From contig NZ_JAMTCG010000004.1 in assembly GCF_024171725.1 (NCBI RefSeq), positions 186,001 through 250,000 of the forward strand: a stretch of DNA of 64,000 nt, written 5' to 3'. The stretch comes from Williamsia serinedens (GTDB lineage Bacteria > Actinomycetota > Actinomycetes > Mycobacteriales > Mycobacteriaceae). Shown here in pieces: positions 1 to 64,000 of this stretch. The stretch's first letter is position 1. Every line of letters starts with the position of its first letter. A program made the position numbers and the translations under genes. The notes under the pieces are model-generated. The model saw only the letters and a program-made list of their open reading frames with translations, was not told the origin of the DNA and did no database searches.

Positions 1-363
1 CCAGTCCTGCACCTGACGGATGCCGACGACGGCTTTCGTCGACAGCGTCGACACCTGATCGGCGATCGACGGGGCGACCGCGGCCACCACCCCGGCGATG
101 ACCGCGGCCGCGACGACGACCCCGACGAGCGCGGCGAGCGCCGGCGGCACCGACCGCGACCGCAGCCACCGCACCGGAGGCCACAACACGGTGCACACGA
201 TGACCGCGAGGATCACCGGCAGCAGGATGACCCAGATCTGGGCCACGACCCAGCCGACGAGCCACAGCGCCGCCGCCACCAGGACGACCTGCAGCGCGAT
301 CACCGAGACCGATCGCAGGTGCGAGGCGTACACCGTTCCCCGGGTGGTGACCTGGCGACTCAT
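1..363 (-). CDS. AI-2E family transporter, N-terminal part (runs off window)
   Basis: The first 121 codons read from ATG at 363 to the window edge with no stop. The protein starts with a short polar segment, then a hydrophobic stretch (about residues 20-50, containing VVAQIWVILLPVILAVIV), the motif LWPPVRWLRSR, and a second membrane segment (about 72-95). This two-helix start followed by a polar stretch is typical of the AI-2E/PerM permease family (PF01594), polytopic membrane proteins of mostly unknown substrate. It lies 25 bases downstream of the F420-dependent oxidoreductase on the same strand and may be the last gene of that unit. The C-terminal two thirds of the gene are outside the window, so substrate cannot be judged. 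Family assignment is fairly firm; function is not. Confidence 0.75.
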   Translation of the reverse strand, partial: MSRQVTTRGTVYASHLRSVSVIALQVVLVAAALWLVGWVVAQIWVILLPVILAVIVCTVLWPPVRWLRSRSVPPALAALVGVVVAAAVIAGVVAAVAPSIADQVSTLSTKAVVGIRQVQDW

Positions 364-388
364 GCCGCCATGGTCACACACCCGGGCG

Positions 389-1348
389 TCACACGGACGA
401 ACGGATCGTGTCGATCAATTCGGACTTGCACAGCTCGAGGAAACCGTCGACGTCCGGCCCGGCGTTGAGCACCGTCAGGTGGTCGAAGCCGGCGTCGGCG
501 AACTCCTTCGCCGACGCGACGTGCGCGTCGAGGTCCGGACCGCACGACATCGCGTCGGCGATGTCGGACTCCCGGACCAGCGACGTCGCCGCCTCGAAGT
601 TGATCGGATTGGGCAACTCCGACTGCACCTTCCAGCCCGTGAGCCCGAACCGGAACGTGGAGTGCGCGGCCTTCACGGCCGAGTCGACGTCGGGCGCCCA
701 CGCCATCGGCACCTCGCAGAACCGCGCGCCGGAGCCGCCGGCCCCGCGGTACGCCGACACCAGTTCGCCGTCGGGTTCGGTGGCGAACAGCCCGTCCCCT
801 GCCTTCGCGGCGATCTCCGCGGCGTTCGTCCCGCCCGCCGCGACGACGATCTCCGGCAACTCGTCGGGCAGGTCGAACACTCGCGCGTCGTCGAGGGTGA
901 TGTGCTTGCCCTCGTAGGAGTGATAGCCGCCCGACCACAGCAGTCGGATGACCTCGATGGCCTCGCGCAGCATCTCGTGCCGCACGTGTGCCGACGGCCA
1001 CGGTGCGCCGGTGATGTGCTCGTTGAGCCGTTCACCGGATCCGAGGCCGAGCGTGAACCGGCCGTCGGAGAGGACCGCGGTGGTGGCGGCGGCCTGCGCG
1101 ATGATCGCGGGGTGATACCGGATGATCGGGCAGGTCACGCCGGTCGCGAGCTGGAGCGTCGACGTCTGCGCGCCGATCGCGGCGAGCATGGACCACGCGA
1201 AGCCGGAGTGCTGCTGGCTGTAGAGCCACGGGTGGAAGTGGTCGGAGACCTCGACGAAGTCGAAGCCCGCCTGTTCGGCGACGACCGCCTGGCGGACGAT
1301 CTCCTTCGGGTCGAAGGCCTCCGCCATCAACTTGAAGCCGATCTGCAC
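389..1348 (-). CDS. F420-dependent LLM-class oxidoreductase (G6PDH-like family)
   Basis: A 319-residue cytosolic TIM-barrel enzyme expected to use cofactor F420. The GTG at 1348 is chosen because the protein then opens with VQIGFKLMAEAF, the usual beta-1 start; an upstream extension of the frame has no family character. DHFHPW at residues 36-41 and GLGSGERLNE at 101-110 are the cofactor-site signatures of the F420-dependent glucose-6-phosphate-dehydrogenase-like subgroup. The start follows an AGG-type ribosome site and lies 4 bases after the stop of the DJ-1/PfpI gene, so the two are probably cotranscribed. The exact substrate cannot be read from sequence: this subgroup includes FGD itself and many uncharacterised reductases, and the context has no sugar-phosphate genes. 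Confidence 0.85.
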   Translation of the reverse strand: MQIGFKLMAEAFDPKEIVRQAVVAEQAGFDFVEVSDHFHPWLYSQQHSGFAWSMLAAIGAQTSTLQLATGVTCPIIRYHPAIIAQAAATTAVLSDGRFTLGLGSGERLNEHITGAPWPSAHVRHEMLREAIEVIRLLWSGGYHSYEGKHITLDDARVFDLPDELPEIVVAAGGTNAAEIAAKAGDGLFATEPDGELVSAYRGAGGSGARFCEVPMAWAPDVDSAVKAAHSTFRFGLTGWKVQSELPNPINFEAATSLVRESDIADAMSCGPDLDAHVASAKEFADAGFDHLTVLNAGPDVDGFLELCKSELIDTIRSSV

Positions 1349-1352
1349 GTCC

Positions 1353-1910
1353 TCAGCCCTTCGCGACGACGGCGACGACGCGCTCACAGAACGCCGGGAG
1401 GTCGTCGGGGTTGCGGCTGCTGACCAGGGTGTTGGGTCCGGAGGTGCACTCGACGACCTCCTCGTCGACCCAGGTCCCACCCGCGTTGCGGATGTCGGTC
1501 TGCAGGCTCGGCCACGACGTGATGGTCCGGCCCGAGAGCACGCCGGCCTCGACGAGCGTCCACGGCGCGTGACAGATGGCCGCGACCGGCTTGCCCGCGT
1601 CGAAGAAGCCCTTGGCGAAGGCGACCGCCTCGTCGACGGTGCGCAGGTAGTCCGGGTTGGCGACGCCACCGGGCAGGACCAGCGCGTCGTAGTCGGACGG
1701 GGACACGTCCGACACCGTCGCGTCGACGGGGAACGTGTCGGCCTTGTCCAGGTGGTTGAAACCCTGGACCTCGCCGCTGTCGGTGGACACCAGCTTCGGC
1801 GTGCCGCCGGCCTGTTCGACCGCCTTCCACGGCTCGGTCAACTCGACCTGCTCGATGCCCTCGGGGGCCACCAGGAAGGCCACGGTCTTGCCGGTCAGTT
1901 CGTCACTCAT
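1353..1910 (-). CDS. DJ-1/PfpI family protein (class I glutamine amidotransferase-like)
   Basis: A 185-residue protein of the DJ-1/PfpI superfamily. The nucleophile elbow AICHAPW places the reactive cysteine at about residue 113 followed by a histidine, and APEGIE near residue 17 supplies the conserved acidic residue. ALVLPGGVANPDYLR matches the family's glycine-rich strand. Members act as stress-associated glyoxalases/deglycases or proteases; which applies here is unknown. The ATG at 1910 is preceded by GGAG about 8 bases upstream. It sits between the DUF7218 protein and the F420 oxidoreductase on the same strand, consistent with a small stress-response operon. Confidence 0.88.
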   Translation of the reverse strand: MSDELTGKTVAFLVAPEGIEQVELTEPWKAVEQAGGTPKLVSTDSGEVQGFNHLDKADTFPVDATVSDVSPSDYDALVLPGGVANPDYLRTVDEAVAFAKGFFDAGKPVAAICHAPWTLVEAGVLSGRTITSWPSLQTDIRNAGGTWVDEEVVECTSGPNTLVSSRNPDDLPAFCERVVAVVAKG

Positions 1911-1956
1911 GGTCAGATCTCCGTTCGTGTGTGGGGTGCTCGGATGGGGGCGCGCG

Positions 1957-2232
1957 TCAGTGGTCGCGCAGCATCTCCACGAGCTCGTCCTTGTTCTTGT
2001 CGGAATAGCCGTGCAGATCAAGCTCTTTCGCGCGCTTCTTGAGCTCGTCGACGGTCCACTCCTCGTACGAGGGGGATTTCCCGCCCTTGTGCCCGACGTC
2101 GGATCGTCCGCGGTTGGCGGCCGCGTTCGAGATGCGTGCCGACTTCTCCTTCGAGTTCCCCTTGTCGCGGAGCTCCTCGTAGAGATCGGGATCCTTGAGC
2201 TGCGGTGCGTCTTCGTTCTTCTTCTCGGCCAT
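1957..2232 (-). CDS. DUF7218 family protein with Rho-N-like C-terminus
   Basis: A 91-residue, highly charged cytosolic protein. The N-terminal half (EKKNEDAPQLKDPDLYEELR) is polar and probably disordered. Residues about 57-91 (TVDELKKRAKELDLHGYSDK, then NKDELVEMLRDH) look like the SAP/Rho N-terminal helical extension that binds nucleic acid. Small proteins of this type are common in actinobacteria, often near stress genes, and their role is unknown. It is the first gene of the run that continues into the DJ-1/PfpI and F420-oxidoreductase genes, 46 bases before the former. The start at ATG 2232 has a GGAGGGAG-like ribosome site. Nucleic-acid binding is inferred from the fold only. Confidence 0.8.
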   Translation of the reverse strand: MAEKKNEDAPQLKDPDLYEELRDKGNSKEKSARISNAAANRGRSDVGHKGGKSPSYEEWTVDELKKRAKELDLHGYSDKNKDELVEMLRDH

Positions 2233-2360
2233 GCGTCACTCCCTCCTCGCACGGTGGAAAACCGGGTCTGTTCAGGGCACAGCAACGCTTCTCGGCTGTA
2301 CGTCCGACGCTACACTCGCCGCCCCTCGAGATGGCTGTTCTCGCTGGTACGGTCGAAGGG

Positions 2361-3539
2361 GTGAACCGATCGCGGATCGCCCGGTATTCCCCCGTCGTGG
2401 CGGCCGTGGTCGCCGCCCTCACGATGTCGGCGTGTGGCGCCGACGCGACCGACGACCGTGACGAGTCGTCGCGCACGGATGCCGCACCGACGCCGTCCTC
2501 GTCGTCCGCAGGCGACGACTCGATCCGTGTGCGCGACGAGATGACCGGACTCGATCACCCCTGGGACGTCGTCCTCGATCCCGGCGGCGCCATCGTCACC
2601 GGAGAGCGATCCGGCCGGATCATGGTGCGCCAGAACGACGGTCGCGTCGGCGAGGTCCGCGCCGACGGTCTCGACGTCCGCGCCCGCGGCGAGGGCGGCC
2701 TCATGGGGATGGCCCTCGCTAACGACTTCGCGACGTCGCGGTCGGTGTACACGTGCTACGCGAGCACCGCCGGCGACGTGCGCCTGGTCCGGTGGACCGC
2801 CGCGCCCGACTGGTCGTCGATGACGCGAGCGCAGGACGTCCTGACCGGGATACCGCTCAACGCCAGTGGCCGCCACAGCGGTTGCCGCGTGCTCCCGGCG
2901 CCCGACGGGACACTGTTCGTCGCGACCGGTGACACCGCCTCGCCGACCGCCTCCCAGGATCTGCGGTCGTTGGGCGGAAAGGTGTTGCACGTCAACGCCG
3001 ATGGCTCACCGGCGGCCGGGACGCTCCCCGGCACGCCCATCCACTCGTTCGGGCACCGCAACCCCCAGGGGCTCGCGTTCGTCCCGGGCACCGACCGGCT
3101 CTACACCTCCGAGCACGGACCCACCGTCGACGACGAGGTGAACCTCGAACAACCGCGGGCGAACTACGGATGGGACCCGGACACGGGGAGCGGCTCGTAC
3201 GACGAGAGCGTCCCCATGACCGACACCCGCAAGTTCCCGACCGCCGTGCCGTCGGTGTGGTCGTCGGGTGATCCCACCCTCGCCGTCGCCGACATCGAGG
3301 TCCTCGGCCCGGTGTGGGGGAAGTACCGGGGGATGCTCGCCGTGGCGGCGTTGAAGGCTCAGAGACTGATGCTGCTGCGGCTCTCACCAGACGGGCGGTC
3401 GACGACCGAGCGGGTCGACCTGCTCCAGGGCACCGAGGGGCGGTTGCGGTCGATCACGACCGCACCGGACGGGTCGCTGTTGGTCACGACGGACAACGGC
3501 GACGGCGCCGACAAGGTGCTCCGGGTCAGCGCCGCCTGA
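2361..3539 (+). CDS. PQQ-dependent sugar (glucose/sorbosone) dehydrogenase, lipoprotein
   Basis: A 392-residue secreted lipoprotein of the six-bladed beta-propeller glucose/sorbosone dehydrogenase family (PF07995). The GTG at 2361 (preceded by GAAGGG) gives a proper signal peptide: NRSRIAR, a hydrophobic stretch, then the lipobox MSAC with cysteine about residue 25. Propeller motifs visible include LDHPWDVV, GGLMGMAL, GRHSGCRV, SFGHRNPQGLAF and SEHGPTVDDEVN, the last two being the strongest family signatures. Such enzymes oxidise sugars with PQQ, but many actinobacterial lipoprotein members have no proven cofactor, so the dehydrogenase activity is inferred. It is divergent from the DUF7218 gene. 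A Ser/Thr/Asp-rich linker follows the lipid cysteine. Confidence 0.88.
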   Translation: MNRSRIARYSPVVAAVVAALTMSACGADATDDRDESSRTDAAPTPSSSSAGDDSIRVRDEMTGLDHPWDVVLDPGGAIVTGERSGRIMVRQNDGRVGEVRADGLDVRARGEGGLMGMALANDFATSRSVYTCYASTAGDVRLVRWTAAPDWSSMTRAQDVLTGIPLNASGRHSGCRVLPAPDGTLFVATGDTASPTASQDLRSLGGKVLHVNADGSPAAGTLPGTPIHSFGHRNPQGLAFVPGTDRLYTSEHGPTVDDEVNLEQPRANYGWDPDTGSGSYDESVPMTDTRKFPTAVPSVWSSGDPTLAVADIEVLGPVWGKYRGMLAVAALKAQRLMLLRLSPDGRSTTERVDLLQGTEGRLRSITTAPDGSLLVTTDNGDGADKVLRVSAA

Positions 3540-3753
3540 GTCCGCGCCGCCACGCCTGCACGCGGGTGAGGAACGACTCGACCGCGTCGAGATCGGCGAC
3601 CGCGGAGGGTTCGGGCGGGGCGACATGCGACGTCTCCGCGGCGATCGCGTCGGCCACCTGCCTCTCGCCGTAGAGGCCCATCATCACGTCGACAGCCCAG
3701 CCCGGGTACTCGGCGAGCGGGATGTCCCGCTCCTTCCGTCGTGTTACGCGCAC
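3526..3753 (-). CDS. Small hypothetical protein (possible C-terminal NmrA/SDR remnant)
   Basis: A 75-residue reading frame from GTG 3753, overlapping the end of the convergent sugar dehydrogenase by 14 bases. The sequence AEYPGWAVDVMMGLYGERQV followed by ADAIAAETSHV resembles the C-terminal region of NmrA-like NAD(P)-binding proteins, where G-x-P-x-W, then LY, then a V-T-x-x-V run occurs, but the nucleotide-binding N-terminal domain is absent. It could therefore be a free-standing small protein or the remnant of a decayed longer gene. An in-frame ATG further upstream would overlap the likely cstA promoter. Reality as an expressed gene is uncertain. Confidence 0.45.
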   Translation of the reverse strand: MRVTRRKERDIPLAEYPGWAVDVMMGLYGERQVADAIAAETSHVAPPEPSAVADLDAVESFLTRVQAWRRGLRRR

Positions 3754-3791
3754 GTTACGAGAATGGCACGCGACCGCCGGTTCGACCAGCA

Positions 3792-3820
3792 TTCGGCGCA
3801 GGTCGCCGCGAATGTAGAGT
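3792..3820 (+). promoter_or_regulatory. Possible cstA promoter
   Basis: TTCGGC at 3792-3797 and TAGAGT at 3815-3820 are separated by 17 bases and lie 57 bases upstream of the cstA GTG. The -10 match is reasonable and the -35 match weak, so this is a candidate only. Confidence 0.35.
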
Positions 3821-3876
3821 GACCCGGGCCACACCCGGCACCCCTCATCTCGGCCAGCACAGGAGTTGATCCGCTC

Positions 3877-6156
3877 GTGACAGCCACCCGGGAGCGCTCC
3901 GGCGACGTCCTCGACAACCCCGACATCGAGCTCGTCCGGACAGACCCCGACGCCCCTCCGGTCGCCATCGTCGACCGCTCCCCCATGACCGTCGGCAAGC
4001 GCCTGCTGTTCGCGGCGATCGGTCTCCTCGGCGCGATCTCGTGGGCCGTCATCGCGATCGTCCGTGGCGAGTCGGTCAACGCCGTCTGGTTCGTGCTGGC
4101 CGCGGTCTGCACCTACGTCATCGCCTACCGCTTCTACGCGCGACTCATCGAGATGAAGGTGATCGTCCCCCGCGACGACCACGCGACGCCGGCCGAGGTC
4201 CTCGACAACGCGAAGGACTACATGCCGACCGATCGGCGTGTGCTCTTCGGGCACCACTTCGCCGCGATCGCCGGCGCCGGACCGCTCGTCGGCCCGGTGC
4301 TCGCGGCCCAGATGGGGTACCTGCCCGGCACCATCTGGATCATCGTCGGCGTCGTGTTCGCCGGAGCGGTCCAGGACTACCTGGTGCTGGCCATCTCGAC
4401 CCGACGACGCGGACGCAGCCTCGGCCAGATGGCGCGCGACGAACTCGGCGCCGTGGGCGGGACGGCGGCGATCGTCGCGGTGTTCGTCATCATGATCATC
4501 CTCATCGCCGTGCTCGGACTGGTCGTGGTCAACGCACTCGCCGAGAGCCCCTGGGGCGTCTTCTCTCTCGCGATGACCCTGCCCATCGCCGTGTTCATGG
4601 GCGTCTACCTGCGCTACCTGCGGCCCGGCCGCATCTCCGAGGTCTCGGTCATCGGGTTCGTCCTGCTGATCCTGGCCATCGTCGCCGGCGGCTGGGTCGC
4701 CGAGACCTCGTGGGGCGAGGACTGGTTCACCCTCTCGCCGGTGTTCCTGTCGTGGGCGATCATCATCTACGGCTTCGCCGCGGCCGTGCTGCCGGTGTGG
4801 CTGGTGCTGGCGCCGCGCGACTACCTCTCCACGTTCATGAAGGTCGGCACCATCGTGCTGCTGGCGGTGGGCATCCTCATCGCCCGACCGGTCATGCAGG
4901 CCCCGGCGATCAGTGACTTCGCCAGCAGCGGCACGGGTCCCGCCTTCGCGGGCTCGTTGTTCCCGTTCCTGTTCATCACCATCGCCTGCGGCGCCCTGTC
5001 CGGCTTCCACGCGCTGATCGCGTCCGGCACGACGCCCAAGCTGCTGGAGAAGGAGAGCCAGGCCCGGGTCATCGGATACGGCGGGATGCTCACCGAGTCG
5101 TTCGTCGCGATCATGGCGCTGATCACCGCCTGCATCCTCGACCCGCACCTCTACTTCGCCATGAACGCCCCGAAGGGGGCCACCGGCGGGACCGCGCAGA
5201 GTGCCGCCGAGTACACCAACACCAAGCTCGGGCTGCCCGGACCGCCGACGTCGGCCGATCAGTTGCAGGCCTACGCCGACGGCGTGGAGGAGAAGTCGGT
5301 CATCTCGAAGACCGGTGGCGCACCCACCCTCGCGATGGGAATGTCCGAGACGTTGCAACGCGCGTTCGGCGGCGACAGCCTGCGCTCGTTCTGGTACCAC
5401 TTCGCGATCATGTTCGAGGCGCTGTTCATCCTCACCACGGTGGACGCGGGCACCCGCGTCGCGCGGTTCATGCTCTCCGACGGGATCAGCAACATCAAGG
5501 GGGCCAAGCGTTTCGCCGACCCGTCATGGCGCGTCGGGGCGTGGATCTGCACCCTCGTCGTCGTGGCGGGCTGGGGGTCGATCCTCCTGATGGGCGTCAC
5601 GGACCCGCTCGGTGGCATCAACACACTGTTCCCGCTCTTCGGCATCGCCAACCAGCTTCTGGCCGCCATCGCGCTGACCGTGGTCCTCGTGGTGGTGATG
5701 AAGAAGGGGAAGTTCCGGTGGGCCTGGATCCCGGGCGTGCCGTTGGTCTGGGACCTGGCGGTCACCATGACCGCGTCGTACCAGAAGATCTTCTCGTCCA
5801 ACCCAGCGATCGGGTACTGGCAGCAGCACAGCGATTTCGTCGGCGCCCGCGACGCCGGCGAGACGTCGTTCCGGACGGCCAAGACCGCGCAGGAGATCGA
5901 CGCCGTCATCCGCAACACGGTCATCCAGGGGACGTTGTCGATCGTCTTCGCCGCGCTGGTGCTCGTCGTCGCCGCCGTCGGACTGTGGGTGTGCATCCGC
6001 GCCGTGCGCGCCGGCGGCCTGCCCACCACCGAGGTCGAGCCGGTGCCGTCCTCCCTCTTCGCACCGAGCGGACTCATCCCGACACCGGTGGAGAAGGCGG
6101 TCGCCGAGCAGTGGCGGGAGCACGGGACCCGCGACCCCGCGACGAGCCGGACATGA
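3877..6156 (+). CDS. cstA: Carbon starvation protein CstA (peptide/pyruvate-type transporter)
   Basis: A 759-residue polytopic inner-membrane protein with some 16-18 hydrophobic segments. The hallmark GHHFAAIAGAGPLVGPVLAA lies about residues 127-146. KDYMPTDRRVLFGHHF precedes it, and the later SGFHALIASGTTPKLLEKES block and the TVDAGTRVARFMLSD block are also typical of CstA (PF02554/PF13722). The family imports peptides or, in the BtsT branch, pyruvate during carbon limitation. The GTG start follows AGGAG at 3861-3865. The N-terminus carries an extra polar segment of about 40 residues before the first helix, as in other actinobacterial members. The stop overlaps the start of the YbdD-like gene by 4 bases, the usual pairing. 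Substrate choice between peptides and pyruvate is not decided by sequence. Confidence 0.93.
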   Translation: MTATRERSGDVLDNPDIELVRTDPDAPPVAIVDRSPMTVGKRLLFAAIGLLGAISWAVIAIVRGESVNAVWFVLAAVCTYVIAYRFYARLIEMKVIVPRDDHATPAEVLDNAKDYMPTDRRVLFGHHFAAIAGAGPLVGPVLAAQMGYLPGTIWIIVGVVFAGAVQDYLVLAISTRRRGRSLGQMARDELGAVGGTAAIVAVFVIMIILIAVLGLVVVNALAESPWGVFSLAMTLPIAVFMGVYLRYLRPGRISEVSVIGFVLLILAIVAGGWVAETSWGEDWFTLSPVFLSWAIIIYGFAAAVLPVWLVLAPRDYLSTFMKVGTIVLLAVGILIARPVMQAPAISDFASSGTGPAFAGSLFPFLFITIACGALSGFHALIASGTTPKLLEKESQARVIGYGGMLTESFVAIMALITACILDPHLYFAMNAPKGATGGTAQSAAEYTNTKLGLPGPPTSADQLQAYADGVEEKSVISKTGGAPTLAMGMSETLQRAFGGDSLRSFWYHFAIMFEALFILTTVDAGTRVARFMLSDGISNIKGAKRFADPSWRVGAWICTLVVVAGWGSILLMGVTDPLGGINTLFPLFGIANQLLAAIALTVVLVVVMKKGKFRWAWIPGVPLVWDLAVTMTASYQKIFSSNPAIGYWQQHSDFVGARDAGETSFRTAKTAQEIDAVIRNTVIQGTLSIVFAALVLVVAAVGLWVCIRAVRAGGLPTTEVEPVPSSLFAPSGLIPTPVEKAVAEQWREHGTRDPATSRT

Positions 6157-6344
6157 GCGGCCTCGCGCGCGGGCTCGCCACCGTCCGGCGCTACGTCGGG
6201 GACGTCATGGGCGACAACCACTATCAGCGCTATGTCGCCCATCACCGTCGGCATCACCCGGGGACACCGCTGATGTCCGAGCGCGAGTACTGGCGGATGC
6301 GGCACGCCGAGGCCGACGCGAACCCGGGCGCCCGCTGCTGCTGA
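6153..6344 (+). CDS. YbdD/YjiX family small protein
   Basis: A 63-residue protein with GDNHYQRYVAHHRRHHPGTP and MSEREYWRMRHAE, the diagnostic signature of the YbdD/YjiX family (PF04328). In many bacteria this short protein is encoded directly after CstA/BtsT permeases and is thought to assist the transporter; the mechanism is unproven. Its ATG overlaps the cstA stop (ATGA at 6153-6156), so translation is probably coupled. The C-terminal pair of cysteines (ARCC) is a small local feature of unknown value. Confidence 0.9.
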   Translation: MSGLARGLATVRRYVGDVMGDNHYQRYVAHHRRHHPGTPLMSEREYWRMRHAEADANPGARCC

Positions 6345-6420
6345 TCGGCACTCCCCGGACGCGGACAGCCGTGTCCGAAACCCGCTGGAGCCCGCCCGCG
6401 CCGGATGGCACCGTGGAGGC

Positions 6421-8013
6421 ATGACCGCAGCAGCCCCCGTCGTCCCGACGGGCCCCGACGGTGTCGTCGGGTTGGACTTCGACGGCTGCTATCGCGCGCT
6501 GGCCGCCCGCGACCGCCGCTTCGACGGACAGTTCTTCGTCACGGTCTCGTCAACCGGGATCTACTGCCGGCCGTCGTGTCCGGCCATCCGTCCCCGCCGC
6601 GAGAACGTCGACTTCGTCCTCACCGCGGCCGCGGCGCAGCAGCGTGGTTTCCGGGCCTGCCGCCGATGCCTGCCCGACGCGGTACCGGGCTCGCCGCACT
6701 GGGACGTCGGCACCGACCTCGCGTCCCGCGCGATGCGCCTCATCGGTGACGGCGTCGTCGACCGCGAGGGGGTCGACGGACTCGCCCGCGCGCTCGGGTA
6801 CTCCGTCCGCCACGTCACCCGCGTGCTCGGTGAGCACCTCGGCGCCGGCCCCCTGGCGCTCGCCCGCGCGCACCGCGCCACGAGCGCGCGCCTGCTGATC
6901 CAGTGCACGTCGATGTCCATGTCCGACATCGCCTTCGCCGCCGGCTTCGCCAGCATCCGACAGTTCAACGACACGATCCGCGAGGTGTTCGACGAGACCC
7001 CCACGGCGTTGCGCCGACGAGCGGACACCACGCGGACACCGAGGACGGACGGGACCACCGTGCGTCTGCGCCTCGGGCTGCGACGGCCGTTCGCGCCGGC
7101 GTGGCTGGACTGGTTCCTCGCCGGACACGCCGTCGACGGCCTGGAACACCACGACGGCACGGCCTTCCACCGCGCGATGACCACACCACACGGCCACGTG
7201 ATCGTCTCGGCGGAACTGCACGACCAGCACGTCGACGCCGCCGTGACGGCAGGCGACCTGCGGGATCTCGGTCCGTCGATCCACCGGCTGCGACGGCTGC
7301 TCGACCTCGACGCCGACGCCGAGGCGGTCGACGACGCCCTCGCCGCCGACCCCGAGATCGGCCCCCTCGTCGGAGCCTGGCCCGGGATCCGCGTCCCGGG
7401 CGCGGTCGACGGGTTCGAGACCCTCGTCCGCACGATGGTCGGCCAGCAGATCAGCCTGGCCGCGGCGCGCACCCATGTCGGCCGACTCGTCACCACCCTC
7501 GGCGAACCCGTCGACGCCGCAGGCGATCTGCCCGTGACGCACCTGTTCCCGACCGCGGCGGCGATCGCCGAGCGCGGCCACGAGGTCCTCCGCGGACCGC
7601 GACGGCGGATGGCCGCGATCGTCGGTGTGGCCCGCACGGTCGCCGACGGGGCGCTCACCCTGCACCCGGCGATGGAGTCCGCCGAACTCCGCGAGGCGCT
7701 CCTCGCCCAGCCGGGCATCGGACGGTGGACCGCCGACTACGTCGTGATGCGGGTCCTGCGCGACCCCGACATCCTCCTCGACGGCGATCTCGTCCTGCGT
7801 CGTCACGCCGACGCGCTCGGCATCGACCTGCGCGACACCTCCCGATGGTCGCCCTGGCGCAGCTACGTGTCGATGCACCTGTGGCGCGACGCGCTGGCCC
7901 CCACCGTGCCGACCCTGCGGCCGAGCCCGCCCGCTCCCCGGGATGGAACCGATCCGACCGTGCGTGCGTCCGATGGACGACAGCCCCACCACGACCCAGA
8001 GGAGAACCCATGA
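6421..8013 (+). CDS. Ada-AlkA fusion: methylphosphotriester-repair/AraC regulator with 3-methyladenine DNA glycosylase
   Basis: A 530-residue three-part DNA-alkylation repair protein. Residues about 17-88 form the Ada zinc domain: Cys49 and Cys53 (GIYCRPSC) with Cys80 and Cys83 (RACRRC) bind zinc, one of them accepting methyl groups from phosphotriesters. Residues about 95-195 are an AraC-type helix-turn-helix (GVDGLARALGYSVRHVTRVL, then MSDIAFAAGFASIRQFND). Residues about 205-500 are an AlkA-type HhH-GPD glycosylase, with LAQPGIGRWTADYVVMR and a catalytic aspartate expected in LLDGDLVLRR. The same AdaA-AlkA architecture followed by ogt is known in mycobacteria. The stop overlaps the ogt start by 4 bases. 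Ada-like self-induction after methylation is expected from the family. Confidence 0.93.
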   Translation: MTAAAPVVPTGPDGVVGLDFDGCYRALAARDRRFDGQFFVTVSSTGIYCRPSCPAIRPRRENVDFVLTAAAAQQRGFRACRRCLPDAVPGSPHWDVGTDLASRAMRLIGDGVVDREGVDGLARALGYSVRHVTRVLGEHLGAGPLALARAHRATSARLLIQCTSMSMSDIAFAAGFASIRQFNDTIREVFDETPTALRRRADTTRTPRTDGTTVRLRLGLRRPFAPAWLDWFLAGHAVDGLEHHDGTAFHRAMTTPHGHVIVSAELHDQHVDAAVTAGDLRDLGPSIHRLRRLLDLDADAEAVDDALAADPEIGPLVGAWPGIRVPGAVDGFETLVRTMVGQQISLAAARTHVGRLVTTLGEPVDAAGDLPVTHLFPTAAAIAERGHEVLRGPRRRMAAIVGVARTVADGALTLHPAMESAELREALLAQPGIGRWTADYVVMRVLRDPDILLDGDLVLRRHADALGIDLRDTSRWSPWRSYVSMHLWRDALAPTVPTLRPSPPAPRDGTDPTVRASDGRQPHHDPEENP

Positions 8014-8528
8014 CCACCACCGGAGTCATCGCACGCACCACCGTCCTCGGCGAACCGTTCACGGTCGTCTCCGTCGACGACGCGGTCGTCGCGTCGGGCT
8101 GGACCGGCGACGTCGACGAACTGCTCGCGCTGGTCCACCCGCGTCTGCGACCCGACGGCGTGGAGGACGGCGAGCTGCCCGCGGTCGTCGAGGCCGTCCG
8201 GCGATACGACGACGGGGACCTCGGCGCGGTCGACGCGGTGGCGGTCAGCCAGCGCAGCAACGGCGCGTTCCTCGAGACGGCCTGGACCGAGCTGCGCCGT
8301 GTCGTGCCGGGGCAGCCGCTCTCCTACCGCGAGTTCGCCGCGCGCTTCGGCCACGAGAACGGTGGGCGTGTCGGCGCGCAGGCGTGTTCCCGCAACGCGG
8401 CGGCACTGTTCGTGCCGTGCCACCGGATCCAGCGGACCGACGGGTCGATGGGCGGCTTCCGCTACGGCATCGAGCTCAAGAGGCGGCTGCGGGCGCACGA
8501 GACGCACCACGCGCGTCGCGTCGCCTGA
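8010..8528 (+). CDS. ogt: Methylated-DNA-protein-cysteine methyltransferase
   Basis: A 172-residue suicide repair protein that removes methyl groups from O6-methylguanine. FVPCHRIQRTDGSMGGFRYG contains the invariant PCHR box with acceptor Cys137. QPLSYREFAARFG supplies the DNA-binding helix, and GAQACSRN corresponds to the conserved AxA-x-N segment. The ATG at 8010 overlaps the stop of the Ada-AlkA gene (ATGA) and is preceded by GAGGAG, so the two proteins should be made together. The Ada-AlkA protein has no methyltransferase domain of its own, so this gene supplies the missing activity of the classical Ada protein. Confidence 0.95.
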   Translation: MTTTGVIARTTVLGEPFTVVSVDDAVVASGWTGDVDELLALVHPRLRPDGVEDGELPAVVEAVRRYDDGDLGAVDAVAVSQRSNGAFLETAWTELRRVVPGQPLSYREFAARFGHENGGRVGAQACSRNAAALFVPCHRIQRTDGSMGGFRYGIELKRRLRAHETHHARRVA

Positions 8529-8578
8529 GACGGATGTGACGGGGTCCGGTGTCGTACCCCGCGGGCACCCTGTCGTCC

Positions 8579-9592
8579 ATGAGCACAACGGTGGTCGTCG
8601 TCGGTGGGGTGTGCGCGCTGCTCGGCGCGGTCGCCGGGTGGTTCCTGCGTGGTCGTTCGGCCGGCGGCGACGTCATCGGACCGGTCCGCGAGACCCTCGA
8701 CCGGCTCGCGACGGAGATGCACCGCGTCGAGAGGGCGCGCATCAGCGCCGACGCGGGCCTGGCCGCCCAGCTCGACGGGATGCGGTCGGCGTCGAGCGAG
8801 CTGGGCGCGCAGGCCCGGCGCCTGGCGTCGGCGTTGCACACCCCGCACCTACGGGGCCGCTGGGGCGAGGTGCACCTGCGCGCGGCCGTCGAGGCCGCGG
8901 GTCTCAGCCGTCACTGCGACTTCACCCCGCAGGCGCGCACCACCTCGGGCCGGCGCCCGGACCTCGTGGTGCACCTGCCCGGCGGTCACGACGTCGCGGT
9001 GGACGCGAAGGTCCCGTTGCACGCCTACCTCGACGCCGCCGCCACCGACGACCCGGAACTGGAGGCCGCGCTCCTCGTCGACCACGCACGAGCACTCAAG
9101 GCGCACGTGGTCGCGCTGTCGGCGAAGAGCTACTGGCAGGAGGTGCGGCGGTCACCGCAGTTCGTCGTCCTCTTCGTCCCGAGCGACGCGATCCTCGAGG
9201 CGGCCTGCCGCGCCGACCCGGACCTGCTGGAGTTCGCGTTCGGCCGCGACATCGTCCCCGCCACCCCGTCCACGCTCGTCGCGCTGCTGCGGACGGTCGC
9301 GCTGAGCTGGCGGGAGGACGCCGTCGCGCGGGACGCCGAGGAGATCCACCGCCTCGGACGTGAGCTGCACCACCGGGTGGCCACCATGGCCGACCACTTC
9401 CACCGCGTCGGCACGAGCCTGGGGTCGGCGGTGACCGCCTACAACGCGACGGTCGCGTCGATGCAGTCCCGCGTGCTCGTGACGGCCCGCGCGCTCGGCG
9501 ACCTCGACGCGTACGCCGGTACGGAAGGGGTCCCGCCCGACCGCCCGGCTCCCGTCGACACGACGGTGCGGTCGGTGACACCGCCCGTGTGA
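8579..9592 (+). CDS. rmuC: DNA recombination protein RmuC homologue
   Basis: A 337-residue protein with one N-terminal membrane helix (VVVVGGVCALLGAVAGWFL), a helical region, and the RmuC domain (PF02646): GRWGEVHLRAAVEAAGL, RRPDLVVHLPGGHDVAVDAK, FVVLFVPSDAILEAA and ATPSTLVALLRTVALSWRE. RmuC proteins limit inversions and have a PD-(D/E)XK-type nuclease fold; the DLVVHLPGG...VDAK part fits that core. The ATG at 8579 is preferred over a GTG at 8549 because it places the helix at the very N-terminus, but neither has a strong ribosome site. It follows the repair genes by 50 bases, so it could share their transcript. Confidence 0.88.
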   Translation: MSTTVVVVGGVCALLGAVAGWFLRGRSAGGDVIGPVRETLDRLATEMHRVERARISADAGLAAQLDGMRSASSELGAQARRLASALHTPHLRGRWGEVHLRAAVEAAGLSRHCDFTPQARTTSGRRPDLVVHLPGGHDVAVDAKVPLHAYLDAAATDDPELEAALLVDHARALKAHVVALSAKSYWQEVRRSPQFVVLFVPSDAILEAACRADPDLLEFAFGRDIVPATPSTLVALLRTVALSWREDAVARDAEEIHRLGRELHHRVATMADHFHRVGTSLGSAVTAYNATVASMQSRVLVTARALGDLDAYAGTEGVPPDRPAPVDTTVRSVTPPV

Positions 9593-9640
9593 CCGGCCAC
9601 GGTCCACCGGGGAACGCCGGGCGACCGGTAGGGTCTGACC

Positions 9641-10564
9641 GTGTTCTCCGCCCCCCAGGCCCGTGCGGGCGTACCGACGGGTCGCCAGTCGGTCCTCCCG
9701 ACCGTGCGGGGTGTGCCCTGGTGGGGCGCGGTCCTCGTCGCCCTCGTACCCACCGCGGTGGGGGCTCTCGTCGACGCGGGTGGCCGAGGCGAGCTGTCGA
9801 CCTGGTTCCGGGTCCTCTACTTCGTCGGCTGCGTCGCCGCGGTCCTGGCCGTGCGGCGCAAAGCCCTCTTCACGGCGGTGACGCAGCCGCCGCTGATCGC
9901 GTTCGGCGTCGCGCTGGTGACTCTGTACTCCCTCGAGGCTGACGCCAGTTCCGGCGTCAAGGGTCTCGTCATCAACGTGATGCTCCCCATCGCCAAGGCG
10001 TTCCCGCTCATGGCCTGGACGTTCGTCGTCGTCGGTCTGCTCGGTGCCGCACGCTGGTACCTCACCCGCGGACGCGCCGACGCCACCCCGCAGCGGACCC
10101 GGCGCCGCGCGGAGCCCGGACGCCGCGCCGCCGGCAGCCGACGCGCCTCCTCCGAGCGCGCGCCGCGCCGCGCCGCCGACGACTCGTCCCGCCGTGGTGC
10201 CCCCGACCGCGGACGTCGCGCCGCGACCGAACCTCCCCGGCGACGCGCCGCCGCCGACGCACCCCAGCGGCGGTCGGCCGACCCGTCGAGTCGTCGGTCC
10301 GCCGACCAACCGGGTCGTCGTGCCAGCGAGAACCCTCGCCGCGCACCGGAGTCCCCGCGCCGACGCGACACCCCGCGACGTCCCGACGAGATGCGGCGTC
10401 CCGCGGAACCCGGCGTGGTCGCACGCGAGACGCTCGGCAACCGCGAGCCGTACCGCCCGGCGCGCGCCGAGCCCCCGATCCGACGATCCGCCGACGGCGG
10501 TCGTCGCACGTCTCCCGCTTCCGACGTGCCCTCAGCTCCCCGCGCCCGCTACCGCGGGGTGTGA
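9641..10564 (+). CDS. DUF6542 membrane protein with long Arg-rich tail
   Basis: A 307-residue protein from GTG 9641. Residues about 20-145 hold four hydrophobic segments (WWGAVLVALVPTAVGALV, WFRVLYFVGCVAAVLAV, PPLIAFGVALVTLYSL, FPLMAWTFVVVGLLGAARW), the DUF6542 pattern seen in actinobacteria. From about residue 148 to the end it becomes an arginine/proline/serine-rich, low-complexity tail with many RR pairs, almost certainly disordered and cytosolic. It may contact RNA, DNA or acidic lipids, but nothing specific can be claimed. The function of the family is unknown. Base composition of the tail is even higher in GC than the head. Confidence 0.8.
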   Translation: MFSAPQARAGVPTGRQSVLPTVRGVPWWGAVLVALVPTAVGALVDAGGRGELSTWFRVLYFVGCVAAVLAVRRKALFTAVTQPPLIAFGVALVTLYSLEADASSGVKGLVINVMLPIAKAFPLMAWTFVVVGLLGAARWYLTRGRADATPQRTRRRAEPGRRAAGSRRASSERAPRRAADDSSRRGAPDRGRRAATEPPRRRAAADAPQRRSADPSSRRSADQPGRRASENPRRAPESPRRRDTPRRPDEMRRPAEPGVVARETLGNREPYRPARAEPPIRRSADGGRRTSPASDVPSAPRARYRGV

Positions 10565-10571
10565 CCTCCGG

Positions 10572-11339
10572 TCACCCCAGCAGTTCTCGGACGGCTCCCG
10601 CGGCGGCGGCGAGGGCGCGCCCGTAGCCGGGGCCGTGACCTGCGGCGTGCACCGCGAGTGGGTGCAGCTGGTGCAGCGGGATGCGGTCCCGCCACCCCGA
10701 CCGCAACGGTTCCTGGTCCTCGTAGCCGGCGACGACGTCGTCGAGGCGCGGGCACCCGAACAGCTCGAGCATGGCGAGGTCGGTCTCGCGGTGTCCCCCG
10801 TGAGCGGCGGGGTCGATCATCACCACCCCGTCCGGTGTCCACATGACGTTGCCGTTCCACAGGTCCCCGTGCAGCCGCGCCGGGGGTTCGTCGTCGTCGA
10901 GCACGCCGTCGGCGATCCGGGCACACACGTCGCGCACCAGCTCGGCGTCGTCGTCGCCGAGGTTGCCGGTCTCGACGGCCACCGGGACGAACGGCAGCAC
11001 CCTCTGCTCGGCGTAGAAGCGACCCCACGTCTCGGTGGGCACAGACGGCTGCTCGCGGCTGCCGATGAACGTCGCGCCCGTGAACCCCGGGGGCGGTGCA
11101 CCGAACGCGTCCGCACCAGCCGCGTGCATCCGCGCGAGTGCGCCACCGAACGCCCGCGCCGACCGTCCGTCGGGTGCGCCACGCCCGAGGCGCCGGAGGT
11201 CGATGTGGTCGGCGCCGACGTCGAGGACCTCGACGACCGGCGCGCCCGCCTCGGCGAGCCAGCGCAGGCCGGCGGCCTCCGCGGCGAAGAAGTCCGCGGG
11301 CGCCCCGGGCCGGGACTTGCGGTGCACGTCTGTCGTCAT
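10572..11339 (-). CDS. Fructosamine kinase family protein
   Basis: A 255-residue kinase-fold protein (PF03881). DFFAAEAAGLRWLAEAG is the usual N-lobe start of bacterial fructosamine kinases. ARLHGDLWNGNVMWTPDGV contains the catalytic HGDLWNGN loop, and VMIDPAAHGGHRETDLAMLE has the metal-binding DPA motif and following family signature. These enzymes phosphorylate ketosamines or ribulosamines, starting deglycation of amino acids and proteins; the acceptor here is not known. It is transcribed away from nadE with about 60 bases between the starts, and its end faces the DUF6542 gene. Confidence 0.92.
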   Translation of the reverse strand: MTTDVHRKSRPGAPADFFAAEAAGLRWLAEAGAPVVEVLDVGADHIDLRRLGRGAPDGRSARAFGGALARMHAAGADAFGAPPPGFTGATFIGSREQPSVPTETWGRFYAEQRVLPFVPVAVETGNLGDDDAELVRDVCARIADGVLDDDEPPARLHGDLWNGNVMWTPDGVVMIDPAAHGGHRETDLAMLELFGCPRLDDVVAGYEDQEPLRSGWRDRIPLHQLHPLAVHAAGHGPGYGRALAAAAGAVRELLG

Positions 11340-11401
11340 CGCCGAAGATCCTGTCGTCGCTCGCGCTGCCGGAGGCCTGTTTCCCTGGCTAGCATGAAGT
11401 G

Positions 11402-12226
11402 ATGCGTCCTCTCCAGAAGACCATCATCGCCGAGCTCGACGTCCTCCCCGAGATCGATCCGGGAGCCGAGGTACGGCGCCGCGTCGACTTCCTCAAGGAC
11501 TATCTGCGGGTGACCGGCGCGAAGGGATTCGTGCTCGGGATCAGCGGCGGCCAGGACAGCACCCTCGCGGGCTACCTGTGCCAGCAGGCGGTGACGGAGC
11601 GGCGCGCCGACGGTGCCGACGCGGAGTTCGTGGCGGTCCGCCTGCCGTACGGCTCCCAGGCCGACGAGGACGACGCCCAGACCGCGCTGCGGTTCATCGC
11701 CGCCGACCGTTCGGTGGTGACCAACGCCAAGCCCGGTGTCGACGCCACCGTCGAGACGGTCGGCGACGCTCTCGGCGAGCGCCCCAGCGACTTCGTCCGC
11801 GGCAACGTCAAGGCCCGCGAGCGCATGATCCTGCAGTACGCCATCGCCGGCCAGCTGCAGATGCTCGTCGTCGGCACCGACCACGCGGCCGAGGCGGTCA
11901 CCGGGTTCTTCACCAAGTACGGCGACGGCGGCGTCGACCTCACACCCCTCACCGGACTCACGAAGCGGCAGGGCGCGGCGATCCTCCGTCACCTCGGGGC
12001 CCCGGAGTCGTTGAGCAGCAAGGTCCCGACCGCCGACCTCGAGGACGACCGTCCCGCGCTCCCGGACGAAGAGGCGCTCGGCGTCACCTACGCCCAGATC
12101 GACACGTACCTCGAGGGCGGCGACGTGGACGACTCCGTCGCCGAACGGATCGAGACCCTCTTCACGAACACCCGTCACAAGCGGACGGTGCCCGTCACCC
12201 CGTTCGACGACTGGTGGCGCGACTGA
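11402..12226 (+). CDS. nadE: Ammonia-dependent NAD+ synthetase
   Basis: A 274-residue cytosolic enzyme making NAD+ from deamido-NAD+, ATP and ammonia. [17 protein letters not shown] holds the N-type ATP pyrophosphatase P-loop SGGQDS (residues 48-53). Further signatures are [52 protein letters not shown] and [16 protein letters not shown]. Length matches the short E. coli/Bacillus type without the glutaminase domain found in the long mycobacterial NadE. So this organism either uses free ammonia here or also has another NadE elsewhere. ATG 11402 is chosen over the overlapping GTG at 11399. The 3' end overlaps the convergent SDR by 32 bases. Confidence 0.95.
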
Positions 12227-13097
12227 TCCGCGCCAGGCGGTCGAAGCGGTCGTTGGCGATCCGCATCACCACCTCGTAGGGCAGCGCGAACTTCCGGGCG
12301 AACCAGTAGCCGACCCGGATGTCGAGCGACGTGTAGACCATGTAGCGGTTGTGACGGATCCCGTCGATGATCGACGCCGCCGCACTCTCGGGTGACACCG
12401 CTCGAGACTCGAACTGTCCCACGGCTTTCCGCACGGACGGGTGGTCGCGGTCGATCCCGGCGATGTCGACGGTCCCCACCAACGGGGTCGCGACGGCACC
12501 GGGCACGACCAGGGACACGCCGATCCGATGGCGACGCAGGTCGAATCGGAGCACCTCCGACACGCCCCGGATGCCGAACTTGCTCGCGCTGTAGGCGGCG
12601 TGCCACGGCAGCGCCAGCAGACCCGCGGCCGACGACACGTTCACGAGGTGACCGCCGCGGCCCCGGTGGACGAGCGGCGGTACGAACGCCTCGATCACGT
12701 GGATCGGGCCCATGAGGTTCACCTCGACCATGCGGCGCCACGTCTCGTGGCTGAGGTTCTCCACGGTTCCCCACGCCGACACGCCCGCGACGTTGCAGAC
12801 GACGTCGACGACGCCGTGCCGGTCGATGATGCGCGCCGCGAGGGCGTCGACCCACTCGTGGTCGGTGATGTCCCCGGCGGACGCGTCCAGCACGGTCCCA
12901 CCCGCGACGGTGATCAGTGACTCGGTCTCCCGGAGCCCGGTGCCGTCGATGTCGGTGATCGCGACGCGCGCACCCGCATCGGCCGCCGCCACGGCGAGGG
13001 CACGACCGATGCCCCCCGCCGCCCCGGTGACGAACACCGAGCGACCGGCGAGATCGGGGACGGGTGGTCGCATGAACAGCAGATCACGTGCACCCAT
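12195..13097 (-). CDS. SDR family NAD(P)-dependent oxidoreductase
   Basis: A 300-residue classical short-chain dehydrogenase. [11 protein letters not shown] at residues 21-31 is the dinucleotide-binding turn, followed by DITDHEW and CNVAGVS. The catalytic set is Ser155/156 (NVSSAAG), Tyr169 and Lys173 (YSASK). The C-terminal extension with [20 protein letters not shown] is basic and amphipathic, as in mycobacterial SDRs acting on lipids or steroids. Start choice is uncertain: an in-frame ATG 24 bases further in also fits. It lies 27 bases downstream of the amidase gene on the same strand and overlaps the convergent nadE at its 3' end. Substrate unknown. Confidence 0.88.
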
Positions 13098-13124
13098 CCG
13101 GGGGGCCTTCCGGTCGACGTCGGC

Positions 13125-14225
13125 TCAGATGGGCAGTTTGCCACCGAAGGCGGTGTAGACGACGGACAGGAGTGATTTCAGTACATCCGAGGCAGCGTCG
13201 GACCCCTGACCCTGGATGAGTGCCAGGATCGACGACGGGTCCTTGCTCTGCAGCACCTGGGTGATCAGGGGCAGCAGGGCCTGCAGACCGGACAGGTCCA
13301 GCGGGTTCGACGACGTCTGCGGGGTCTCACCGGTGGGCGGGTTCTGGCTGCCCTGCGGCAGGCTCGGGCTCAGCGCCGTCGACGCGGGCGTCGACTGCAG
13401 GAACTTCACGATGCCGTCGAGGAGCGCGACCGCGTACTTCACCTGCCCGGGCTTGCTCGCCAGCTGATCGGCCTCGGCGGGGTTCGAGAGGTTGCCCATC
13501 TCGACGAACACCTCCGGGACCCGGGTGAGGTTGACCGCGGCAATGTCGGATCGGGTCTGGATGCCGTCGACCACGCCGGCGTAGTTCGCGGGTGGGAAAC
13601 CCGCGGCCTTGAACGAGTCCCGCATCTGATTCGACGCGGCCTTGCCGGTCGTCGACGCGACGCGCTGCACGGCGACGTCGGGCACCGGCAGCTGCGGGAC
13701 GATGATGTGGAAGCCCTTCTTTACCGGGTCGGCGCCGGTGGACGTCGAGTCGGCGTGCACGCTGACGGCGATGTCCGCCTTCGACGCGTTGGCCGCGGCG
13801 GCACGCTCGTCGACGCAGCCACCCCATCCGGTGTCGTCGGGGCGGCTCAGCACCACCTTGGCGCCCTGGCTCTCCAGACCGGCCTTCACCAGCTGCACGA
13901 CATCCCACGCGACGGTGTGCTCGGCGGCCTTGTTCACGCCGGTGGCGCCGGTGGTCTGGCAGTCCTTCATCCCGCCGCGGCCGTCGGGGACCTGCTTGCG
14001 CAGGTCGTGCCCCGCCGCCGAACCCTGATGGCCGGGGTCGAGGAAGACGGTGCGACCCGCGAGCGCGTTCTTCTGCTCGGGAGCCGGGGCCGGGGTGCTC
14101 GGGGCGGCAGGCGCCGCCGGGGCCGCCGACACCGCGGGAACGGTGACGGCGCCGGCCACGATCACGGCCGCGGCGGCGCCGGCGATCGCCGAGACGGTCC
14201 GGGGACGGAGGCGTGTGCGGGTCAT
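13125..14225 (-). CDS. Secreted N-acetylmuramoyl-L-alanine amidase (Ami1/Rv3717-like)
   Basis: A 366-residue exported peptidoglycan amidase (Amidase_3, PF01520) that cleaves the bond between muramic acid and the stem peptide. The N-terminus has a twin-basic start, a hydrophobic core and an AVSAAPAAPA processing region, then an Ala/Pro linker. TVFLDPGHQGSAAG provides the first zinc histidine, HTVAWDVVQLVKAGLE a conserved helix with His and Glu, ADIAVSVHADS another zinc histidine, and PEVFVEMGNLSN the catalytic glutamate. A C-terminal extension of about 110 residues after the catalytic domain (rich in Gln, Ser, Leu) has no recognisable domain. The ATG at 14225 has a GAAAGAG ribosome site. The enzyme probably trims septal or recycled wall. 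Confidence 0.92.
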   Translation of the reverse strand: MTRTRLRPRTVSAIAGAAAAVIVAGAVTVPAVSAAPAAPAAPSTPAPAPEQKNALAGRTVFLDPGHQGSAAGHDLRKQVPDGRGGMKDCQTTGATGVNKAAEHTVAWDVVQLVKAGLESQGAKVVLSRPDDTGWGGCVDERAAAANASKADIAVSVHADSTSTGADPVKKGFHIIVPQLPVPDVAVQRVASTTGKAASNQMRDSFKAAGFPPANYAGVVDGIQTRSDIAAVNLTRVPEVFVEMGNLSNPAEADQLASKPGQVKYAVALLDGIVKFLQSTPASTALSPSLPQGSQNPPTGETPQTSSNPLDLSGLQALLPLITQVLQSKDPSSILALIQGQGSDAASDVLKSLLSVVYTAFGGKLPI

Positions 14226-14397
14226 CGCATCTCTTTCGGCACTCGGGGACACTCAGGGCAGCGACGACGGACCACAGAAGCCACTGCAGTCACAACTGTC
14301 ACACGAGAGTGCTCGCGACGCAAAAAGATGCGTCGACACACCGCGCGGATCGTTGACTGCGGCGGCGTGTCGTGATCGGTGCGTGACCCCCGAGTGA

Positions 14398-14661
14398 TCA
14401 GTCCGTGCCGCGCGGGCGGCGGATGCGGATCGGTCCCCGGGCGATGTCGGGGTCGACGACCTCGCCGCGCTGGGTGATTTCGACCTCGCCGGCGTCGACC
14501 AGATCCCGGGCCGCGGCACGGACGGGGTCCATCAGCGGGCGCCAGTCGTCGGGGCGCACGCGTCGGGCGACGTCCGAGGGGCAGATCGACGACGTCGGTT
14601 TCCGCTCGGACAACAGGTCGAGCACGGCCCGTCGCAGGTCGTCCCGGGTCGGCTCGCTCAT
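14398..14661 (-). CDS. DUF3253 domain protein
   Basis: An 87-residue protein matching DUF3253 (PF11625) nearly end to end: LRRAVLDLLSERKPTSSICP, PSDVARRVRPDDWRPLMDPV, RAAARDLVDAGEVEITQRGE and GPIRIRRP. The fold is predicted to be a winged helix, so DNA binding is possible, but no function is established. Its ATG overlaps the CobW-type GTPase stop by 4 bases (14658-14661), making it the third gene of the TrhO-CobW-DUF3253 unit and suggesting coupled translation. Confidence 0.85.
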   Translation of the reverse strand: MSEPTRDDLRRAVLDLLSERKPTSSICPSDVARRVRPDDWRPLMDPVRAAARDLVDAGEVEITQRGEVVDPDIARGPIRIRRPRGTD

Positions 14662-15677
14662 CGCCCCTCCCCTGTCCGCAGATACCGCGTCACGGCGATC
14701 TCCGCACGCCCGTCGACGCTCTCGTCGTCCCGGACCGGGAGGTCGTCGAGCACCGCGCGCACCTCCTCAGTGTTCATCCCCGCCCCGATGACGACCAGGT
14801 CGCCCGCCGACGAGCGACCGCGATGGGGCGCCACGTCGACGAAGCCGCCGACGGCGTGCACCACCAACGGTCCCCTGCGTCCGGGGAGACGGACGACACC
14901 CTTGATGCGGTACGCACCCGTCGGTGGGCGTTCGAGCAGCGCGGCGAGACGCCGGGGGTGCAGCGCCCCGCCCGCGGTCAGCGCCACCGACGCGTACCGG
15001 GCGTGGGCGTGGTCGGAGTGGCCGGAGTGATCATGGCTGTCGGCGGCCAGCAGGTCGGCGAGTTCGAGTTGACGGGGGCCGTCGTCCCGGCGGTCGGGAA
15101 CGTCGAGGAGGAGCGACGGATCGATGCGTCCGTCGACGACCTCGGTCACCGCCGCGGTCGGGTTCACGGAACGGACACCGGCGAGCACGGCGTCGCGACG
15201 GGCGTCGTCGACCCGGTCGACCTTGCTGACCGCGACGAGGTCCGCGACGGCGACGTGCCGGTCGATCTCGGGGTGATCGGGCCGCAGCGCGTCGACGTTC
15301 TCCGCGTCGACGACGTAGACGAGCCCGCCGTACCCGATCCGCGGATCGGCGCTGCCGGTGATCATCCGGACCACGGCGACGGGCTCGGCGAGTCCGCTGG
15401 TCTCGACGACGATCGCGTCCAGCGCCACCGACGGCGACACCAGTCCGGCGAGCACGTCACCGAGGGTGTCGGCGTCGGCGGTGCAGCAGATGCAGCCGTT
15501 GCCCAGGCGCACCGCGCCGTCCACCGACCCTGCGACGAGCAACGCGTCGACCGACACCGCCCCGAAGTCGTTGACAACCACGCCGATCCGCGCGCCCGAC
15601 CGCAGGAGGTGGTTGACCATCGTGGTCTTGCCCGCCCCGAGGAAGCCCGACAGGACGATCACCGGCACCGCGCTCAT
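14658..15677 (-). CDS. CobW/COG0523 family zinc-type GTPase
   Basis: A 339-residue G3E-family P-loop GTPase. LSGFLGAGKTTMVNHLL holds the Walker A motif (residues 11-18). GNGCICCTADAD contains the CxCC metal-binding motif (Cys62, Cys64, Cys65). ETSGLAEPVAV and VSKVDRVDDARR correspond to the switch region and the NKxD-type guanine motif (here SKVD). A histidine-rich loop (DSHDHSGHSDHAHARY, around residue 225) lies before the CobW C-terminal domain ([19 protein letters not shown]). Family members insert or traffic zinc or other metals. The ATG at 15677 overlaps the TrhO stop by 4 bases and its own stop overlaps DUF3253. No Zur box could be identified by eye upstream. Confidence 0.92.
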   Translation of the reverse strand: MSAVPVIVLSGFLGAGKTTMVNHLLRSGARIGVVVNDFGAVSVDALLVAGSVDGAVRLGNGCICCTADADTLGDVLAGLVSPSVALDAIVVETSGLAEPVAVVRMITGSADPRIGYGGLVYVVDAENVDALRPDHPEIDRHVAVADLVAVSKVDRVDDARRDAVLAGVRSVNPTAAVTEVVDGRIDPSLLLDVPDRRDDGPRQLELADLLAADSHDHSGHSDHAHARYASVALTAGGALHPRRLAALLERPPTGAYRIKGVVRLPGRRGPLVVHAVGGFVDVAPHRGRSSAGDLVVIGAGMNTEEVRAVLDDLPVRDDESVDGRAEIAVTRYLRTGEGR

Positions 15678-16522
15678 GCGCGGCCCGTCGCACACGCCTC
15701 GCACAGCACCACCTGGTGACGGTCCTCGGCGGCGAGGTCGGTGACGGTGTCGCCGGGTGCGCCGCAGGTCTCACACACGCCGACCACCCGCGCGTCGTCG
15801 GAGAAGCGCACGGCGGTCCGTCGGTCGAAGACGTACATCGCGCCCTCCCACAGACCGTCGTCGCCGAGATGCTCGCCGTAGCGGGCGATCCCGCCGTCGA
15901 GCTGGTAGACCTCACCGAACCCGCGCTCCACCATCAGCGCGCTGAGCACCTCGCACCGGACGCCGCCGGTGCAATAGGTGACGACCGGCCGGTCGCGGAG
16001 GTGGTCGAACTCGCCGGCGTCGAGCATGGCCGTCAGATCGGTCGTGACCCGCGCGGGCGGTGTCACCGCGCCGCGGAAGTGACCGATGCGCGACTCGATC
16101 TCGTTGCGGCCGTCGAGGAACACGACCTCCTCGCCGCGCTCGGCGACGAGCGCGTGCAGCGCCTCGGGTGTGAGCCGGGCCCCTCCTCCGACGACACCGT
16201 TCTCGTCGACGGCGATGTCCGGGCGCCCGAACGTGACGATCTCCGGACGCACCCGCACCGACAGGCGCGGGAAGTCGTCCGCCCCGCCGTCGGACCACTT
16301 GATGTCCGCACCGGCGAACGGCGCGTACTCCCGCGTGGCACGTACGTACCGTTTGACCGCCCGGATCTCGCCCCCGACGGTCACGTTGATGCCGTGCGAC
16401 GCGACGACGACCCGGCCACGCAGGTCCAGCGACGAACACAGCGTGTGCTGCCACAGGCGGATGGCCTCGGGGTCGGGCAGTGGCGCGAAGACGTAGAAGA
16501 GCACGATCTTCGACTGCGACAC
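15674..16522 (-). CDS. trhO: tRNA uridine(34) hydroxylase TrhO (rhodanese-type)
   Basis: A 282-residue enzyme that uses oxygen to form 5-hydroxyuridine at tRNA position 34. The N-terminal acylphosphatase-like domain includes KIVLFYVFAPLPDPEAIRLW and GRVVVASHGINVTVGGE. The central rhodanese domain carries VVTYCTGGVRCE with catalytic Cys184 and Cys190. The C-terminus has four cysteines (CETCGAPG, then VVLCEACATG) that fit a small zinc site. The GTG at 16522 is chosen because translation then opens at SQSKIVLFYVF, the usual start; the alternative upstream start is a weak extension. It is the first gene of the TrhO-CobW-DUF3253 unit. The start lies only 43 bases from the divergent DUF4190 gene, so their promoters must overlap. 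Confidence 0.92.
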   Translation of the reverse strand: MSQSKIVLFYVFAPLPDPEAIRLWQHTLCSSLDLRGRVVVASHGINVTVGGEIRAVKRYVRATREYAPFAGADIKWSDGGADDFPRLSVRVRPEIVTFGRPDIAVDENGVVGGGARLTPEALHALVAERGEEVVFLDGRNEIESRIGHFRGAVTPPARVTTDLTAMLDAGEFDHLRDRPVVTYCTGGVRCEVLSALMVERGFGEVYQLDGGIARYGEHLGDDGLWEGAMYVFDRRTAVRFSDDARVVGVCETCGAPGDTVTDLAAEDRHQVVLCEACATGRA

Positions 16523-16565
16523 GCGAGCCAGGATACGAAGCGTCGGCGCCGCTAAGCTCGCCGGC

Positions 16566-16988
16566 ATGACGCAACCCCCGTACGGACAGCAGCCCCAGTA
16601 CGGTGAGCAGCCCCAGTACGGTGAGCAGCCCCGCTACGGCGAACAGCCCGGGTGGGACAAGCAGCAGCCCGGACCGGGGACGCCCTACGGCGCACCGACG
16701 CCGCCGCCCTACGGCTACCCGATGGTGCGTCAGACGAACGGCAAGGCGATCGGCGCCATCGTGTGCGGGATCGCGAGCCTGGTGACCTGTCTGCTGTTCC
16801 TCGGCATCCCGGCCGTCGTCCTCGGCAACCTCGCACTCGGCGAGATCGACGATGCTCGCGGGATCCAGGACGGCCGCCAGCTGGCCGTCGCCGGGCGCCT
16901 GCTCGGGTGGGTGGCCATCGCGCTGATGATCCTGGGCCTGCTGGCGCTGCTCGTCGTGCTGCTGTTCGCGGCGGCGTCCACCCCCTGA
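16566..16988 (+). CDS. DUF4190 membrane protein with YGEQP repeats
   Basis: A 140-residue protein. The first 55 residues are Pro/Gln/Tyr-rich and include tandem copies of QYGEQP/RYGEQP encoded by near-identical DNA, a low-complexity cytosolic tail. Two membrane helices follow (AIGAIVCGIASLVTCLLFLG and LGWVAIALMILGLLALLVVL), separated by the conserved DUF4190 loop NLALGEID plus the GRQLAVAGRLLG segment. The family is widespread in actinobacteria with no assigned function. Repeat number in the tail is probably variable between strains. Confidence 0.87.
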   Translation: MTQPPYGQQPQYGEQPQYGEQPRYGEQPGWDKQQPGPGTPYGAPTPPPYGYPMVRQTNGKAIGAIVCGIASLVTCLLFLGIPAVVLGNLALGEIDDARGIQDGRQLAVAGRLLGWVAIALMILGLLALLVVLLFAAASTP

Positions 16989-17000
16989 CCCGACGCGGGA

Positions 17001-18416
17001 TCAGGCCGTGCGCGACCGCCCACCGGCCTGGCCGCGCCCTCGGCTCGACCCGCCCGACCGCGCCGACCCGCCGGACCGTCCGGTGCCGCCGGAGCGACCA
17101 CCGCCACCGGTGCGCGCCGCGGCACCCGCGCGACCGGATCCGCTGCCCCGGGCACCGCGACGGCGTCCCGCGCCACCGCGGTTGCCCGCCGGGGCAGGGC
17201 GCGACTGCGTGTGGGCCGCGGCCACCGGCGGCGGCGCGATGCGCTCGGCCTGCTCGCCGACGAGGTCGGTGAGCACCCGCGAGCCCGCGGTCACCGGCGT
17301 GATGTCCACGCGGATCCCGGCGCGGCGCAGCAGCTTGGTCAGGTCGCCGCGCTGCTCGGGCAGGGCGATCGTCACGACGTCGCCGGACGCGCCCGCACGT
17401 GCGGTGCGGCCCGAGCGGTGCAGGTAGGCCTTGTGCTCGGCGGGCGGGTCGACGTGGATCACCAGTTCGACGTCGTCGACGTGCACACCGCGGGCGGCCA
17501 CGTCGGTGGCGACGAGGACACGCACCGTCCCGTCGCCGAACGCCGCGAGGTTGCGGTCGCGCGCCGCCTGCGAGAGGTTCCCGTGGAGGTCGACGGCGGG
17601 GATGCCCGACGCCGTCAGCTTCTTCGCGAGCTTCTTGGCCTGGTGCTTGGTCCGCATGAACAGGATCCGCCGACCGGTGCCCCCCGCGAGGGTCTCCACG
17701 ACGTCGGTCTTGGCGCCGGCGTCGGGGACCTGGAAGACGTGGTGGGTCATGGCCTCCACGGGCGAGTGGGCCTCGTCGACCGAGTGCAGCACCGGCTGAT
17801 CGAGGAAGCGCTTCACCAACGCGTCCACCCCGTTGTCGAGGGTGGCCGAGAAGAGCAGTCGCTGACCGCCGCGCGGCGTCCGTCCGAGGATCCGCGTGAC
17901 GACCGGCAGGAAGCCGAGATCGGCCATGTGGTCGGCCTCGTCGATGACCGTGACCTCGACCTCGTCGAGCGTGAGGTGTCCCTGGCCCATCAGGTCCTCG
18001 AGTCGTCCGGGACACGCGACGACGATGTCGACGCCGCCCTGCAGGGCGTCGACCTGACGCTTCTGGTTGACGCCGCCGAAGATCGTCGTGAGGCGCAGAC
18101 CCACGGCGCCGGCGAGCGGCTCGATGACCGCGGCGATCTGGGTCGCCAGTTCGCGGGTGGGTGCCAGCACCAGGGCGCGCGGGCGGCCGCGGCGGCGGGT
18201 CGGCCCGGCACCGTCGGCCGCGATGCGGGCGACCAGGGGGATGGAGAACGCGAGCGTCTTGCCCGAGCCGGTACGACCGCGACCGAGGACGTCGCGACCC
18301 GACAGGCTGTCGGGAAGGGTGTCGGCCTGGATGGGGAATGCTTGCGTCTTGCCGTCCGCGGCGAGAGCCGACACCAGGGGTGCGGGCACGCCGAGGGCAG
18401 AGAAATCCGTCGTCAT
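17001..18416 (-). CDS. DEAD-box RNA helicase
   Basis: A 471-residue ATP-dependent RNA helicase. Motifs in order: FPIQADTLP (Q motif), GRGRTGSGKT (motif I, about residues 45-54), APTRELATQI (Ia), CPGRLEDL (Ib), VIDEADHMADLGF (motif II), LLFSATL (III), ATDVAARGVHVDDV (V) and HRSGRTARAG (VI). The last 80 or so residues are an Arg/Gly/Ser-rich tail that binds RNA non-specifically, similar to RhlE/DeaD-type cold-shock helicases. The ATG at 18416 has GGAAAGG just upstream. It has a long, relatively AT-rich upstream region shared with lsr2, so regulation by temperature or by Lsr2 is plausible but not shown. Confidence 0.93.
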   Translation of the reverse strand: MTTDFSALGVPAPLVSALAADGKTQAFPIQADTLPDSLSGRDVLGRGRTGSGKTLAFSIPLVARIAADGAGPTRRRGRPRALVLAPTRELATQIAAVIEPLAGAVGLRLTTIFGGVNQKRQVDALQGGVDIVVACPGRLEDLMGQGHLTLDEVEVTVIDEADHMADLGFLPVVTRILGRTPRGGQRLLFSATLDNGVDALVKRFLDQPVLHSVDEAHSPVEAMTHHVFQVPDAGAKTDVVETLAGGTGRRILFMRTKHQAKKLAKKLTASGIPAVDLHGNLSQAARDRNLAAFGDGTVRVLVATDVAARGVHVDDVELVIHVDPPAEHKAYLHRSGRTARAGASGDVVTIALPEQRGDLTKLLRRAGIRVDITPVTAGSRVLTDLVGEQAERIAPPPVAAAHTQSRPAPAGNRGGAGRRRGARGSGSGRAGAAARTGGGGRSGGTGRSGGSARSGGSSRGRGQAGGRSRTA

Positions 18417-18762
18417 GATGAGAAAGCCTTTCCGGCGCGCCACCGATGACGCGCATCGCCCGACACGAGATCGCGGGCGGAGATGAACTTCCCCAGCCTA
18501 CGCGACGTGCGGTCGATTCCCGGCGTCGCGCAGAGTCGCGTGGACCACAGTCGTCCGATGCCGTCGATGTCGTCCGTGCGTGCGAGAAATGGACACCGCA
18601 CGATTTTTCGTGACATCTGTTGCAGAGTTCTCCGACCTATTCATCGGACATTCTTCAGGGATCCGACGACACATTCTGGGGCATGATTGCCCATATGTTT
18701 GCAATCATCTAATCTTTCGTCGCAGAAACCCAGAGCTGTCCAGAAGGGACCATTTCACGGCC
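18417..18762. other. Divergent intergenic region between the helicase and lsr2
   Basis: About 345 bases without a convincing gene, clearly more AT-rich than the surroundings from about 18580 to 18760. It holds the lsr2 promoter and dyad described separately. The half next to the helicase must hold its promoter and leader; a TAGGCT hexamer on the minus strand near 18497 could be a -10 element, but no good -35 was found. Confidence 0.6.
18683..18715 (+). promoter_or_regulatory. lsr2 promoter overlapped by an 8-10-8 inverted repeat
   Basis: TTGCCC (18687-18692) and TAATCT (18710-18715) are spaced by exactly 17 bases and sit about 50 bases before the lsr2 ATG. A perfect inverted repeat ATGATTGC (18683-18690) and GCAATCAT (18701-18708), separated by 10 AT-rich bases centred on CATATG, covers the -35 element and spacer. 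A repressor bound here would block transcription. Lsr2 prefers AT-rich DNA and autoregulation is known for mycobacterial lsr2, so self-binding is a reasonable inference. A separate dyad-binding regulator is equally possible. Confidence 0.55.
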
Positions 18763-19113
18763 ATGGCCAAAAAGCAGATCGTGCAATTCATCGACGACAT
18801 CGACGGAAAGGTTCTCGAGGAGTTCGAGACCGTCCGCTGGTCGCTCGACGGCAAGCAGTACGAGTTCGACACCTCGCCGAAGCACGCGCAGCAGTTCCGC
18901 GACTCGTTGACGAAGTACGTCGAGGCGTCACGCGCCGTGTCGGGCAACCGGGGCGGCCGGCGTGCCGCGGCCGCGACGTCGGGCACCGGTGGGACGCGGT
19001 CGAAGGAGCAGACGCAGGCGATCCGCGACTGGGCGAACAGCAACGGCTTCGAGGTGAGCGACCGGGGGCGCATCCCGATCAACGTCGTTGAGGCATTCGA
19101 GGCCGCGCACTGA
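18763..19113 (+). CDS. lsr2: Nucleoid-associated protein Lsr2
   Basis: A 116-residue xenogeneic silencer and chromosome-bridging protein. The N-terminal dimerisation half reads AKKQIVQFIDDIDG then EFETVRWSLDGKQYEFD, and the linker is Gly/Arg/Ala-rich. The C-terminal DNA-binding domain (EQTQAIRDWANSNGFEVSDR, then GRIPINVVEAFEAAH) contains the RGR AT-hook-like motif that inserts in the minor groove. Length and order match mycobacterial Lsr2. ATG 18763 is chosen because the long upstream in-frame extension has no family similarity and contains the promoter. A strong hairpin terminator follows at 19137. The protein should repress AT-rich, horizontally acquired genes across the genome. Confidence 0.97.
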   Translation: MAKKQIVQFIDDIDGKVLEEFETVRWSLDGKQYEFDTSPKHAQQFRDSLTKYVEASRAVSGNRGGRRAAAATSGTGGTRSKEQTQAIRDWANSNGFEVSDRGRIPINVVEAFEAAH

Positions 19114-19136
19114 CGTAGCCCGACCCCGGACAGACG

Positions 19137-19176
19137 ACGACGGCCGGTTCTCGCGTGAGCGAGGACCGGCCGTCGT
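19137..19176. terminator. Bidirectional hairpin terminator between lsr2 and tRNA-Ala
   Basis: ACGACGGCCGGT (19137-19148) pairs perfectly with ACCGGCCGTCGT (19165-19176), and the interior extends the stem by about six more pairs around a GTGA loop. It lies 23 bases after the lsr2 stop and 8 bases beyond the 3' end of tRNA-Ala on the other strand, so it can end both converging transcripts. There is no T-run, as is usual in these bacteria. Confidence 0.8.
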
Positions 19177-19184
19177 GTGTCGGG

Positions 19185-19257
19185 TGGAGCTAAGGGGACT
19201 CGAACCCCTGACCCCCACACTGCCAGTGTGGTGCGCTACCAGCTGCGCCATAGCCCC
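19185..19257 (-). tRNA. tRNA-Ala (anticodon GGC)
   Basis: On the minus strand the sequence folds into a 73-nt cloverleaf: acceptor GGGGCTA pairs with TAGCTCC (one G-T pair), and the D arm contains AGCTGGTAGC. The anticodon arm CACACTGGCAGTGTG shows GGC, and the T arm GGGGTTCGAGTCCCC is canonical. CCA is not encoded (the discriminator A is followed by CCC). Confidence 0.96.
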
Positions 19258-19329
19258 GTGGTGCTCGTGCCGCCTCGCGGCGACCCGACCGAAATTACAC
19301 CACCGCTCTCGCGGCGACCAAATCCCTGG

Positions 19330-20070
19330 TCAGCTCGACGAGTTGTCCGCGAGCAGCGTCGTCAGCCAGCCGGGACCGTTGAGAACGTTCGCGACGGGCT
19401 TGCCCTCGCTGAGGACCGTCGGGGTGCCGGCGTTGCCGCCGAGGGCCTTGCTGAGCTGGGTCAGCGACTGGTCGGCATCGGCCTTCGCCGCGTCCACACG
19501 GGCGCCCGACGAGATGCACTGCTGGGTCTGCTGCGACGCACCGACCGACCCGGCCGTGGCCGCCAGGGCGGCGTTGTCGGGGTCGTCGCCACCCTCGGCC
19601 GGCTGCTGCTCGAACAGCTTCGTGTGGAACGCCAGGAATTGGTCCGCGCCACCCGCCTGCGCGACACAGAGGGCTGCACCCGCCGCACGCGAGGAGTAGT
19701 CACCGGAACCGGAGTTCCGGTCCAGGAAATTGAGGATGTGATAGCGCACGCGTAGCTTTCCCGCGTTCGCGGCGTTGATCATCGCCTGCCCCGACGATGC
19801 CTCGAACTGTTTGCAGTACGGGCACTGGAAATCCTCGAACACGTCGATGGTGTGCGGCGCATCGGCTTTCCCGATGATCAGGCTCGCGTTCTGCGCCAGC
19901 ACGGCCTGGTCCGCGCTCCCCTTGTCGCGCTGACTGTTCCAGATGATCCCGCCGATCACGACCACCGCGATGACGACGATCGCGACGCCGGCGAGGAGGT
20001 AGGTCGCCCGGCTCGAGGTGCGGCTGGGCTGGTACTTCGCGCTCACGCGGGGACGACGGGATTCGCTCAC
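19330..20070 (-). CDS. Membrane-anchored DsbA-like thioredoxin-fold oxidoreductase
   Basis: A 246-residue protein with a 22-residue basic N-terminus, one transmembrane helix (about 23-44, YLLAGVAIVVIAVVVIGGII) and an extracytoplasmic DsbA/Thioredoxin_4 domain. VFEDFQCPYCKQFE places the active CPYC at residues 83-86. GTPTVLSEGKPV includes the cis-proline loop (T-P-T). Two further cysteines (ALCVAQAGG and QQCISSG) could form a structural disulfide. It resembles mycobacterial DsbA-like proteins that introduce disulfides in secreted proteins. A VKOR partner is not encoded nearby. It lies just downstream of phosphoglucomutase on the chromosome but on the same strand, with the tRNA following. Confidence 0.9.
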   Translation of the reverse strand: MSESRRPRVSAKYQPSRTSSRATYLLAGVAIVVIAVVVIGGIIWNSQRDKGSADQAVLAQNASLIIGKADAPHTIDVFEDFQCPYCKQFEASSGQAMINAANAGKLRVRYHILNFLDRNSGSGDYSSRAAGAALCVAQAGGADQFLAFHTKLFEQQPAEGGDDPDNAALAATAGSVGASQQTQQCISSGARVDAAKADADQSLTQLSKALGGNAGTPTVLSEGKPVANVLNGPGWLTTLLADNSSS

Positions 20071-20127
20071 GCCCGATACGGTAACCCCGGTCGGCTGAGA
20101 ACCACCTGAGGGTGCCGCGGCCCGCCG

Positions 20128-21768
20128 TCAGCCCCGCAGCGCGCCGTCGACCAGCGCCTGCGCCTCGTCCTGCACCGCCGCGAGATGCTCCGGACCCCTC
20201 ATCGACTCCGCGTAGATCTTGTAGAGGTCCTCGGTGCCCGACGGGCGCGCCGCGAACCAGGCGTTGTCGGTGACCACCTTGAGCCCGCCGATCGGCGCGC
20301 CGTTGCCCGGGGCCTCGGTGAGCACCGCCGTGATGGACTCCCCCGCGAGCGTGTCCGCGGTGACCTGCGACGCCGACAGCTTCGACAGCACCGCCTTCTG
20401 CTCCCGCGTCGCGGGGGCGTCGCGGCGGGCGTAGACCGGGTCGCCGAACCGTTCGACGAGATCGGCGTAGTGCTGCGACGGGGAACGGCCGGTGACGGCG
20501 AGGATCTCCGCGGCCAACAGCGCCATGATGATGCCGTCCTTGTCGGTGGACCACACCGCGCCGTCGCGCTGCAGGAACGACGCCCCCGCACTCTCCTCCC
20601 CGCCGAAGGCGATGTCGCCCGAGAGCAGGCCCGGGACGAACCACTTGAACCCGACCGGCACCTCGATCAGGCGGCGACCCAGCGCGCCGACGACGCGGTC
20701 GATCATCGAGGAGCTCACGAGCGTCTTGCCGACCGCCGCGGACTCGCCCCACCCGGGTCGGTGGGTGAACAGGTAGTCGATGGCGACGGCCAGGTAGTGG
20801 TTCGGGTTCATCAGTCCCGCGTCGGGGGTGACGATCCCGTGCCGATCGGCGTCGGCGTCGTTGCCGGTGGCGATGTCGTAGGAGTCGCGGGCGGCGATGA
20901 GCGAGGCCATCGCGTTCGGCGACGAGCAGTCCATCCGGATCTTGCCGTCGGTGTCGAGGGTCATGAACCCGAACTGCGGGTCGACGGTCGGGTTGACCAC
21001 GGTCAGTTCCGCGAGGTTGTACATGAACCCGATCTCGGCCCAGTAGCCGACCGACGCACCGCCGAGCGGGTCGGCGCCGATGCGCACACCCGACGACCGG
21101 ATCGCCTCCATGTCGAGCACCTTCTTCAGGTTGTCGACGTAGGTGGTGCTGAACGGGTACCGGATCACGTGCTCGTCGTCGATGGCCCGCTCGAACGGCA
21201 CGCGGACGACGGCACCCACGCCCGACCGCAGGATCTCGTTGGCGCGCGCAGCGATCCACGACGTGATGTCGGAGCCGGCGGGGCCGCCGTCCGGCGGGTT
21301 GTACTTGAAGCCACCGTCGCGGGGCGGGTTGTGCGACGGGGTGACGACGATGCCGTCGGCGCGGTCGGTTCTCGACGCGTTGTGGACGAGGATCGCGTGG
21401 GACACCGCGGGCGTCGGTGTGTGCCGTTCGAGTTCGTCGATCGCGACGGTCGCGCCGGCGGCGACGAGCACCTCGATCGCGGTGCGCCACGCCGGACGGG
21501 ACAGCGCGTGGGTGTCGAATCCGATGAACAGCGGGCCGGTGATCCCCGCTCCCCGACGGTGTTCGACGATCGCGGCCGTCGTGGCGACGATGTGGGCCTC
21601 GGTGAAGGCGCCGTCGAGGCTGGAACCACGATGCCCCGACGTGCCGAACACGACCTGCTGCGCGGGGTCGTCGGGATCGGGGATCCTGGAGTAGTAGGCA
21701 TCCTCGAGCGCCGCGACGTCGACGAGATCCTCGGGGAGTGCCGGTTGGCCGGCTCGCGGGTGCGCCAC
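20128..21768 (-). CDS. pgm: Phosphoglucomutase (alpha-D-glucose phosphate-specific)
   Basis: A 546-residue enzyme interconverting glucose-1-phosphate and glucose-6-phosphate, linking glycolysis to glycogen, trehalose and wall-sugar nucleotides. [10 protein letters not shown] opens the first domain; [20 protein letters not shown] holds the phosphoserine Ser145. [12 protein letters not shown] is the Mg2+-binding DxDxDR loop, [11 protein letters not shown] the sugar-binding loop, and [16 protein letters not shown] the phosphate-binding C-terminal motif. Length equals that of E. coli Pgm. The GTG at 21768 is selected since upstream codons run through the promoter of the divergent hydrolase and lack similarity. 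Confidence 0.96.
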
Positions 21769-21849
21769 CGATGGGATTCTGCCAAATCGGACGACGATTA
21801 GTCTCGGCACCGGACCGACGCGTCGGCCAGGAAGCGAGGAGGGAGCGTT

Positions 21850-22479
21850 GTGACATCTCACGGACCCTTCGCCGTCGTCCTCGTGCTCCCGGGCGGGACG
21901 GACGCGAGCCGGGAACCCTTCTCGTGGCGGTCGCCGTCGGCGCTGCGCATGTACCCGTTCACCGCGAGCATCGCGGTGCGCCGGCCCCGTCGCGTCCGGG
22001 TGCGCCAGGTCGCCTACGAGCTCTACGGCTGGAACGACGACGCCGCACCCCTCGCACCGGCGTGGGCGGCGCTCGAGCGCGCGTCCACCGCGGCGCCGGG
22101 CGTCCCGATCCACCTCATCGGCCATTCGATGGGCGGTCGCGTCGCGGCGCACCTTGCCGCCGACCCCCGGGTGCACGGCGTGCTGGCGCTCGCCCCGTGG
22201 TGGCAGCACGCGGACTGGCGGCACATCCACGACGGCGTGCGCGTCGTCGCCATGCACGGCACCGCCGACACCCGCACCTACGCATCGCGCACCGAGAAGG
22301 GCGTCGCCGAGCTGCGCGCCCGTGGCCTCGACGCCACCTACGTCCCTGTGCCCGACGGCGGCCACGCGATGCTCGACCACGTCCTCGACTGGCAGCGCGC
22401 GGCACTGCGGTTCGTCGCGTCGGCGCTGTCGGACGTCCCGGCCCGGTCGTCGGAGGCGCGCGGACCGGGGTCGACGTGA
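21850..22479 (+). CDS. Alpha/beta hydrolase
   Basis: A 209-residue cytosolic serine hydrolase. [16 protein letters not shown] contains the nucleophile elbow with Ser93. [12 protein letters not shown] supplies the acidic residue and [15 protein letters not shown] the histidine, completing the triad. The family (dienelactone hydrolase/serine aminopeptidase-like) covers many esterases, so substrate is open. Its stop overlaps the GTG of the next gene by 4 bases (GTGA), suggesting the two hydrolases are made together. Confidence 0.85.
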
Positions 22480-23804
22480 ACCCGGGCTGGACCTACATCC
22501 CGCACACCGGCGGGGGCATGTTCGACGTCCGACTGCTGCACGGGTGGTTCCCGATCGCCGTCCCGGTGATCACCGCGCTTCTGGTGCTGGCGGCGGTGGC
22601 GCGCCGGTCGAAGCGGTGGGGCGCGTTCTGGTTGCCCATCGGCGCGGTCGCCGGGGGCATCGCCGCGGTGACGGTGTTCGGCGTCCTCGACGCGCGCGGT
22701 CTCGAACCCGGGTCGGCGCCGGCGAGCTTCTGGCTGTGGATCGTCGTCGCAGTCGGGCTTGTGGTCGCCGCGGTCGTCGGGGTGCGGACCGCCCGATGGT
22801 GGCAGAACGGCATCACCGTCGTCGCCGTGCTGCTGTGCGTCTTCTGCCTGGCGCTGAGCCTGAACCAGTGGTCGGGCTACTACCCGACGTTCAGCCGAGC
22901 GTGGGCCGGCATCACGGACGACCCCCTCCCCCGTGAGACGACCCCGGACCGTCTCAACACGTTCCGCAACTCACCCGCCGCGGCGAAGGAGGGGCGCATC
23001 GTCGCGATCGACGTCCCCAGTCGTCGCAGCGGTTTTCGTGCCCGGACCGAGTACGTGTACCTGCCGCCGGCGTGGTTCGTCGGCGCGGAACCGCCGTCGT
23101 TGCCCGCGGTGGTGATGATCGGCGGTGTCATCAACACCCCGGAGGACTGGGTGCGCAGCGGCGAGGCGCTGCAGACCGTCGACGCGTACGCCCGCGACCA
23201 CCGCGGCGTCGCGCCGATCCTGGTGCTGCCGGACGTGTCGGGCAGCCTGACGAACGACACCGAGTGCGTGGACGGGCCGCGCGGCAACGTCGACACCCAC
23301 ATCGTGGACGAGGTGCGGCCGTACGTGATCCAACGGTTCGGCGCCTCACGGCAGGCGCGGAACTGGGCGGTCGTCGGCTGGTCGATGGGCGGTACGTGCG
23401 CGATCGACCTCGTCGTCCGCCACCCCGACGACTTCGCGACGTTCGTCGACATCTCCGGCGACATCGGCCCCAACGTGGGTGACAAGGATCAGACCATCAA
23501 GACCTTGTTCGGGGGCGACGCGCAGGCGTGGGACCGCTTCGACCCGCGGACGGTGATGCTGCGGCACGGCCCGTACGCCGGGGTCGCGGGATGGTTCATC
23601 TCCGAGGGACGCCGGGGCCGTGACGGGCAACTGCACAGCCCGCAGATCACTGCGGCGAAACTGCTCGCGCCGGTCGCCCGCTCGGTGGGCATCGACGTCA
23701 CCGAGCGTTACGAGCCCGGCGCGCACACGTGGACCTTCGGCGCCCTCGCCTGGGGCCAGGTCATCGCCTGGCTCCACCAACGCATCGACGACCCCGTCAT
23801 CTGA
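22476..23804 (+). CDS. Membrane-anchored esterase (Esterase D/antigen 85-type fold)
   Basis: A 442-residue protein with four N-terminal transmembrane segments (about residues 22-130), then an extracytoplasmic alpha/beta-hydrolase domain of the putative esterase type (PF00756). [20 protein letters not shown] contains nucleophile Ser303, with IDISGD-type strand following and [12 protein letters not shown] giving the catalytic histidine. Four-helix plus esterase proteins occur widely in mycolate-containing bacteria and are relatives of mycolyltransferases. A role in envelope lipid or trehalose-ester turnover is inferred only. Start: the GTG overlapping the previous stop is used; an ATG at 22518 is a possible alternative. 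A hairpin spans its stop codon. Confidence 0.85.
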
Positions 23805-23816
23805 CGGGGTCGTCGA
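23785..23816. terminator. Hairpin terminator straddling the esterase stop codon
   Basis: A perfect 14-bp stem (TCGACGACCCCGTC at 23785-23798 with its complement at 23803-23816) and an ATCT loop. The stop codon at 23802-23804 lies at the loop edge, so the last codons form half of the stem. The aldo/keto reductase ends convergently at 23851, so it may work in both directions. Confidence 0.75.
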
Positions 23817-23850
23817 CGGTGCCCGGGAGGGCGTTCCGGGGCCGGGAGGG

Positions 23851-24699
23851 TCAGTCCGGGATGTAGTCGAACGTGTCCGGGTTCGGGCCGGTGCGCCCGT
23901 CCTCACCCTTGTCGAGCTTGTCGAGCGCGGTGAGGTCGTCGTCGGTGAGCTCGAAGTCGAAGATGTCGAAGTTGTCCTTGACCCGGCTCTCGGTCACCGA
24001 CTTCGGGAAGACGATGTTGTCGCGCTGGATGTGCCAGCGCAGCACCACCTGTGCCGTGGACTTGCCCACGCGGTCGGCGATCTCGGAGATCGTCGAGTCG
24101 TCTAGCACCTTGCCCTGCGCGATCGGCGACCACGCCTCGGTCGCGATCCCGTGGTCCCTGCCGTAGGCGCGTGCGGTGTCGTTCGTGAAGTACGGGTGCA
24201 CCTCGATCTGGTTCACCGCCGGCACCACGTCGGTCTCCTTCGCGAGACGGTCGAGGTGGTCGGGCTGGAAGTTGGAGACGCCGATGGACTTCGCGCGACC
24301 CTGCTGCTGGAACTCGATGAGCGTCTGCCACGTCGAGACGTAGTCGCCGTCGTAGCGGGTGGGCAGCGGCCAGTGGATGAGGAACAGGTCGACGTGGTCG
24401 AGGCCGAGCTTCTCCAGGCTCTCGTCGAACGCCTTGCGCGCATCGTCCGGGCGGTGGAAGCCGTTGTTGAGCTTGGTCGTCACCCAGATGTCGTCGCGGG
24501 AGATGCCGCTGTCCCGGATGCCCTGCCCGACCTCGCGCTCGTTGTTGTACATCTCGGCGGTGTCGATGTGCCGGTAGCCGGTCTCCAGCGCCAGGCGGGT
24601 GGCCTTCGCGGTGTCCTCGGGCTCGATCTGGAACACGCCGAAGCCGAGCTGCGGGATGCTGCGGCCGTCGTTGAGGGTGAGGTTCGGGACGGTTGCCAT
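23851..24699 (-). CDS. Aldo/keto reductase
   Basis: A 282-residue NADPH-dependent TIM-barrel reductase of the AKR5-like (2,5-diketo-gluconate reductase) group. The catalytic tetrad is visible: Asp47 and Tyr51 (HIDTAEMYNNE), Lys76 (TTKLNNG) and His109 (DLFLIHWPLP). KSIGVSNFQPDHL, NQIEVHPYF and FPKSVTESRVKDNFDIFDFE, the last forming the 2'-phosphate site, complete the signature. The ATG at 24699 has GAGGAGG about 9 bases upstream, one of the strongest ribosome sites in the window. Likely role: detoxifying carbonyls; the real substrate is not evident. Confidence 0.93.
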   Translation of the reverse strand: MATVPNLTLNDGRSIPQLGFGVFQIEPEDTAKATRLALETGYRHIDTAEMYNNEREVGQGIRDSGISRDDIWVTTKLNNGFHRPDDARKAFDESLEKLGLDHVDLFLIHWPLPTRYDGDYVSTWQTLIEFQQQGRAKSIGVSNFQPDHLDRLAKETDVVPAVNQIEVHPYFTNDTARAYGRDHGIATEAWSPIAQGKVLDDSTISEIADRVGKSTAQVVLRWHIQRDNIVFPKSVTESRVKDNFDIFDFELTDDDLTALDKLDKGEDGRTGPNPDTFDYIPD

Positions 24700-24792
24700 G
24701 AGGCGGACCTCCTCGGGGTCGTCGGACACGGTCCGAGTCTCGGACCGACGGTGGTGTCCAACACGGCCCGAGGGGGTCGGCATTCCGACCGG

Positions 24793-25326
24793 CTACCCGT
24801 TCAGGCGTGATGCCTGGTCCGGCGTGGCGCCCCACCGCTGGTAGTCGATGGCCGAGCCGAGGTCGAGCGCGACCCAGTCGCCTCCCTCGTAGCGGAACAG
24901 CACGCGTGCGGCCTGGGTGCCCGGCGGCGCCGAGCGGCCCGTCGCGAACGGTCCGGCGCATCGGATGTCCCCGAACGCGACCGGCTTCGCCATCCGCCCG
25001 TAGATCTCCGTGGCCTGCACCGCGGTGAGCAGCGCCGACGGCGTGGCCAGTGAGCAGTCGACGTCGTCGGCCGGCGCGGCGGTGACGGTCGTTGTCGCCG
25101 CGGCCGGCGGGACGACCTGCGTCGCGGTCCCCGTCTCGGTCGGCTCCCCCGGATCCTCCTCGGCCGTCGCAGTGGCGGTCGGTGCCGACGCCACCGCCGA
25201 GGTGCTGATCGACGTCGTCGCGGACGCGCTGCTCTGCACAGCGTCGGCGGAGTCGTCGGAGGACGAGCACCCGGCGAGCGCCACCACGGCGGCGGCGAGC
25301 GGGAGGACAACCGTGACACGGCGCAT
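24793..25326 (-). CDS. Hypothetical lipoprotein
   Basis: A 177-residue secreted protein. The signal peptide (MRRVTVVLPLAAAVVALAGC) ends in the lipobox LAGC, so it should be lipid-anchored. A Ser/Thr/Ala/Glu-rich linker of about 70 residues follows. A C-terminal domain of about 90 residues has two cysteines (DDVDCSLATPSALL and FGDIRCAGPFATG), probably disulfide-bonded, and the motif YEGGDWVALDLGSAI. This pattern recurs among small secreted actinobacterial proteins, but no named family was recognised. It is separated from the aldo/keto reductase start by 93 bases. Confidence 0.8.
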   Translation of the reverse strand: MRRVTVVLPLAAAVVALAGCSSSDDSADAVQSSASATTSISTSAVASAPTATATAEEDPGEPTETGTATQVVPPAAATTTVTAAPADDVDCSLATPSALLTAVQATEIYGRMAKPVAFGDIRCAGPFATGRSAPPGTQAARVLFRYEGGDWVALDLGSAIDYQRWGATPDQASRLNG

Positions 25327-25441
25327 CGCGGAGTTCCTTTGTTCGACGAACGGATGATGTGTCCGGTTCGTCGTCGTCGCCTGACTCGTCGTTACCCTCC
25401 CGGCCCGTTTACGGCTGATCGCACGACAGTCCCCTCGACGA

Positions 25442-25480
25442 CGAGAGCCGCCCACCTGCGATGCAGGTGGGCGGCTCTCG
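25442..25480 (-). terminator. tmRNA terminator
   Basis: A perfect 18-bp stem: CGAGAGCCGCCCACCTGC (25442-25459), GAT loop, and its complement at 25463-25480, starting 4 bases after the tmRNA 3' end. It would equally fold from the other strand. Confidence 0.85.
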
Positions 25481-25483
25481 GAG

Positions 25484-25848
25484 TGGAGCTGCCGGGAATC
25501 GAACCCGGGTCCTTCGTCGTGTCAGCAGGGCTTCTCCGTGCGCAGTCCGCTGAGTCTCTACTCGGATCTCCTGGTCACGCGAACAAGCCAGGATGACGAT
25601 CCCAGTCGCTGTTTGTTGTTCCGTCCGCATCCGCGACCGAGGCGGACGGTGAGCTCCCTGGATGATGCCGGTACCCGGGGCGGGAGCACACCCGGGCCGA
25701 CAGACTCACACTCGCTCAGGCGGCGAGTGCGAAGTCGCGCTGATGAGAATCGGCGCTTAATTGGTTGCTACGACGCTTACGGTGGTCTCTAGCCTGCACC
25801 GGCACGCTTCCCCTACATCGACGCACGCAGTCGAAACCGTTCAGCCCC
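25484..25848 (-). ncRNA. ssrA: tmRNA (ssrA), tag ADSHQRDFALAA
   Basis: A 365-nt transfer-messenger RNA. The 5' end GGGGCTGAACGG and the 3' end GATTCCCGGCAGCTCCA pair as a tRNA-Ala-like acceptor (GGGGCTG with CAGCTCC), and the T arm CCGGGTTCGATTCCCGG is present. The tag frame starts at GCC 25754 after GCAACCAATTAAGC and reads ADSHQRDFALAA, ending in TGA at 25716-25718. The mycobacterial tag has Tyr where Phe stands here; the ALAA end recognised by ClpXP is kept. It tags peptides from stalled ribosomes with SmpB, encoded 160 bases upstream on the same strand. CCA is not encoded. Confidence 0.96.
25719..25754 (-). other. tmRNA proteolysis tag reading frame
   Basis: Twelve codons encoding ADSHQRDFALAA, read from 25754 down to 25719 and followed by TGA. 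The resume codon is GCC (alanine). Confidence 0.93.
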
Positions 25849-25882
25849 GTGTAGGACCCGCCACTTCCGCAGCGGGCTCTCG

Positions 25883-25911
25883 ATTCTAACAAGCGGGGTC
25901 CGACAGGTCAT
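25883..25911 (-). promoter_or_regulatory. tmRNA promoter
   Basis: On the minus strand ATGACC (25911-25906) and TAGAAT (25888-25883) are 17 bases apart, a good housekeeping-type match. Transcription would begin about 28 bases before the mature 5' end, leaving a short leader for RNase P to remove. Confidence 0.6.
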
Positions 25912-26010
25912 TCCCATTTCGGACACTTTCGCCCACAGACCCCACGGATCGGCTGCGACGTGCGCGATGGACACACGCGACACCTCAGCGGTGCGGGTTG
26001 AGGAAAGTCC

Positions 26011-26487
26011 TCAGCTCATCCCCTTGACGCGACGACCGAGTTCGCGGATCACGTCGCGGCGGGCGTCGCGCTCGGCGATGTCGCGGCGCTTGTCGTGCGC
26101 CTGCTTGCCGCGCGCGAGGGCGAGTTCGACCTTGACCTTGCCGTCGCTGAAGTACATCGACAACGGGACCAGCGTGAGGTTCTGCGTCTGCAGCTTGCCG
26201 ACGAGACCGTCGATCTCCCTGCGGTGCAACAGCAGCTTGCGGTTGCGGCGCGGCGCGTGGTTGGTCCAGCTGCCGCTGCCGTACTCCGCGATGTGCAGGG
26301 CGCGCAGCCACACCTCACCGTCGTCGATGGTGGCGAAGGCGTCGACGAGAGACGCCTTGCCGTCGCGCAGGGCCTTCACCTCGGTGCCGACGAGCGCGAT
26401 CCCCGCCTCATAGGTGTCGAGGATCGTGTACAGGTGGCGCGCCTTGCGGTTGGTCGCGATGGCCTTGCGGCCCTTCTCCTTCACCAC
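26011..26487 (-). CDS. smpB: SsrA-binding protein SmpB
   Basis: A 158-residue partner of tmRNA. It binds the tRNA-like domain and fills the decoding site of stalled ribosomes. Signatures: [58 protein letters not shown] and the basic tail [15 protein letters not shown]. The GTG at 26487 gives the normal VVKEKGRK opening and follows GAGGAGG. It lies upstream of ssrA on the same strand. In mycobacteria smpB directly follows ftsX; here a GNAT gene on the other strand and a repeat array separate them. Confidence 0.96.
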
Positions 26488-26581
26488 GGCGCACCTCCTC
26501 ACGGGTTCTCGATCGTCGCGGGTCGACGGTCCAGCCTACGCAGGGCTCGGCCGCACCCGCGAATCCTTTAGCATCCGAACA

Positions 26582-27106
26582 GTGTCCGCCCGCGATGTCG
26601 TCCCGTTGCCCGCCCTGCGACCCGCCACCCCCGACGACGCCCCGGCGATCGTCGCTCTCCGCGACGGACTCGCCCGGTGGCTCACCGACACCGGCGTGAA
26701 CCAGTGGCAGGAGGGCGAGATCACCGTCGAGCACGTCGCCGCGGGCGCGCGACTCGGCGAGTGGCACGTCGCGGAGGTGGAGGACGAGATCGTCGCGTGC
26801 GTGCGTCTGGCGTGGTCGGACCCGGACTTCTGGGGCGACGACGACGCACCGGCCGGCTACGTCCACGGGCTGATGGTGCGCCGCGACCATGCCGGACACG
26901 GCTGGGGCCGCGGCCTGATCGAGTGGGCCGCCCAGGCCACCGCCGCAGCGGGTCACGACCGGCTGCGCCTGGACACCGCCGCCCACAACACGACGATGGT
27001 CGACTACTACCGCTCGCGCGGGTTCACCGTTCTGCGCGAGGCCGACCTGCCGCCACAGTTCGGGCGGGACATGCGGATCGTGTTGTTCGAGCGCCGGCTC
27101 GACTGA
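26582..27106 (+). CDS. GNAT family N-acetyltransferase
   Basis: A 174-residue acetyltransferase. LRPATPDDAPAIVALRDGLA opens the GNAT fold, and YVHGLMVRRDHAGHGWGRGL holds the acetyl-CoA pyrophosphate loop (here HAGHGWG in place of Q/RxxGxG/A). RLDTAAHNTTMVDYYRSRGF is motif B with the substrate-side asparagine and YY-x-x-x-GF. Substrate unknown. The GTG start at 26582 is directly at the beginning of the conserved domain and has no strong ribosome site. It is inserted, on the opposite strand, between smpB and ftsX, which are adjacent in mycobacteria, and its end is followed by the 22-bp repeat array. Confidence 0.85.
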   Translation: MSARDVVPLPALRPATPDDAPAIVALRDGLARWLTDTGVNQWQEGEITVEHVAAGARLGEWHVAEVEDEIVACVRLAWSDPDFWGDDDAPAGYVHGLMVRRDHAGHGWGRGLIEWAAQATAAAGHDRLRLDTAAHNTTMVDYYRSRGFTVLREADLPPQFGRDMRIVLFERRLD

Positions 27107-27122
27107 CGAGCCCGGAACGACT

Positions 27123-27404
27123 CGCCCACCGTGCCGAAACTGCTCGCCGACCGTGCCGATACCCTCCGCCGACCGTGCCGATACGCCAGGCTGAGCGTGC
27201 CGAGATGACACCTCGACCGCGCCCCGACAGCGGGCTCTCGCCCGACGGCGGAGTCCCGCCCACTCGGCGGGGATTCTCGGCACGGTCGGCGGTGAGTTGT
27301 GGCCCACTCGGCTCGCGGTTTCGGCACACTCGGCGCTCGGTTTCGGCACACTCGGCTCACGGTTTCGGCACACTCGGCGCTCGGTTTCGGCACAGTCGGC
27401 GAAC
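27123..27404. repeat. Bipartite 22-bp repeat array in opposite orientations
   Basis: Left arm: the core CGTGCCGA recurs at 27130, 27152, 27174 and 27196, with a decayed copy at 27218, exactly 22 bases apart. Right arm: the reverse-complement core TCGGCAC, in units beginning GGTTTCGGCACACTCGGC, recurs at 27317, 27339, 27361 and 27383, preceded by degenerate units at 27251, 27273 and 27295, again with a strict 22-base period. The period is not a multiple of 3, so the array is not a coding repeat. Arms are mutually complementary and could form a long hairpin. The array occupies almost the whole 332-base gap between the convergent GNAT and ftsX genes, where no gene is seen. Confidence 0.85.
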
Positions 27405-27438
27405 TCGCGGTGTGCGTCCGCGCGCCTGACGAACCCGG

Positions 27439-28343
27439 TCAGATCCGGACGTAGAAGCGCAGCGTGGCGTAGCCGGTGACCGTCGCCAATCCGAGTCCGG
27501 CGAGCAGCAGCCACGGCGACACGAACACGACGTCGCCCATCGTGATGCGCGCGAGGATGTTGACGCCGTAGAGGTCGCCGAGGGCCCGGTCGAAGAAGAG
27601 CACCTTCGCCGCGAAGAGCCCGGCGATCGCGATCACCGACCCGATCAGCGCCGACACCACCGCCTCGAGAAGGAACGGCAGCTGCGTATACCACCGGGTG
27701 GCGCCGACCAGCCGCATGATCCCCACCTCCGTACGGCGGGTGTAGGCCGCGATCTGCACCGTGTTCGCGATGAGCAGGATCGCGGCGACGGCGAGCACCA
27801 GCGCGACGGTGAACGCGGCGTTCCGCGCCCCATCGAGCACGCTGAAGATGCGTTTCACCAGTTCTCGCTGGTCGAGCACGCCGTCGATGCCGTCCGCGGT
27901 CCGGAATTCGTCGAGCACCGGGCCGAACCGGTTCGCGTCGGAGACGCGGACCTTGAACGACGCGGGCAGCGTGTTCTCCCGGATCATCGACGCGAGGTCG
28001 GGGTCGTTGGCGAAGGTCTTCGTCTTGGCGTCACGGAAGGCCGCGGCGCGGTCGATGTACTGCACCGACTCGACGCCCTGCGTCTGCTCGATCCGCGTCC
28101 GCAGCGCGGCGCACGGGTCCGACCGGCACTCGGGGTCGGCGTCGGCGACCTGGTCGGAGATGAAGAACTGCATCTCGACGCGGTCGAGGAAGATGTCGCG
28201 GCTCTTGTCGGCCATCTGCACCACGAGCAGACCACCGCCGAACATCGCGAGCGTGATGGCGGTGGTCAGCACCATCGCGGCGAACATCGTGACGTTGCGG
28301 CGCAGGCCGTTGGCGACCTCGCTGACGATGAAACTCCAGCGCA

Positions 28344-28344
<1 letters not shown>
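27439..28344 (-). CDS. ftsX: Cell-division protein FtsX
   Basis: A 301-residue permease-like subunit of the FtsEX complex, which activates peptidoglycan hydrolases at the septum. It has an N-terminal cytosolic tail, first helix (about 20-45) and a large extracytoplasmic loop (about 46-170) with a cysteine pair (ECRSDPCAALRTRIEQTQG). Three further helices follow in the C-terminal half. RRTEVGIMRLVGATRWYTQLPFLLE, read here from about residue 205, is the conserved FtsX motif. The start ATG shares one base with the ftsE stop (TGATG), giving coupled translation. Confidence 0.95.
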
Positions 28345-29030
<686 letters not shown>

Positions 29031-29090
29031 GGCGGCCAGTGTAGCCACGGCCGACACCGCCTCCGGGGACCCCGAGGGGCCCCGCGCGCG

Positions 29091-29537
29091 TCACCGGGCA
29101 GGCGTCGTCGTCGGTGTCTGACCCGGGAACTGCAGGCCCGGGATGGTGGGGAACTGCAGCCCGCCGGTGGTGGTCGTGGGAACCGTCTCGGTGCCCGTCG
29201 AGCCCTCGTCGGTGCCGGTGGTCGTGGGGGTGACCGACGTCGAGGACGGCACCGACGACGAGGTCGACCGGCGCGTCGTGGTGGTCTCGGGGACGTAGTC
29301 CTCGGTCGTCGACGGGGTGGTCCGCGGGGCGGTGCTCGCGGCGGCGCGGTCGGCGTCGACCTGGGCGTAGTGGTCGACGCGCTGACCGTAGAGCGCGAGC
29401 AGGCCGACGAACAGCAGCACCATCACGGCTGTCGTCGTGCGGACGCGACCGCCGAGCAGGTGCCGCGGGATGCGCGACCACAGCGACCGGTGCGCGTCGG
29501 GGTCGGTCGGGGTGCGTGACTGGTCGTCGGGGCTCAT
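29091..29537 (-). CDS. Thr-rich single-pass membrane protein
   Basis: A 148-residue protein with a short polar N-terminus, one transmembrane helix (TTAVMVLLFVGLLALYGQ, about 35-52) and an extracytoplasmic tail dominated by Thr, Ser and Pro. The tail ends in GGLQFPTIPGLQFPGQ, which has a repeated LQFP element. No domain recognised. A proline/threonine-rich membrane protein stands at the same place (between the MscS-like and ftsE genes) in mycobacteria, so a conserved but unknown function near FtsEX is likely. The ATG overlaps the MscS stop by 4 bases. The tail may be O-mannosylated. Confidence 0.82.
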   Translation of the reverse strand: MSPDDQSRTPTDPDAHRSLWSRIPRHLLGGRVRTTTAVMVLLFVGLLALYGQRVDHYAQVDADRAAASTAPRTTPSTTEDYVPETTTTRRSTSSSVPSSTSVTPTTTGTDEGSTGTETVPTTTTGGLQFPTIPGLQFPGQTPTTTPAR

Positions 29538-30502
29538 GAGGACCGCCTCGAGGAGTCGGGTGTCGATTCGGGTTCGGTGCGGGTCTCGCCGACGCCCGAC
29601 GGGGTCATCGCGCCGGTCTCGATGCGCTCGCCGCTCGCGAGTGCGATCCCGGCGCGACCGAAGGACCGGACGATGCGCGCGCGCAGGTCGCGGCTGACCT
29701 CGAACTGCTTGCCCGGCAGCGTGCGGGCGACCATGCGGACGGTCAGGTTGTCGAGTTCGACGTCGGTGACGCCCATCGACGACGGCTCGTCGAGGAGCAG
29801 CGGACGCATGCGCGGATCCGCGAAGGTCTGCTGCCCCACCTTGGTGAGCAGTTCGTTGACCCGTCCCATGTCGGCGCCGACGGGCAGCGGGATGTCGACG
29901 ACGGAGCGCGCCCAGTCCTTGGAGAGGTTGATCGCCTTGACGATCTGGCCGTTCGGGACGGTGATGACCTCGCCGTCGGACGAGCGGATCTTGGTGACCC
30001 TGAGGGTGACGTCCTCGACGGTGCCCTCGGCGGGCGGGATGCCACCGGTCACCGCGAGCTCGACCACGTCGCCGAAGCCGTACTGCTTCTCGGTGATGAT
30101 GAAGAACCCGGCGAGCAAATCCTGCACGACGCGCTGCGCGCCGAAACCGAGCGCGGCACCGAGAACCGTCGCGGGCGCGACGAAGCCGGTGATCGGGACG
30201 CCCAACGCCTTGATGATGTTGAACGCCGCGACGATGTAGACGATCACGATCGCGACCCAGGAGATGACCTGCGCCAGCGAGTGCCGGTGCTTGGCCGTCT
30301 CCGACCGCACCAACTCGTCGGACTCCTTGAAGCTCCGGTCGATCCGCGTGGTGATGCGCCCGGTCGCCCACTGGATGAAGCGCGTCAGGATCAGCGCACC
30401 GAGGACGTTGAGGACGATCTGCAGACCCTGCAGCGACAGGGCGCGGATCAGGCGGTCGGATCCGGGTGGTGACCCGACGGCGAGGAACAGGACGTCGTGC
30501 AC
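29534..30502 (-). CDS. MscS-type mechanosensitive channel
   Basis: A 322-residue membrane protein. Helices occur at about 20-40, 70-95 and 100-120, the last being the pore helix region (FVAPATVLGAALGFGAQRVV, then QDLLAGFFI), with Gly/Ala packing typical of MscS TM3. The beta domain follows (YGFGDVVELAVTG, VEDVTLRVTKIRSSDGEVIT, VPNGQIVKAINLSKDWARSV) and then the alpha/beta C-terminal domain. It releases solutes under hypo-osmotic stress. The GTG at 30502 follows GAGAGGGG. It begins 10 bases after the prfB stop and overlaps the next gene by 4 bases, so prfB-mscS-(Thr-rich)-ftsE-ftsX is one unit. Confidence 0.9.
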   Translation of the reverse strand: MHDVLFLAVGSPPGSDRLIRALSLQGLQIVLNVLGALILTRFIQWATGRITTRIDRSFKESDELVRSETAKHRHSLAQVISWVAIVIVYIVAAFNIIKALGVPITGFVAPATVLGAALGFGAQRVVQDLLAGFFIITEKQYGFGDVVELAVTGGIPPAEGTVEDVTLRVTKIRSSDGEVITVPNGQIVKAINLSKDWARSVVDIPLPVGADMGRVNELLTKVGQQTFADPRMRPLLLDEPSSMGVTDVELDNLTVRMVARTLPGKQFEVSRDLRARIVRSFGRAGIALASGERIETGAMTPSGVGETRTEPESTPDSSRRSS

Positions 30503-30512
30503 GTGTCCCCTC

Positions 30513-31628
30513 TCAGCTCTGTGCGGAGGCCATCCGCCAGCGGATGCCCGACTCGATGAACCCGTCGATGTCGCCGTCGAGCACCGCCGAGGGATTGTTG
30601 ACCTCGTACTCGGTCCGCAGGTCCTTGACCATCTGATACGGGTGCAGGACGTAGGAACGCATCTGGTTGCCCCAGCTGGAGCCACCGTCGCCCTTGAGGG
30701 CGTCCATCTCGGCGCGCTCCTCCTGGCGCTTGCGCTCCAGCAGCTTGGCCTGCAGGACGCGCAGAGCAGCCGCCTTGTTCTGCAGCTGGCTCTTCTCGTT
30801 CTGACAGGTCACGACGATGCCCGTCGGGATGTGGGTCAGACGGACGGCCGAGTCGGTGGTGTTCACCGACTGCCCACCGGGCCCAGACGAGCGGTAGACG
30901 TCGACGCGCAGGTCGTTCTCGTCGATGTCGATGTGGTCGGTGGTCTCGACGACGGGCAGCACCTCCACCTCGGCGAACGAGGTCTGGCGGCGTCCCTGGT
31001 TGTCGAAGGGACTGATGCGCACCAGCCGGTGGGTGCCCATCTCGATCGAGAGGGTCCCGTACATGTACGGCGCCTTCACCGCGAACGTCGCGCTCTTCAG
31101 CCCGGCCTCCTCGGCGTAGGAGGTGTCGTACACCTCGACGCCGTACTTGTGCTTCTCGGCCCAGCGGATGTACATGCGCATGAGCATCTCGGCCCAGTCG
31201 GCGGCGTCGACGCCACCGGCACCGGCGCGGATGTTGACCAGGGCGTCGCGCTGGTCGTACTCGCCGGCGAGCATGGTCTTGACCTCCATCGCCTCGATGT
31301 CGGCGCGCAGCGATGCGCGCTCGGCGTCGGCGTCGGCGAGGCCCTGGGTCCGCGCGTCGCCCTCCTCGTCCTCCGCGAGCTCGTAGAGCACGGGCAGGTC
31401 GTCGAGACGGCTGCGCAGCTCGGTGACCCGTCGGAACTCGCTCTGCGCGTGCGACAGCTCCGAGGTGACCTTCTGCGCGTTCTCCTGGTTGTTCCAGAGC
31501 TCGGGGTCGGCCGCCTCGTGCTCGAGCTCGTCGATGCGACGGGAGAGCTCCTCGAGGTCGAGGACCTTCTCCACCGTCGTGAGGGTGGCGTCGAGGTTCT
31601 CGATGTCGGTCTGGACGTCAGGTTGCAC
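30513..31628 (-). CDS. prfB: Peptide chain release factor 2
   Basis: A 371-residue class-I release factor for UAA/UGA. The codon-recognition tripeptide SPF is in [20 protein letters not shown], and the hydrolysis-triggering GGQ lies in [20 protein letters not shown]. The open frame is continuous from GTG 31628: there is no internal TGA with the CTTTGAC-type programmed +1 frameshift site found in many bacteria. Expression is therefore not autoregulated that way. First gene of the unit leading to ftsEX. Confidence 0.97.
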
Positions 31629-31688
31629 GGTGGACCAGGCTACTGGTTCCCGACGACGCGACCCGAGCGCGCGGGGGCGCCGGTCGGA

Positions 31689-32075
31689 TCAGGCAGCGGG
31701 CGGGACCTCGAGCGACCCGAACCGCCAGCTGGTCTCGGCCTTGCCCGGCTTGTAGACGACGGGCATGTCGGTGCCGATCTTCGGCCAGGGCGTTTCCGCG
31801 CCGAGCACGAGATGGCCGTAGACGTCGGTCGGCGGGGTGTCGGGTCCGATGATGGTGCCGGAGACGGTGCAGAACATGTCGCCGTTCTTGTCGCCCTGCT
31901 CGGCCTGGTCCGAGACACCGGTGACGGTGAGCGTGCCCTCGACGAACCCGGTGGTGCCGCCGCCGAACAGGCCGCCACCCGCAGCGCGGCCACCTGCGGC
32001 GCGTCCGCGCTGCCACTGCAGGATCAGGACCACCAGCAGGATCGCGAACATGATCGTGAACGCGATGGAGAGCAC
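31689..32075 (-). CDS. Hypothetical membrane-anchored protein
   Basis: A 128-residue protein with one N-terminal helix ([18 protein letters not shown]), a Gly/Ala/Arg linker and a predicted extracytoplasmic beta-rich domain ([57 protein letters not shown]). The GTG at 32075 sits behind a strong AGGAGG. Proteins of this shape are known only as uncharacterised in related actinobacteria. It is divergent from hisN with 52 bases between starts, and 60 bases upstream of prfB. Confidence 0.75.
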
Positions 32076-32127
32076 CGCGGACCTCCTCTCGCACACCCGC
32101 TCGGGCGTGTCTTCTACCGTACCGGGC

Positions 32128-32913
32128 ATGGCCTCCACCCCCGATGACCTGCGGCTCGCGCTCGCGCTCGCCGACGTCGCCGACGCGATCACCCTCCCGC
32201 GGTTCGGCGCGCTCGATCTGCGTGTCGACGACAAACCGGACCTGACCCCGGTGTCCGACGCCGATCTCGAGGCCGAGCGACGCCTGCGCGCCGAACTCGA
32301 GCGGGAGCGTCCCGACGACGCGGTGCTCGGCGAGGAGTTCGGGGGCGACGCGGTGTTGTCGGGACGCCAGTGGGTCATCGACCCGATCGACGGCACGAAG
32401 AACTTCGTCCGCGGTGTGCCCGTGTGGGCGACGCTCGTCGCCCTCGTCGAGGACGGGACGCCGACCGTCGGTGTCGTGTCCGCGCCGGCGTTGGGTCGAC
32501 GGTGGTGGGCCTCGGCGGGTGCGGGTGCGCACACCCGCGGTCCCGACGGCACCGAGCGCGCGACGACGGTCTCCGGTGTGGCCGACCTGTCGTCGGCGAG
32601 CCTGTCGTTCGCGAGTCTGAGCGGGTGGGCCGAGCGCGGACTCCGCGACCGCTTCGTCGCGCTGACCGACACGGTCTGGCGCGTCCGCGGTTACGGCGAC
32701 TTCTTCCACTACTGCCTCGTCGCCGAGGGCGCCGTCGACATCGCCGTCGAACCCGAGGTGTCGCTGTGGGATCTCGCGCCGCTCGACGTCCTCGTCCGCG
32801 AGGCCGGCGGCACGTTCACCGCGCTCGACGGCACCCCTGGCCCGCACGGCGGCAGCGCCGTCGCGACCAACGGGCGTCTGCACGGCGAGGTACTCGCCGC
32901 GCTCCGCGACTGA
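32128..32913 (+). CDS. hisN: Histidinol-phosphatase HisN (inositol monophosphatase family)
   Basis: A 261-residue Mg2+-dependent phosphatase. GEEFGG (residues 68-73) and [17 protein letters not shown] (82-98) form the two-metal site of the IMPase fold, and [18 protein letters not shown] the third metal ligand and C-terminal signature. Sequence features ([40 protein letters not shown]) agree with the actinobacterial histidinol-phosphatase group, which removes phosphate from L-histidinol phosphate. IMPase or fructose-bisphosphatase activity remains possible. In mycobacteria hisN also lies near fadE24/fadE23, found here 2 kb further on. Confidence 0.9.
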
Positions 32914-33107
32914 CGGCGGGTCGGCCCGCGTCGAATCAGCGCACCCGCGCCGTGGACGGCGCGGATACGCGCGCGAGATGCGGAAACGTCGAGGTCGACG
33001 CGGATCGGCCTGCTCGACACGGGTTCGTCGGGCGGCGGGTCCACCCGCGTCGAATCAGCGCACCCGCGCCGTGCACGGCGCGAATCCGCGCGCGAGATGC
33101 GGAAACG
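32914..33107. repeat. Pair of 75-bp direct repeats with palindromic cores
   Basis: Copy A (32914-32988) and copy B (33033-33107) agree at 70 of 75 bases and are separated by 44 bases. Each contains a palindromic core: CCGCGCCGTGGACGGCGCGG in A, and CGCGCCGTGCACGGCGCG, a perfect palindrome, in B. Both also share GTCGAATCAGCGCACC before the core and GCGCGAGATGCGGAAACG after it. The pair fills the gap between hisN and the metallo-hydrolase; no gene is seen there. It looks like a REP/MITE-type intergenic element, possibly used as terminator. Confidence 0.85.
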
Positions 33108-33150
33108 CCGATCCACCGGCCCGACGCGGCCGCGGGACTAGGGTTGACGC

Positions 33151-33813
33151 ATGCGTGTCACACACTTCGGCCACTCCTGCATCCTCGTCGAGATCGACGG
33201 CACCACAGTCCTGTTCGACCCCGGCGTGTTCTCCGACGGGTTTGCCGGGATCACCGGACTCGACGCCATCCTGATCACGCATCAGCACTTCGACCACGTC
33301 GACGTCGACCGTCTGCCTGACCTCGTCGCGAACAACCCGGACGCGGTCCTCTACGCCGACCCGGAGACCACCGAGCAGCTCAACGGGGACTCGGTCGCGG
33401 GGACGTGGACGGCCGCCCATCCCGGTGACGAGTTCTCGATCAAGTCGGTGACAGCGCGCATCCGCGGCGGCAAGCACGCCGTGATCCATCCCGACTTCCC
33501 GCAGATCGACAACGTCGCCTACCTGCTCGGCGACGACACCACCCCGGGCAAGCTCATGCATCCCGGCGACGCCTTGTTCGTCCCCGAGGAGGACGTCGAC
33601 GTGCTCGCCATCCCGACGGCCGCTCCGTGGATGAAGCTGAGCGAGGGCGCCGACTTCCTGCGGGCCGTCGAGCCGCGCGTGGCCTTCCCCATCCACGAGG
33701 CCGTCCTCTCCGACGGCGGCCGCGGCGCCTACATGTCGATGCTCGAGGGACTCAAGGGTTCCGACACCGACTGGCGCGCGCTCGACAAGGAGAACGCGCT
33801 GGAGATCTCCTGA
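33151..33813 (+). CDS. MBL-fold metallo-hydrolase
   Basis: A 220-residue metallo-beta-lactamase-fold protein. THQHFDHVD supplies the HxHxDH metal motif (His44, His46, Asp48, His49), with a further histidine in FGHSC near the start and FPIHEAVL at the end. It resembles the UPF0173/YtkL subgroup of small MBL proteins, which have no agreed substrate. The stop codon lies in a short palindrome shared with the convergent DUF2752 gene. Confidence 0.9.
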   Translation: MRVTHFGHSCILVEIDGTTVLFDPGVFSDGFAGITGLDAILITHQHFDHVDVDRLPDLVANNPDAVLYADPETTEQLNGDSVAGTWTAAHPGDEFSIKSVTARIRGGKHAVIHPDFPQIDNVAYLLGDDTTPGKLMHPGDALFVPEEDVDVLAIPTAAPWMKLSEGADFLRAVEPRVAFPIHEAVLSDGGRGAYMSMLEGLKGSDTDWRALDKENALEIS

Positions 33814-33816
33814 CCG

Positions 33817-34278
33817 TCAGGTGACGGCGGGGAACACACCCGTGCCGACGGCGGCGTCGACCGCCCTGGCCACCCCGTAGACCACCCACACCGCCGCGAC
33901 CGCGTAGACCACCCGGCTACGAGCGACCCGGACGAGCACCGTCAACCGTGCTGGGGCGACGACGCGCAACATTCCGGCCGCGACGACGGCCAGCGCCACC
34001 GCGACCAGACTCACGGGCCCGAAGACGTTGTCCGCGAACGCCGTCGACAGGTCGCCGTGCGCCGCGGCGACCCAGCTGCGCGTCAGCCCGCAGCCCGGGC
34101 ACGGCAGCCCCGTGGCGAGGCGGAAGGGACACAGCACCGGTCCCTCACCCACCACCGACGTCGGGATGGCGAACGCCGCCACCACGGCCCCACCGCCGAC
34201 GACGGTCCCGATCGTCAGCGGCGACAGCCGGCGCCGGTGGGGGGCGGTCGGCGGCGGGTGAGGGGGCGCAGCGGTCAC
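33817..34278 (-). CDS. DUF2752 membrane protein
   Basis: A 153-residue protein with about three hydrophobic segments. [20 protein letters not shown] contains the CPGCGxTR signature of DUF2752 (PF10825), and another cysteine precedes it (VLCPFR). The paired cysteines may bind metal or form disulfides; function is unknown. The GTG overlaps the stop of the TM2-domain gene by 4 bases (GTGA). DUF2752 and TM2 proteins often occur together in actinobacteria, suggesting a joint membrane role. Confidence 0.87.
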
Positions 34279-34682
34279 CGCAGCGGCTGTCCGGTGGAGT
34301 CGGGCACCTTGCGGAGCAGGATGAGGATGAAGTCGACGAGGGTCCAGATCCCGATCCCGCCGCAGGTGAGCAGCTTGAGGATGCCGAGCCCGGTGTAGCC
34401 GAGCCAGAACCTGTCGATGCCGAAATGTCCCACGAAGAACGAGATGATCACCGTGGTCAGCCAGTCCTTCTCGGAGAACAGGCCCGGCACCTGGGTGACC
34501 GGGAACCAGGTGCTCGTCGCGGTGCGCACCTGCGTCTCGGCCTTGATCTGTCCGGTGCGGACCATGTTCTGCAGGTCCGGGTAGGCCAGCGGCCCCCATT
34601 CCTGCCCCATCACCGCCGCGTAGAAGGTGTCGTTCGCGGGACCCGGCGGCGGTCCCGGCGTACCCATCGGGGGGTAGGTCAT
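34275..34682 (-). CDS. TM2 domain protein with N-terminal GYF_2-like domain
   Basis: A 135-residue protein. Residues about 20-66 ([20 protein letters not shown] then [17 protein letters not shown]) form a GYF_2-type domain, with W-G-P-L and the V-x-x-G-x-I turn. Residues about 73-125 are a TM2 domain: two helices joined by the conserved [20 protein letters not shown] turn, then [16 protein letters not shown]2 proteins are small membrane proteins of unknown role, possibly regulatory. Translation is coupled to the DUF2752 gene. Confidence 0.88.
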
Positions 34683-34756
34683 ATCGGGCAGATTAGGCGA
34701 TCGGCGCAGGTCGCGAGCGTGCGTCGCGGGTGTTGAACACACCGTCCATCTCGGGG

Positions 34757-34805
34757 GTGACATCTTCCTTACCACTCGGTAAGATCGAACTTACCGCTGA
34801 GTAAG
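34757..34805 (+). promoter_or_regulatory. fadE24 promoter with two TetR-type operators
   Basis: GTGACA (34757-34762) and TAAGAT (34780-34785) are 17 bases apart. Operator 1, CTTACCACTCGGTAAG (34768-34783), is a perfect 6-4-6 palindrome overlapping the spacer and -10 box. Operator 2, CTTACCGCTGAGTAAG (34790-34805), covers the start region. The two centres are 22 bases apart, so two dimers would bind the same face of the helix. No regulator gene is directly adjacent, so the repressor must be encoded elsewhere. Confidence 0.75.
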
Positions 34806-34869
34806 ATCGGCGATCGGCGTGCAGCCGACAACTCCATGTCCGACGAATCACCGAACCGTTAGGTGTCAC

Positions 34870-36237
34870 ATGTCCACTCACACCGAGCCCCGCGACACGT
34901 CCGCCGTGGGCAAGGCAGTTCCCAAGCAGAACGCGATCGGCGTCGCCATGCGCGTGCTGAGCACCATCACGGGCTCCGACATCGCCGAGCGTTTCGGATT
35001 GCGTGAGCCGATCAACCGCGTCGCCTTCCAGGGCACCAAGTCCGGCTTCCAGACGCTCGGCGCCGCGAGCCGCGCCTTCAAGTCCGTCCAGGGCGGGGGC
35101 CAGCCGAAGCGGCTGAGCACGCCGGGCAAGGACTACTTCAACCTCCGCCCGGACGACGAGCAGGAGATGATCGCGAGCACCGCCAAGGAGTTCGCGGAGG
35201 AGATCCTGCGTCCGGCCGCGCACGACGCCGACGAGGCGGCCGCCGCGCCCGAGGAGCTGCTGACGCGCTTCGCCGAGCTCGGCATCACCACCATCAACGT
35301 CCCGGAGGAGTTCGACGGCGCCGCCTCCGAGCGCGGCGTGGTCACCAACGGACTCGTCGCCGAGGCACTCGCCTACGGAGACATGGGGCTTGCGCTCCCG
35401 CTGCTCGCCCCGAGCGGTGTCGCCGCGACGCTGACCCAGTTCGGCAGCGACGGCCAGCAGAAGACGTATCTGCCCGACTTCGCCGGCGAGGAGGTGCCGC
35501 AGGCCTCGGTCGTCATCGCCGAGCCGCGACCGCTGTTCGACGCGTTCTCCATCACGACCCGCGCCACCCGCACGCCGAGCGGCTACAAGCTCGACGGCCT
35601 GAAGTCGTTCGTCCCGGCCGCGGGCTCGGCCGAGCTGTTCATCGTCGGCGCACTGCTCGACGGCCGTCCGGCGCTGTTCATCGTCGAGTCCGACACCGAG
35701 GGTCTGATCGTCGAGGCCGACCCCGGCATGGGCGTCCGCGCCGCCGGGATGGGTCGCCTGCTCCTCAACGGCGTGCGCGTCCCGAAGTCGGGCCTGCTCG
35801 GCGAGGAGGAGGGCGACGCCGCGTTCGCCGCCTACCGCGACGTCGTGCGGCTCTCCCGCCTCGGCTGGGCCTCGCTCGCGGTCGGCACCTCGCAGGCCGT
35901 TCTCGACTACGTCGTGCCCTACGTCAACACCCGCGAGGCGTTCGGCGAGCCTGTCTCGAACCGCCAGGGCGTGGCGTTCCCCGTGGCCGTCATGGCCACC
36001 GAGCTCGACGCGCTCCGCCTGGTCACCCAGCGCGGCACCTCCCGCGCCGAGCAGGGCCTGTCCTTCGCCCGCGAGGCCGCCCTGGCCCGGAAGCTGGTGT
36101 CCGACAAGGGCATGCAGATCGGGTCGGACGGCGTCCAGCTCCTGGGAGGCCACGGCTTCACCAAGGAGCACCCCGTCGAGCGCTGGTACCGCGACCTGCG
36201 TGCCGCCAGCATCGGCGAGGGCATCGTCGTCCTCTAG
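34870..36237 (+). CDS. fadE24: Acyl-CoA dehydrogenase, FadE24-type
   Basis: A 455-residue flavoenzyme. The ATG at 34870 is preceded by TTAGGTG. After a 90-residue N-terminal extension, typical acyl-CoA dehydrogenase segments appear: ITTINVPEEFDGAASERGVV, AYGDMGLALPLLAPSGVAAT, YKLDGLKSFVPAAGSAELFI, and the C-terminal helices with IGSDGVQLLGGHGFTKEHPV, VERWYRDLRAASIGEG. The pairing with a second acyl-CoA dehydrogenase right downstream matches the mycobacterial fadE24-fadE23 pair, and heterotetrameric FadE enzymes are usually encoded side by side. Substrate is not established; lipid or sterol side-chain acyl-CoAs are possible. Control by the twin palindromes upstream is likely. Confidence 0.9.
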   Translation: MSTHTEPRDTSAVGKAVPKQNAIGVAMRVLSTITGSDIAERFGLREPINRVAFQGTKSGFQTLGAASRAFKSVQGGGQPKRLSTPGKDYFNLRPDDEQEMIASTAKEFAEEILRPAAHDADEAAAAPEELLTRFAELGITTINVPEEFDGAASERGVVTNGLVAEALAYGDMGLALPLLAPSGVAATLTQFGSDGQQKTYLPDFAGEEVPQASVVIAEPRPLFDAFSITTRATRTPSGYKLDGLKSFVPAAGSAELFIVGALLDGRPALFIVESDTEGLIVEADPGMGVRAAGMGRLLLNGVRVPKSGLLGEEEGDAAFAAYRDVVRLSRLGWASLAVGTSQAVLDYVVPYVNTREAFGEPVSNRQGVAFPVAVMATELDALRLVTQRGTSRAEQGLSFAREAALARKLVSDKGMQIGSDGVQLLGGHGFTKEHPVERWYRDLRAASIGEGIVVL

Positions 36238-36280
36238 AACCTGATCCCCACTCCCCTTCTCCCTCGAAAAGAGAGACATC

Positions 36281-37498
36281 ATGGCCATCAATCTCGAGCT
36301 CCCGAAGAAGCTCCTGGTCACCGTCGATCAGGCCCACCAGGCCGCGGCGAACATCTTCCGCCCGGTCTCGCGCAAGTACGACCTGCGTGAGCACGACTAC
36401 CCCGTCGAGCTGGACACCCTCGCCAGCCTCTACGACGGTCTGTCCGAGGCCGGTGCGGCCGGCGCCGGCGCCGACGGTGGTCGCAAGCAGCCACAGAAGG
36501 AACTGCCGGCGGGCGCGGTCGCCAACGGCGGCAACATGCAGGCCTGCCTCAACGTCCTCGAGACGTCCTGGGGCGACGTGGGTCTCGTGCTCAGCATGCC
36601 GTACCAGGGGCTGGGCAATGCCGCGATCTCGGCCGTCGCCACCGACGAGCAGCTGAAGAGCTTCGGCAAGGTGTGGGCCGCCATGGCCATCACCGAGCCG
36701 GGCTTCGGCTCCGACTCCGCCGCGGTGTCGACCACCGCCGTGCTCGACGGCGACGAGTACGTCATCAACGGCGAGAAGATCTACGTGACCGCCGGCTCGC
36801 GGGCCACCCACATCGTGGTGTGGGCGACCGTGGACAAGAGCGCCGGGCGCGCGGCCATCAAGAGCTTCGTGGTGCCGCGTGACCACCCGGGCGTCACCAT
36901 CGAGCGCCTCGAGCACAAGCTGGGCATCAAGGTCTCCGACACCGCCCAGATCCGCTTCGAGAACTGCCGCATCCCCAAGGAGAACCTCCTCGGCTCGCCC
37001 GAGGTGGACACCAAGAAGGGCTTCGGCGGCGTCATGCAGACGTTCGACAACACCCGTCCGATGGTGGCGGCGATGGCCGTCGGCGTGACCCGCGCGGCGC
37101 TCGAGGAGATCCGTCGTCTGCTGGAGGAGGCCGGCGTCGAGATCGACTACGACAAGCCCGCGCACGCCCAGCACGCCGCAGCCGCGGAGTTCATCCGCCT
37201 GGAGTCGGACTTCGAGGGTGCCTACCTGCTGATGCTGCGGGCGGCGTGGATGGCCGACAACAAGGAGCCGAACTCCAAGGAGGCGTCCATGTCGAAGGCC
37301 AAGGCCGGACGCACCGTCGTCGACGTGACCACGCGCGCCGTCGAACTGGCCGGCACCTTGGGCTACTCCGAGCACCTGCTGCTCGAGAAGTGGGCCCGCG
37401 ACTCGAAGATCCTCGACATCTTCGAGGGCACCCAGCAGATCCAGAACCTGGTGATCGCCCGTCGCGTGCTGAACAAGACGAGCGCCGAACTGAAGTGA
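36281..37498 (+). CDS. fadE23: Acyl-CoA dehydrogenase, FadE23-type
   Basis: A 405-residue partner of FadE24, 43 bases downstream behind a GAGAGA ribosome site. Visible: AMAITEPGFGSDSAAVSTTA (FAD/substrate loop), INGEKIYVTAGSRATHIVVW, RIPKENLLGSPEVDTKKGFG, and HLLLEKWARDSKILDIFEGT, TQQIQNLVIARRVL, the last forming the FAD-binding end with EGTQQIQ. The EGT glutamate is the catalytic-base position in one branch of the family. The first 45 residues (NLELPKKLLVTVDQAHQAAA) are as in mycobacterial FadE23. The downstream hairpin at 37515 ends the unit. Confidence 0.9.
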   Translation: MAINLELPKKLLVTVDQAHQAAANIFRPVSRKYDLREHDYPVELDTLASLYDGLSEAGAAGAGADGGRKQPQKELPAGAVANGGNMQACLNVLETSWGDVGLVLSMPYQGLGNAAISAVATDEQLKSFGKVWAAMAITEPGFGSDSAAVSTTAVLDGDEYVINGEKIYVTAGSRATHIVVWATVDKSAGRAAIKSFVVPRDHPGVTIERLEHKLGIKVSDTAQIRFENCRIPKENLLGSPEVDTKKGFGGVMQTFDNTRPMVAAMAVGVTRAALEEIRRLLEEAGVEIDYDKPAHAQHAAAAEFIRLESDFEGAYLLMLRAAWMADNKEPNSKEASMSKAKAGRTVVDVTTRAVELAGTLGYSEHLLLEKWARDSKILDIFEGTQQIQNLVIARRVLNKTSAELK

Positions 37499-37514
37499 CG
37501 CTCGCCTGAGCACA

Positions 37515-37556
37515 GACGAACGGCCCGGATCCCTCACGGGGTCCGGGCCGTTCGTC
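37515..37556. terminator. Hairpin terminator between fadE23 and the MFS gene
   Basis: GACGAACGGCCCGGA (37515-37529) pairs perfectly with TCCGGGCCGTTCGTC (37542-37556) around a 12-base loop. It lies 16 bases past fadE23 and 7 bases past the convergent MFS stop. Confidence 0.85.
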
Positions 37557-37563
37557 GTCGTGG

Positions 37564-38997
37564 TCAGGCCGCGGCGAGTTCGGCCTCGGCGGCCGACGGT
37601 TCCGCATCGACCGGCCGGTCGGTCCGCCATGGCTGCGTGAGCGCCATCAGCACCATCCCGCCGAGCAGGAGCCCGGTGGACACCCAGAACGTGGCCTGCA
37701 CCCCGCTGGTGAACACGGCGGCCGCGTCACCGCCCGCGGCGTGCGTCGCCGCGCCGAACACCGACACGAGCACCGCGACACCCAGCGCCCCTCCGAGCTG
37801 CTGCACGGCGTTCACCATCCCCGACGCCGCACCGGCATCCGCCGGGTCGACGCCGCGCAGCGCGGCGGTCGTGAGGGAGAAGAAGGCCAGTCCGCCGCCG
37901 ACCCCGACGAGCACCATGGCGCCGACGAAGTCGGTGTAGACGCTGCCGGGCCCGATGGTGGTGAGCCATCCCGTGCCCGCGGCCGCCATGGCGAAGCCGA
38001 CCAGGAGCAGCGGCCGGGGGCCGATCCGCGTGGACGCCCACCGGGCCGAGAACTGCGTCGCGGCGAGCGTTCCCATCGTCATCGGCAGGTAGGCCAGCCC
38101 GGTGGTCAGCGGCCCGAAGCCGAGCACGTCCTGCATGAACTGGGTCAGGAAGAACATCAGGCCCATGAACCCGGCGACCATCAGCAGACGACCGGCGTAC
38201 GCCGACGACCGCCCGCGATCGGCGAAGATGCGCAGTGGGGTGATCGGCTCCGCGGCACGACTCTCCGCGGCGACGAAGGCGGCGAGCGCCGCCACGCCGA
38301 CGATCAGCGGGACGAGGGTCGACGGCGCCGACCACCCGGCCTCGGCGGCACGGACGAGGCCGAACACCAGCGCACCCACCCCTCCGGTGGACAGGACGGC
38401 GCCGGCGAGGTCGAACGGGCGTCGTTCGCGTGCGGTGGCAGGGAGCGCGATCGCACCGGCGACCAGGACCAGCACACCGATGGGCACGTTGACGAACATG
38501 ACCCACCGCCAGTCGAGCCATTGAACCAGCATCCCGCCCGTGACGAGGCCGATCGAGAACCCGCCCAGCGAGACGGCGGTGAACAGGCCCAGCGCGCGGG
38601 CGCGGTCGGCCGGCTGCGGGAAGCGGGTCATCAACAACGCCAGCGCCGCGGGTGCGGCGACGGCCGCGCCGACGCCCTGCACCGCTCGCGCGGCGAGCAG
38701 GACCGCGGCGTCGGTCGCGACGCCGCCGGTCGCCGAGGCGATCGCGAACAGTGCGACACCGGTGAGGAACGTCCGACGCCGACCGAGGATGTCGCCCAGA
38801 CGGGCGCCCAGCAGCAGCAGGCCGCCGAAGACGAGCGTGTACGCGTTGAGCACCCAGGACAGTGATGCGGACGAGAACCCCAGTGCGCGTTGGATGTCCG
38901 GGAGTGCGACGTTGACGATGGTGGCGTCGACCACCACCATCAGCTGACACCCCAGTACCGCGGCGAGCACGAGGGACGAGGAGGGACGAAACGACAT
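37564..38997 (-). CDS. MFS drug-efflux transporter, DHA2 (EmrB/QacA) type
   Basis: A 477-residue permease with about 14 hydrophobic segments. VVDATIVNVALPDIQRALGF at the first helix is the DHA2 motif D1, LLLGARLGDILGRRRTFLTG is motif A, and GGFSIGLVTGGMLVQWLDWR, WVMFVNVPIG contains motif C and the conserved WRW-x-F-x-x-N-x-P-x-G. It should export hydrophobic or cationic drugs using the proton gradient. The ATG at 38997 is preceded by GACGAGGAGGGACG-like purines only on the other strand, so translation may be weak. A divergent TetR gene and shared operator region make substrate-induced expression very likely. Confidence 0.93.
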   Translation of the reverse strand: MSFRPSSSLVLAAVLGCQLMVVVDATIVNVALPDIQRALGFSSASLSWVLNAYTLVFGGLLLLGARLGDILGRRRTFLTGVALFAIASATGGVATDAAVLLAARAVQGVGAAVAAPAALALLMTRFPQPADRARALGLFTAVSLGGFSIGLVTGGMLVQWLDWRWVMFVNVPIGVLVLVAGAIALPATARERRPFDLAGAVLSTGGVGALVFGLVRAAEAGWSAPSTLVPLIVGVAALAAFVAAESRAAEPITPLRIFADRGRSSAYAGRLLMVAGFMGLMFFLTQFMQDVLGFGPLTTGLAYLPMTMGTLAATQFSARWASTRIGPRPLLLVGFAMAAAGTGWLTTIGPGSVYTDFVGAMVLVGVGGGLAFFSLTTAALRGVDPADAGAASGMVNAVQQLGGALGVAVLVSVFGAATHAAGGDAAAVFTSGVQATFWVSTGLLLGGMVLMALTQPWRTDRPVDAEPSAAEAELAAA

Positions 38998-39041
38998 GTG
39001 TGGTCTCCCAGAGATGGACGGGTAGACTCGGACCGAGAAAC

Positions 39042-39087
39042 GGAAGCTTCCTCCGGATACGATACGGAGGCTTCCTCCGCTTTGCAA
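39042..39087. promoter_or_regulatory. MFS promoter and TetR operator region
   Basis: For the MFS gene (minus strand) TTGCAA (39087-39082) and TATCGT (39064-39059) are 17 bases apart. Embedded are GGAAGCTTCC (39042-39051, perfect palindrome), GGAGGCTTCCTCC (39066-39078) and CCTCCG/CGGAGG arms flanking nine bases (39050-39070). The last pair overlaps the -10 box, the natural site for the divergently encoded TetR to repress. Confidence 0.65.
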
Positions 39088-39106
39088 CCGCGGGAGGCGA
39101 GGCATC

Positions 39107-39697
39107 GTGGCCACATCCCGGACCGAGACGCGGACCACGCGCGCACCCAGGGCCGACGCCGTACGCAACCGCGCGCGGATCGTCGCCGCGGCCCGCGACC
39201 TGTTCGCCTCGGACGGCCTCGAGGTCGCACTCGACCGCGTCGCCGAGTCGGCCGGCGTCGGCATCGGCACCCTCTACCGGAACTTCCCCAGCCGTGAGGC
39301 CCTCGTCGAGGCGGCGTACCGCACGCAGAGCGAGGAGATCATCGAGGCCGGACACCGGTTCGCCGGCGAACTGCCGCCCGACGAGGCCCTGGCCGCCCTG
39401 TTCGCCGAGTACCTGCGGACCGCGGCCGCCAAGCGCGGGATGAAAGAGGTCATCCTCGCCCAGCTCGGCGCCGACGCACCCGTCTTCGCCGACGTGCGGG
39501 CGGCGACCCGGGAGATGATCGGACGCATCCTCGACGCCGGTCGCGCGGCCGGTCACGTCCGGGACGACGTCGACACCGAGACGGTCTCCCGCCTCATCGG
39601 CGGGTTGTCCATGACGGCCCTCCACGACGACGATCCCGCGGTCGCGGAAGGGATGATCCGCGTGGTCCTCGACGGTCTGCGCCCTCCCCCGAGCTGA
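39107..39697 (+). CDS. TetR family regulator of the MFS pump
   Basis: A 196-residue repressor. The N-terminal DNA-binding domain (residues about 20-65) includes RNRARIVAAARDLFASDGLE and the helix-turn-helix LDRVAESAGVGIGTLYRNFP. The C-terminal ligand domain starts at about residue 85 and includes LIGGLSMTAL. It is divergent from the MFS gene with 109 bases between starts and palindromes in between. So it probably represses both genes until a pump substrate binds. The GTG start at 39107 has GGGAGGCGAGG upstream. Confidence 0.92.
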   Translation: MATSRTETRTTRAPRADAVRNRARIVAAARDLFASDGLEVALDRVAESAGVGIGTLYRNFPSREALVEAAYRTQSEEIIEAGHRFAGELPPDEALAALFAEYLRTAAAKRGMKEVILAQLGADAPVFADVRAATREMIGRILDAGRAAGHVRDDVDTETVSRLIGGLSMTALHDDDPAVAEGMIRVVLDGLRPPPS

Positions 39698-40372
<675 letters not shown>

Positions 40373-40413
40373 CACACCGGTCCGACGGTGACGTCGGACA
40401 GTGACCAGCAGAC

Positions 40414-40448
40414 CCGGACCCGGCACCGCGCGGCGGCGCCGGGTCCGG
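40414..40448 (+). terminator. Rpf terminator hairpin
   Basis: CCGGACCCGGC (40414-40424) pairs with GCCGGGTCCGG (40438-40448), 42 bases after the rpf stop. No T-run. Confidence 0.65.
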
Positions 40449-40574
40449 TCATCTGTGAGGCACAATGCGTGCAGATGAAAATTTCTGGCCACCGATCGCG
40501 TCTGGTTTACGTACGGTAGCTATTGTCAATCACGACCGCGGGACCCTCACGGACGCGGGAAGGGTGGGAGAACC

Positions 40575-41174
40575 GTGGAGAACACACGCCGGGCGACGGT
40601 GGCGCGGGGGACGGGACGCGACGTCCTCCTGGACGCGACGCTGCGCCTGATCGGTGATCGCGGCCTGCACGCCATCACGCTGCGCGAGGTCGCGGGCGCG
40701 GCAGGACTGTCGCTCGGGTCGACGACGTATCACTTCGCCGACCGCGACGCCCTGCTCATCGCAGCCCTGAGCCGATTCGCCGACTCCGTGACCGACCAGT
40801 GCGACAAGGCCATCGCCTCCGCCGACTACGAGGGTCGGTCGGGTCGCGAGATCATGCGTGCCGTCACCGGTGACCTCGACGCGACGTACTGCGCGACGAC
40901 GCGCATGCTGGCACAGCTCGAGACCTACACCGAGGCCGCCCGCAACCCCGACGTCGCGGCGATCGCCGCTCGCGTGCTCGACGCCTACCGTCGCCTGCTC
41001 ACCCACGCGTTCACCGCAGCCGGCGTCCCCGCCGACGAGATCGCCACCCGCGTCGACCGTGTCCTGGTCTACGCCGACGGTCTCGCACTGCAGAGTGCTG
41101 CCAAGGGCGCGCCGTGCACGCTGCCCGACGACGCGCCGTCGGTGCTCTGGCTCCTCGCCACCACGTCCGTCTGA
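40575..41174 (+). CDS. TetR family transcriptional regulator
   Basis: A 199-residue regulator. The helix-turn-helix is in HAITLREVAGAAGLSLGSTT with YHFADRDALL following (residues about 30-62). The C-terminal domain (EAARNPDVAAIAARVLDAYR, RVDRVLVYADGLALQSAAKG) resembles the TetR_C_6/BetI-like group. The GTG at 40575 is closely preceded by GGGAGAACC. Upstream, GTTTACGTACGGTAGC near 40504 is a partly palindromic AT-rich stretch that may be its own operator. The next gene, an acyl-CoA synthetase, is 235 bases downstream on the same strand and may be a target. Confidence 0.88.
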   Translation: MENTRRATVARGTGRDVLLDATLRLIGDRGLHAITLREVAGAAGLSLGSTTYHFADRDALLIAALSRFADSVTDQCDKAIASADYEGRSGREIMRAVTGDLDATYCATTRMLAQLETYTEAARNPDVAAIAARVLDAYRRLLTHAFTAAGVPADEIATRVDRVLVYADGLALQSAAKGAPCTLPDDAPSVLWLLATTSV

Positions 41175-41278
41175 TCCCACCGCCCCACCCCGGTGGGGTG
41201 ACCGGGTGCCGATCCGCCGCTCTTCCATCCGACAGCGGTCGCCATGCGATGCCGCTGTGGACTCATCGCACGGTTCGG

Positions 41279-41306
41279 CAGTACTGACAGCGATCCTGCA
41301 GTACTG
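41279..41306. promoter_or_regulatory. Twin CAGTACTG palindromes upstream of acyl-CoA synthetase
   Basis: Perfect 8-bp palindrome CAGTACTG at 41279-41286 and again at 41299-41306, centres 20 bases apart, about 105 bases before the synthetase start. Two equal sites about two helical turns apart suggest a repressor or activator pair. The TetR gene just upstream is the nearest candidate. A weak CCCCAC/GTGGGG hairpin at 41183-41198 lies right after that TetR gene. Confidence 0.5.
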
Positions 41307-41409
41307 TTCGCGGTGCCGGGCCCACGATGCACCGCCGTCTCGTCCCGCGGGGGCGTGACATCGGGACCGGCCCGGCGGGGAACCGACCGTCGGACCGCTG
41401 CTCCGGAGG

Positions 41410-42957
41410 ATGTCCATGGATCCCGACGCCGTCGCCCGCTCAGTCCACCGGTGGATCGAGGAGTACTCGGGCCCGGAGGTCGACGCCGCCGAGATGCTCG
41501 TCGACCGTCACGACCCCGACGCCACCGCGTTCACGATCGTCGACGTCGAGGACGATCGGCTGATCGCGCATCCGCTGACCTACGGCGAGATCGCCGACCG
41601 GTCGCGACGCCTGGCCACTGCCCTGGCCGCGCGCGGCGTCGGACCGGGCCACCGGGTCGGCGTGTTGATGGGCAAACGGGCCGAACTGGTCGTGTCCCTC
41701 GTCGCCCTGGCCCGGCTGGGCGCGGTCTACGTCCCGCTGTTCACCGCGTTCGCACCGCCCGCGATCGAGCTCCGGTTGACCGCCGCCGGCGCGCGTCTGG
41801 TCATCACCGAACCGGGTCAGGTCGACAAGCTCGAGGGACTCGACGTCGAGACGATCGTCGCGGGTCCGGAGTTCGACCGCCTGGTCGAGGAATCGGACCC
41901 CGTGCCGAGTTCCGTCGCGGTCGGGGGCGACGGGATGCTGATCCTGCTGTTCACCAGCGGGACGACGGGCGCACCAAAAGGTGTGCCGGTCCCCGTGCGC
42001 GCTCTGGCCGCCTTCTCCTGCTACATGACCTACGGACTCGACGTCGTGGACGACGACGTGTTCTGGAACGCCGCGGACCCCGGATGGGCCTACGGCCTCT
42101 ACTACGGGATCGTCGGACCGATGGCGACGGGACGGCCCAACCTGCTGTTGCGTGGTGGGTTCTCCCCGACGATGACCGCACGCGTGTTCACCGAGTTCGG
42201 CGTGACGAACTTCGCGAGCGCACCGACGGTGTACCGCGCACTGAGCAAGGACCCGTCGATCACTGGGTTCTCCCTGCGACGTGCGTCCTCGGCTGGGGAA
42301 CCGCTGACGCCCGATGTCGTGGTGTGGTCACGCGACGCGCTCGGTGTCGAGGTCCGCGACACCTACGGGCAGACCGAGCACGGGATGTTCATCAACAACC
42401 ACTGGCACGACGACCTGCGCCGCCCGGTCATGCCGGGGTCGATGGGTTTCGCGATGCCCGGGTTCTCGACGTCGGTCGTCGACGGGCAGATCGCGATCGA
42501 CGTCCGGCACAGTCCGCTGATGTTCTTCACCGGGTACCTCGACGCACCCGACAAGACCGCCGCACGGTTCACCGACGACGGGGCCTGGTACCTGACCGGT
42601 GACACCGGCCGGATGGACGAGGACGGTCGCTTCCACTTCACCGCGCGCGACGACGACGTCATCATCATGGCCGGATACCGGATCGGGCCGGTGGAGGTGG
42701 AGAGCGTGCTGGTGACCCACCCCGCCGTGATGGACGTCGCGGTGGTCGGCCGCGCCGACGAACTCCGCGGCGAGGTCCTCGAGGCCTTCGTCGTCCTGAC
42801 CTCCGGTGTCACCGGCACCCCGGAACTCGAACGCGAGCTGCAGCAGCTGGTCAAGACGGGGTTCGCCGCGCACGCCTACCCGCGCACCGTCCATTTCGTC
42901 GATGCCCTCCCGAAGACCCCGAGCGGGAAGGTGCAGCGCTTCCTCCTACGTCGCTGA
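41410..42957 (+). CDS. AMP-binding acyl-CoA synthetase
   Basis: A 515-residue adenylate-forming ligase that makes acyl-CoA from a carboxylate, ATP and CoA. LLFTSGTTGAPKGVPVPVRA is the phosphate-binding loop (A3), DTYGQTEHGMFINNHW the A5 motif, and WYLTGDTGRMDEDGRFHFTA the A7 motif. DDDVIIMAGYRIGPVEVESV is the hinge, and LPKTPSGKVQRFLLRR ends with the catalytic A10 lysine. The WNAADPGWAYGLYYGI segment and the overall length place it with the medium-chain/acetyl-CoA-synthetase-like (AcsM) group. ATG codons at 41410 and 41416 compete; the first follows GGAGGAT. Probably part of fatty-acid use together with the HtdZ-like hydratase next door. Confidence 0.92.
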   Translation: MSMDPDAVARSVHRWIEEYSGPEVDAAEMLVDRHDPDATAFTIVDVEDDRLIAHPLTYGEIADRSRRLATALAARGVGPGHRVGVLMGKRAELVVSLVALARLGAVYVPLFTAFAPPAIELRLTAAGARLVITEPGQVDKLEGLDVETIVAGPEFDRLVEESDPVPSSVAVGGDGMLILLFTSGTTGAPKGVPVPVRALAAFSCYMTYGLDVVDDDVFWNAADPGWAYGLYYGIVGPMATGRPNLLLRGGFSPTMTARVFTEFGVTNFASAPTVYRALSKDPSITGFSLRRASSAGEPLTPDVVVWSRDALGVEVRDTYGQTEHGMFINNHWHDDLRRPVMPGSMGFAMPGFSTSVVDGQIAIDVRHSPLMFFTGYLDAPDKTAARFTDDGAWYLTGDTGRMDEDGRFHFTARDDDVIIMAGYRIGPVEVESVLVTHPAVMDVAVVGRADELRGEVLEAFVVLTSGVTGTPELERELQQLVKTGFAAHAYPRTVHFVDALPKTPSGKVQRFLLRR

Positions 42958-42981
42958 GGCGCACGCAGGCCCGCGTCCGGG

Positions 42982-43440
42982 TCAGAACGCGACGCGCGTG
43001 ACCGTCTCGGCGACCAACGACGGCTTCGCGGCGTCACGGACGGTGACCGTCTGCGTCACCACCATCTCCACCCAGCCGTCGCCGATCTCCGTCGCCGACG
43101 CGAGCGTCGCGGTCAGCTGGACGTCCGACCCGACCGGGACCGGGGACGGGAAGCGGACCTTGTTCGAGCCGTAGTTCACGGCGAGCTTCGCGTTCTCGAC
43201 CGAGTAGACCTGCCACGCGAGCATCGGGACGAGCGACAGCGTCAGGTAGCCGTGCGCGATCGGGCCGCCGAAGGGGCTCTCTTTCGTCGCGCGCTCGACG
43301 TCGACGTGGATCCACTGGTGGTCACCGGTGGCCTCGGCGAACTGGTTCACCCGCTCCTGGGTGACGGTGAGCCATTCGCTGGACCCGAGTTCCTCGCCGG
43401 CGGCCGCGAGGATGTCCGATGCCGATGTGAAGACGCGCAT
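42982..43440 (-). CDS. MaoC-type (R)-hydratase, HtdZ-like
   Basis: A 152-residue single hot-dog enoyl-CoA hydratase 2. EATGDHQWIHVDVERA carries the catalytic Asp and His of the hydratase-2 motif, followed by IAHGYLTLSLVPML and NYGSNKVRFPSPVPVGSDVQ. The sequence pattern is close to what I recall of mycobacterial Rv0130 (HtdZ), which hydrates trans-2-enoyl-CoA to the (R)-3-hydroxy product. The stop faces the acyl-CoA synthetase gene 24 bases away. Its start is 16 bases from the lysozyme gene's end on the same strand. Confidence 0.9.
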   Translation of the reverse strand: MRVFTSASDILAAAGEELGSSEWLTVTQERVNQFAEATGDHQWIHVDVERATKESPFGGPIAHGYLTLSLVPMLAWQVYSVENAKLAVNYGSNKVRFPSPVPVGSDVQLTATLASATEIGDGWVEMVVTQTVTVRDAAKPSLVAETVTRVAF

Positions 43441-43455
43441 GGGACGAAACCTACG

Positions 43456-44181
43456 TCACATCCGCGCGAACGGGCCGAGCGGTCCCTGCGCCCCGCTGTA
43501 GACGTTCTTGTCGACGCGCACGGGCACGCCCGGGATGACGGCCGAGTCGGTGTACTGCCAGAAGGTCCAGCTCCGCCATCCCCCGGGCAGTGGGCCCGGG
43601 GCCGACCGACCGTTGTAGTCGGCGATCCACAGCGGATAGCGGGTGAACTGCGACGTGTTCGCCATCGCCGTCCGCCAGAACGTCGGATAGGTGTAGATGA
43701 TCGGCGTCCGGCCGGTCAGCGCCGACACCGTGTCGAGGTACTGCTGCGTCCACGCGATGAGCGCGCCCGGCGCCAACCCACCGGTGCGTTCGAGGTCGAG
43801 CACCGGCGGCAGGTCACCCCATCCGTTCTGTCCGAGGGTGACCGCCGCGAAGAACGCCGCCTGCGGCGCAGCGGGAAGCGACGGGTCCGCGTAGTGGTAG
43901 GTGCCGCGCGCGAGGCCGGCCAGCCGCATGCCGATCGAGTCGGGGACGAACCACGGGTTCACGTACGACAGGCCCTCGGTGGCCTTGACCATCGCGAAGT
44001 CCTGGCCCGACCGCTTGACCGCGAACCAGTCGACCAGCGCATAGTTCGGGTGCTGCCACGACGACACGTCCGGGCCGGTGTCCGCCTGCGCGGTGCCGCA
44101 GGACAGACCGAGCGCGGCGGCGAGCGCGACGATGATCAGCGCGACACGCCGCGCAGGTCGTTGACAGGGACGAACGGACAT
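43456..44181 (-). CDS. Secreted GH25 lysozyme
   Basis: A 241-residue glycoside hydrolase family 25 muramidase. The signal peptide (ARRVALIIVALAAALGLSCG, then TAQA) precedes a mature protein opening GPDVSSWQHPNYALVDW with the first catalytic Asp. FAMVKATEGLSYVNPWF, GTYHYADP, and PPVLDLERTGG (the DxE pair) follow, then YTYPTFWRTAM and SWTFWQYTDSAVIPG, all typical of GH25. A cysteine (LSCGTA) near the cleavage site could make it a lipoprotein, but the lipobox is imperfect. Likely acts in wall remodelling or competition. Divergent from the methyltransferase gene. Confidence 0.92.
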   Translation of the reverse strand: MSVRPCQRPARRVALIIVALAAALGLSCGTAQADTGPDVSSWQHPNYALVDWFAVKRSGQDFAMVKATEGLSYVNPWFVPDSIGMRLAGLARGTYHYADPSLPAAPQAAFFAAVTLGQNGWGDLPPVLDLERTGGLAPGALIAWTQQYLDTVSALTGRTPIIYTYPTFWRTAMANTSQFTRYPLWIADYNGRSAPGPLPGGWRSWTFWQYTDSAVIPGVPVRVDKNVYSGAQGPLGPFARM

Positions 44182-44248
44182 GAAAGTGACACTAGGGGCT
44201 CACGCGCCGCGCGGTACAGGTGTTACGGACTATTCACAGGAGACGCAC

Positions 44249-44839
44249 GTGACGGAACAGTCGCCATGGGACCAGAGCTGGTGGGACGAGAAGTACGCCG
44301 ACGGATCCCGCATCTGGAGCGGCGACCCCAACGCGACGCTCGTCGACGAGATGTCGACTGCGCTGCCCGGACGCGCCCTCGACCTCGGCTGCGGCGAGGG
44401 CGACGACGCGCGGTGGCTCGCCGATCACGGCTGGTCGGTGGTCGCCGTCGACATCTCACAGGTCGCGATCGACCGCGCCCGCGAGTTCGGCGTTGACCGC
44501 GAGATCGCGTGGCAGCGCGCCGACATCGTCGCCGACGGCGTGCCGGCGGGTCCGTTCAACCTCGTGTCGATGATGTACTTCCCGATCCGACGGCCACAGG
44601 GCTCCGACGCCCTGCACCAGGTTCTGGACACCCTGGCACCGGGCGGCACGCTCCTGGTGGTCGGCCACGAGACCTACCCCGTCGACGACATCCACACACC
44701 CGACGACATCGCGGCCTCCCTGGACGCTGCGCGGTGGGAGGTCGTCACCCACGAGACACGCGCACGCCGACACTCGGGCGAGGGCGGCGGCGGACACCAC
44801 ACCCGCGACGTCGTGCTGCGCGCCCGTCGCCGCGACTGA
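44249..44839 (+). CDS. Class I SAM-dependent methyltransferase
   Basis: A 196-residue methyltransferase. The GTG at 44249, 7 bases after GGAG, is chosen over upstream codons. SPWDQSWWDEKYADGSRIWS is the opening typical of TehB/thiopurine-type small-molecule methyltransferases, and ALDLGCGEGDDARWLADHGW is the SAM-binding motif I. VVAVDISQVAIDRAREFG is motif post-I, and LAPGGTLLVVGHE is motif III. The C-terminus has HSGEGGGGHHTRDVVLRA. Substrate unknown; detoxification is a common role. Confidence 0.88.
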   Translation: MTEQSPWDQSWWDEKYADGSRIWSGDPNATLVDEMSTALPGRALDLGCGEGDDARWLADHGWSVVAVDISQVAIDRAREFGVDREIAWQRADIVADGVPAGPFNLVSMMYFPIRRPQGSDALHQVLDTLAPGGTLLVVGHETYPVDDIHTPDDIAASLDAARWEVVTHETRARRHSGEGGGGHHTRDVVLRARRRD

Positions 44840-44867
44840 TCCCGACGACCGCGGTGAGGCTGTTCTC

Positions 44868-46235
44868 CTAGGGGGCGGGAGTCGTGGTGGTGGTGACCAC
44901 CGAGGAGTCCGACGGGTCGGCGCTCTGCGAGGCGTCCCCGGAGGCGGGTGCCGACGACTCCGAGGCCGCCGACTCCGACGCCGAGGCCGGAGCGGAGACC
45001 GCGACGGACCCGGGGACCGTCGTCGTGGTGGTCGGCGCCGTGGAGTCGGCCGTCGACGACGTCGAGACCGGTGCCGACGACGAGGTCGCGCTCGACGACG
45101 ACGCGCTCGACGACGGCGCGCCGATCTGGGCCGCCGGGAGCACGGTGGTCTTCTGGGTGACCGGCGGCGACGAGCGCAGCGCGTTCATCACCGTGTCACG
45201 TCCGGACGTGAGACCGCGCTGCCAGTTCGCCCAGTCGTGCCCGCCGTAGTTCGGCAGCGACACCACCGACACGCCCTGTTGGGCGGCCTGGAGTTGGAAC
45301 AGGACGGTCGACACCGCCGACAGCGCCTCCAGCAGGATCGCCGAGATGCGGTCCTGCGGCGCCATCGAGGCCATCTCCTGCGGGCTGAGGAAGGCGTTGC
45401 CCGACGAGACGACGAGGACCTGCCCGTTCTCCTTCAGCTTCGCAAGGTTCTTCGACGGGTCGTTCGCGGCCCACTGGGCGCTGCCGGGCGGGCCCCACAT
45501 GTTCACGATGCCGTTGGTGTAGTTCGACACCATCGTCTGCGTCGCGAACACGCCGAGGGCGCCGAGCGGGTTGTCGATCTGGTAGTACCCCGACATCGCC
45601 TGCACGACCTTGAACTGCTCGGGGTGCTTCGCGGCGAGCGTGACCGCCGGTCCCGCCGACATGGACAGGCCGACGATGGCGTTGTTGTTCGGCGCCACCC
45701 CGAACTGCTGCTGCAGGTAGGCCGGCAACTCGGAGGTCAGGAAGGTCTCCTGCTTGATGGGCACGTTGTTCGCTCCGGCCCCGCCGTTCCAGTCGGTGTA
45801 GAACGAGGACGCGCCGCCGACGGGCATGACCAGCGTCGTGTTGGTCGACCCGTCGTAGATCTTCGAGGCCTGCACGTCGGTGGTCCACGCCGACCGCGCG
45901 TCGCTGGCGCGCATGCCGTCGAGCAGATAGACACCGCGGGTGCTGTCGTTCGACGCGCGGATCTGCACCATCACGTTCTTGTTCTGCGACGGCGACCAGA
46001 CCCAGCAGTTCTGCACGAAGTTGCCCGACTTGTCCCAGGTGCAGCCCGGTCGCAGCACCTCGGGGTGGCCGACGAGCGCCTGGGCGCTGTTCTGGTTCGA
46101 GAAGTAGGCCGTACCGACGAAGACGCCGAGGGCGAGGACCGCCGCGACGGCGAGCGCCCGCAGGACCCGGGTGCGCGGACCGGTCGGTGACTCGAGCACG
46201 GTCCACTGCGGTGATCCCGGGACGGCAGACGGCAT
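44868..46235 (-). CDS. Antigen 85-like esterase/mycolyltransferase with Ser/Thr tail
   Basis: A 455-residue exported protein. A single helix (about 24-45, LRALAVAAVLALGVFVGTAY) anchors or exports it. The esterase domain includes CTWDKSGNFVQNCWVWSPSQ, VYLLDGMRASDARSAWTTDV, SSFYTDWNGG and NNNAIVGLSMSAGPAVTLAA. Nucleophile is Ser191, and GGHDWANWQRGL provides the catalytic histidine. The FYTDW and GLSMSA elements are hallmarks of corynebacterial/mycobacterial mycolyltransferases that build trehalose dimycolate and arabinogalactan mycolates. A 90-residue Ser/Thr/Ala tail follows the domain and may be glycosylated or span the wall. Activity as acyltransferase rather than esterase is inferred from family. 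Confidence 0.9.
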   Translation of the reverse strand: MPSAVPGSPQWTVLESPTGPRTRVLRALAVAAVLALGVFVGTAYFSNQNSAQALVGHPEVLRPGCTWDKSGNFVQNCWVWSPSQNKNVMVQIRASNDSTRGVYLLDGMRASDARSAWTTDVQASKIYDGSTNTTLVMPVGGASSFYTDWNGGAGANNVPIKQETFLTSELPAYLQQQFGVAPNNNAIVGLSMSAGPAVTLAAKHPEQFKVVQAMSGYYQIDNPLGALGVFATQTMVSNYTNGIVNMWGPPGSAQWAANDPSKNLAKLKENGQVLVVSSGNAFLSPQEMASMAPQDRISAILLEALSAVSTVLFQLQAAQQGVSVVSLPNYGGHDWANWQRGLTSGRDTVMNALRSSPPVTQKTTVLPAAQIGAPSSSASSSSATSSSAPVSTSSTADSTAPTTTTTVPGSVAVSAPASASESAASESSAPASGDASQSADPSDSSVVTTTTTPAP

Positions 46236-46286
46236 GGGTGTTCCCTTCGACGACTCCCCCGTGAGTCGCCGGTGCCCGGGGTTTCG

Positions 46287-48653
46287 TTACGTGTTCGTCC
46301 AGACCGGTTTCTCGCCGTCGGACACCGCGGCGGTCCCGACGAGCAGGTCCTGCGAGAACGTCATCGCGTCGACGGCGTTCGTCGCCCGTCGCACGGCGAC
46401 CGCCGGATCGGCGTCACCGGCGACCTCCGCCGGCAGCCGCAGCGACTGCCGTACCGCGAACGGCGCGTTCGCGACGACCGATTCCGCCACCTCCCGGGCG
46501 GCCGCCAGGTGGTCGCCGGGCTCGACGACCCGGTTGACCAGACCGAGGCGGAGCGCCTCGTCGGCGTCGAGCACCCGGGAGGCCAGCGTCATCTCGGCGG
46601 CGACCCTCTCCCCGACCACCGGCGGCAGTCGGACGAGTCCCCCGTCCTGGGCGACGAGACCGGTGGAGACCTGGTCCAGCGCGAACGTCGCGTCACGGGA
46701 GGCGACGGCGAGGTGGCACGCGAGTACCACCTCGAGGCCGGCGTCATGTGCGGCGCCGGCGACCGCAGCGATGACCGGCTTGTCGAGATCGGTGCGGGCG
46801 GTGAGACCGGCGACGCCGTTCGGCGGGGTGACGGCGGTGTTGCCCCACCCGATCTCGGACCGGTCGAGTCCGCGGCAGAAGTCGGGGCCGTCACCGTGCA
46901 GGATCGCCACCCACAGGTCGCGGTCGGCGAGGAACGCCGTGACGACCTCGTCGAGTTCGGCGTGCGCGGCCGCGGGGAGCACGGGACCCCGGAGTCCGAT
47001 CTCGCAGACGTGTCCCGACCGCCGGACGCGCACGTGGTCGAAGGACCGCGTCAGTGACGGCACCCGCTCGGGGTGGAGGCGGTCCATCACGGCGCGGGAC
47101 ACCGCGATCCGGTTCGTCGGGTGGACGTGACGGGCGAACACCGTGGTGCCGATCGGGTCGTCGATGCCGTCGTCGCCGAGCAGTCGGCCCATCAGCGCGG
47201 TGTCGCCGTCGCAGACGTGGGCGATGAAGCGACGCCCCTGCAGGTCGCGGCAGACGCAGATCCCGGCGCCGGTCGCGTGGTGGACGGTCCACGCCTCGAT
47301 GGTCGCCGGGCCGTGGGCGTACCGCACCGACGACGACCCGGGGGCGGCGTCGAGGGCGTCCTGGATGTCGGGGCTGTCGTCGGGCACCCACGGGGCCGGT
47401 GTCGTCGAGTACACGCCGACGGAGTACTTGCTGAGCTGTCCCCCGTTCGCGCCGACGAGACCGCGCGCGCCCGGTTCGTCGCGGACGCGGCGGACCACAC
47501 CGGCGACGGCGTGCATGGCGTAATTGCTTCCCGCACCACCGAAATACGGCAGTCCGCCGGTGACGGTGAGGCCACGCGGGTCGTCGGCGGCGAGGTCGAA
47601 CGCGTCCGCCACCGTCCACACCGCGACCGGGAAGCAGCTGTAGAGGTCCATCACCGCGATGTCGTCCATCGTCACCCCGGCGACGTCGAGCGCATGTCGG
47701 ACCGCGCCCACGGTGGCGGGACTGCGGGACAGGTCGGGGCGTTCGAGGAGGGGCCGCTCGCGCAGGTCGGCGTGGCCGTGCAGGAACACCCACCGCGACG
47801 GGTCGATGCCGAGCCGGCGGGCGGCACCCACCGAGGTCAGGACGCAGGCGGCGCCCTGGTTGATCTGGTCCCGCGCGACGAGGAAACGGAGGTAGGGCTC
47901 GGCCACCGGGCGGTTGCGATCGGTCCGGGTCGCGATCTCCTCGACCGTGCGGGCCGTCGGGGCGGCACTGTGCGGATTGTGTTCGGCAACAACGCTCATC
48001 GGCGCGAAGAGCTCGGCCATCTGACGCAGGTACGCCGTCCGGTCCACCCCCAGGCGGTGGCGGCGGGCGTTCTCGAGCATCCCGTACTGCGCCGGCGCGT
48101 TGGTGAGGCCGTGGAGCACGTTCTCCCGGGTGTTGACCAGATGCGTGCCGCGCCCCCGGTCGTCGACGGGACCGGCGTCGACCGTCTCGGAGAAGTCGGG
48201 GACGTCACCGGAGGCACTGTCGCCGCGGCTGAAGTGACGGGTCGTCGACGTGACGTCGGCACCGAACACGACAGCGACCTCGCTGACCCCGGACGCGATG
48301 CGACCGCACATCTCGGTGATCAGGCTCTGCGGCGTCTGCCCGCCGAGCGCGTCGTACACCACGTGCGACGGCTCGGCTCCGACACGACGGAGCACCGCCC
48401 ACGGATAGTTCGTCGGCGCACCCAGCGGCGTGCCGAACCCCATGGCCTCGAACGAGCGCGTCATGGCGGCGGTGTCGACCGCGGCGGCGAGGTGGGCGAC
48501 GTCGGCGCCGGAGTCCTCGAACGCGGACCGCAGTGCATCGGCCGCCATCTGCGCCTCCGAGCGCGCGGCGTAGCCCGGGTCGTCGATGCGCTCCGACGCC
48601 TCCCCCACCCCTACCAGGACCGGAGTGGACGGATCGAGATCGTCGCTGGTCAT
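46287..48653 (-). CDS. Thiolase-like protein (TLP1 type) fused to a crotonase domain
   Basis: A 788-residue two-domain protein. Residues about 8-425 are a thiolase fold (TPVLVGVGEASERI, VVFGADVTSTTRHF, GGLPYFGGAGSNYAMHAVAG). About 430-535 is the extra C-terminal domain of type-1 thiolase-like proteins (VGVYSTTPAPWVPDDS, WTVHHATGAGICVCRDLQGR). About 545-788 is an enoyl-CoA hydratase/isomerase domain (VAILHGDGPDFCRGLDRSEI, AAHDAGLEVVLACHLAVASR, LRLPPVVGERVAAEMTLASR). Where classical thiolases have the nucleophilic Cys, this reads DALGGQTPQSL. In the crotonase part the first catalytic Glu is kept (AGLE) but the second aligns with Gln (ALDQV). Single-chain fusion is continuous, with no frameshift. 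Probable role in lipid or sterol acyl-CoA metabolism; divergent from an SDR. Confidence 0.88.
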   Translation of the reverse strand: MTSDDLDPSTPVLVGVGEASERIDDPGYAARSEAQMAADALRSAFEDSGADVAHLAAAVDTAAMTRSFEAMGFGTPLGAPTNYPWAVLRRVGAEPSHVVYDALGGQTPQSLITEMCGRIASGVSEVAVVFGADVTSTTRHFSRGDSASGDVPDFSETVDAGPVDDRGRGTHLVNTRENVLHGLTNAPAQYGMLENARRHRLGVDRTAYLRQMAELFAPMSVVAEHNPHSAAPTARTVEEIATRTDRNRPVAEPYLRFLVARDQINQGAACVLTSVGAARRLGIDPSRWVFLHGHADLRERPLLERPDLSRSPATVGAVRHALDVAGVTMDDIAVMDLYSCFPVAVWTVADAFDLAADDPRGLTVTGGLPYFGGAGSNYAMHAVAGVVRRVRDEPGARGLVGANGGQLSKYSVGVYSTTPAPWVPDDSPDIQDALDAAPGSSSVRYAHGPATIEAWTVHHATGAGICVCRDLQGRRFIAHVCDGDTALMGRLLGDDGIDDPIGTTVFARHVHPTNRIAVSRAVMDRLHPERVPSLTRSFDHVRVRRSGHVCEIGLRGPVLPAAAHAELDEVVTAFLADRDLWVAILHGDGPDFCRGLDRSEIGWGNTAVTPPNGVAGLTARTDLDKPVIAAVAGAAHDAGLEVVLACHLAVASRDATFALDQVSTGLVAQDGGLVRLPPVVGERVAAEMTLASRVLDADEALRLGLVNRVVEPGDHLAAAREVAESVVANAPFAVRQSLRLPAEVAGDADPAVAVRRATNAVDAMTFSQDLLVGTAAVSDGEKPVWTNT

Positions 48654-48674
48654 CGATTCATGATCCTCAAAAAC

Positions 48675-48688
48675 TAGAACATGTGTCA
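48675..48688. promoter_or_regulatory. KstR-like operator candidate
   Basis: TAGAACATGTGTCA matches the KstR-type palindrome TnnAACnnGTTnnA with one mismatch (G for T). It lies in the 65-base gap between the divergent thiolase-crotonase and SDR genes, and TTGACA occurs on the minus strand immediately beside it. Control of sterol or lipid catabolism is inferred. Confidence 0.45.
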
Positions 48689-48718
48689 ATTCTGCGCCGA
48701 CGGTGACAGGGTGGTCGG

Positions 48719-49579
48719 ATGCGCCGCGCCCGCCATGTCCGTCCGCTGCCGGAGTGTTCGGTGATCGTGACCGGCGCCGGGTCTGGGATCGGGGCCGCGC
48801 TGGCACGCGCGTTCGCCGGCGCGGGTGCCGCGGTCTGGTGCACCGACGTCGACGAGACCGCCGCGACGGCGACCGCGCGGGACTGTGGGGCCCGCGCCAC
48901 CGCCGCGCGCCTCGACGTCACCGACGCCGGCGCGGTCGCCGAGCTGGTCGACACCGTCGCCGCGACGCACGGACGTATCGACGTCATGGTGAACAACGCG
49001 GGGATCTCGTTCGGAGGGGACACCGAACTCCTCGGCATCGACCGCTGGAACGCGATCATCGACGTCAACCTGCGGGGTGTGGTGCACGGCGTCGACGCCG
49101 CCTACCGCCAGATGATCCGCCAGGGCGAGGGCCACATCGTGTCCACCGCGTCGATGGGCGGACTCACCCCGGCGGGTCTCATCACGAGCTATGTCGCGAC
49201 CAAGCACGCGGTGGTCGGGCTGTCTCTCGCGCTGCGATCCGAGGCCGTCGCGCACGGGGTCCGGGTGTTGGCGTTGTGCCCGGCCGCGGTCGAGACGCCT
49301 CTGCTCGACGCGGGGTCGGTGGGAGGGTTCCGAGGCCGCGACTACTACCTCACCGGCCAGGGCGTGGCGAACGCCTACAGCGCGGACCGACTCGCCGCGG
49401 AGGCGCTCGACGCGATGGCCCGTGACCGGGCGCTGCTCGTCGTCCCGGCCCGCGCCCGTGCGGCGTGGCGCCTGTACCGCCTCGCCCCCGGACTGCTCTG
49501 GTGGTCCTCGCAACGGTTCGTCGCCGCGCGACGCCGAGGGTTCGATCAGACCCAGCCGGAGAACCCCGACGGGTCGTGA
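48719..49579 (+). CDS. SDR family oxidoreductase
   Basis: A 286-residue classical short-chain dehydrogenase. IVTGAGSGIGAALARAFAGA is the cofactor turn, VNNAGISFGG the NNAG motif, and STASMGGLTPAGLITSYVAT with KHAVVG the catalytic Ser-Tyr-Lys. The C-terminal extension (VPARARAAWRLYRLAPGLLW) is basic/hydrophobic, as in mycobacterial steroid or long-chain SDRs. It shares a promoter region with the thiolase-crotonase gene, so an acyl or sterol alcohol substrate is plausible. Its end overlaps the convergent unknown gene by 34 bases. Confidence 0.9.
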   Translation: MRRARHVRPLPECSVIVTGAGSGIGAALARAFAGAGAAVWCTDVDETAATATARDCGARATAARLDVTDAGAVAELVDTVAATHGRIDVMVNNAGISFGGDTELLGIDRWNAIIDVNLRGVVHGVDAAYRQMIRQGEGHIVSTASMGGLTPAGLITSYVATKHAVVGLSLALRSEAVAHGVRVLALCPAAVETPLLDAGSVGGFRGRDYYLTGQGVANAYSADRLAAEALDAMARDRALLVVPARARAAWRLYRLAPGLLWWSSQRFVAARRRGFDQTQPENPDGS

Positions 49580-50643
49580 CGGCCCAGGCATGCGTGTTCG
49601 AACATGCCGACTCCGCGACGGGTGGTGCCGTTCTCGGTCCAGGTGACCGACGGGACGTGGTCGGACACGCCGAACGGGATGCGTCCGGCCACACCGGGAT
49701 CGGTGAGGTCGTAGGTGCGTCGCTCGACGAAACCCTCGCCGCACCAGAGGCCGTGCGTCCAGTCCGGGTCACCGCCGTAGCCGCCTCCGATGTGCAGCGC
49801 GGTCGGGAGCAACGACGTCACGTCCACCCGGATCTCCGCCGACCCCGACCGCGTCGTGACGACCGCGGATTCGGGGATCCGCGCACCGTCGCGATAGGTG
49901 ATCGCGATCTCCGGGCTGCGCAACTGTTCTCGTCGCCCGTCGGCCCAGATGCGGACGGCGTCGTCGAGGGTCCGGCTTCCGTCGGGCTCCTCCTGGATCA
50001 CCATGACCACGCCGAAGTCGTCGAAGGCCACCGGCAGGTACACCCACCACATCCCCTCGAACGGCGGGTCCGACGGACGCCCGGCCGGCTCCGGCTCGCC
50101 GATCGGCCGGATCCCCCACGAGCGATCGCGGGTACCCACCCACGTCGACGGGTCGAACTCGATTCGGGCGTCGTCGATCTCGAGTGTGCCGGTCCAGGTG
50201 CCCACCTGGGCGAACCGCTGCGCGTCCAGGGTGGTGCGGCTCCCTGCCCGCAGCACGTGTCGCTGCTCCTCCACGACGTCGAACGACCCCGTGAAGGTGG
50301 CGTCGAGCGCGATGCCCTCGGTCGGGTCGAGACGCACCCGCACCGACCGCAGCGGTTCGACGACGTCGAGCGCGAAGGGACCCACGCCCTGACGGAGGCG
50401 GTCGTGCCGGAACCCGTCCGAGACGTGCACGGCCGTCTGCTCGTCCCCGCGATGCACCAGGACGAACGCATCGGTCACCCCCAGCACCGGGTAGTAGCCG
50501 AGCCCCATCACGACGAAGATCTCGCCGGACGAGTCGTGGGCGTTGAAGTAGCACCGGTCGTAGAAGTTCCGATCGGTGGTCGCCGGCAGCGCGATCGGCA
50601 GCGGCGCCTGGTGGACGGGATACTCGTCGAGCGGGCCGATCAC
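49546..50643 (-). CDS. Uncharacterised beta-rich protein (lipocalin/CrtC-like fold suspected)
   Basis: A 365-residue cytosolic protein without signal or membrane segments. It is rich in Trp, Tyr and Asp with repeated beta-strand patterns: NFYDRCYFNAHDSSGEIFVV, DPSTWVGTRDRSWGIRPIGE, MWWVYLPVAFDDFGVVMVIQ, IHIGGGYGGDPDWTHGLWCG written here as seen near the C-terminus (with LHIGGGYG). The pattern recalls two-lobed lipocalin-type proteins such as hydroxyneurosporene hydratase (CrtC), but no catalytic motif is certain. The GTG overlaps the phosphotransferase stop by 4 bases. Such pairs (phosphotransferase plus this protein) recur in actinobacterial lipid/sterol clusters, so it may act on a lipid intermediate. 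Function unknown. Confidence 0.75.
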   Translation of the reverse strand: MIGPLDEYPVHQAPLPIALPATTDRNFYDRCYFNAHDSSGEIFVVMGLGYYPVLGVTDAFVLVHRGDEQTAVHVSDGFRHDRLRQGVGPFALDVVEPLRSVRVRLDPTEGIALDATFTGSFDVVEEQRHVLRAGSRTTLDAQRFAQVGTWTGTLEIDDARIEFDPSTWVGTRDRSWGIRPIGEPEPAGRPSDPPFEGMWWVYLPVAFDDFGVVMVIQEEPDGSRTLDDAVRIWADGRREQLRSPEIAITYRDGARIPESAVVTTRSGSAEIRVDVTSLLPTALHIGGGYGGDPDWTHGLWCGEGFVERRTYDLTDPGVAGRIPFGVSDHVPSVTWTENGTTRRGVGMFEHACLGRHDPSGFSGWV

Positions 50644-51773
50644 GACGCGTCTCCCAGCAGCTCGTCGATCAGGGGGTTGTGAAGCAGGTTCTCCTCGACA
50701 TCGGTCCCGTCGGGCAACTCGCCGAACCGGATCCGACGCGCGGTCACGCGCATGAGGATGGCCGACCACGCGACCGCGCACCACACGTGGAACCAGCGCA
50801 GGTCGCCCACCTGCACACCCGCGGCGTCCTCGTAGGTGGCCACGACGTCCTCCTCCCTCAGCGTGTCCGGCAGTCCGGGCAGACCCATCGACTCGGTGAT
50901 CGACTGGAACACACGGTGGGCGAACACGATCCAGGCGAGATCGAACTCGCGGGGTCCGAGCGCGGCCATCTCCCAGTCCAGGACCCCGACCGGCGTGAAG
51001 TCGCGGTAGATCACGTTGCCGATCCGCGCGTCGCCCCAGCAGAGGACCGGATCGGCGGCGGCCGGTCCGGCGGGGATGTTCGCGTGCAACCAGGCGATCG
51101 CACGGTCGGCACGGGCCGACGGGCCGACCTCGTCGCGTGCGAACCCGTACCACTCGTCGAGCCACGCCAGCTGGCGGTGGAGGGCGGTCTCGCCCGGTTT
51201 TTGCCGGTCCAGGAAGGCGAACACCGTTGCGGCGTCCGGGATCGAGTGCAGCGCGGCGATGGTGCGCACCGTGGCGCGCTGGGCGTCGGCGCGGCGTTCC
51301 GCCGGGGCGTCGGCGAACCAGTTGTCGCCGAACGTGTACGGCAGGACATCGGGCGGGATGACGCCGTCGATGTGCTCCATCACCAGGAACGGCACCCCGA
51401 GCACCGCGCCGGTCGGCTCGATGCCGCGCACCACCGGCACCGGGACGTCGGTGAGTTCCCGCACCAGACGCATCGCCTCGTGCTGATGGTCGAGGCGGTA
51501 GTCGGTGAAGACGGGTACGTCCTGCGCCGTCGGCGCGAGCCGCATCACCAGCCGCTCGCCCTCCGGCGCGCCCGGCCAGGTCACCGTCATGGCGACGGTC
51601 TCCGACGACTGCCCGTTCTTCTCGATCGCGTCGGAGAGGACGACCGTCGGGACCGCCCGACCCGCCGGATCGTTCTCGGCGAGCCATCGGGCGACCACGG
51701 CCGGCAGCGCGTCGAGATCGCGACTCGAGTGCTGCAGCGCCGTGATGTCGGGTGGTGTCGGGGTCTCGGACAT
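50640..51773 (-). CDS. Phosphotransferase family protein (APH/ACAD10-11-like kinase)
   Basis: A 377-residue kinase-fold protein (PF01636). LVMRLAPTAQDVPVFTDYRL is the N-lobe strand region, PVPVVRGIEPTGAVLGVPFL, VMEHIDGVIPPDV forms the hinge, VLCWGDARIGNVIYRDFTPV the catalytic loop (Asp in WGDARIGN, with Trp replacing the usual His), and GVLDWEMAALGPREFDLAWI the metal-binding Asp motif. Relatives in actinobacteria and the kinase domains of ACAD10/11 phosphorylate hydroxyacyl-CoAs for later elimination, fitting the acyl-CoA genes nearby. Antibiotic phosphorylation is less likely. It is divergent from a TetR gene and translationally coupled to the unknown gene downstream. Confidence 0.88.
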   Translation of the reverse strand: MSETPTPPDITALQHSSRDLDALPAVVARWLAENDPAGRAVPTVVLSDAIEKNGQSSETVAMTVTWPGAPEGERLVMRLAPTAQDVPVFTDYRLDHQHEAMRLVRELTDVPVPVVRGIEPTGAVLGVPFLVMEHIDGVIPPDVLPYTFGDNWFADAPAERRADAQRATVRTIAALHSIPDAATVFAFLDRQKPGETALHRQLAWLDEWYGFARDEVGPSARADRAIAWLHANIPAGPAAADPVLCWGDARIGNVIYRDFTPVGVLDWEMAALGPREFDLAWIVFAHRVFQSITESMGLPGLPDTLREEDVVATYEDAAGVQVGDLRWFHVWCAVAWSAILMRVTARRIRFGELPDGTDVEENLLHNPLIDELLGDAS

Positions 51774-51793
51774 GCACACCTGCTCTCGTATTC

Positions 51794-51810
51794 CGCTACC
51801 GTCGGTAGCG
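51794..51810. promoter_or_regulatory. Palindromic operator abutting the TetR start
   Basis: CGCTACCGTCGGTAGCG is a perfect 7-3-7 palindrome, ending two bases before the TetR ATG (51813) and 20 bases from the divergent phosphotransferase start. Autoregulation and control of the divergent unit by this TetR is the simplest reading. Confidence 0.75.
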
Positions 51811-51812
51811 TT

Positions 51813-52418
51813 ATGACAACACAGTCACCGTCGCCCGCGGGGCGGAACGGCACACGGGGTCGACCACGGGACGCCACGATCGACGACGCCGTCCTGCAGG
51901 CCACCCGCGACCTGCTCGTCGACGAGGGCTACGCCGCGGTGACCATGAACGCCGTCGCCCGTCGTGCGTGCACCACGAAGACCGCGCTCTACCGGCGGTG
52001 GCCGTCGAAGATCGAGCTGGTGCACGAGGCCGTACTGCCGAGCGGCGTCGAGGAGATGGCAGAGCTCGACGACGACCCCCGGACGGCCGTCGAACAGATG
52101 CTGCGGTGGACCCGCGACCGGTTCAGCGAGCCGGCGATGCGCGCAGCACTGCCGGGGATCGTGGCCGACCTGCGCCGCGACCCGACGCTCGCGGCGCGGA
52201 TCCTCGCCCGTTTCGCGCCGACGTTCGCGGTACTGGACACACACCTCGCGAACGCACGACGGCGTGGGTCGATCGCGGCCGACGCCGACCCGATGACCGT
52301 CTCGCAGGTGATCGGCGGACCGGTGATCGTGGCGCTGTTGATCGACCCGGACGCTGCGCTCGACGACGCCTGGATCCGCACGACGGCCGGCCTGCTGACA
52401 TCGGGCATCTCGCGCTGA
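51813..52418 (+). CDS. TetR family regulator of the phosphotransferase unit
   Basis: A 201-residue repressor. RGRPRDATIDDAVLQATRDL and YAAVTMNAVARRACTTKTAL, YRRWPSKIEL make up the DNA-binding domain (residues about 15-65), with the recognition helix around TTKTALYRRW. The C-terminal half (TVSQVIGGPVIVALLIDPDA) fits the TetR_C_11-like group common in actinobacteria. Its ATG is only two bases after the palindrome at 51794, so there is no room for a normal ribosome site. The mRNA may be leaderless or nearly so. Likely ligand: an acyl-CoA or lipid handled by the divergent genes. Confidence 0.9.
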   Translation: MTTQSPSPAGRNGTRGRPRDATIDDAVLQATRDLLVDEGYAAVTMNAVARRACTTKTALYRRWPSKIELVHEAVLPSGVEEMAELDDDPRTAVEQMLRWTRDRFSEPAMRAALPGIVADLRRDPTLAARILARFAPTFAVLDTHLANARRRGSIAADADPMTVSQVIGGPVIVALLIDPDAALDDAWIRTTAGLLTSGISR

Positions 52419-52420
52419 GA

Positions 52421-52449
52421 TTCACATCAGCGAAGACAATGTGTAAAAT
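52421..52449 (+). promoter_or_regulatory. Strong promoter of the glycoside hydrolase gene
   Basis: TTCACA (52421-52426) and TAAAAT (52444-52449) are 17 bases apart; each matches the sigma-70 consensus at five of six positions. Transcription would start near 52456, which excludes the TTG at 52449 as a start codon. Confidence 0.75.
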
Positions 52450-52514
52450 TGAACGCTCTCGTGGAGCAGACGCGAGCACCGGGACCATCCACGGGGGGTG
52501 GAACGGAGAACGTC

Positions 52515-54044
52515 GTGCAGCAGGCACGAACTCGCTCGACCTGGCCCCTGACCACGCGGATCACCACTGCCGCCACCGGATTGGCGAGCATCGCCGCCGT
52601 CGTGGGTGTCGTCGCACTCGCCCCACCGAGCGGTCAGATGGCGGTGACGCCCGTCGCCGCGATCGTCGATTCGCCGGACACGGTGGGCATCTCGGACAAC
52701 GACCTCTACTGGGATGCGAACAACCCTGCGGCCGTTCAGGAATCACTGGACCGCATGCAGGCGCTCGGCGTGCAGAACATCCGCATCGCCGTGCCGTGGG
52801 CGGCCGTCGAACCCGTCGACGGCTCCTACGACTGGAGCAGCATCGACGCGATGGTGAACGCTGCCGACGCCCGCGGCATGGGTGTCCTCGCAGTCGTCAG
52901 CACCTCGCCGACGTGGACCCGCAGCGCCGACTCGACGGTGTACAACCCCCCCTCCGACCCGACCGCGTTCGCGGACTTCCTCCGCACGCTCTCGTCGCGC
53001 TATGCCGGGAAGGTCGGCGCCTACGAGGTGTGGAACGAGCCCAACTACTACGCCGCGTACTCCCCCGCACCCGACCCCGCGGGCTACACGGCGCTGCTGA
53101 AGGCGGCCTACCCCGCCATCAAGGCAGGCGACCCGAACGCCGAGGTGATCGGTGGTGTCCTGGGCTCCACCCTCACCTGGGGCACGTACACCATGAACCC
53201 GGTCGACTTCGTCCAGCAGATGTACGCGGACGGCGCAGCGGGGTCGTTCGACGCCCTGTCGTTCCACCCGTATCAGAACACCCTGATGTTCTCGCAGGGT
53301 CCGAGCGTCAGCACCGAGTCGCCGCTGAGCCAGCTCACCCGCATCCGAGACCTCATGGGCGCGAACGGTGATGCGAGCAAGGAGATCTGGGCGTCGGAGT
53401 ACGGCCTGCCGACCGGCACCGTCGGGGAGCAGAACCAGGCCACCTTTGTCGGCGATTTCCTGAACACGTGGAGCACGTTGCCCTACGCCGGGCCGGCGTT
53501 CCTCTACACGCTGAACGATCGCGACACGGCGGACACGACCGACCCCGAGAACACCTTCGGGATCTATCGCGACGACGGCACCGCCAAGCCCGTGGCCGCG
53601 GTGATCCAGCAGTTCATCGCGACGCATCCGACGTCTTCGACGGCGGCGGCACGCAACGCCGCGCTGGTGTCGTCGGCGAGCACCACGGAACCGACGAGCA
53701 CCACCGGCGCCTCGAGCGCCGCCGACCCGTCGGCGACGGAGTCGACGACCCGGTCGACGTCGGTCGGCCCGGCCGACACCACCGCACCCGCGACTTCGAC
53801 GGCACCGGCCACCTCGTCGACCGCAGCGGAGTCGACCACACCCGACACGGCGACACCCGACACGACGACACCGACCACGACGGCGACCACCCCGGCCGAC
53901 GCGACACCGGCAGCGACGACGACGGAGTCGGTCCCGCAGCCGACCACCCAGGAGTCGACGGCCCAGGAGTCGACGGCCCAGGAGTCGACGGCCACGTCGC
54001 CGACGGCGACCGAGCAGACCGCCGTCACCACCGCGGCGCCCTGA
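52515..54044 (+). CDS. Secreted clan-A glycoside hydrolase (cellulase/GH39-like) with Ser/Thr tail
   Basis: A 509-residue exported enzyme. The GTG at 52515 has GGAG 7 bases upstream. A hydrophobic signal or anchor (about 15-37, TTAATGLASIAAVVGVVALA) is followed by a TIM-barrel: MQALGVQNIRIAVPWAAVEP, YDWSSIDAMVNAADARGMGV, VGAYEVWNEPNYYAAYSPAP with acid/base Glu175. SFHPYQNTLMF and KEIWASEYGLPTGT follow, with nucleophile Glu295. The spacing of WNEP and SEYG suits clan GH-A (GH5/GH39-like); the glycan is unknown, perhaps the cell's own arabinogalactan or a plant polysaccharide. Residues about 378-509 are Thr/Ser/Ala/Pro-rich, including three QESTA units encoded by a 15-base tandem repeat near 53944, probably glycosylated. 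Confidence 0.87.
   Translation: MQQARTRSTWPLTTRITTAATGLASIAAVVGVVALAPPSGQMAVTPVAAIVDSPDTVGISDNDLYWDANNPAAVQESLDRMQALGVQNIRIAVPWAAVEPVDGSYDWSSIDAMVNAADARGMGVLAVVSTSPTWTRSADSTVYNPPSDPTAFADFLRTLSSRYAGKVGAYEVWNEPNYYAAYSPAPDPAGYTALLKAAYPAIKAGDPNAEVIGGVLGSTLTWGTYTMNPVDFVQQMYADGAAGSFDALSFHPYQNTLMFSQGPSVSTESPLSQLTRIRDLMGANGDASKEIWASEYGLPTGTVGEQNQATFVGDFLNTWSTLPYAGPAFLYTLNDRDTADTTDPENTFGIYRDDGTAKPVAAVIQQFIATHPTSSTAAARNAALVSSASTTEPTSTTGASSAADPSATESTTRSTSVGPADTTAPATSTAPATSSTAAESTTPDTATPDTTTPTTTATTPADATPAATTTESVPQPTTQESTAQESTAQESTATSPTATEQTAVTTAAP
53944..53993 (+). repeat. 15-bp tandem repeat in the hydrolase tail
   Basis: CCCAGGAGTCGACGG recurs three times with a 15-base period, encoding QEST-A units. 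Copy number probably varies between strains. Confidence 0.75.
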
Positions 54045-54097
54045 CCGCGTCGGGAGACCACCGCCCACAACCGGGCTGGGACCTCTAGAGTCCAGCC

Positions 54098-55525
54098 ATG
54101 ACGACGTCGCTCGGCAGCCAGGTCCTGCGCCGCAAGCCCGTCACGGGACCTGTCGAGTCCGGTGAGGGCGGTGCCCGGCTCACCCGGAGCATCAGCACGT
54201 TCCAGCTGACGATGTTCGGTGTCGGATCGACGATCGGTACCGGCATCTTCTTCGTCATGGCGCAGGCCGTACCCGACGCCGGCCCGGCGGTGATCCTCTC
54301 GTTCGTCGTCGCCGGCATCGCGGCGGGCCTGGCCGCACTCTGCTACGCGGAGATGGCGTCGACCGTGCCGGTGTCGGGGTCGACCTACTCCTACGCCTAC
54401 GCGACGCTCGGCGAACTCGTCGCGATGGGCGTGGCCGCCTGTCTGCTCCTGGAGTACGGGGTGTCGACGGCCGCGGTCTCCGTCGGGTGGTCGGGGTATC
54501 TCAACGAACTGCTCGCCAACGTCCTGCACGTCCGACTACCCGACGCGATCGTCGCCGGACCCTTCGACCCGAACCCGGGTGTCCTGAACCTGCCGGCGGT
54601 GGTGCTCGTCGCGATGTGCGCGCTGCTGCTCATCCGGGGTGCGAGCGAGTCCGCCCGGGCCAACGCGATCATGGTCATCATCAAGATCGCCGTCCTGGGC
54701 ATGTTCGTCGCGATCGCCTTCACCGCGTTCGACTCCGGCAACTTCTCGGACTTCCTGCCGTTCGGTGTGCACGGCATCAGCGTCGCCGCCGGCACGATCT
54801 TCTTCTCGTTCATCGGACTCGACGCGATCTCGACCGCCGGCGACGAGGTGAAGGATCCGCAGCGCGCGATGCCACGAGCGCTCATCGCGGCGCTCCTCGT
54901 CGTCATCAGCGCGTACGTGCTCGTCGCCGTCTCGGCCATCGGGGCGCAGCCGTGGCAGGACTTCGCGTCGCAGACCGAGGCAGGGCTGTCGACCATCCTG
55001 CAGAAGGTGACCGGAAACCTGTGGCCCGCCACCATCCTCGCTGCGGGAGCGGTGATCTCGATCTTCTCGGTCACACTGGTGACGATGTACGGACAGACGC
55101 GGATCCTGTTCGCGATGGCCCGCGACGGCATGTTGCCGCGCTGGTTCGCGCGGGTGAACCCCCGCACGCAGACGCCGGTCAACAACACGCTCGTCGTCGC
55201 GGTCGTCGTGGGTCTGCTCGCCGCCTTCGTCCCCCTCGACAAGCTCGCCGACATGGTCTCGATCGGCACCCTCACCGCGTTCATCGTCGTGTCGCTCGGC
55301 GTGATCGTGTTGCGCCGCACCCGACCCGACCTGCCGCGCGCGTTCACGGTCCCCGCCTACCCCGTCACCCCGGTCCTGTCGATCGCCGCGTGCATCTACG
55401 TGCTGTCGGGCCTGCACTGGTACACGTGGCTCTGGTTCGCCCTGTGGGTGGGCGTCGTGATCGGCTTCTACCTCCTCTGGGGGCGTCACCACAGCCTGCT
55501 GGGCGGCGAGAAGGCCGCGCCGTGA
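54098..55525 (+). CDS. APC-superfamily amino-acid permease
   Basis: A 475-residue permease with 12 or so transmembrane helices. TMFGVGSTIGTGIFFVMAQA is the helix-1 substrate motif (G-S-T-I-G-T-G), and ALCYAEMASTVPVSGSTYSY with AYATLGELVA the helix 2-3 signature of cationic amino-acid (CAT-type) transporters. FSFIGLDAISTAGDEVKDPQ, RAMPRAL is the central conserved segment. It imports amino acids, perhaps basic or branched, using ion gradients. The stop overlaps the GTG of the universal stress protein, a pairing seen in several bacteria in which the USP senses or gates uptake; that link is inferred. Confidence 0.93.
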   Translation: MTTSLGSQVLRRKPVTGPVESGEGGARLTRSISTFQLTMFGVGSTIGTGIFFVMAQAVPDAGPAVILSFVVAGIAAGLAALCYAEMASTVPVSGSTYSYAYATLGELVAMGVAACLLLEYGVSTAAVSVGWSGYLNELLANVLHVRLPDAIVAGPFDPNPGVLNLPAVVLVAMCALLLIRGASESARANAIMVIIKIAVLGMFVAIAFTAFDSGNFSDFLPFGVHGISVAAGTIFFSFIGLDAISTAGDEVKDPQRAMPRALIAALLVVISAYVLVAVSAIGAQPWQDFASQTEAGLSTILQKVTGNLWPATILAAGAVISIFSVTLVTMYGQTRILFAMARDGMLPRWFARVNPRTQTPVNNTLVVAVVVGLLAAFVPLDKLADMVSIGTLTAFIVVSLGVIVLRRTRPDLPRAFTVPAYPVTPVLSIAACIYVLSGLHWYTWLWFALWVGVVIGFYLLWGRHHSLLGGEKAAP

Positions 55526-56397
55526 CGGTCGTCGTCGGCGTCCACCCGGATCGTGCTGCGGCGGACGCACTCACGCTCGCGGCGTCGCTTGCGTCTCGGC
55601 TCGCCCACCCACTCGTCGTGACCACCGTGATCCCGACCCCGTGGACGACACCGTCGATGGCACGGGTCGACGCCGAGTTCGAGCAGTGGTCCCGAGAACT
55701 CGCCGACCGCGCGGCCCGCGACGCCGCCGGCACCCTGGCCGCACTGCCCGCGCCGGTGGAGGTCACCTACCGTGCCGTGCAGCACAAGTCGGTGTCCGGC
55801 GGTCTGCTGCGCGCCGTCACCGACACCGGTGCCCACACCCTCGTCCTGGGGTCCGCCGACGGTCCCGAGGGTGAGGTGTCGCTCGGCTCCACCGGCGACC
55901 GTCTGCTCCACTCGTCGTCGGTGGCGATGGCGATCAGCCCCCGCGGCTATGCCGGACGGGGACCCGCTTTCCCGCGCATCACCTGCGCCTACGCCGGCAC
56001 GCCCGACTCGCTGGCCGCGGTCCGTGCGGCGGTCGCGCTCGCCTCGACGCTCCGGATCACTTTGCGTGTCATCACCTTCGCCGTGCGCGGACGCACCATG
56101 TACCCACCGGAGGTGGGCCTGCACGCCGAGGACGCCGTCCTCGCCGCCCTGACCGAGCAGTCGCACGCCGCCCTCGACGCCCTCCGTGTCGACGGCACCA
56201 TCCCTCCCACCGTCGAGACGCGGGTGGTCACCGGCGATTCGTGGCGCGACGCACTGGCCGCGGCGGAGCTGGCTCCGACGGAACCGCTCGTCATCGGGAC
56301 GTCCCCGCGCGGCCAGATCCGACGCGTGTTCCTGGGGTCTCGCGCAGCGAAGATCGTGCGATCGAGTCCGGTGCCCGTCGTGGTCCTCCCGGGCTGA
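55522..56397 (+). CDS. Universal stress protein (two UspA domains)
   Basis: A 291-residue protein with two UspA-like halves (about 1-140 and 152-291). The first begins VTVVVGVHPDRAAADALTLA and ends near LVLGSADGPEGEVSLGSTGD, RLLHSSSVAMAISPRG. The second begins ITCAYAGTPDSLAAVRAAVA and ends VIGTSPRGQIRRVFLGSRAA, KIVRSSPVPVVVLPG. The ATP-binding G-2x-G-9x-G-(S/T) pattern is partly visible in both (GSADGPEGEVSLGS and GTSPRGQIRRVFLGS). Starts within the permease stop (GTGA) and is followed 4 bases later by the peptidase E gene. Likely modulates the permease or responds to energy state. Confidence 0.88.
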   Translation: MTVVVGVHPDRAAADALTLAASLASRLAHPLVVTTVIPTPWTTPSMARVDAEFEQWSRELADRAARDAAGTLAALPAPVEVTYRAVQHKSVSGGLLRAVTDTGAHTLVLGSADGPEGEVSLGSTGDRLLHSSSVAMAISPRGYAGRGPAFPRITCAYAGTPDSLAAVRAAVALASTLRITLRVITFAVRGRTMYPPEVGLHAEDAVLAALTEQSHAALDALRVDGTIPPTVETRVVTGDSWRDALAAAELAPTEPLVIGTSPRGQIRRVFLGSRAAKIVRSSPVPVVVLPG

Positions 56398-56401
56398 GCG
56401 G

Positions 56402-57013
56402 ATGCGACTCTTCCTGTCGTCGTTGGGGTTCGGCGATCACCCAGATGCACTGGTGGGCGTCGTGGGTGCGGGTGCGCGCATCGGTGTCGTCGTGAACGCC
56501 GTCGACGACCGACCCGCCGCCGACCGCGCTCTCGCCGTCGAGATCGAGTCCGACGAGATGGCGCGGCTGGGTCTCCGTCCCGTCCACCTCGACGTCCGGG
56601 ACCCCGATTCCGCTCGTCTCCTCGACGGGCTCGACGCCCTGTGGGTCCGCGGGGGCAACACCTTCGTACTGCGCGCTGCCCTGTCCGACGCCGACACGGA
56701 CACCGCCATCGTCGACCGAGTCCGCGCGGGGACGTTGGCGTGGGCCGGGTACAGCGCGGGCGCGGCGGTCCTCTCCCCCGACCTCCGGTACGTCTCCGAG
56801 GTCGACGACCCGTCCGCCGCGGGTCCGTCGCCGATCACCACCGGACTGGGTCTCGTCGACCGACCGGTCGTGCCGCACGTCGACGGCAGCTACGACGAGG
56901 CGTTGCGCTGTGCCGCACTGAGCGCTCGGCTGACCCGGGAGGATGTCGATCACCTCCGGATCGGCGACCGCGACGCGGTGACCGTCGTCGACGGGGTGGT
57001 CACCCGGCACTGA
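56402..57013 (+). CDS. Peptidase E-type (S51) class I amidotransferase-like protein
   Basis: A 203-residue protein with the peptidase E fold. The start MRLFLSSLGFGDHPD, then LDALWVRGGNTFVLRAAL (the GGNT motif), and TLAWAGYSAGAAVLSPDLRY with nucleophile Ser118 are typical of S51 family dipeptidases and cyanophycinase relatives. VVPHVDGSYDEALRC contains the histidine. It would hydrolyse aspartyl dipeptides, fitting its position after an amino-acid permease and a USP. Activity is inferred from motifs. Confidence 0.87.
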   Translation: MRLFLSSLGFGDHPDALVGVVGAGARIGVVVNAVDDRPAADRALAVEIESDEMARLGLRPVHLDVRDPDSARLLDGLDALWVRGGNTFVLRAALSDADTDTAIVDRVRAGTLAWAGYSAGAAVLSPDLRYVSEVDDPSAAGPSPITTGLGLVDRPVVPHVDGSYDEALRCAALSARLTREDVDHLRIGDRDAVTVVDGVVTRH

Positions 57014-57032
57014 CGCACGCAGAATCGCCGTC

Positions 57033-57536
57033 ATGACGGACATCGACGTGGTCACCGGTGACATCACGACACTCGAGGTGGACGCCGTCGTCAACGCGGC
57101 CAACACCCGGATGCGCGGCGGGGGTGGCGTCGACGGCGCCATCCACCGGGCAGGCGGCCCGGCGGTGCTGCAGGACTGCATCGCCCGCTTTCCGAACGGA
57201 CTGGCCACCGGCGACGCCGGTTGGACGACGGCCGGGAACATGCCCGCCCGGTGGGTCATCCACACCGTCGGACCGAATCATGCCGCCGGACAGACCGACC
57301 GGTCGCTGCTGACGTCCTGCTACCGCCGCTCGCTGGAGGTCGCCGACGAACTCGGTGTCGGCACCATCGCGTTCCCGCTCATCAGCGCCGGGGTCTACGG
57401 ATGGCCCAGGGACGACGCCATCGCCGCGGCGATCGAGACCATCGCCACGACACCGACCCGGGTGCAGCGCGCGATCCTGGTGGCGTTCGACGCCGCCACG
57501 GCTCGTCAGATGCAGGCGGCTCTCGACGCCCGGTAG
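57033..57536 (+). CDS. Macrodomain O-acetyl-ADP-ribose deacetylase
   Basis: A 167-residue MacroD-type domain alone. IDVVTGDITTLEVDAVVNAA, NTRMRGGGGVDGAIHRAGGP, and TAGNMPARWVIHTVGPNHAA are the ADP-ribose-binding and catalytic segments (N-A-A-N, G-G-G-V-D). IAFPLISAGVYGWPRDDAI is the diphosphate loop. It removes acetyl or ADP-ribosyl groups from O-acetyl-ADP-ribose or proteins, linking NAD+ metabolism and stress. It follows peptidase E by 19 bases on the same strand, so it may be the last gene of the permease-USP run. Confidence 0.94.
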   Translation: MTDIDVVTGDITTLEVDAVVNAANTRMRGGGGVDGAIHRAGGPAVLQDCIARFPNGLATGDAGWTTAGNMPARWVIHTVGPNHAAGQTDRSLLTSCYRRSLEVADELGVGTIAFPLISAGVYGWPRDDAIAAAIETIATTPTRVQRAILVAFDAATARQMQAALDAR

Positions 57537-57748
57537 GCGGTTCGCCCGCGATCTGCCGGGTTCGCCACCCCAGCTGGGTTTCGCCCGCCGCATGTCGCAG
57601 GCGAATCGGCACAACGGTGGCGACGCGACCATCCGACGGACCATTTCGGTCCGTCTGAACGCAACCCGCTGCGCCACAGTGCCGGTCGGACATACTCCGT
57701 TCACCGAATGGTCGGGAGACCGTGTCGCCGTTGAGATCAGGAGTGGCC
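57537..57748. other. Intergenic stretch with short repeats and a hairpin
   Basis: GGTTCGCC-like words occur three times between 57539 and 57590, and GGCGAA once in reverse at 57599. A perfect 8-bp stem GACGGACC/GGTCCGTC with loop ATTTC lies at 57635-57655. CATACT near 57690 could be a -10 element for the following small gene. No coding potential is apparent. Confidence 0.4.
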
Positions 57749-58054
57749 GTGGGGGACGTCGTACCTCTGTTCCGTCGGATGCCGTCGTCGGCGGTGGTCG
57801 AGGCGGTGACGAGCATCGGTGCGGAGGGTGCCGTCCATTCCGCGCCGGACAGGCGACTGCCGTCGAACGCAGACCGTGCTCAGGCAGCCCTGTTCGCCGA
57901 GCTGCTCGTCGAGCACCGGGCACGCATCACGCTCGCCCTGGACGAGGTGCAGACCGCCGATCTGGACCAGGCCCGCCTCGATCGCGCCGCACTACGACGG
58001 GAACTGCGGGAAGTGGCCGTCCACCTGGAGAAGATCGGCCGACTGTCGACCTGA
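57749..58054 (+). CDS. Small hypothetical protein with C-terminal helix
   Basis: A 101-residue soluble protein. The GTG at 57749 is preferred because AGGAG lies at 57739-57743, directly in ribosome-site distance; longer GTG starts at 57722 and 57743 exist. The N-terminal half (GDVVPLFRRMPSSAVVEAVT) is unremarkable. The C-terminal half (RAQAALFAELLVEHRARITL, ALDEVQTADLDQARLDRAAL, RRELREVAVHLEKIGRL) is continuous amphipathic helix with heptad-like Leu/Ala spacing, likely a coiled coil. No family recognised. It ends 6 bases before the convergent AIM24 gene. Confidence 0.6.
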   Translation: MGDVVPLFRRMPSSAVVEAVTSIGAEGAVHSAPDRRLPSNADRAQAALFAELLVEHRARITLALDEVQTADLDQARLDRAALRRELREVAVHLEKIGRLST

Positions 58055-58060
58055 CACGAC

Positions 58061-58822
58061 CTACTGGTGCTGCTGGAGCTGTTGCGCGATCTGCTGGTTG
58101 ATCTGTTGCAGCCCCGGCACCGACAGTCCCGGCAGCTGACCCTGGATCGAGCGCACGATCGACGAGTCGTCGCGCACCTTCTCACTCGACTGCACGAGGA
58201 CCGTTCCGGCACCGGTGAAGTCGAACTGACGCTCCTCGCCGGAATGCACACCGAATCGACGGCCGGCGGCGGAGATCAGGTCGGTCACCCAGGACTCGTC
58301 GAAGTGGTGACTCGGCGACGGGCAGTCGGCCCACCCCACGAGCGCCTCGGGGTCGACGCGCAGCGGCGGCTCGGCGAACATCACCGGCCCGTTCGACGAC
58401 GCGAGGAACTTGCCCGTCCCGAGCAGCGTGAGGAAGCCGGGGACGATCGACTGCTTCAACGACAGCTGCGGTTGCAGAGCGAGCAGGTTCGCCGCACGGA
58501 TGGTGAGATTGCCGTCGTCGAGGTCGTAGGCGTTGATGTCGTAGCCGCGGTCGCCGATGACGAGCTTGCCCTGCCCCTCCGCGATGACGAAGTCGCCGAG
58601 GTACAGCGGGGCCGAGAACCGTTGCGCGACCATGTGCAGCAGGTGCTGTTCGAGACCGTGCTGCAACGACCGGAACGACATCTGCCCGTAGTAGGCGATC
58701 ATCGCGCCCTTCGACAGGAACCACGGGTGCGTGAGGTCGATGGAGAACGCGTAGTTGTTGCCGGGCACGTTGTCGTCGACGGGCAGCGTGTAGGGGGTCC
58801 AGACGGTGTTGAGATCGCTCAC
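58061..58822 (-). CDS. AIM24 family protein, copy 3 of the cluster
   Basis: A 253-residue AIM24/TRAP-like beta-barrel protein (PF01987). LNTVWTPYTLPVDDNVPGNN, FLSKGAMIAYYGQMSFRSLQ, KLVIGDRGYDINAYDLDDGN, LTIRAANLLALQPQLSLKQS and FDFTGAGTVLVQSSEKVRDD follow the family layout. The end is Gln-rich (QQINQQIAQQLQQHQ), unlike its two neighbours. GTG 58822 overlaps the previous stop by 4 bases. AIM24 proteins are linked to mitochondrial membrane organisation in yeast; bacterial function is unknown. Confidence 0.87.
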   Translation of the reverse strand: MSDLNTVWTPYTLPVDDNVPGNNYAFSIDLTHPWFLSKGAMIAYYGQMSFRSLQHGLEQHLLHMVAQRFSAPLYLGDFVIAEGQGKLVIGDRGYDINAYDLDDGNLTIRAANLLALQPQLSLKQSIVPGFLTLLGTGKFLASSNGPVMFAEPPLRVDPEALVGWADCPSPSHHFDESWVTDLISAAGRRFGVHSGEERQFDFTGAGTVLVQSSEKVRDDSSIVRSIQGQLPGLSVPGLQQINQQIAQQLQQHQ

Positions 58823-59517
58823 AGCTTCTCCTCCGACGCCTGGACGAACACCGTTCCCTGCCCGGTGCACTCGAGCTGCATGGCCTCTCCGCCGGTCCGA
58901 CCGACGTTGCGCCAGCTGACCGCCGAGCGCAGCGTCGTCGACACCTGTCCCGCCGCACCGACATACGCCTGCGGATCGACGATGACCGGCTTGTCCGGTC
59001 TGACCGGCAGATCGAAGACGCCACCGTGGCCCAGCATCACCGCCGAGCCGGGCCCCGACAGCTGCGTCGTGAACATCCCCTGACCGGTGACCGCGCCCGC
59101 CGCCGCCGACCGCAGGGAGCCGAACAGCCCACCACCACCGCCGCCCCCGCCCGACGAGGCCACGGACACCACCGACGCCTGCAGACCCGAGGTGTACGCG
59201 AGCAGCCGCGACGCCTCGACCCGCAGCTGACCACCGAGAGCACCGACGTCGACGACGTGGGTCTCGATGCCGCGGAAGCCGTAGTGCACGGTGCCGGTTC
59301 CCTGGGCGACCATCGTGGCCTCGTGTTCGCCGGCGATCATGCGACCGGCCATGCCGCCCATCCCGGAGATACCGCCCATCCCTCCGGCACCGGGGATCTG
59401 GTGCGGCGCGAACGAGACTGCGCCGCTGTAGAAGAGCATCGCCCCGCGACGGGCGATGACCGGGCCCGACCGTGCGAGGTCGATCGAGACCACCTTGCTG
59501 TTGACGACGGTGAACAT
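58819..59517 (-). CDS. AIM24 family protein, copy 2
   Basis: A 232-residue AIM24-type protein. KVVSIDLARSGPVIARRGAM, LFYSGAVSFAPH opens the domain. Two glycine-rich loops interrupt it (GAGGMGGISGMGGMAG and a run of eight glycines near residue 130), probably flexible. AVTGQGMFTTQLSGPGSAVM, LPVRPDKPVIVDPQAYVGAA and ECTGQGTVFVQASEE complete it. Translation overlaps the next copy and begins 7 bases after the first copy stops. Confidence 0.87.
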   Translation of the reverse strand: MFTVVNSKVVSIDLARSGPVIARRGAMLFYSGAVSFAPHQIPGAGGMGGISGMGGMAGRMIAGEHEATMVAQGTGTVHYGFRGIETHVVDVGALGGQLRVEASRLLAYTSGLQASVVSVASSGGGGGGGGLFGSLRSAAAGAVTGQGMFTTQLSGPGSAVMLGHGGVFDLPVRPDKPVIVDPQAYVGAAGQVSTTLRSAVSWRNVGRTGGEAMQLECTGQGTVFVQASEEKL

Positions 59518-59524
59518 CGCTCCC

Positions 59525-60145
59525 CTATCGCTCGGCCGGTTGGATCGACACGACGCCGGTGCCGTCCCAGCGCAGCGAGAAGGCCTCACCGCCGCCCTGG
59601 CCGATCGCGCTGCGCCACGAGACGTCGGTGACGAAGGACTGTGAGAGCGCACCGCGGGCGCAGACGAATGCGTCGGGATCGACGACGAGCGGGTACTGCG
59701 GACTGACCTCGAGGTGGATGAGCGGCCCACCGCGCGAGAGGAGTCCGACCTGCCCGTGACCGGTGACCGTCGTGGTGAACAGCCCCTGCCCGGTGCTCAT
59801 CCCCCGGACACCGGCGAAGGTGACGTTCGTCGAGAGGTCGCCCGCGAGGACGAGGAGTTGCTCGCTCTCGACCTGCAGCGTCTCCCCGGCCAGGTCGATC
59901 ACGGTGACCTCGGCGGCATCGTGGGCGAAGTACACGACGCCGGACCCTGCGCACTCCATCAACGACAGGCCTTCGCCGGTCGCCCTCTGCTTGACACCGG
60001 CCAGCACACCCTCGCCGCCACCGAAACCCGCTGACTTGAACGAGATCTGGCCTTCGTAGGCCACCATCGACCCGGACAGGGCACGCACTGCCGAGTTGTC
60101 GAGGTGCGCCTCGAGGACCCGCTTGGACCGCTGCACCAACCGCAT
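59525..60145 (-). CDS. AIM24 family protein, copy 1
   Basis: A 206-residue first gene of the triplet. VLEAHLDNSAVRALSGSMVA, YEGQISFKSAGFGG opens the domain; MECAGSGVVYFAHDAAEVTV, VESEQLLVLAGDLSTNVTFA, and MSTGQGLFTTTVTGHGQVGL, VSPQYPLVVDPDAFVCARGA follow. ATG 60145 has GAGAAGGGCGCG upstream. It is divergent from the VOC gene with 68 bases between starts. The three copies share the S-G-S-M-V-A-Y-x-G and L-V-V-D-P-x-A elements but differ strongly elsewhere, so the duplication is old. Confidence 0.87.
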   Translation of the reverse strand: MRLVQRSKRVLEAHLDNSAVRALSGSMVAYEGQISFKSAGFGGGEGVLAGVKQRATGEGLSLMECAGSGVVYFAHDAAEVTVIDLAGETLQVESEQLLVLAGDLSTNVTFAGVRGMSTGQGLFTTTVTGHGQVGLLSRGGPLIHLEVSPQYPLVVDPDAFVCARGALSQSFVTDVSWRSAIGQGGGEAFSLRWDGTGVVSIQPAER

Positions 60146-60213
60146 CGCCGCGCCCTTCTCCCGGCGACGCCGAACGCCGGATTCGAGAAGAATGTAGACC
60201 CTACGATGACCCG

Positions 60214-60609
60214 ATGCGAGCACTCCCGTTCCTCACCTTCCAGCCCGCGACCCCGGACCGAGGAGCCGCGGCGGCGATGGCTGCCTACGTCGAGATCTTC
60301 GACGGCCGCGTCATCGGTGACCGACGGCGCACCGCCGACGAGCCGGGCGGCGAGGACACGGTGTTCCTCGCCGAGTTCGAGATCGCCGGGCTCCGGATCC
60401 GGTGCAGCGACTCACCGATCACGCACGCCTGGGACTTCACCCCGGGTGTCTCGCTGTGGGTCGACTGCGACTCCGCCGATCACCAGCGGATCTTCGCCGC
60501 GCTCGCCGAGGGTGGCCAGGAGTTCATGCCGCTGGGCGATTACGGCTTCGGACCGTTCGGGTGGGTGCAGGACCGCTTCGGCGTCAGCTGGCAGCTGGGC
60601 GTCGCGTGA
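60214..60609 (+). CDS. VOC/PhnB-type glyoxalase-fold protein
   Basis: A 131-residue protein of the 3-demethylubiquinone methyltransferase-like VOC group (PF06983). LPFLTFQPATPDRGAAAAMA, AYVEIFDGRVIGD, VFLAEFEIAGLRIRCSDSPI, FTPGVSLWVDCDSADHQRIF, and GDYGFGPFGWVQDRFGVSWQ, LGV fit end to end. Members bind small molecules and some are resistance proteins; role unknown here. Its end is 3 bases from the convergent EamA gene. Confidence 0.88.
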   Translation: MRALPFLTFQPATPDRGAAAAMAAYVEIFDGRVIGDRRRTADEPGGEDTVFLAEFEIAGLRIRCSDSPITHAWDFTPGVSLWVDCDSADHQRIFAALAEGGQEFMPLGDYGFGPFGWVQDRFGVSWQLGVA

Positions 60610-60612
60610 ACC

Positions 60613-61554
60613 TCACGCCACCGGCGCCGCAGCCCTGACGATCCGGTTGGCGACCGCGACGCCGACGAGCACGACGACCGCGCCGCACCACTGCAGCGCG
60701 CTGGGGTACTCGTCGAGGATCGCTGCACTCAATCCGAGTGCGAGGACGGGCTGGGTCAGCAGCAGGCCCGCCGTGGTCGTGGGTGGCAGCCGAACGCTCG
60801 CGTGGTTGATGAACACCCACGCGACCACCTGGCTGAGGACGGCCAGGAGGACGAGGTCGACCCACGACGCCGGCGAGATGTCCGCGAACGACAGCCCTCC
60901 CGTCGCCGGGGAGACCGCGGCTGTCGTCACCGCCGCGACCGACGTCGACACGAGGAGCGGTTGGAGCAGCAGGGTGTGTCGGCCCCGACTGCCGCGACGT
61001 GTGAGGTAGAGGTAGCTGCCGTAGCCGATGCCGGCGAGGAGGCCGAGCACCGTCCCCCGTACCGGGTCGTCGCCGACGGCGTTGTGGGAGCCGATCCCGC
61101 CGACCAGGACCACGCCACCCAACAACATCGGCGCGGCCACCACGAAGCGCCGCGGGATCGCCTCCCTGTCGACGATCAGCGCCAACGCGGGCAGCACGAT
61201 CACCTGGACGTTGATGAGGACGGTGCTGATGCCCGCCCCGACGTCGTAGATCGACGCCGTCCATGCGGCGTAGTCCATGCCGAGGGCGACACCGGCCGCG
61301 ACGGACCACAGCGACGCGCGCGGCGACAGCGCCCCGAGCCGTCGCCGCTCCCACAGCACGAACGGCAGCATCGCCACGACGGCGAGGGCGCACCGGAGGA
61401 ACGCGGTCGTCGAAGCGTCGACGCCGGCGAGCTTCACCAGGATCGCCGACACCGACAGGCACGCCGCACCGATCAGGACCGACCCGACGAGCCGGGCGCG
61501 GGGCGCGTCGGACGTTGTCGGAGACGAAACGCTCGACACCCCTGCGGCACCCAT
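60613..61554 (-). CDS. EamA/DMT-family transporter
   Basis: A 313-residue permease with ten predicted helices, arranged as two EamA repeats (about 20-150 and 165-300). VLIGAACLSVSAILVKLAGV, STTAFLRCALAVVAMLPFVL, and WTASIYDVGAGISTVLINVQ, VIVLPALALIVDRE (end of repeat one) and VVAWVFINHASVRLPPTTTA, GLLLTQPVLALGLSAAILDE (repeat two) are typical. Exports metabolites, drugs or amino acids; substrate unknown. Start: the ATG at 61554 is chosen since the helix follows about 25 residues later; an upstream GTG at 61596 is possible. Confidence 0.9.
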   Translation of the reverse strand: MGAAGVSSVSSPTTSDAPRARLVGSVLIGAACLSVSAILVKLAGVDASTTAFLRCALAVVAMLPFVLWERRRLGALSPRASLWSVAAGVALGMDYAAWTASIYDVGAGISTVLINVQVIVLPALALIVDREAIPRRFVVAAPMLLGGVVLVGGIGSHNAVGDDPVRGTVLGLLAGIGYGSYLYLTRRGSRGRHTLLLQPLLVSTSVAAVTTAAVSPATGGLSFADISPASWVDLVLLAVLSQVVAWVFINHASVRLPPTTTAGLLLTQPVLALGLSAAILDEYPSALQWCGAVVVLVGVAVANRIVRAAAPVA

Positions 61555-61610
61555 GGGCGTCACGGTAGAGCCGGGCACCGCCCGGACCGTCGCCACCCCG
61601 CCCCGGACGC

Positions 61611-61648
61611 GACGAAGGCCCCCGGAGCGGACTCCGGGGGCCTTCGTC
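61611..61648 (-). terminator. Terminator of the initiator tRNA
   Basis: A perfect 17-bp stem (GACGAAGGCCCCCGGAG at 61611-61627 with its complement at 61632-61648) and a CGGA loop, beginning 2 bases after the tRNA CCA end. Confidence 0.88.
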
Positions 61649-61650
61649 AG

Positions 61651-61727
61651 TGGTAGCGGGGACAGGATTTGAACCTGCGACCTCTGGGTTATGAGCCCAG
61701 CGAGCTACCGAGCTGCTCCACCCCGCG
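61651..61727 (-). tRNA. Initiator tRNA-fMet (anticodon CAT)
   Basis: A 77-nt minus-strand cloverleaf with encoded CCA. The acceptor CGCGGGG pairs with CCCCGC except at the first position (C1 opposite T72, unpaired), and the anticodon arm TGGGCTCATAACCCA has three consecutive G-C pairs. Both are initiator features. The T arm reads GCAGGTTCAAATCCTGT. Confidence 0.95.
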
Positions 61728-61788
61728 TTGGTGAACGCAACGTTACACACGCGGGGTGGCGCACTGCAAATCGCGCCCTGACCTGCCG

Positions 61789-64000
61789 TTATTTAGGCAG
61801 CGACTCGTACTGCTGCACCGCCTGGTTCAGGCGATCGAGCGCCTGACCGTAGGCGGTGAAGTTCCCCGAGCTCTGCGCCTGCTGCAACGCCTCGATCGCC
61901 GAGTTCAGGTTGGCGACAGCGGCATCCCGGTCACCCGGCGCGGCCGACGAGCTCGGCGCCGGCGAGGTCGGGGTCGACGGGGCGGTGGTCGGGATCGACC
62001 CCTGCTGCTGCGTCGGCTGCTGCTGACCGGAACTCCCCGTGGTGTCCTGCCCCGTCGGGTTGTTGTCCGGCACCGCGGCCGCGGCCGGGCTGATACCCGC
62101 CTGCTGCAGGGCCTGGGCGATGGTCGGCGCGTAGCCGATGCTCGGCTGCTCGGTGTCCGAACTGCGGTAGCGGACGATCACGCGGAACAACCGCGGGAAC
62201 GTCGCGTCGGAGTTCTTCGCCTGCGCGTACAGCGGCACCACGTTGAGCAGACCGTTCTGCCCCACCGGGAGCGTCAGCAGGTTGCCGAACCGCGTCGACG
62301 CCGTGTTCTCGAGGTTCTTCAGGTCGGCGTTGACCTGACCGAACGTCGACATCGCCGAGAACGCCAGCCGCGGACCCTCACGGGTCGGGTTGGTGGGCAC
62401 CTCGCGGATCGTCATCTGCCCGTACGTGTCCGGGTCCGACGAGACCGTGAGGTAGGAGGCGAGGAAGTCACGGTTCAACGTGTTCATCACGCTGGTCAGC
62501 TGGAAGCTGGCCACGTTCTGGCGACGCGGATCCGAGGCCACGAAGTAGTACGGCGGCTGATCGAGCCCCTGGTCGAGGGCGTTCGAGTCGGTCGGGTCCG
62601 CCGGGATCGACCAGAACGAGTTGCCCTGGAAGAACGTGGCCGGGTCCGAGACGTGGTACTTCGCGAGCAGCGAGCGCTGGATCTTGAACAGGTCCTCGGG
62701 GTAGCGCACGTGCTCCTTGAGGCTGGTGTTCGCGTCGAACTCCGAGCGCGGCTTGACCGTTCCGGGGAACACCTTCATCCACGTCTTGAGGACGGGGTCC
62801 TTGTCGTCGAACTGGTAGAGCGTCACCTTGCCCGTGTAGGCGTCGACGGTGGCCTTCACCGAGTTGCGGACGTAGGCGACCTGACGGTTGACCTGGGTGC
62901 GACCGGTCTGTCCCTGCGTGAGCTCCTGCGCGTCGGTCGTCGCGTCCTGCAGCGACGTCTTCTGCGCGTACGGGTAGGCGTCGAGGGTGGTGTACCCGTC
63001 GACGATCCACTGGATCGACCCGTCGCTCATCACCGCGGGATAGGTCTTCGAGTCGACGGTGAGCCACGGCGCCGCCTTCTTCACGCGGTCGCGGGGGTCG
63101 CGGTTGTAGATGATCTTCGAGTTCGAGTTGATCGCACCCGAGAGCAGGATGTTCCGCTCGGTGTACTTGATCGAGTACGCCAGCCGGTTGAAGATGTTTC
63201 CCAGCGAGACGCCGGCGTCACCGGTGTAGGTGTATCGGCTTGTGGGCGTGTCGTATTCGGTCTGCTGGCCGTTCGCGGAGCCGACGATCGCGTAGTCGGG
63301 GTTGACCTTGGAGATCAACTCGCCGAAGTAGATCCGCGGCTGCTTCACCTTGATCGGTGCGGTCGCCTGGTAGTTCGGGTCGGCGATGCTGGCGAGATCG
63401 CTGACGTCGAAGTCGGGCTGGCCACCGCTGGTGACGTCCGTCCCCGACGACGCCGGCTCGTTCACCTTGTTGGCCGGGGCCGCGACGAACCCGTTGCCGT
63501 GCGTGTACACGGTGTGCTTGTTGATCCAGTTCTGCTGGTTCGCGGCGAACCGGGTCGGGTCGAGCTCACGCACCGAGACGATGAAGTCGCGCAGCTGGTT
63601 GTCGACGCGGTACCGGTCGATCGCGAGCTGCGTCGGGAACCCGTAGAAGTTCTGCTGCTGCTGCAGCTGGGTGAACGCCTGCGACACGATGTTCGGGTCC
63701 AGCACACGGATGTTCGAGATCGTCGCCGAGTCCGAGTCGACGTTCTGCTGGTTGACCTGACCGCCGGTCCAGTTCTCCTGGTAGGTCACCCGGTCGTTGC
63801 CGATCTGGTACGCCGCCCTCGTCGCGTCGATGTTGCGCTGGATGTACTCCGATTCCTTCTGCGCCGCGTTCGGCTTGACGGAGAACTGCTCCATCACCGC
63901 GGGCCAGCCGACGCCGATCACCAACGCCGACAACAGCATCAGCGCCGTCGCGAGGGCGGGCACACGCAGGTCGCGTAGCACGATGCCGGCGAAGAAGGCC
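61789..64000 (-). CDS. UPF0182 family membrane protein, C-terminal part (start outside window)
   Basis: 737 residues of open frame that continue past the window edge (AFFAGIVLRDLR at the border). Members are about 900-1000 residues, so roughly 200-260 residues with most helices are missing. The visible part starts in the last helices (ALATALMLLSALVIGVGWPA), then the large extracytoplasmic domain: QIGNDRVTYQENWTGGQVNQ, IYFGELISKVNPDYAIVGSA, YNRDPRDRVKKAAPWLTVDS, VDAYTGKVTLYQFDDKDPVL, and YPEDLFKIQRSLLAKYHVSD. The C-terminus has a Ser/Thr/Pro/Gln linker and a helical end (AAVANLNSAIEALQQAQSSG). Similar to mycobacterial Rv3193c; function unknown. Confidence 0.92.
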   Translation of the reverse strand, partial: AFFAGIVLRDLRVPALATALMLLSALVIGVGWPAVMEQFSVKPNAAQKESEYIQRNIDATRAAYQIGNDRVTYQENWTGGQVNQQNVDSDSATISNIRVLDPNIVSQAFTQLQQQQNFYGFPTQLAIDRYRVDNQLRDFIVSVRELDPTRFAANQQNWINKHTVYTHGNGFVAAPANKVNEPASSGTDVTSGGQPDFDVSDLASIADPNYQATAPIKVKQPRIYFGELISKVNPDYAIVGSANGQQTEYDTPTSRYTYTGDAGVSLGNIFNRLAYSIKYTERNILLSGAINSNSKIIYNRDPRDRVKKAAPWLTVDSKTYPAVMSDGSIQWIVDGYTTLDAYPYAQKTSLQDATTDAQELTQGQTGRTQVNRQVAYVRNSVKATVDAYTGKVTLYQFDDKDPVLKTWMKVFPGTVKPRSEFDANTSLKEHVRYPEDLFKIQRSLLAKYHVSDPATFFQGNSFWSIPADPTDSNALDQGLDQPPYYFVASDPRRQNVASFQLTSVMNTLNRDFLASYLTVSSDPDTYGQMTIREVPTNPTREGPRLAFSAMSTFGQVNADLKNLENTASTRFGNLLTLPVGQNGLLNVVPLYAQAKNSDATFPRLFRVIVRYRSSDTEQPSIGYAPTIAQALQQAGISPAAAAVPDNNPTGQDTTGSSGQQQPTQQQGSIPTTAPSTPTSPAPSSSAAPGDRDAAVANLNSAIEALQQAQSSGNFTAYGQALDRLNQAVQQYESLPK

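Follow-up and report, generated by a model that had tools for sequence, protein, structure and literature searches.

Inward-facing, helically phased arrays of 21–22-bp repeats at convergent gene ends in Williamsia, a dispersed family with a putative protein-binding role

The window analyzed here, a stretch of 64,000 nucleotides from Williamsia serinedens (contig NZ_JAMTCG010000004.1, positions 186,001 to 250,000), contains an inward-facing double array of 22-bp units that lies between two convergent genes: a putative GNAT acetyltransferase gene on the plus strand (26582–27106, start uncertain) and a putative ftsX on the minus strand (27439–28344), both names being taken from an earlier, sequence-only reading. 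The left arm (27124–27227, plus strand) holds five units in the GCCGASYGTGC orientation, starting at 27124, 27146, 27168, 27190 and 27212, and the right arm (27253–27400, minus strand) holds seven units in the TTTCGGCACNSTCGGC orientation, starting at 27253, 27275, 27297, 27319, 27341, 27363 and 27385. The innermost unit of each arm is degenerate; the fifth unit on the left (27212–27227) lies below the detection threshold and was read by eye, and its counterpart is the first unit on the right (27253–27268). When both are counted, the center between the arms measures 25 bp (27228–27252), and by script the central gap is 47 bp (from 27205 to 27253).

With up to three mismatches allowed, TTTCGGCACACTCGGC matches the minus strand at 27124, 27146, 27168 and 27190, and the plus strand at 27275, 27297, 27319, 27341, 27363 and 27385. 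These ten strong matches, with one degenerate unit on each inner side, reproduce the five left and seven right units described in the sequence-only reading. Including one outside the array, the window has 11 matches in total, whereas 1.08 are expected by chance; none of 100 shuffles reached 11. The outlying unit-like match, at 31187–31202, has three mismatches and no array around it; approximately one is expected by chance. As described earlier, the arms are opposite in orientation and mutually complementary (predicted RNA fold of 27100–27445, z = −6.15), but many unit pairs are mismatched at unit positions 6–7. Every unit spacing in the window array is 22, and the strict 22-base period claimed for it therefore holds locally; family-wide, the period is 21 or 22.

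Three other identities were rejected for the array. The loose spacers of 10–11 bp, none of them unique, and the two opposite arms rule out a CRISPR array, as had been argued before; a coding repeat is ruled out at this site because 22 is not a multiple of 3; and a search of positions 24000–30000 against Rfam gave no match above the gathering score for the array, the only family found being tmRNA. The tmRNA gene (RF00023) lies at 25481–25848 on the minus strand, near an ORF (26011–26502) that we take to be SmpB-like. The window also contains an 18-bp tandem repeat of 4.4 copies (16571–16649), possibly a coding repeat.

A 12-bp direct repeat surrounds the array. Its left copy, TGACGAGCCCGG (27104–27115, plus strand), holds the GNAT stop codon, and its right copy, TGACGAACCCGG (27427–27438, plus strand, one mismatch), adjoins the ftsX stop. 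At the orthologous site in W. deligens DSM 44902 the array is absent, the repeat is present as a single copy, TGACGGACCCGG, and 9 bp separate the two stops, whereas the uncultured Williamsia isolate 235-3Z carries an array that is shorter and diverged; in five other congeners, no array was found at this site within the stretch read. Judged from sequence, the direct repeat, single in W. deligens, looks as it would after an insertion.

The array belongs to a dispersed intergenic family, one of the possibilities raised in the earlier reading, and the genome-wide search proposed there returned further copies. Within two mismatches, the 16-mer occurs at 53 places in the W. serinedens genome (4.64 Mb, 33 contigs), compared with 0 for the reversed control, and at least 36 arrays were counted there. 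A two-unit sequence model matches all eight genus genomes examined (E ≤ 0.01), from at least 14 to at least 110 times each, and at E ≤ 1e-4 it matches at least 20 of 151 family genomes, namely 8/8 of the genus, eight of a second genus and four others with at least 1 to at least 5 matches; these counts are lower bounds, as 150 candidates per genome were scored in the genus search and 44 in the family search. An exact pattern searched over the contig database returned 56 stretches, of which 48 carry Williamsia in their title, and a 21-bp pattern was present in 6 of 397 genomes of an order-level sample, at 35 places in W. serinedens and once in each of five further genomes. In a third genus (G415), a similar array of two units follows a gene end (L279), which suggests that the family may extend just past two Williamsia-like genera. 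In open-licence PMC text, the Williamsia literature included, we found neither a described repeat family with these units nor a named element of such structure, in line with the earlier statement that none was known, and the papers there that contain the core strings look unrelated by title.

For the catalogue, the eight stretches from other organisms were removed and 48 were kept. A fresh set of 60 stretches was picked from the best matching places, with approximately 17 further places left out, and of its arrays 23 identical to earlier ones were removed and 46 kept. Arms were joined into one array across distances of up to 120 bp. The resulting 182 arrays merge to 79 sites, each cluster being represented by its first array; one cluster of 20 arrays may fuse distinct sites.

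The repeat unit, as defined by 777 examples, is 21 or 22 bp long and consists of a conserved GYCGASYGKGC core followed by a loose, A-richer spacer. The core is not self-complementary, and the unit is not an imperfect palindrome. When neighboring units on the same strand are counted at any spacing of at least 12 bp, 674 of 719 are 21 (357) or 22 (317) bp apart, and spacings of 20, 23 and 24 occur seven times combined; the chain rule used to build arrays admitted 20–23, 42–44 and 63–66 alone. Since units were found by a matrix trained on W. serinedens arrays, core conservation in the catalogue is partly circular. Comparison of orthologous units between W. serinedens and isolate 235-3Z or W. deligens (153 aligned) avoids this circularity, although repeats may shift register when aligned: mean identity is 91% at seven core positions, compared with 69% for the spacer and 84% for the flanks, so that most of the core is kept while the spacer drifts faster than adjacent DNA. 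Core positions 2, 6, 7 and 9, at 0.62–0.78, do no better than the spacer-to-flank range. Units also vary with their place in the array. Position 12 is C in 63–65% of outermost units and in approximately 40% of fourth units, and in arrays such as L039, L045, L047 and L048 the gene-near units are mostly of a 22-bp GTGCCGAAAC type and the inner units of a 21-bp GTGCA..GATCCC type.

Most arms begin no more than some tens of bases from a stop codon, and the arrays are enriched between convergent genes. Among W. serinedens arrays with two called neighbors, 20/33 lie in such gaps, compared with 37/260 other junctions (p = 2e-8), where genes were called by a custom script and the 260 background junctions come from the window and from stretches chosen for holding arrays. 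In the window itself, one of 13 called convergent junctions holds an array. Where two arms are present, their order is almost always inward (FR): 31 of the 79 merged sites are inward and one is outward, compound orders such as FRFR (four sites) having been left out of the count, and in co-directional contexts the figures are 11 and 1. The three outward (RF) arrays are a single site (L051) in three genomes, and one fresh array reads RRF. Of 15 co-directional sites with a single arm, to which this count is confined, 12 have the arm in sense orientation relative to the gene upstream (p = 0.035). That unit strand strictly follows the upstream gene finds only weak support, since an arm in a convergent gap, whatever its orientation, is sense to one of the two neighbors.

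The length of the central gap, measured from the last F to the first R 16-mer, is quantized. It is 17–18 in 25 of 49 cases and 38–39 in eight; 11 gaps lie near half-unit values (7, 26–29 and 47–50), and five fall elsewhere (16, 37, 59, 60 and 81). In the first gap set, the best of the periods tried between 8 and 14.5 was 10.5 bp (R = 0.90), and the 14 gaps that remain when 16–18 and 37–39 are left out still give R = 0.82 at 10.5 bp. The prediction that gap mod 10.5 would be close to 7.0 was recorded before the results of the 60 fresh stretches, and the predicted phase recurs there, both in all 18 gaps (R = 0.77, phase 6.9) and in the eight outside the main classes (R = 0.70, phase 7.0). Because R at 9.5 bp is close to these values (0.74 and 0.63, respectively), the fresh set alone cannot fix the period, and its arrays are partly non-independent (L253/L269, the pair of arrays within L245 and that within L274, and L243, an orthologue of L105). 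A cleaner test takes one gap per site, old and fresh (44 sites): the best period in a scan of 6–20 bp is 10.5 (R = 0.86), and at the 15 sites outside the main classes it is 10.6 (R = 0.77, approximate Rayleigh p = 1.4e-4), where this test and that of the eight fresh arrays leave out gaps 16–19 and 37–40. Raising the unit threshold yields 63 site-gap pairs, for which R is 0.84; among 20,000 jittered sets, none was as high.

No 10.5-bp phasing is seen in the 13 outward R-to-F gaps (R = 0.25), and the 31 interruptions between same-strand units score highest at 11.6 bp (R 0.74; 0.67 at 10.5). Some orthologous sites differ in gap by approximately one turn (17/7, 16/26 and 18/8) and others by two (39/17 and 39/59), with 47/38 and 18/26 less exact. 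Loops of 17–18 share a weak mutual similarity (0.30, compared with 0.264 shuffled), so some of the gap pattern may reflect inheritance, and the main classes (17–18 and 38–39) could descend from one founder. The gap of the window array (25 or 47) is off the family phase by 2–3 bp.

The inward order, the helical quantization of the gap and the conserved turn in each unit suggest that: (i) a sequence-specific DNA-binding protein recognizes the units and (ii) it does so within a phased complex. Based on these observations, we tentatively propose, at somewhat less than an even chance, that the Williamsia family to which the array belongs acts at the DNA level, bound by protein and most likely serving as a barrier between convergent genes. 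In each unit, a putative protein would meet a helical turn of conserved sequence (GYCGASYGKGC) and a second turn that is freer to vary, and the bound proteins may join in a single regular nucleoprotein structure that bends or wraps the DNA, since units and central gap hold the 10.5-bp phase. At convergent gene ends such a structure could act as a polar roadblock to RNA polymerase, or as a topological sink or insulator, much as BIMEs do with gyrase and IHF in E. coli. A protein-binding array was among the functions offered in the sequence-only reading and is the best supported candidate mechanism, by the core conservation, the two-turn unit spacing and the quantized gap; the conserved core recurs at approximately whole helical turns, as in an iteron-like array. 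Against the proposal count the possible single founder of the main gap classes, the 11.6-bp peak of the same-strand interruptions, the poorly conserved core positions 2, 6, 7 and 9, the off-phase gap of the window array, the presence of an array at only one of 13 convergent junctions called in the window and a single-arm sense bias of 12 to 3.

It is unlikely, in our estimate, that the arrays are instead a selfish or passively spreading repeat with no host function, whose units copy themselves into further intergenic regions and multiply there in tandem, are tolerated where promoters are undisturbed, and keep their core as the target of a copying machinery. Convergent gene ends would be the safest landing places for such a repeat, and turnover is considerable. 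Seven W. serinedens arrays, that of the window included, have a clean empty orthologous site in at least one of two relatives (the others are L032, L036, L037, L041, L162 and the second L163 array); unit number differs at most orthologous sites, and one arm can be absent (L045, L046 and L158). In one case (L160:4039–4117, G000:C5), four 21-bp units lie in frame in a large ORF that we read as NRPS-like, where they encode AERAVDP repeats and, by sequence, the repeat seems to have invaded a coding linker. The 12-bp direct repeat around the window array, with its one copy in W. deligens, would also fit. However, visual inspection of the six other empty sites revealed no target duplication, so that duplication does not look like a general rule, and the REP-associated Y1 transposase (RAYT, PF01797) was found in 0/8 genus genomes, compared with 5/14 in a control search, which rules out RAYT-driven REP spread. 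Many sites are, moreover, common to relatives, approximately a dozen in W. serinedens carrying units in both, and copying has no need of a helical phase in the central gap.

The array had also been read as a possible long bidirectional terminator, and an RNA-level terminator or 3′-end stabilizer, in which either transcript folds the arms into a long hairpin, would suit the proximity of most arms to stop codons. We consider it quite improbable. In comparison with 30 shuffles each, the window array folds with z −7.5 and −10.9, and 16 bipartite W. serinedens arrays with z −2.3 to −10.3 on the top strand and −0.6 to −11.0 on the bottom strand, so that most bipartite arrays would place a stable hairpin past the stop codon. 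In contrast, folding is slight in the 20 single-arm arrays of the same genome, with z from +1.3 to −3.4 on the top strand and from +1.0 to −4.0 on the bottom strand, and there the hairpin is weak or absent. The outward array L051 folds comparably to the inward ones (z −7.5 and −5.8), yet inward order leads 31 to 1, and 12 of the 13 convergent junctions in the window lack an array.

The two arms of an array do resemble each other, which favors a hairpin and counts against protein binding alone. They agree in spacing at 80/104 (0.77, compared with 0.60 with arms shuffled, p = 0.0002; in W. serinedens alone not significant, p = 0.10) and at position 12 (0.69 compared with 0.40), but between arms no co-variation was found at core position 6 (0.41, compared with 0.46 between arrays). 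Agreement is approximately as good one unit out of register (57/75 and 50/72 for spacing, 0.63 at position 12), and the resemblance thus does not imply exact pairing; it fits palindromic descent or partial pairing. At the W. deligens orthologue (L196) of the L162 site, where W. serinedens has an F4R4 array, a compact GC hairpin, CCCGCCC...GGGCGGG, was seen by eye between two stops, as a hairpin function would allow. The terminator reading agrees with the folding of bipartite arrays and is weakened by the single arms, position 6, arm order and loop phase. A hairpin needs neither 10.5-bp steps in loop length nor a given arm order; helix-phased protein binding would explain both, and the hairpin explains neither. 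Intrinsic curvature alone, with phased A/T steps bending the DNA in place of a specific protein, is very improbable: A/T content has maxima at unit positions 5 and 14–15, approximately one turn apart, and by arithmetic the gap phase would hold the 14–15 pulses near whole turns across the center, but a further peak at position 9 (0.90) sits half a turn off, and curvature has no need of seven GC-rich core positions conserved above the A/T tract.

REP units are palindromes of approximately 35 bp. The Williamsia unit, by contrast, is a non-palindromic 21–22 bp, tandem within an arm and inverted between arms alone, and for this reason, and because the Y1 transposase of REP systems was not found in the eight genus genomes, the array is not a REP. 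It shares with the REP/BIME elements of Enterobacteria and Pseudomonas a dispersed, extragenic location enriched between convergent genes. PMC1525189 describes REPs between convergent genes that bind Pol I, gyrase and IHF, and its reference list includes titles on BIME transcription attenuation and BIME polymorphism. By analogy, the array may be called BIME-like, BIMEs being its nearest known analogue in behavior. As in plasmid iterons, of which the 22-bp repeats of R6K are an example, direct repeats with a conserved part stand approximately two helical turns apart; unlike iterons, the Williamsia arrays number in the dozens on the chromosome, at gene ends, many as inward-facing arm pairs. Mycobacterial MIRU/VNTR loci, from a related group, are likewise interspersed intergenic tandem repeats of variable unit number, but MIRU units are 40–100 bp long and are not known to have an inverted two-arm layout, whereas the Williamsia units are 21–22 bp with inverted arms. 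In eukaryotes, the Sal-box terminators of Pol I are tandem, oriented TTF-I sites that stop polymerase after genes, a likeness that we offer as an analogy of polar roadblocks alone, with no claim of homology. The TAACTGA direct repeats of Beggiatoaceae, also short and intergenic, occupy more than 100 sites in one genome, with regulator binding suggested, according to PMC4679880; these heptamers lie mostly just upstream of start codons, whereas the Williamsia units lie past stops and are often two-armed.

It is possible, if doubtful, that the arrays represent a new class of element, in which inward-facing, helix-phased arrays would load a putative DNA-binding protein between convergent genes, form a barrier to polymerase or supercoil diffusion, and be rapidly copied and resized within one genus. 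If the protein-bound reading is true, the architecture of repeats, beyond their sequence, would be legible in genomes, arm order and the 10.5-bp gap implying a physical DNA complex. The family would then provide a natural replicate experiment, with dozens of arrays per genome and empty sites in sister species, and would bear on the use that bacteria make of the DNA separating convergent genes, a meeting point of polymerases and positive supercoils. Should the repeat prove selfish, Williamsia still harbors an apparently unnamed interspersed repeat family of Actinobacteria, with rapid turnover of its sites and one in-frame invasion of a protein.
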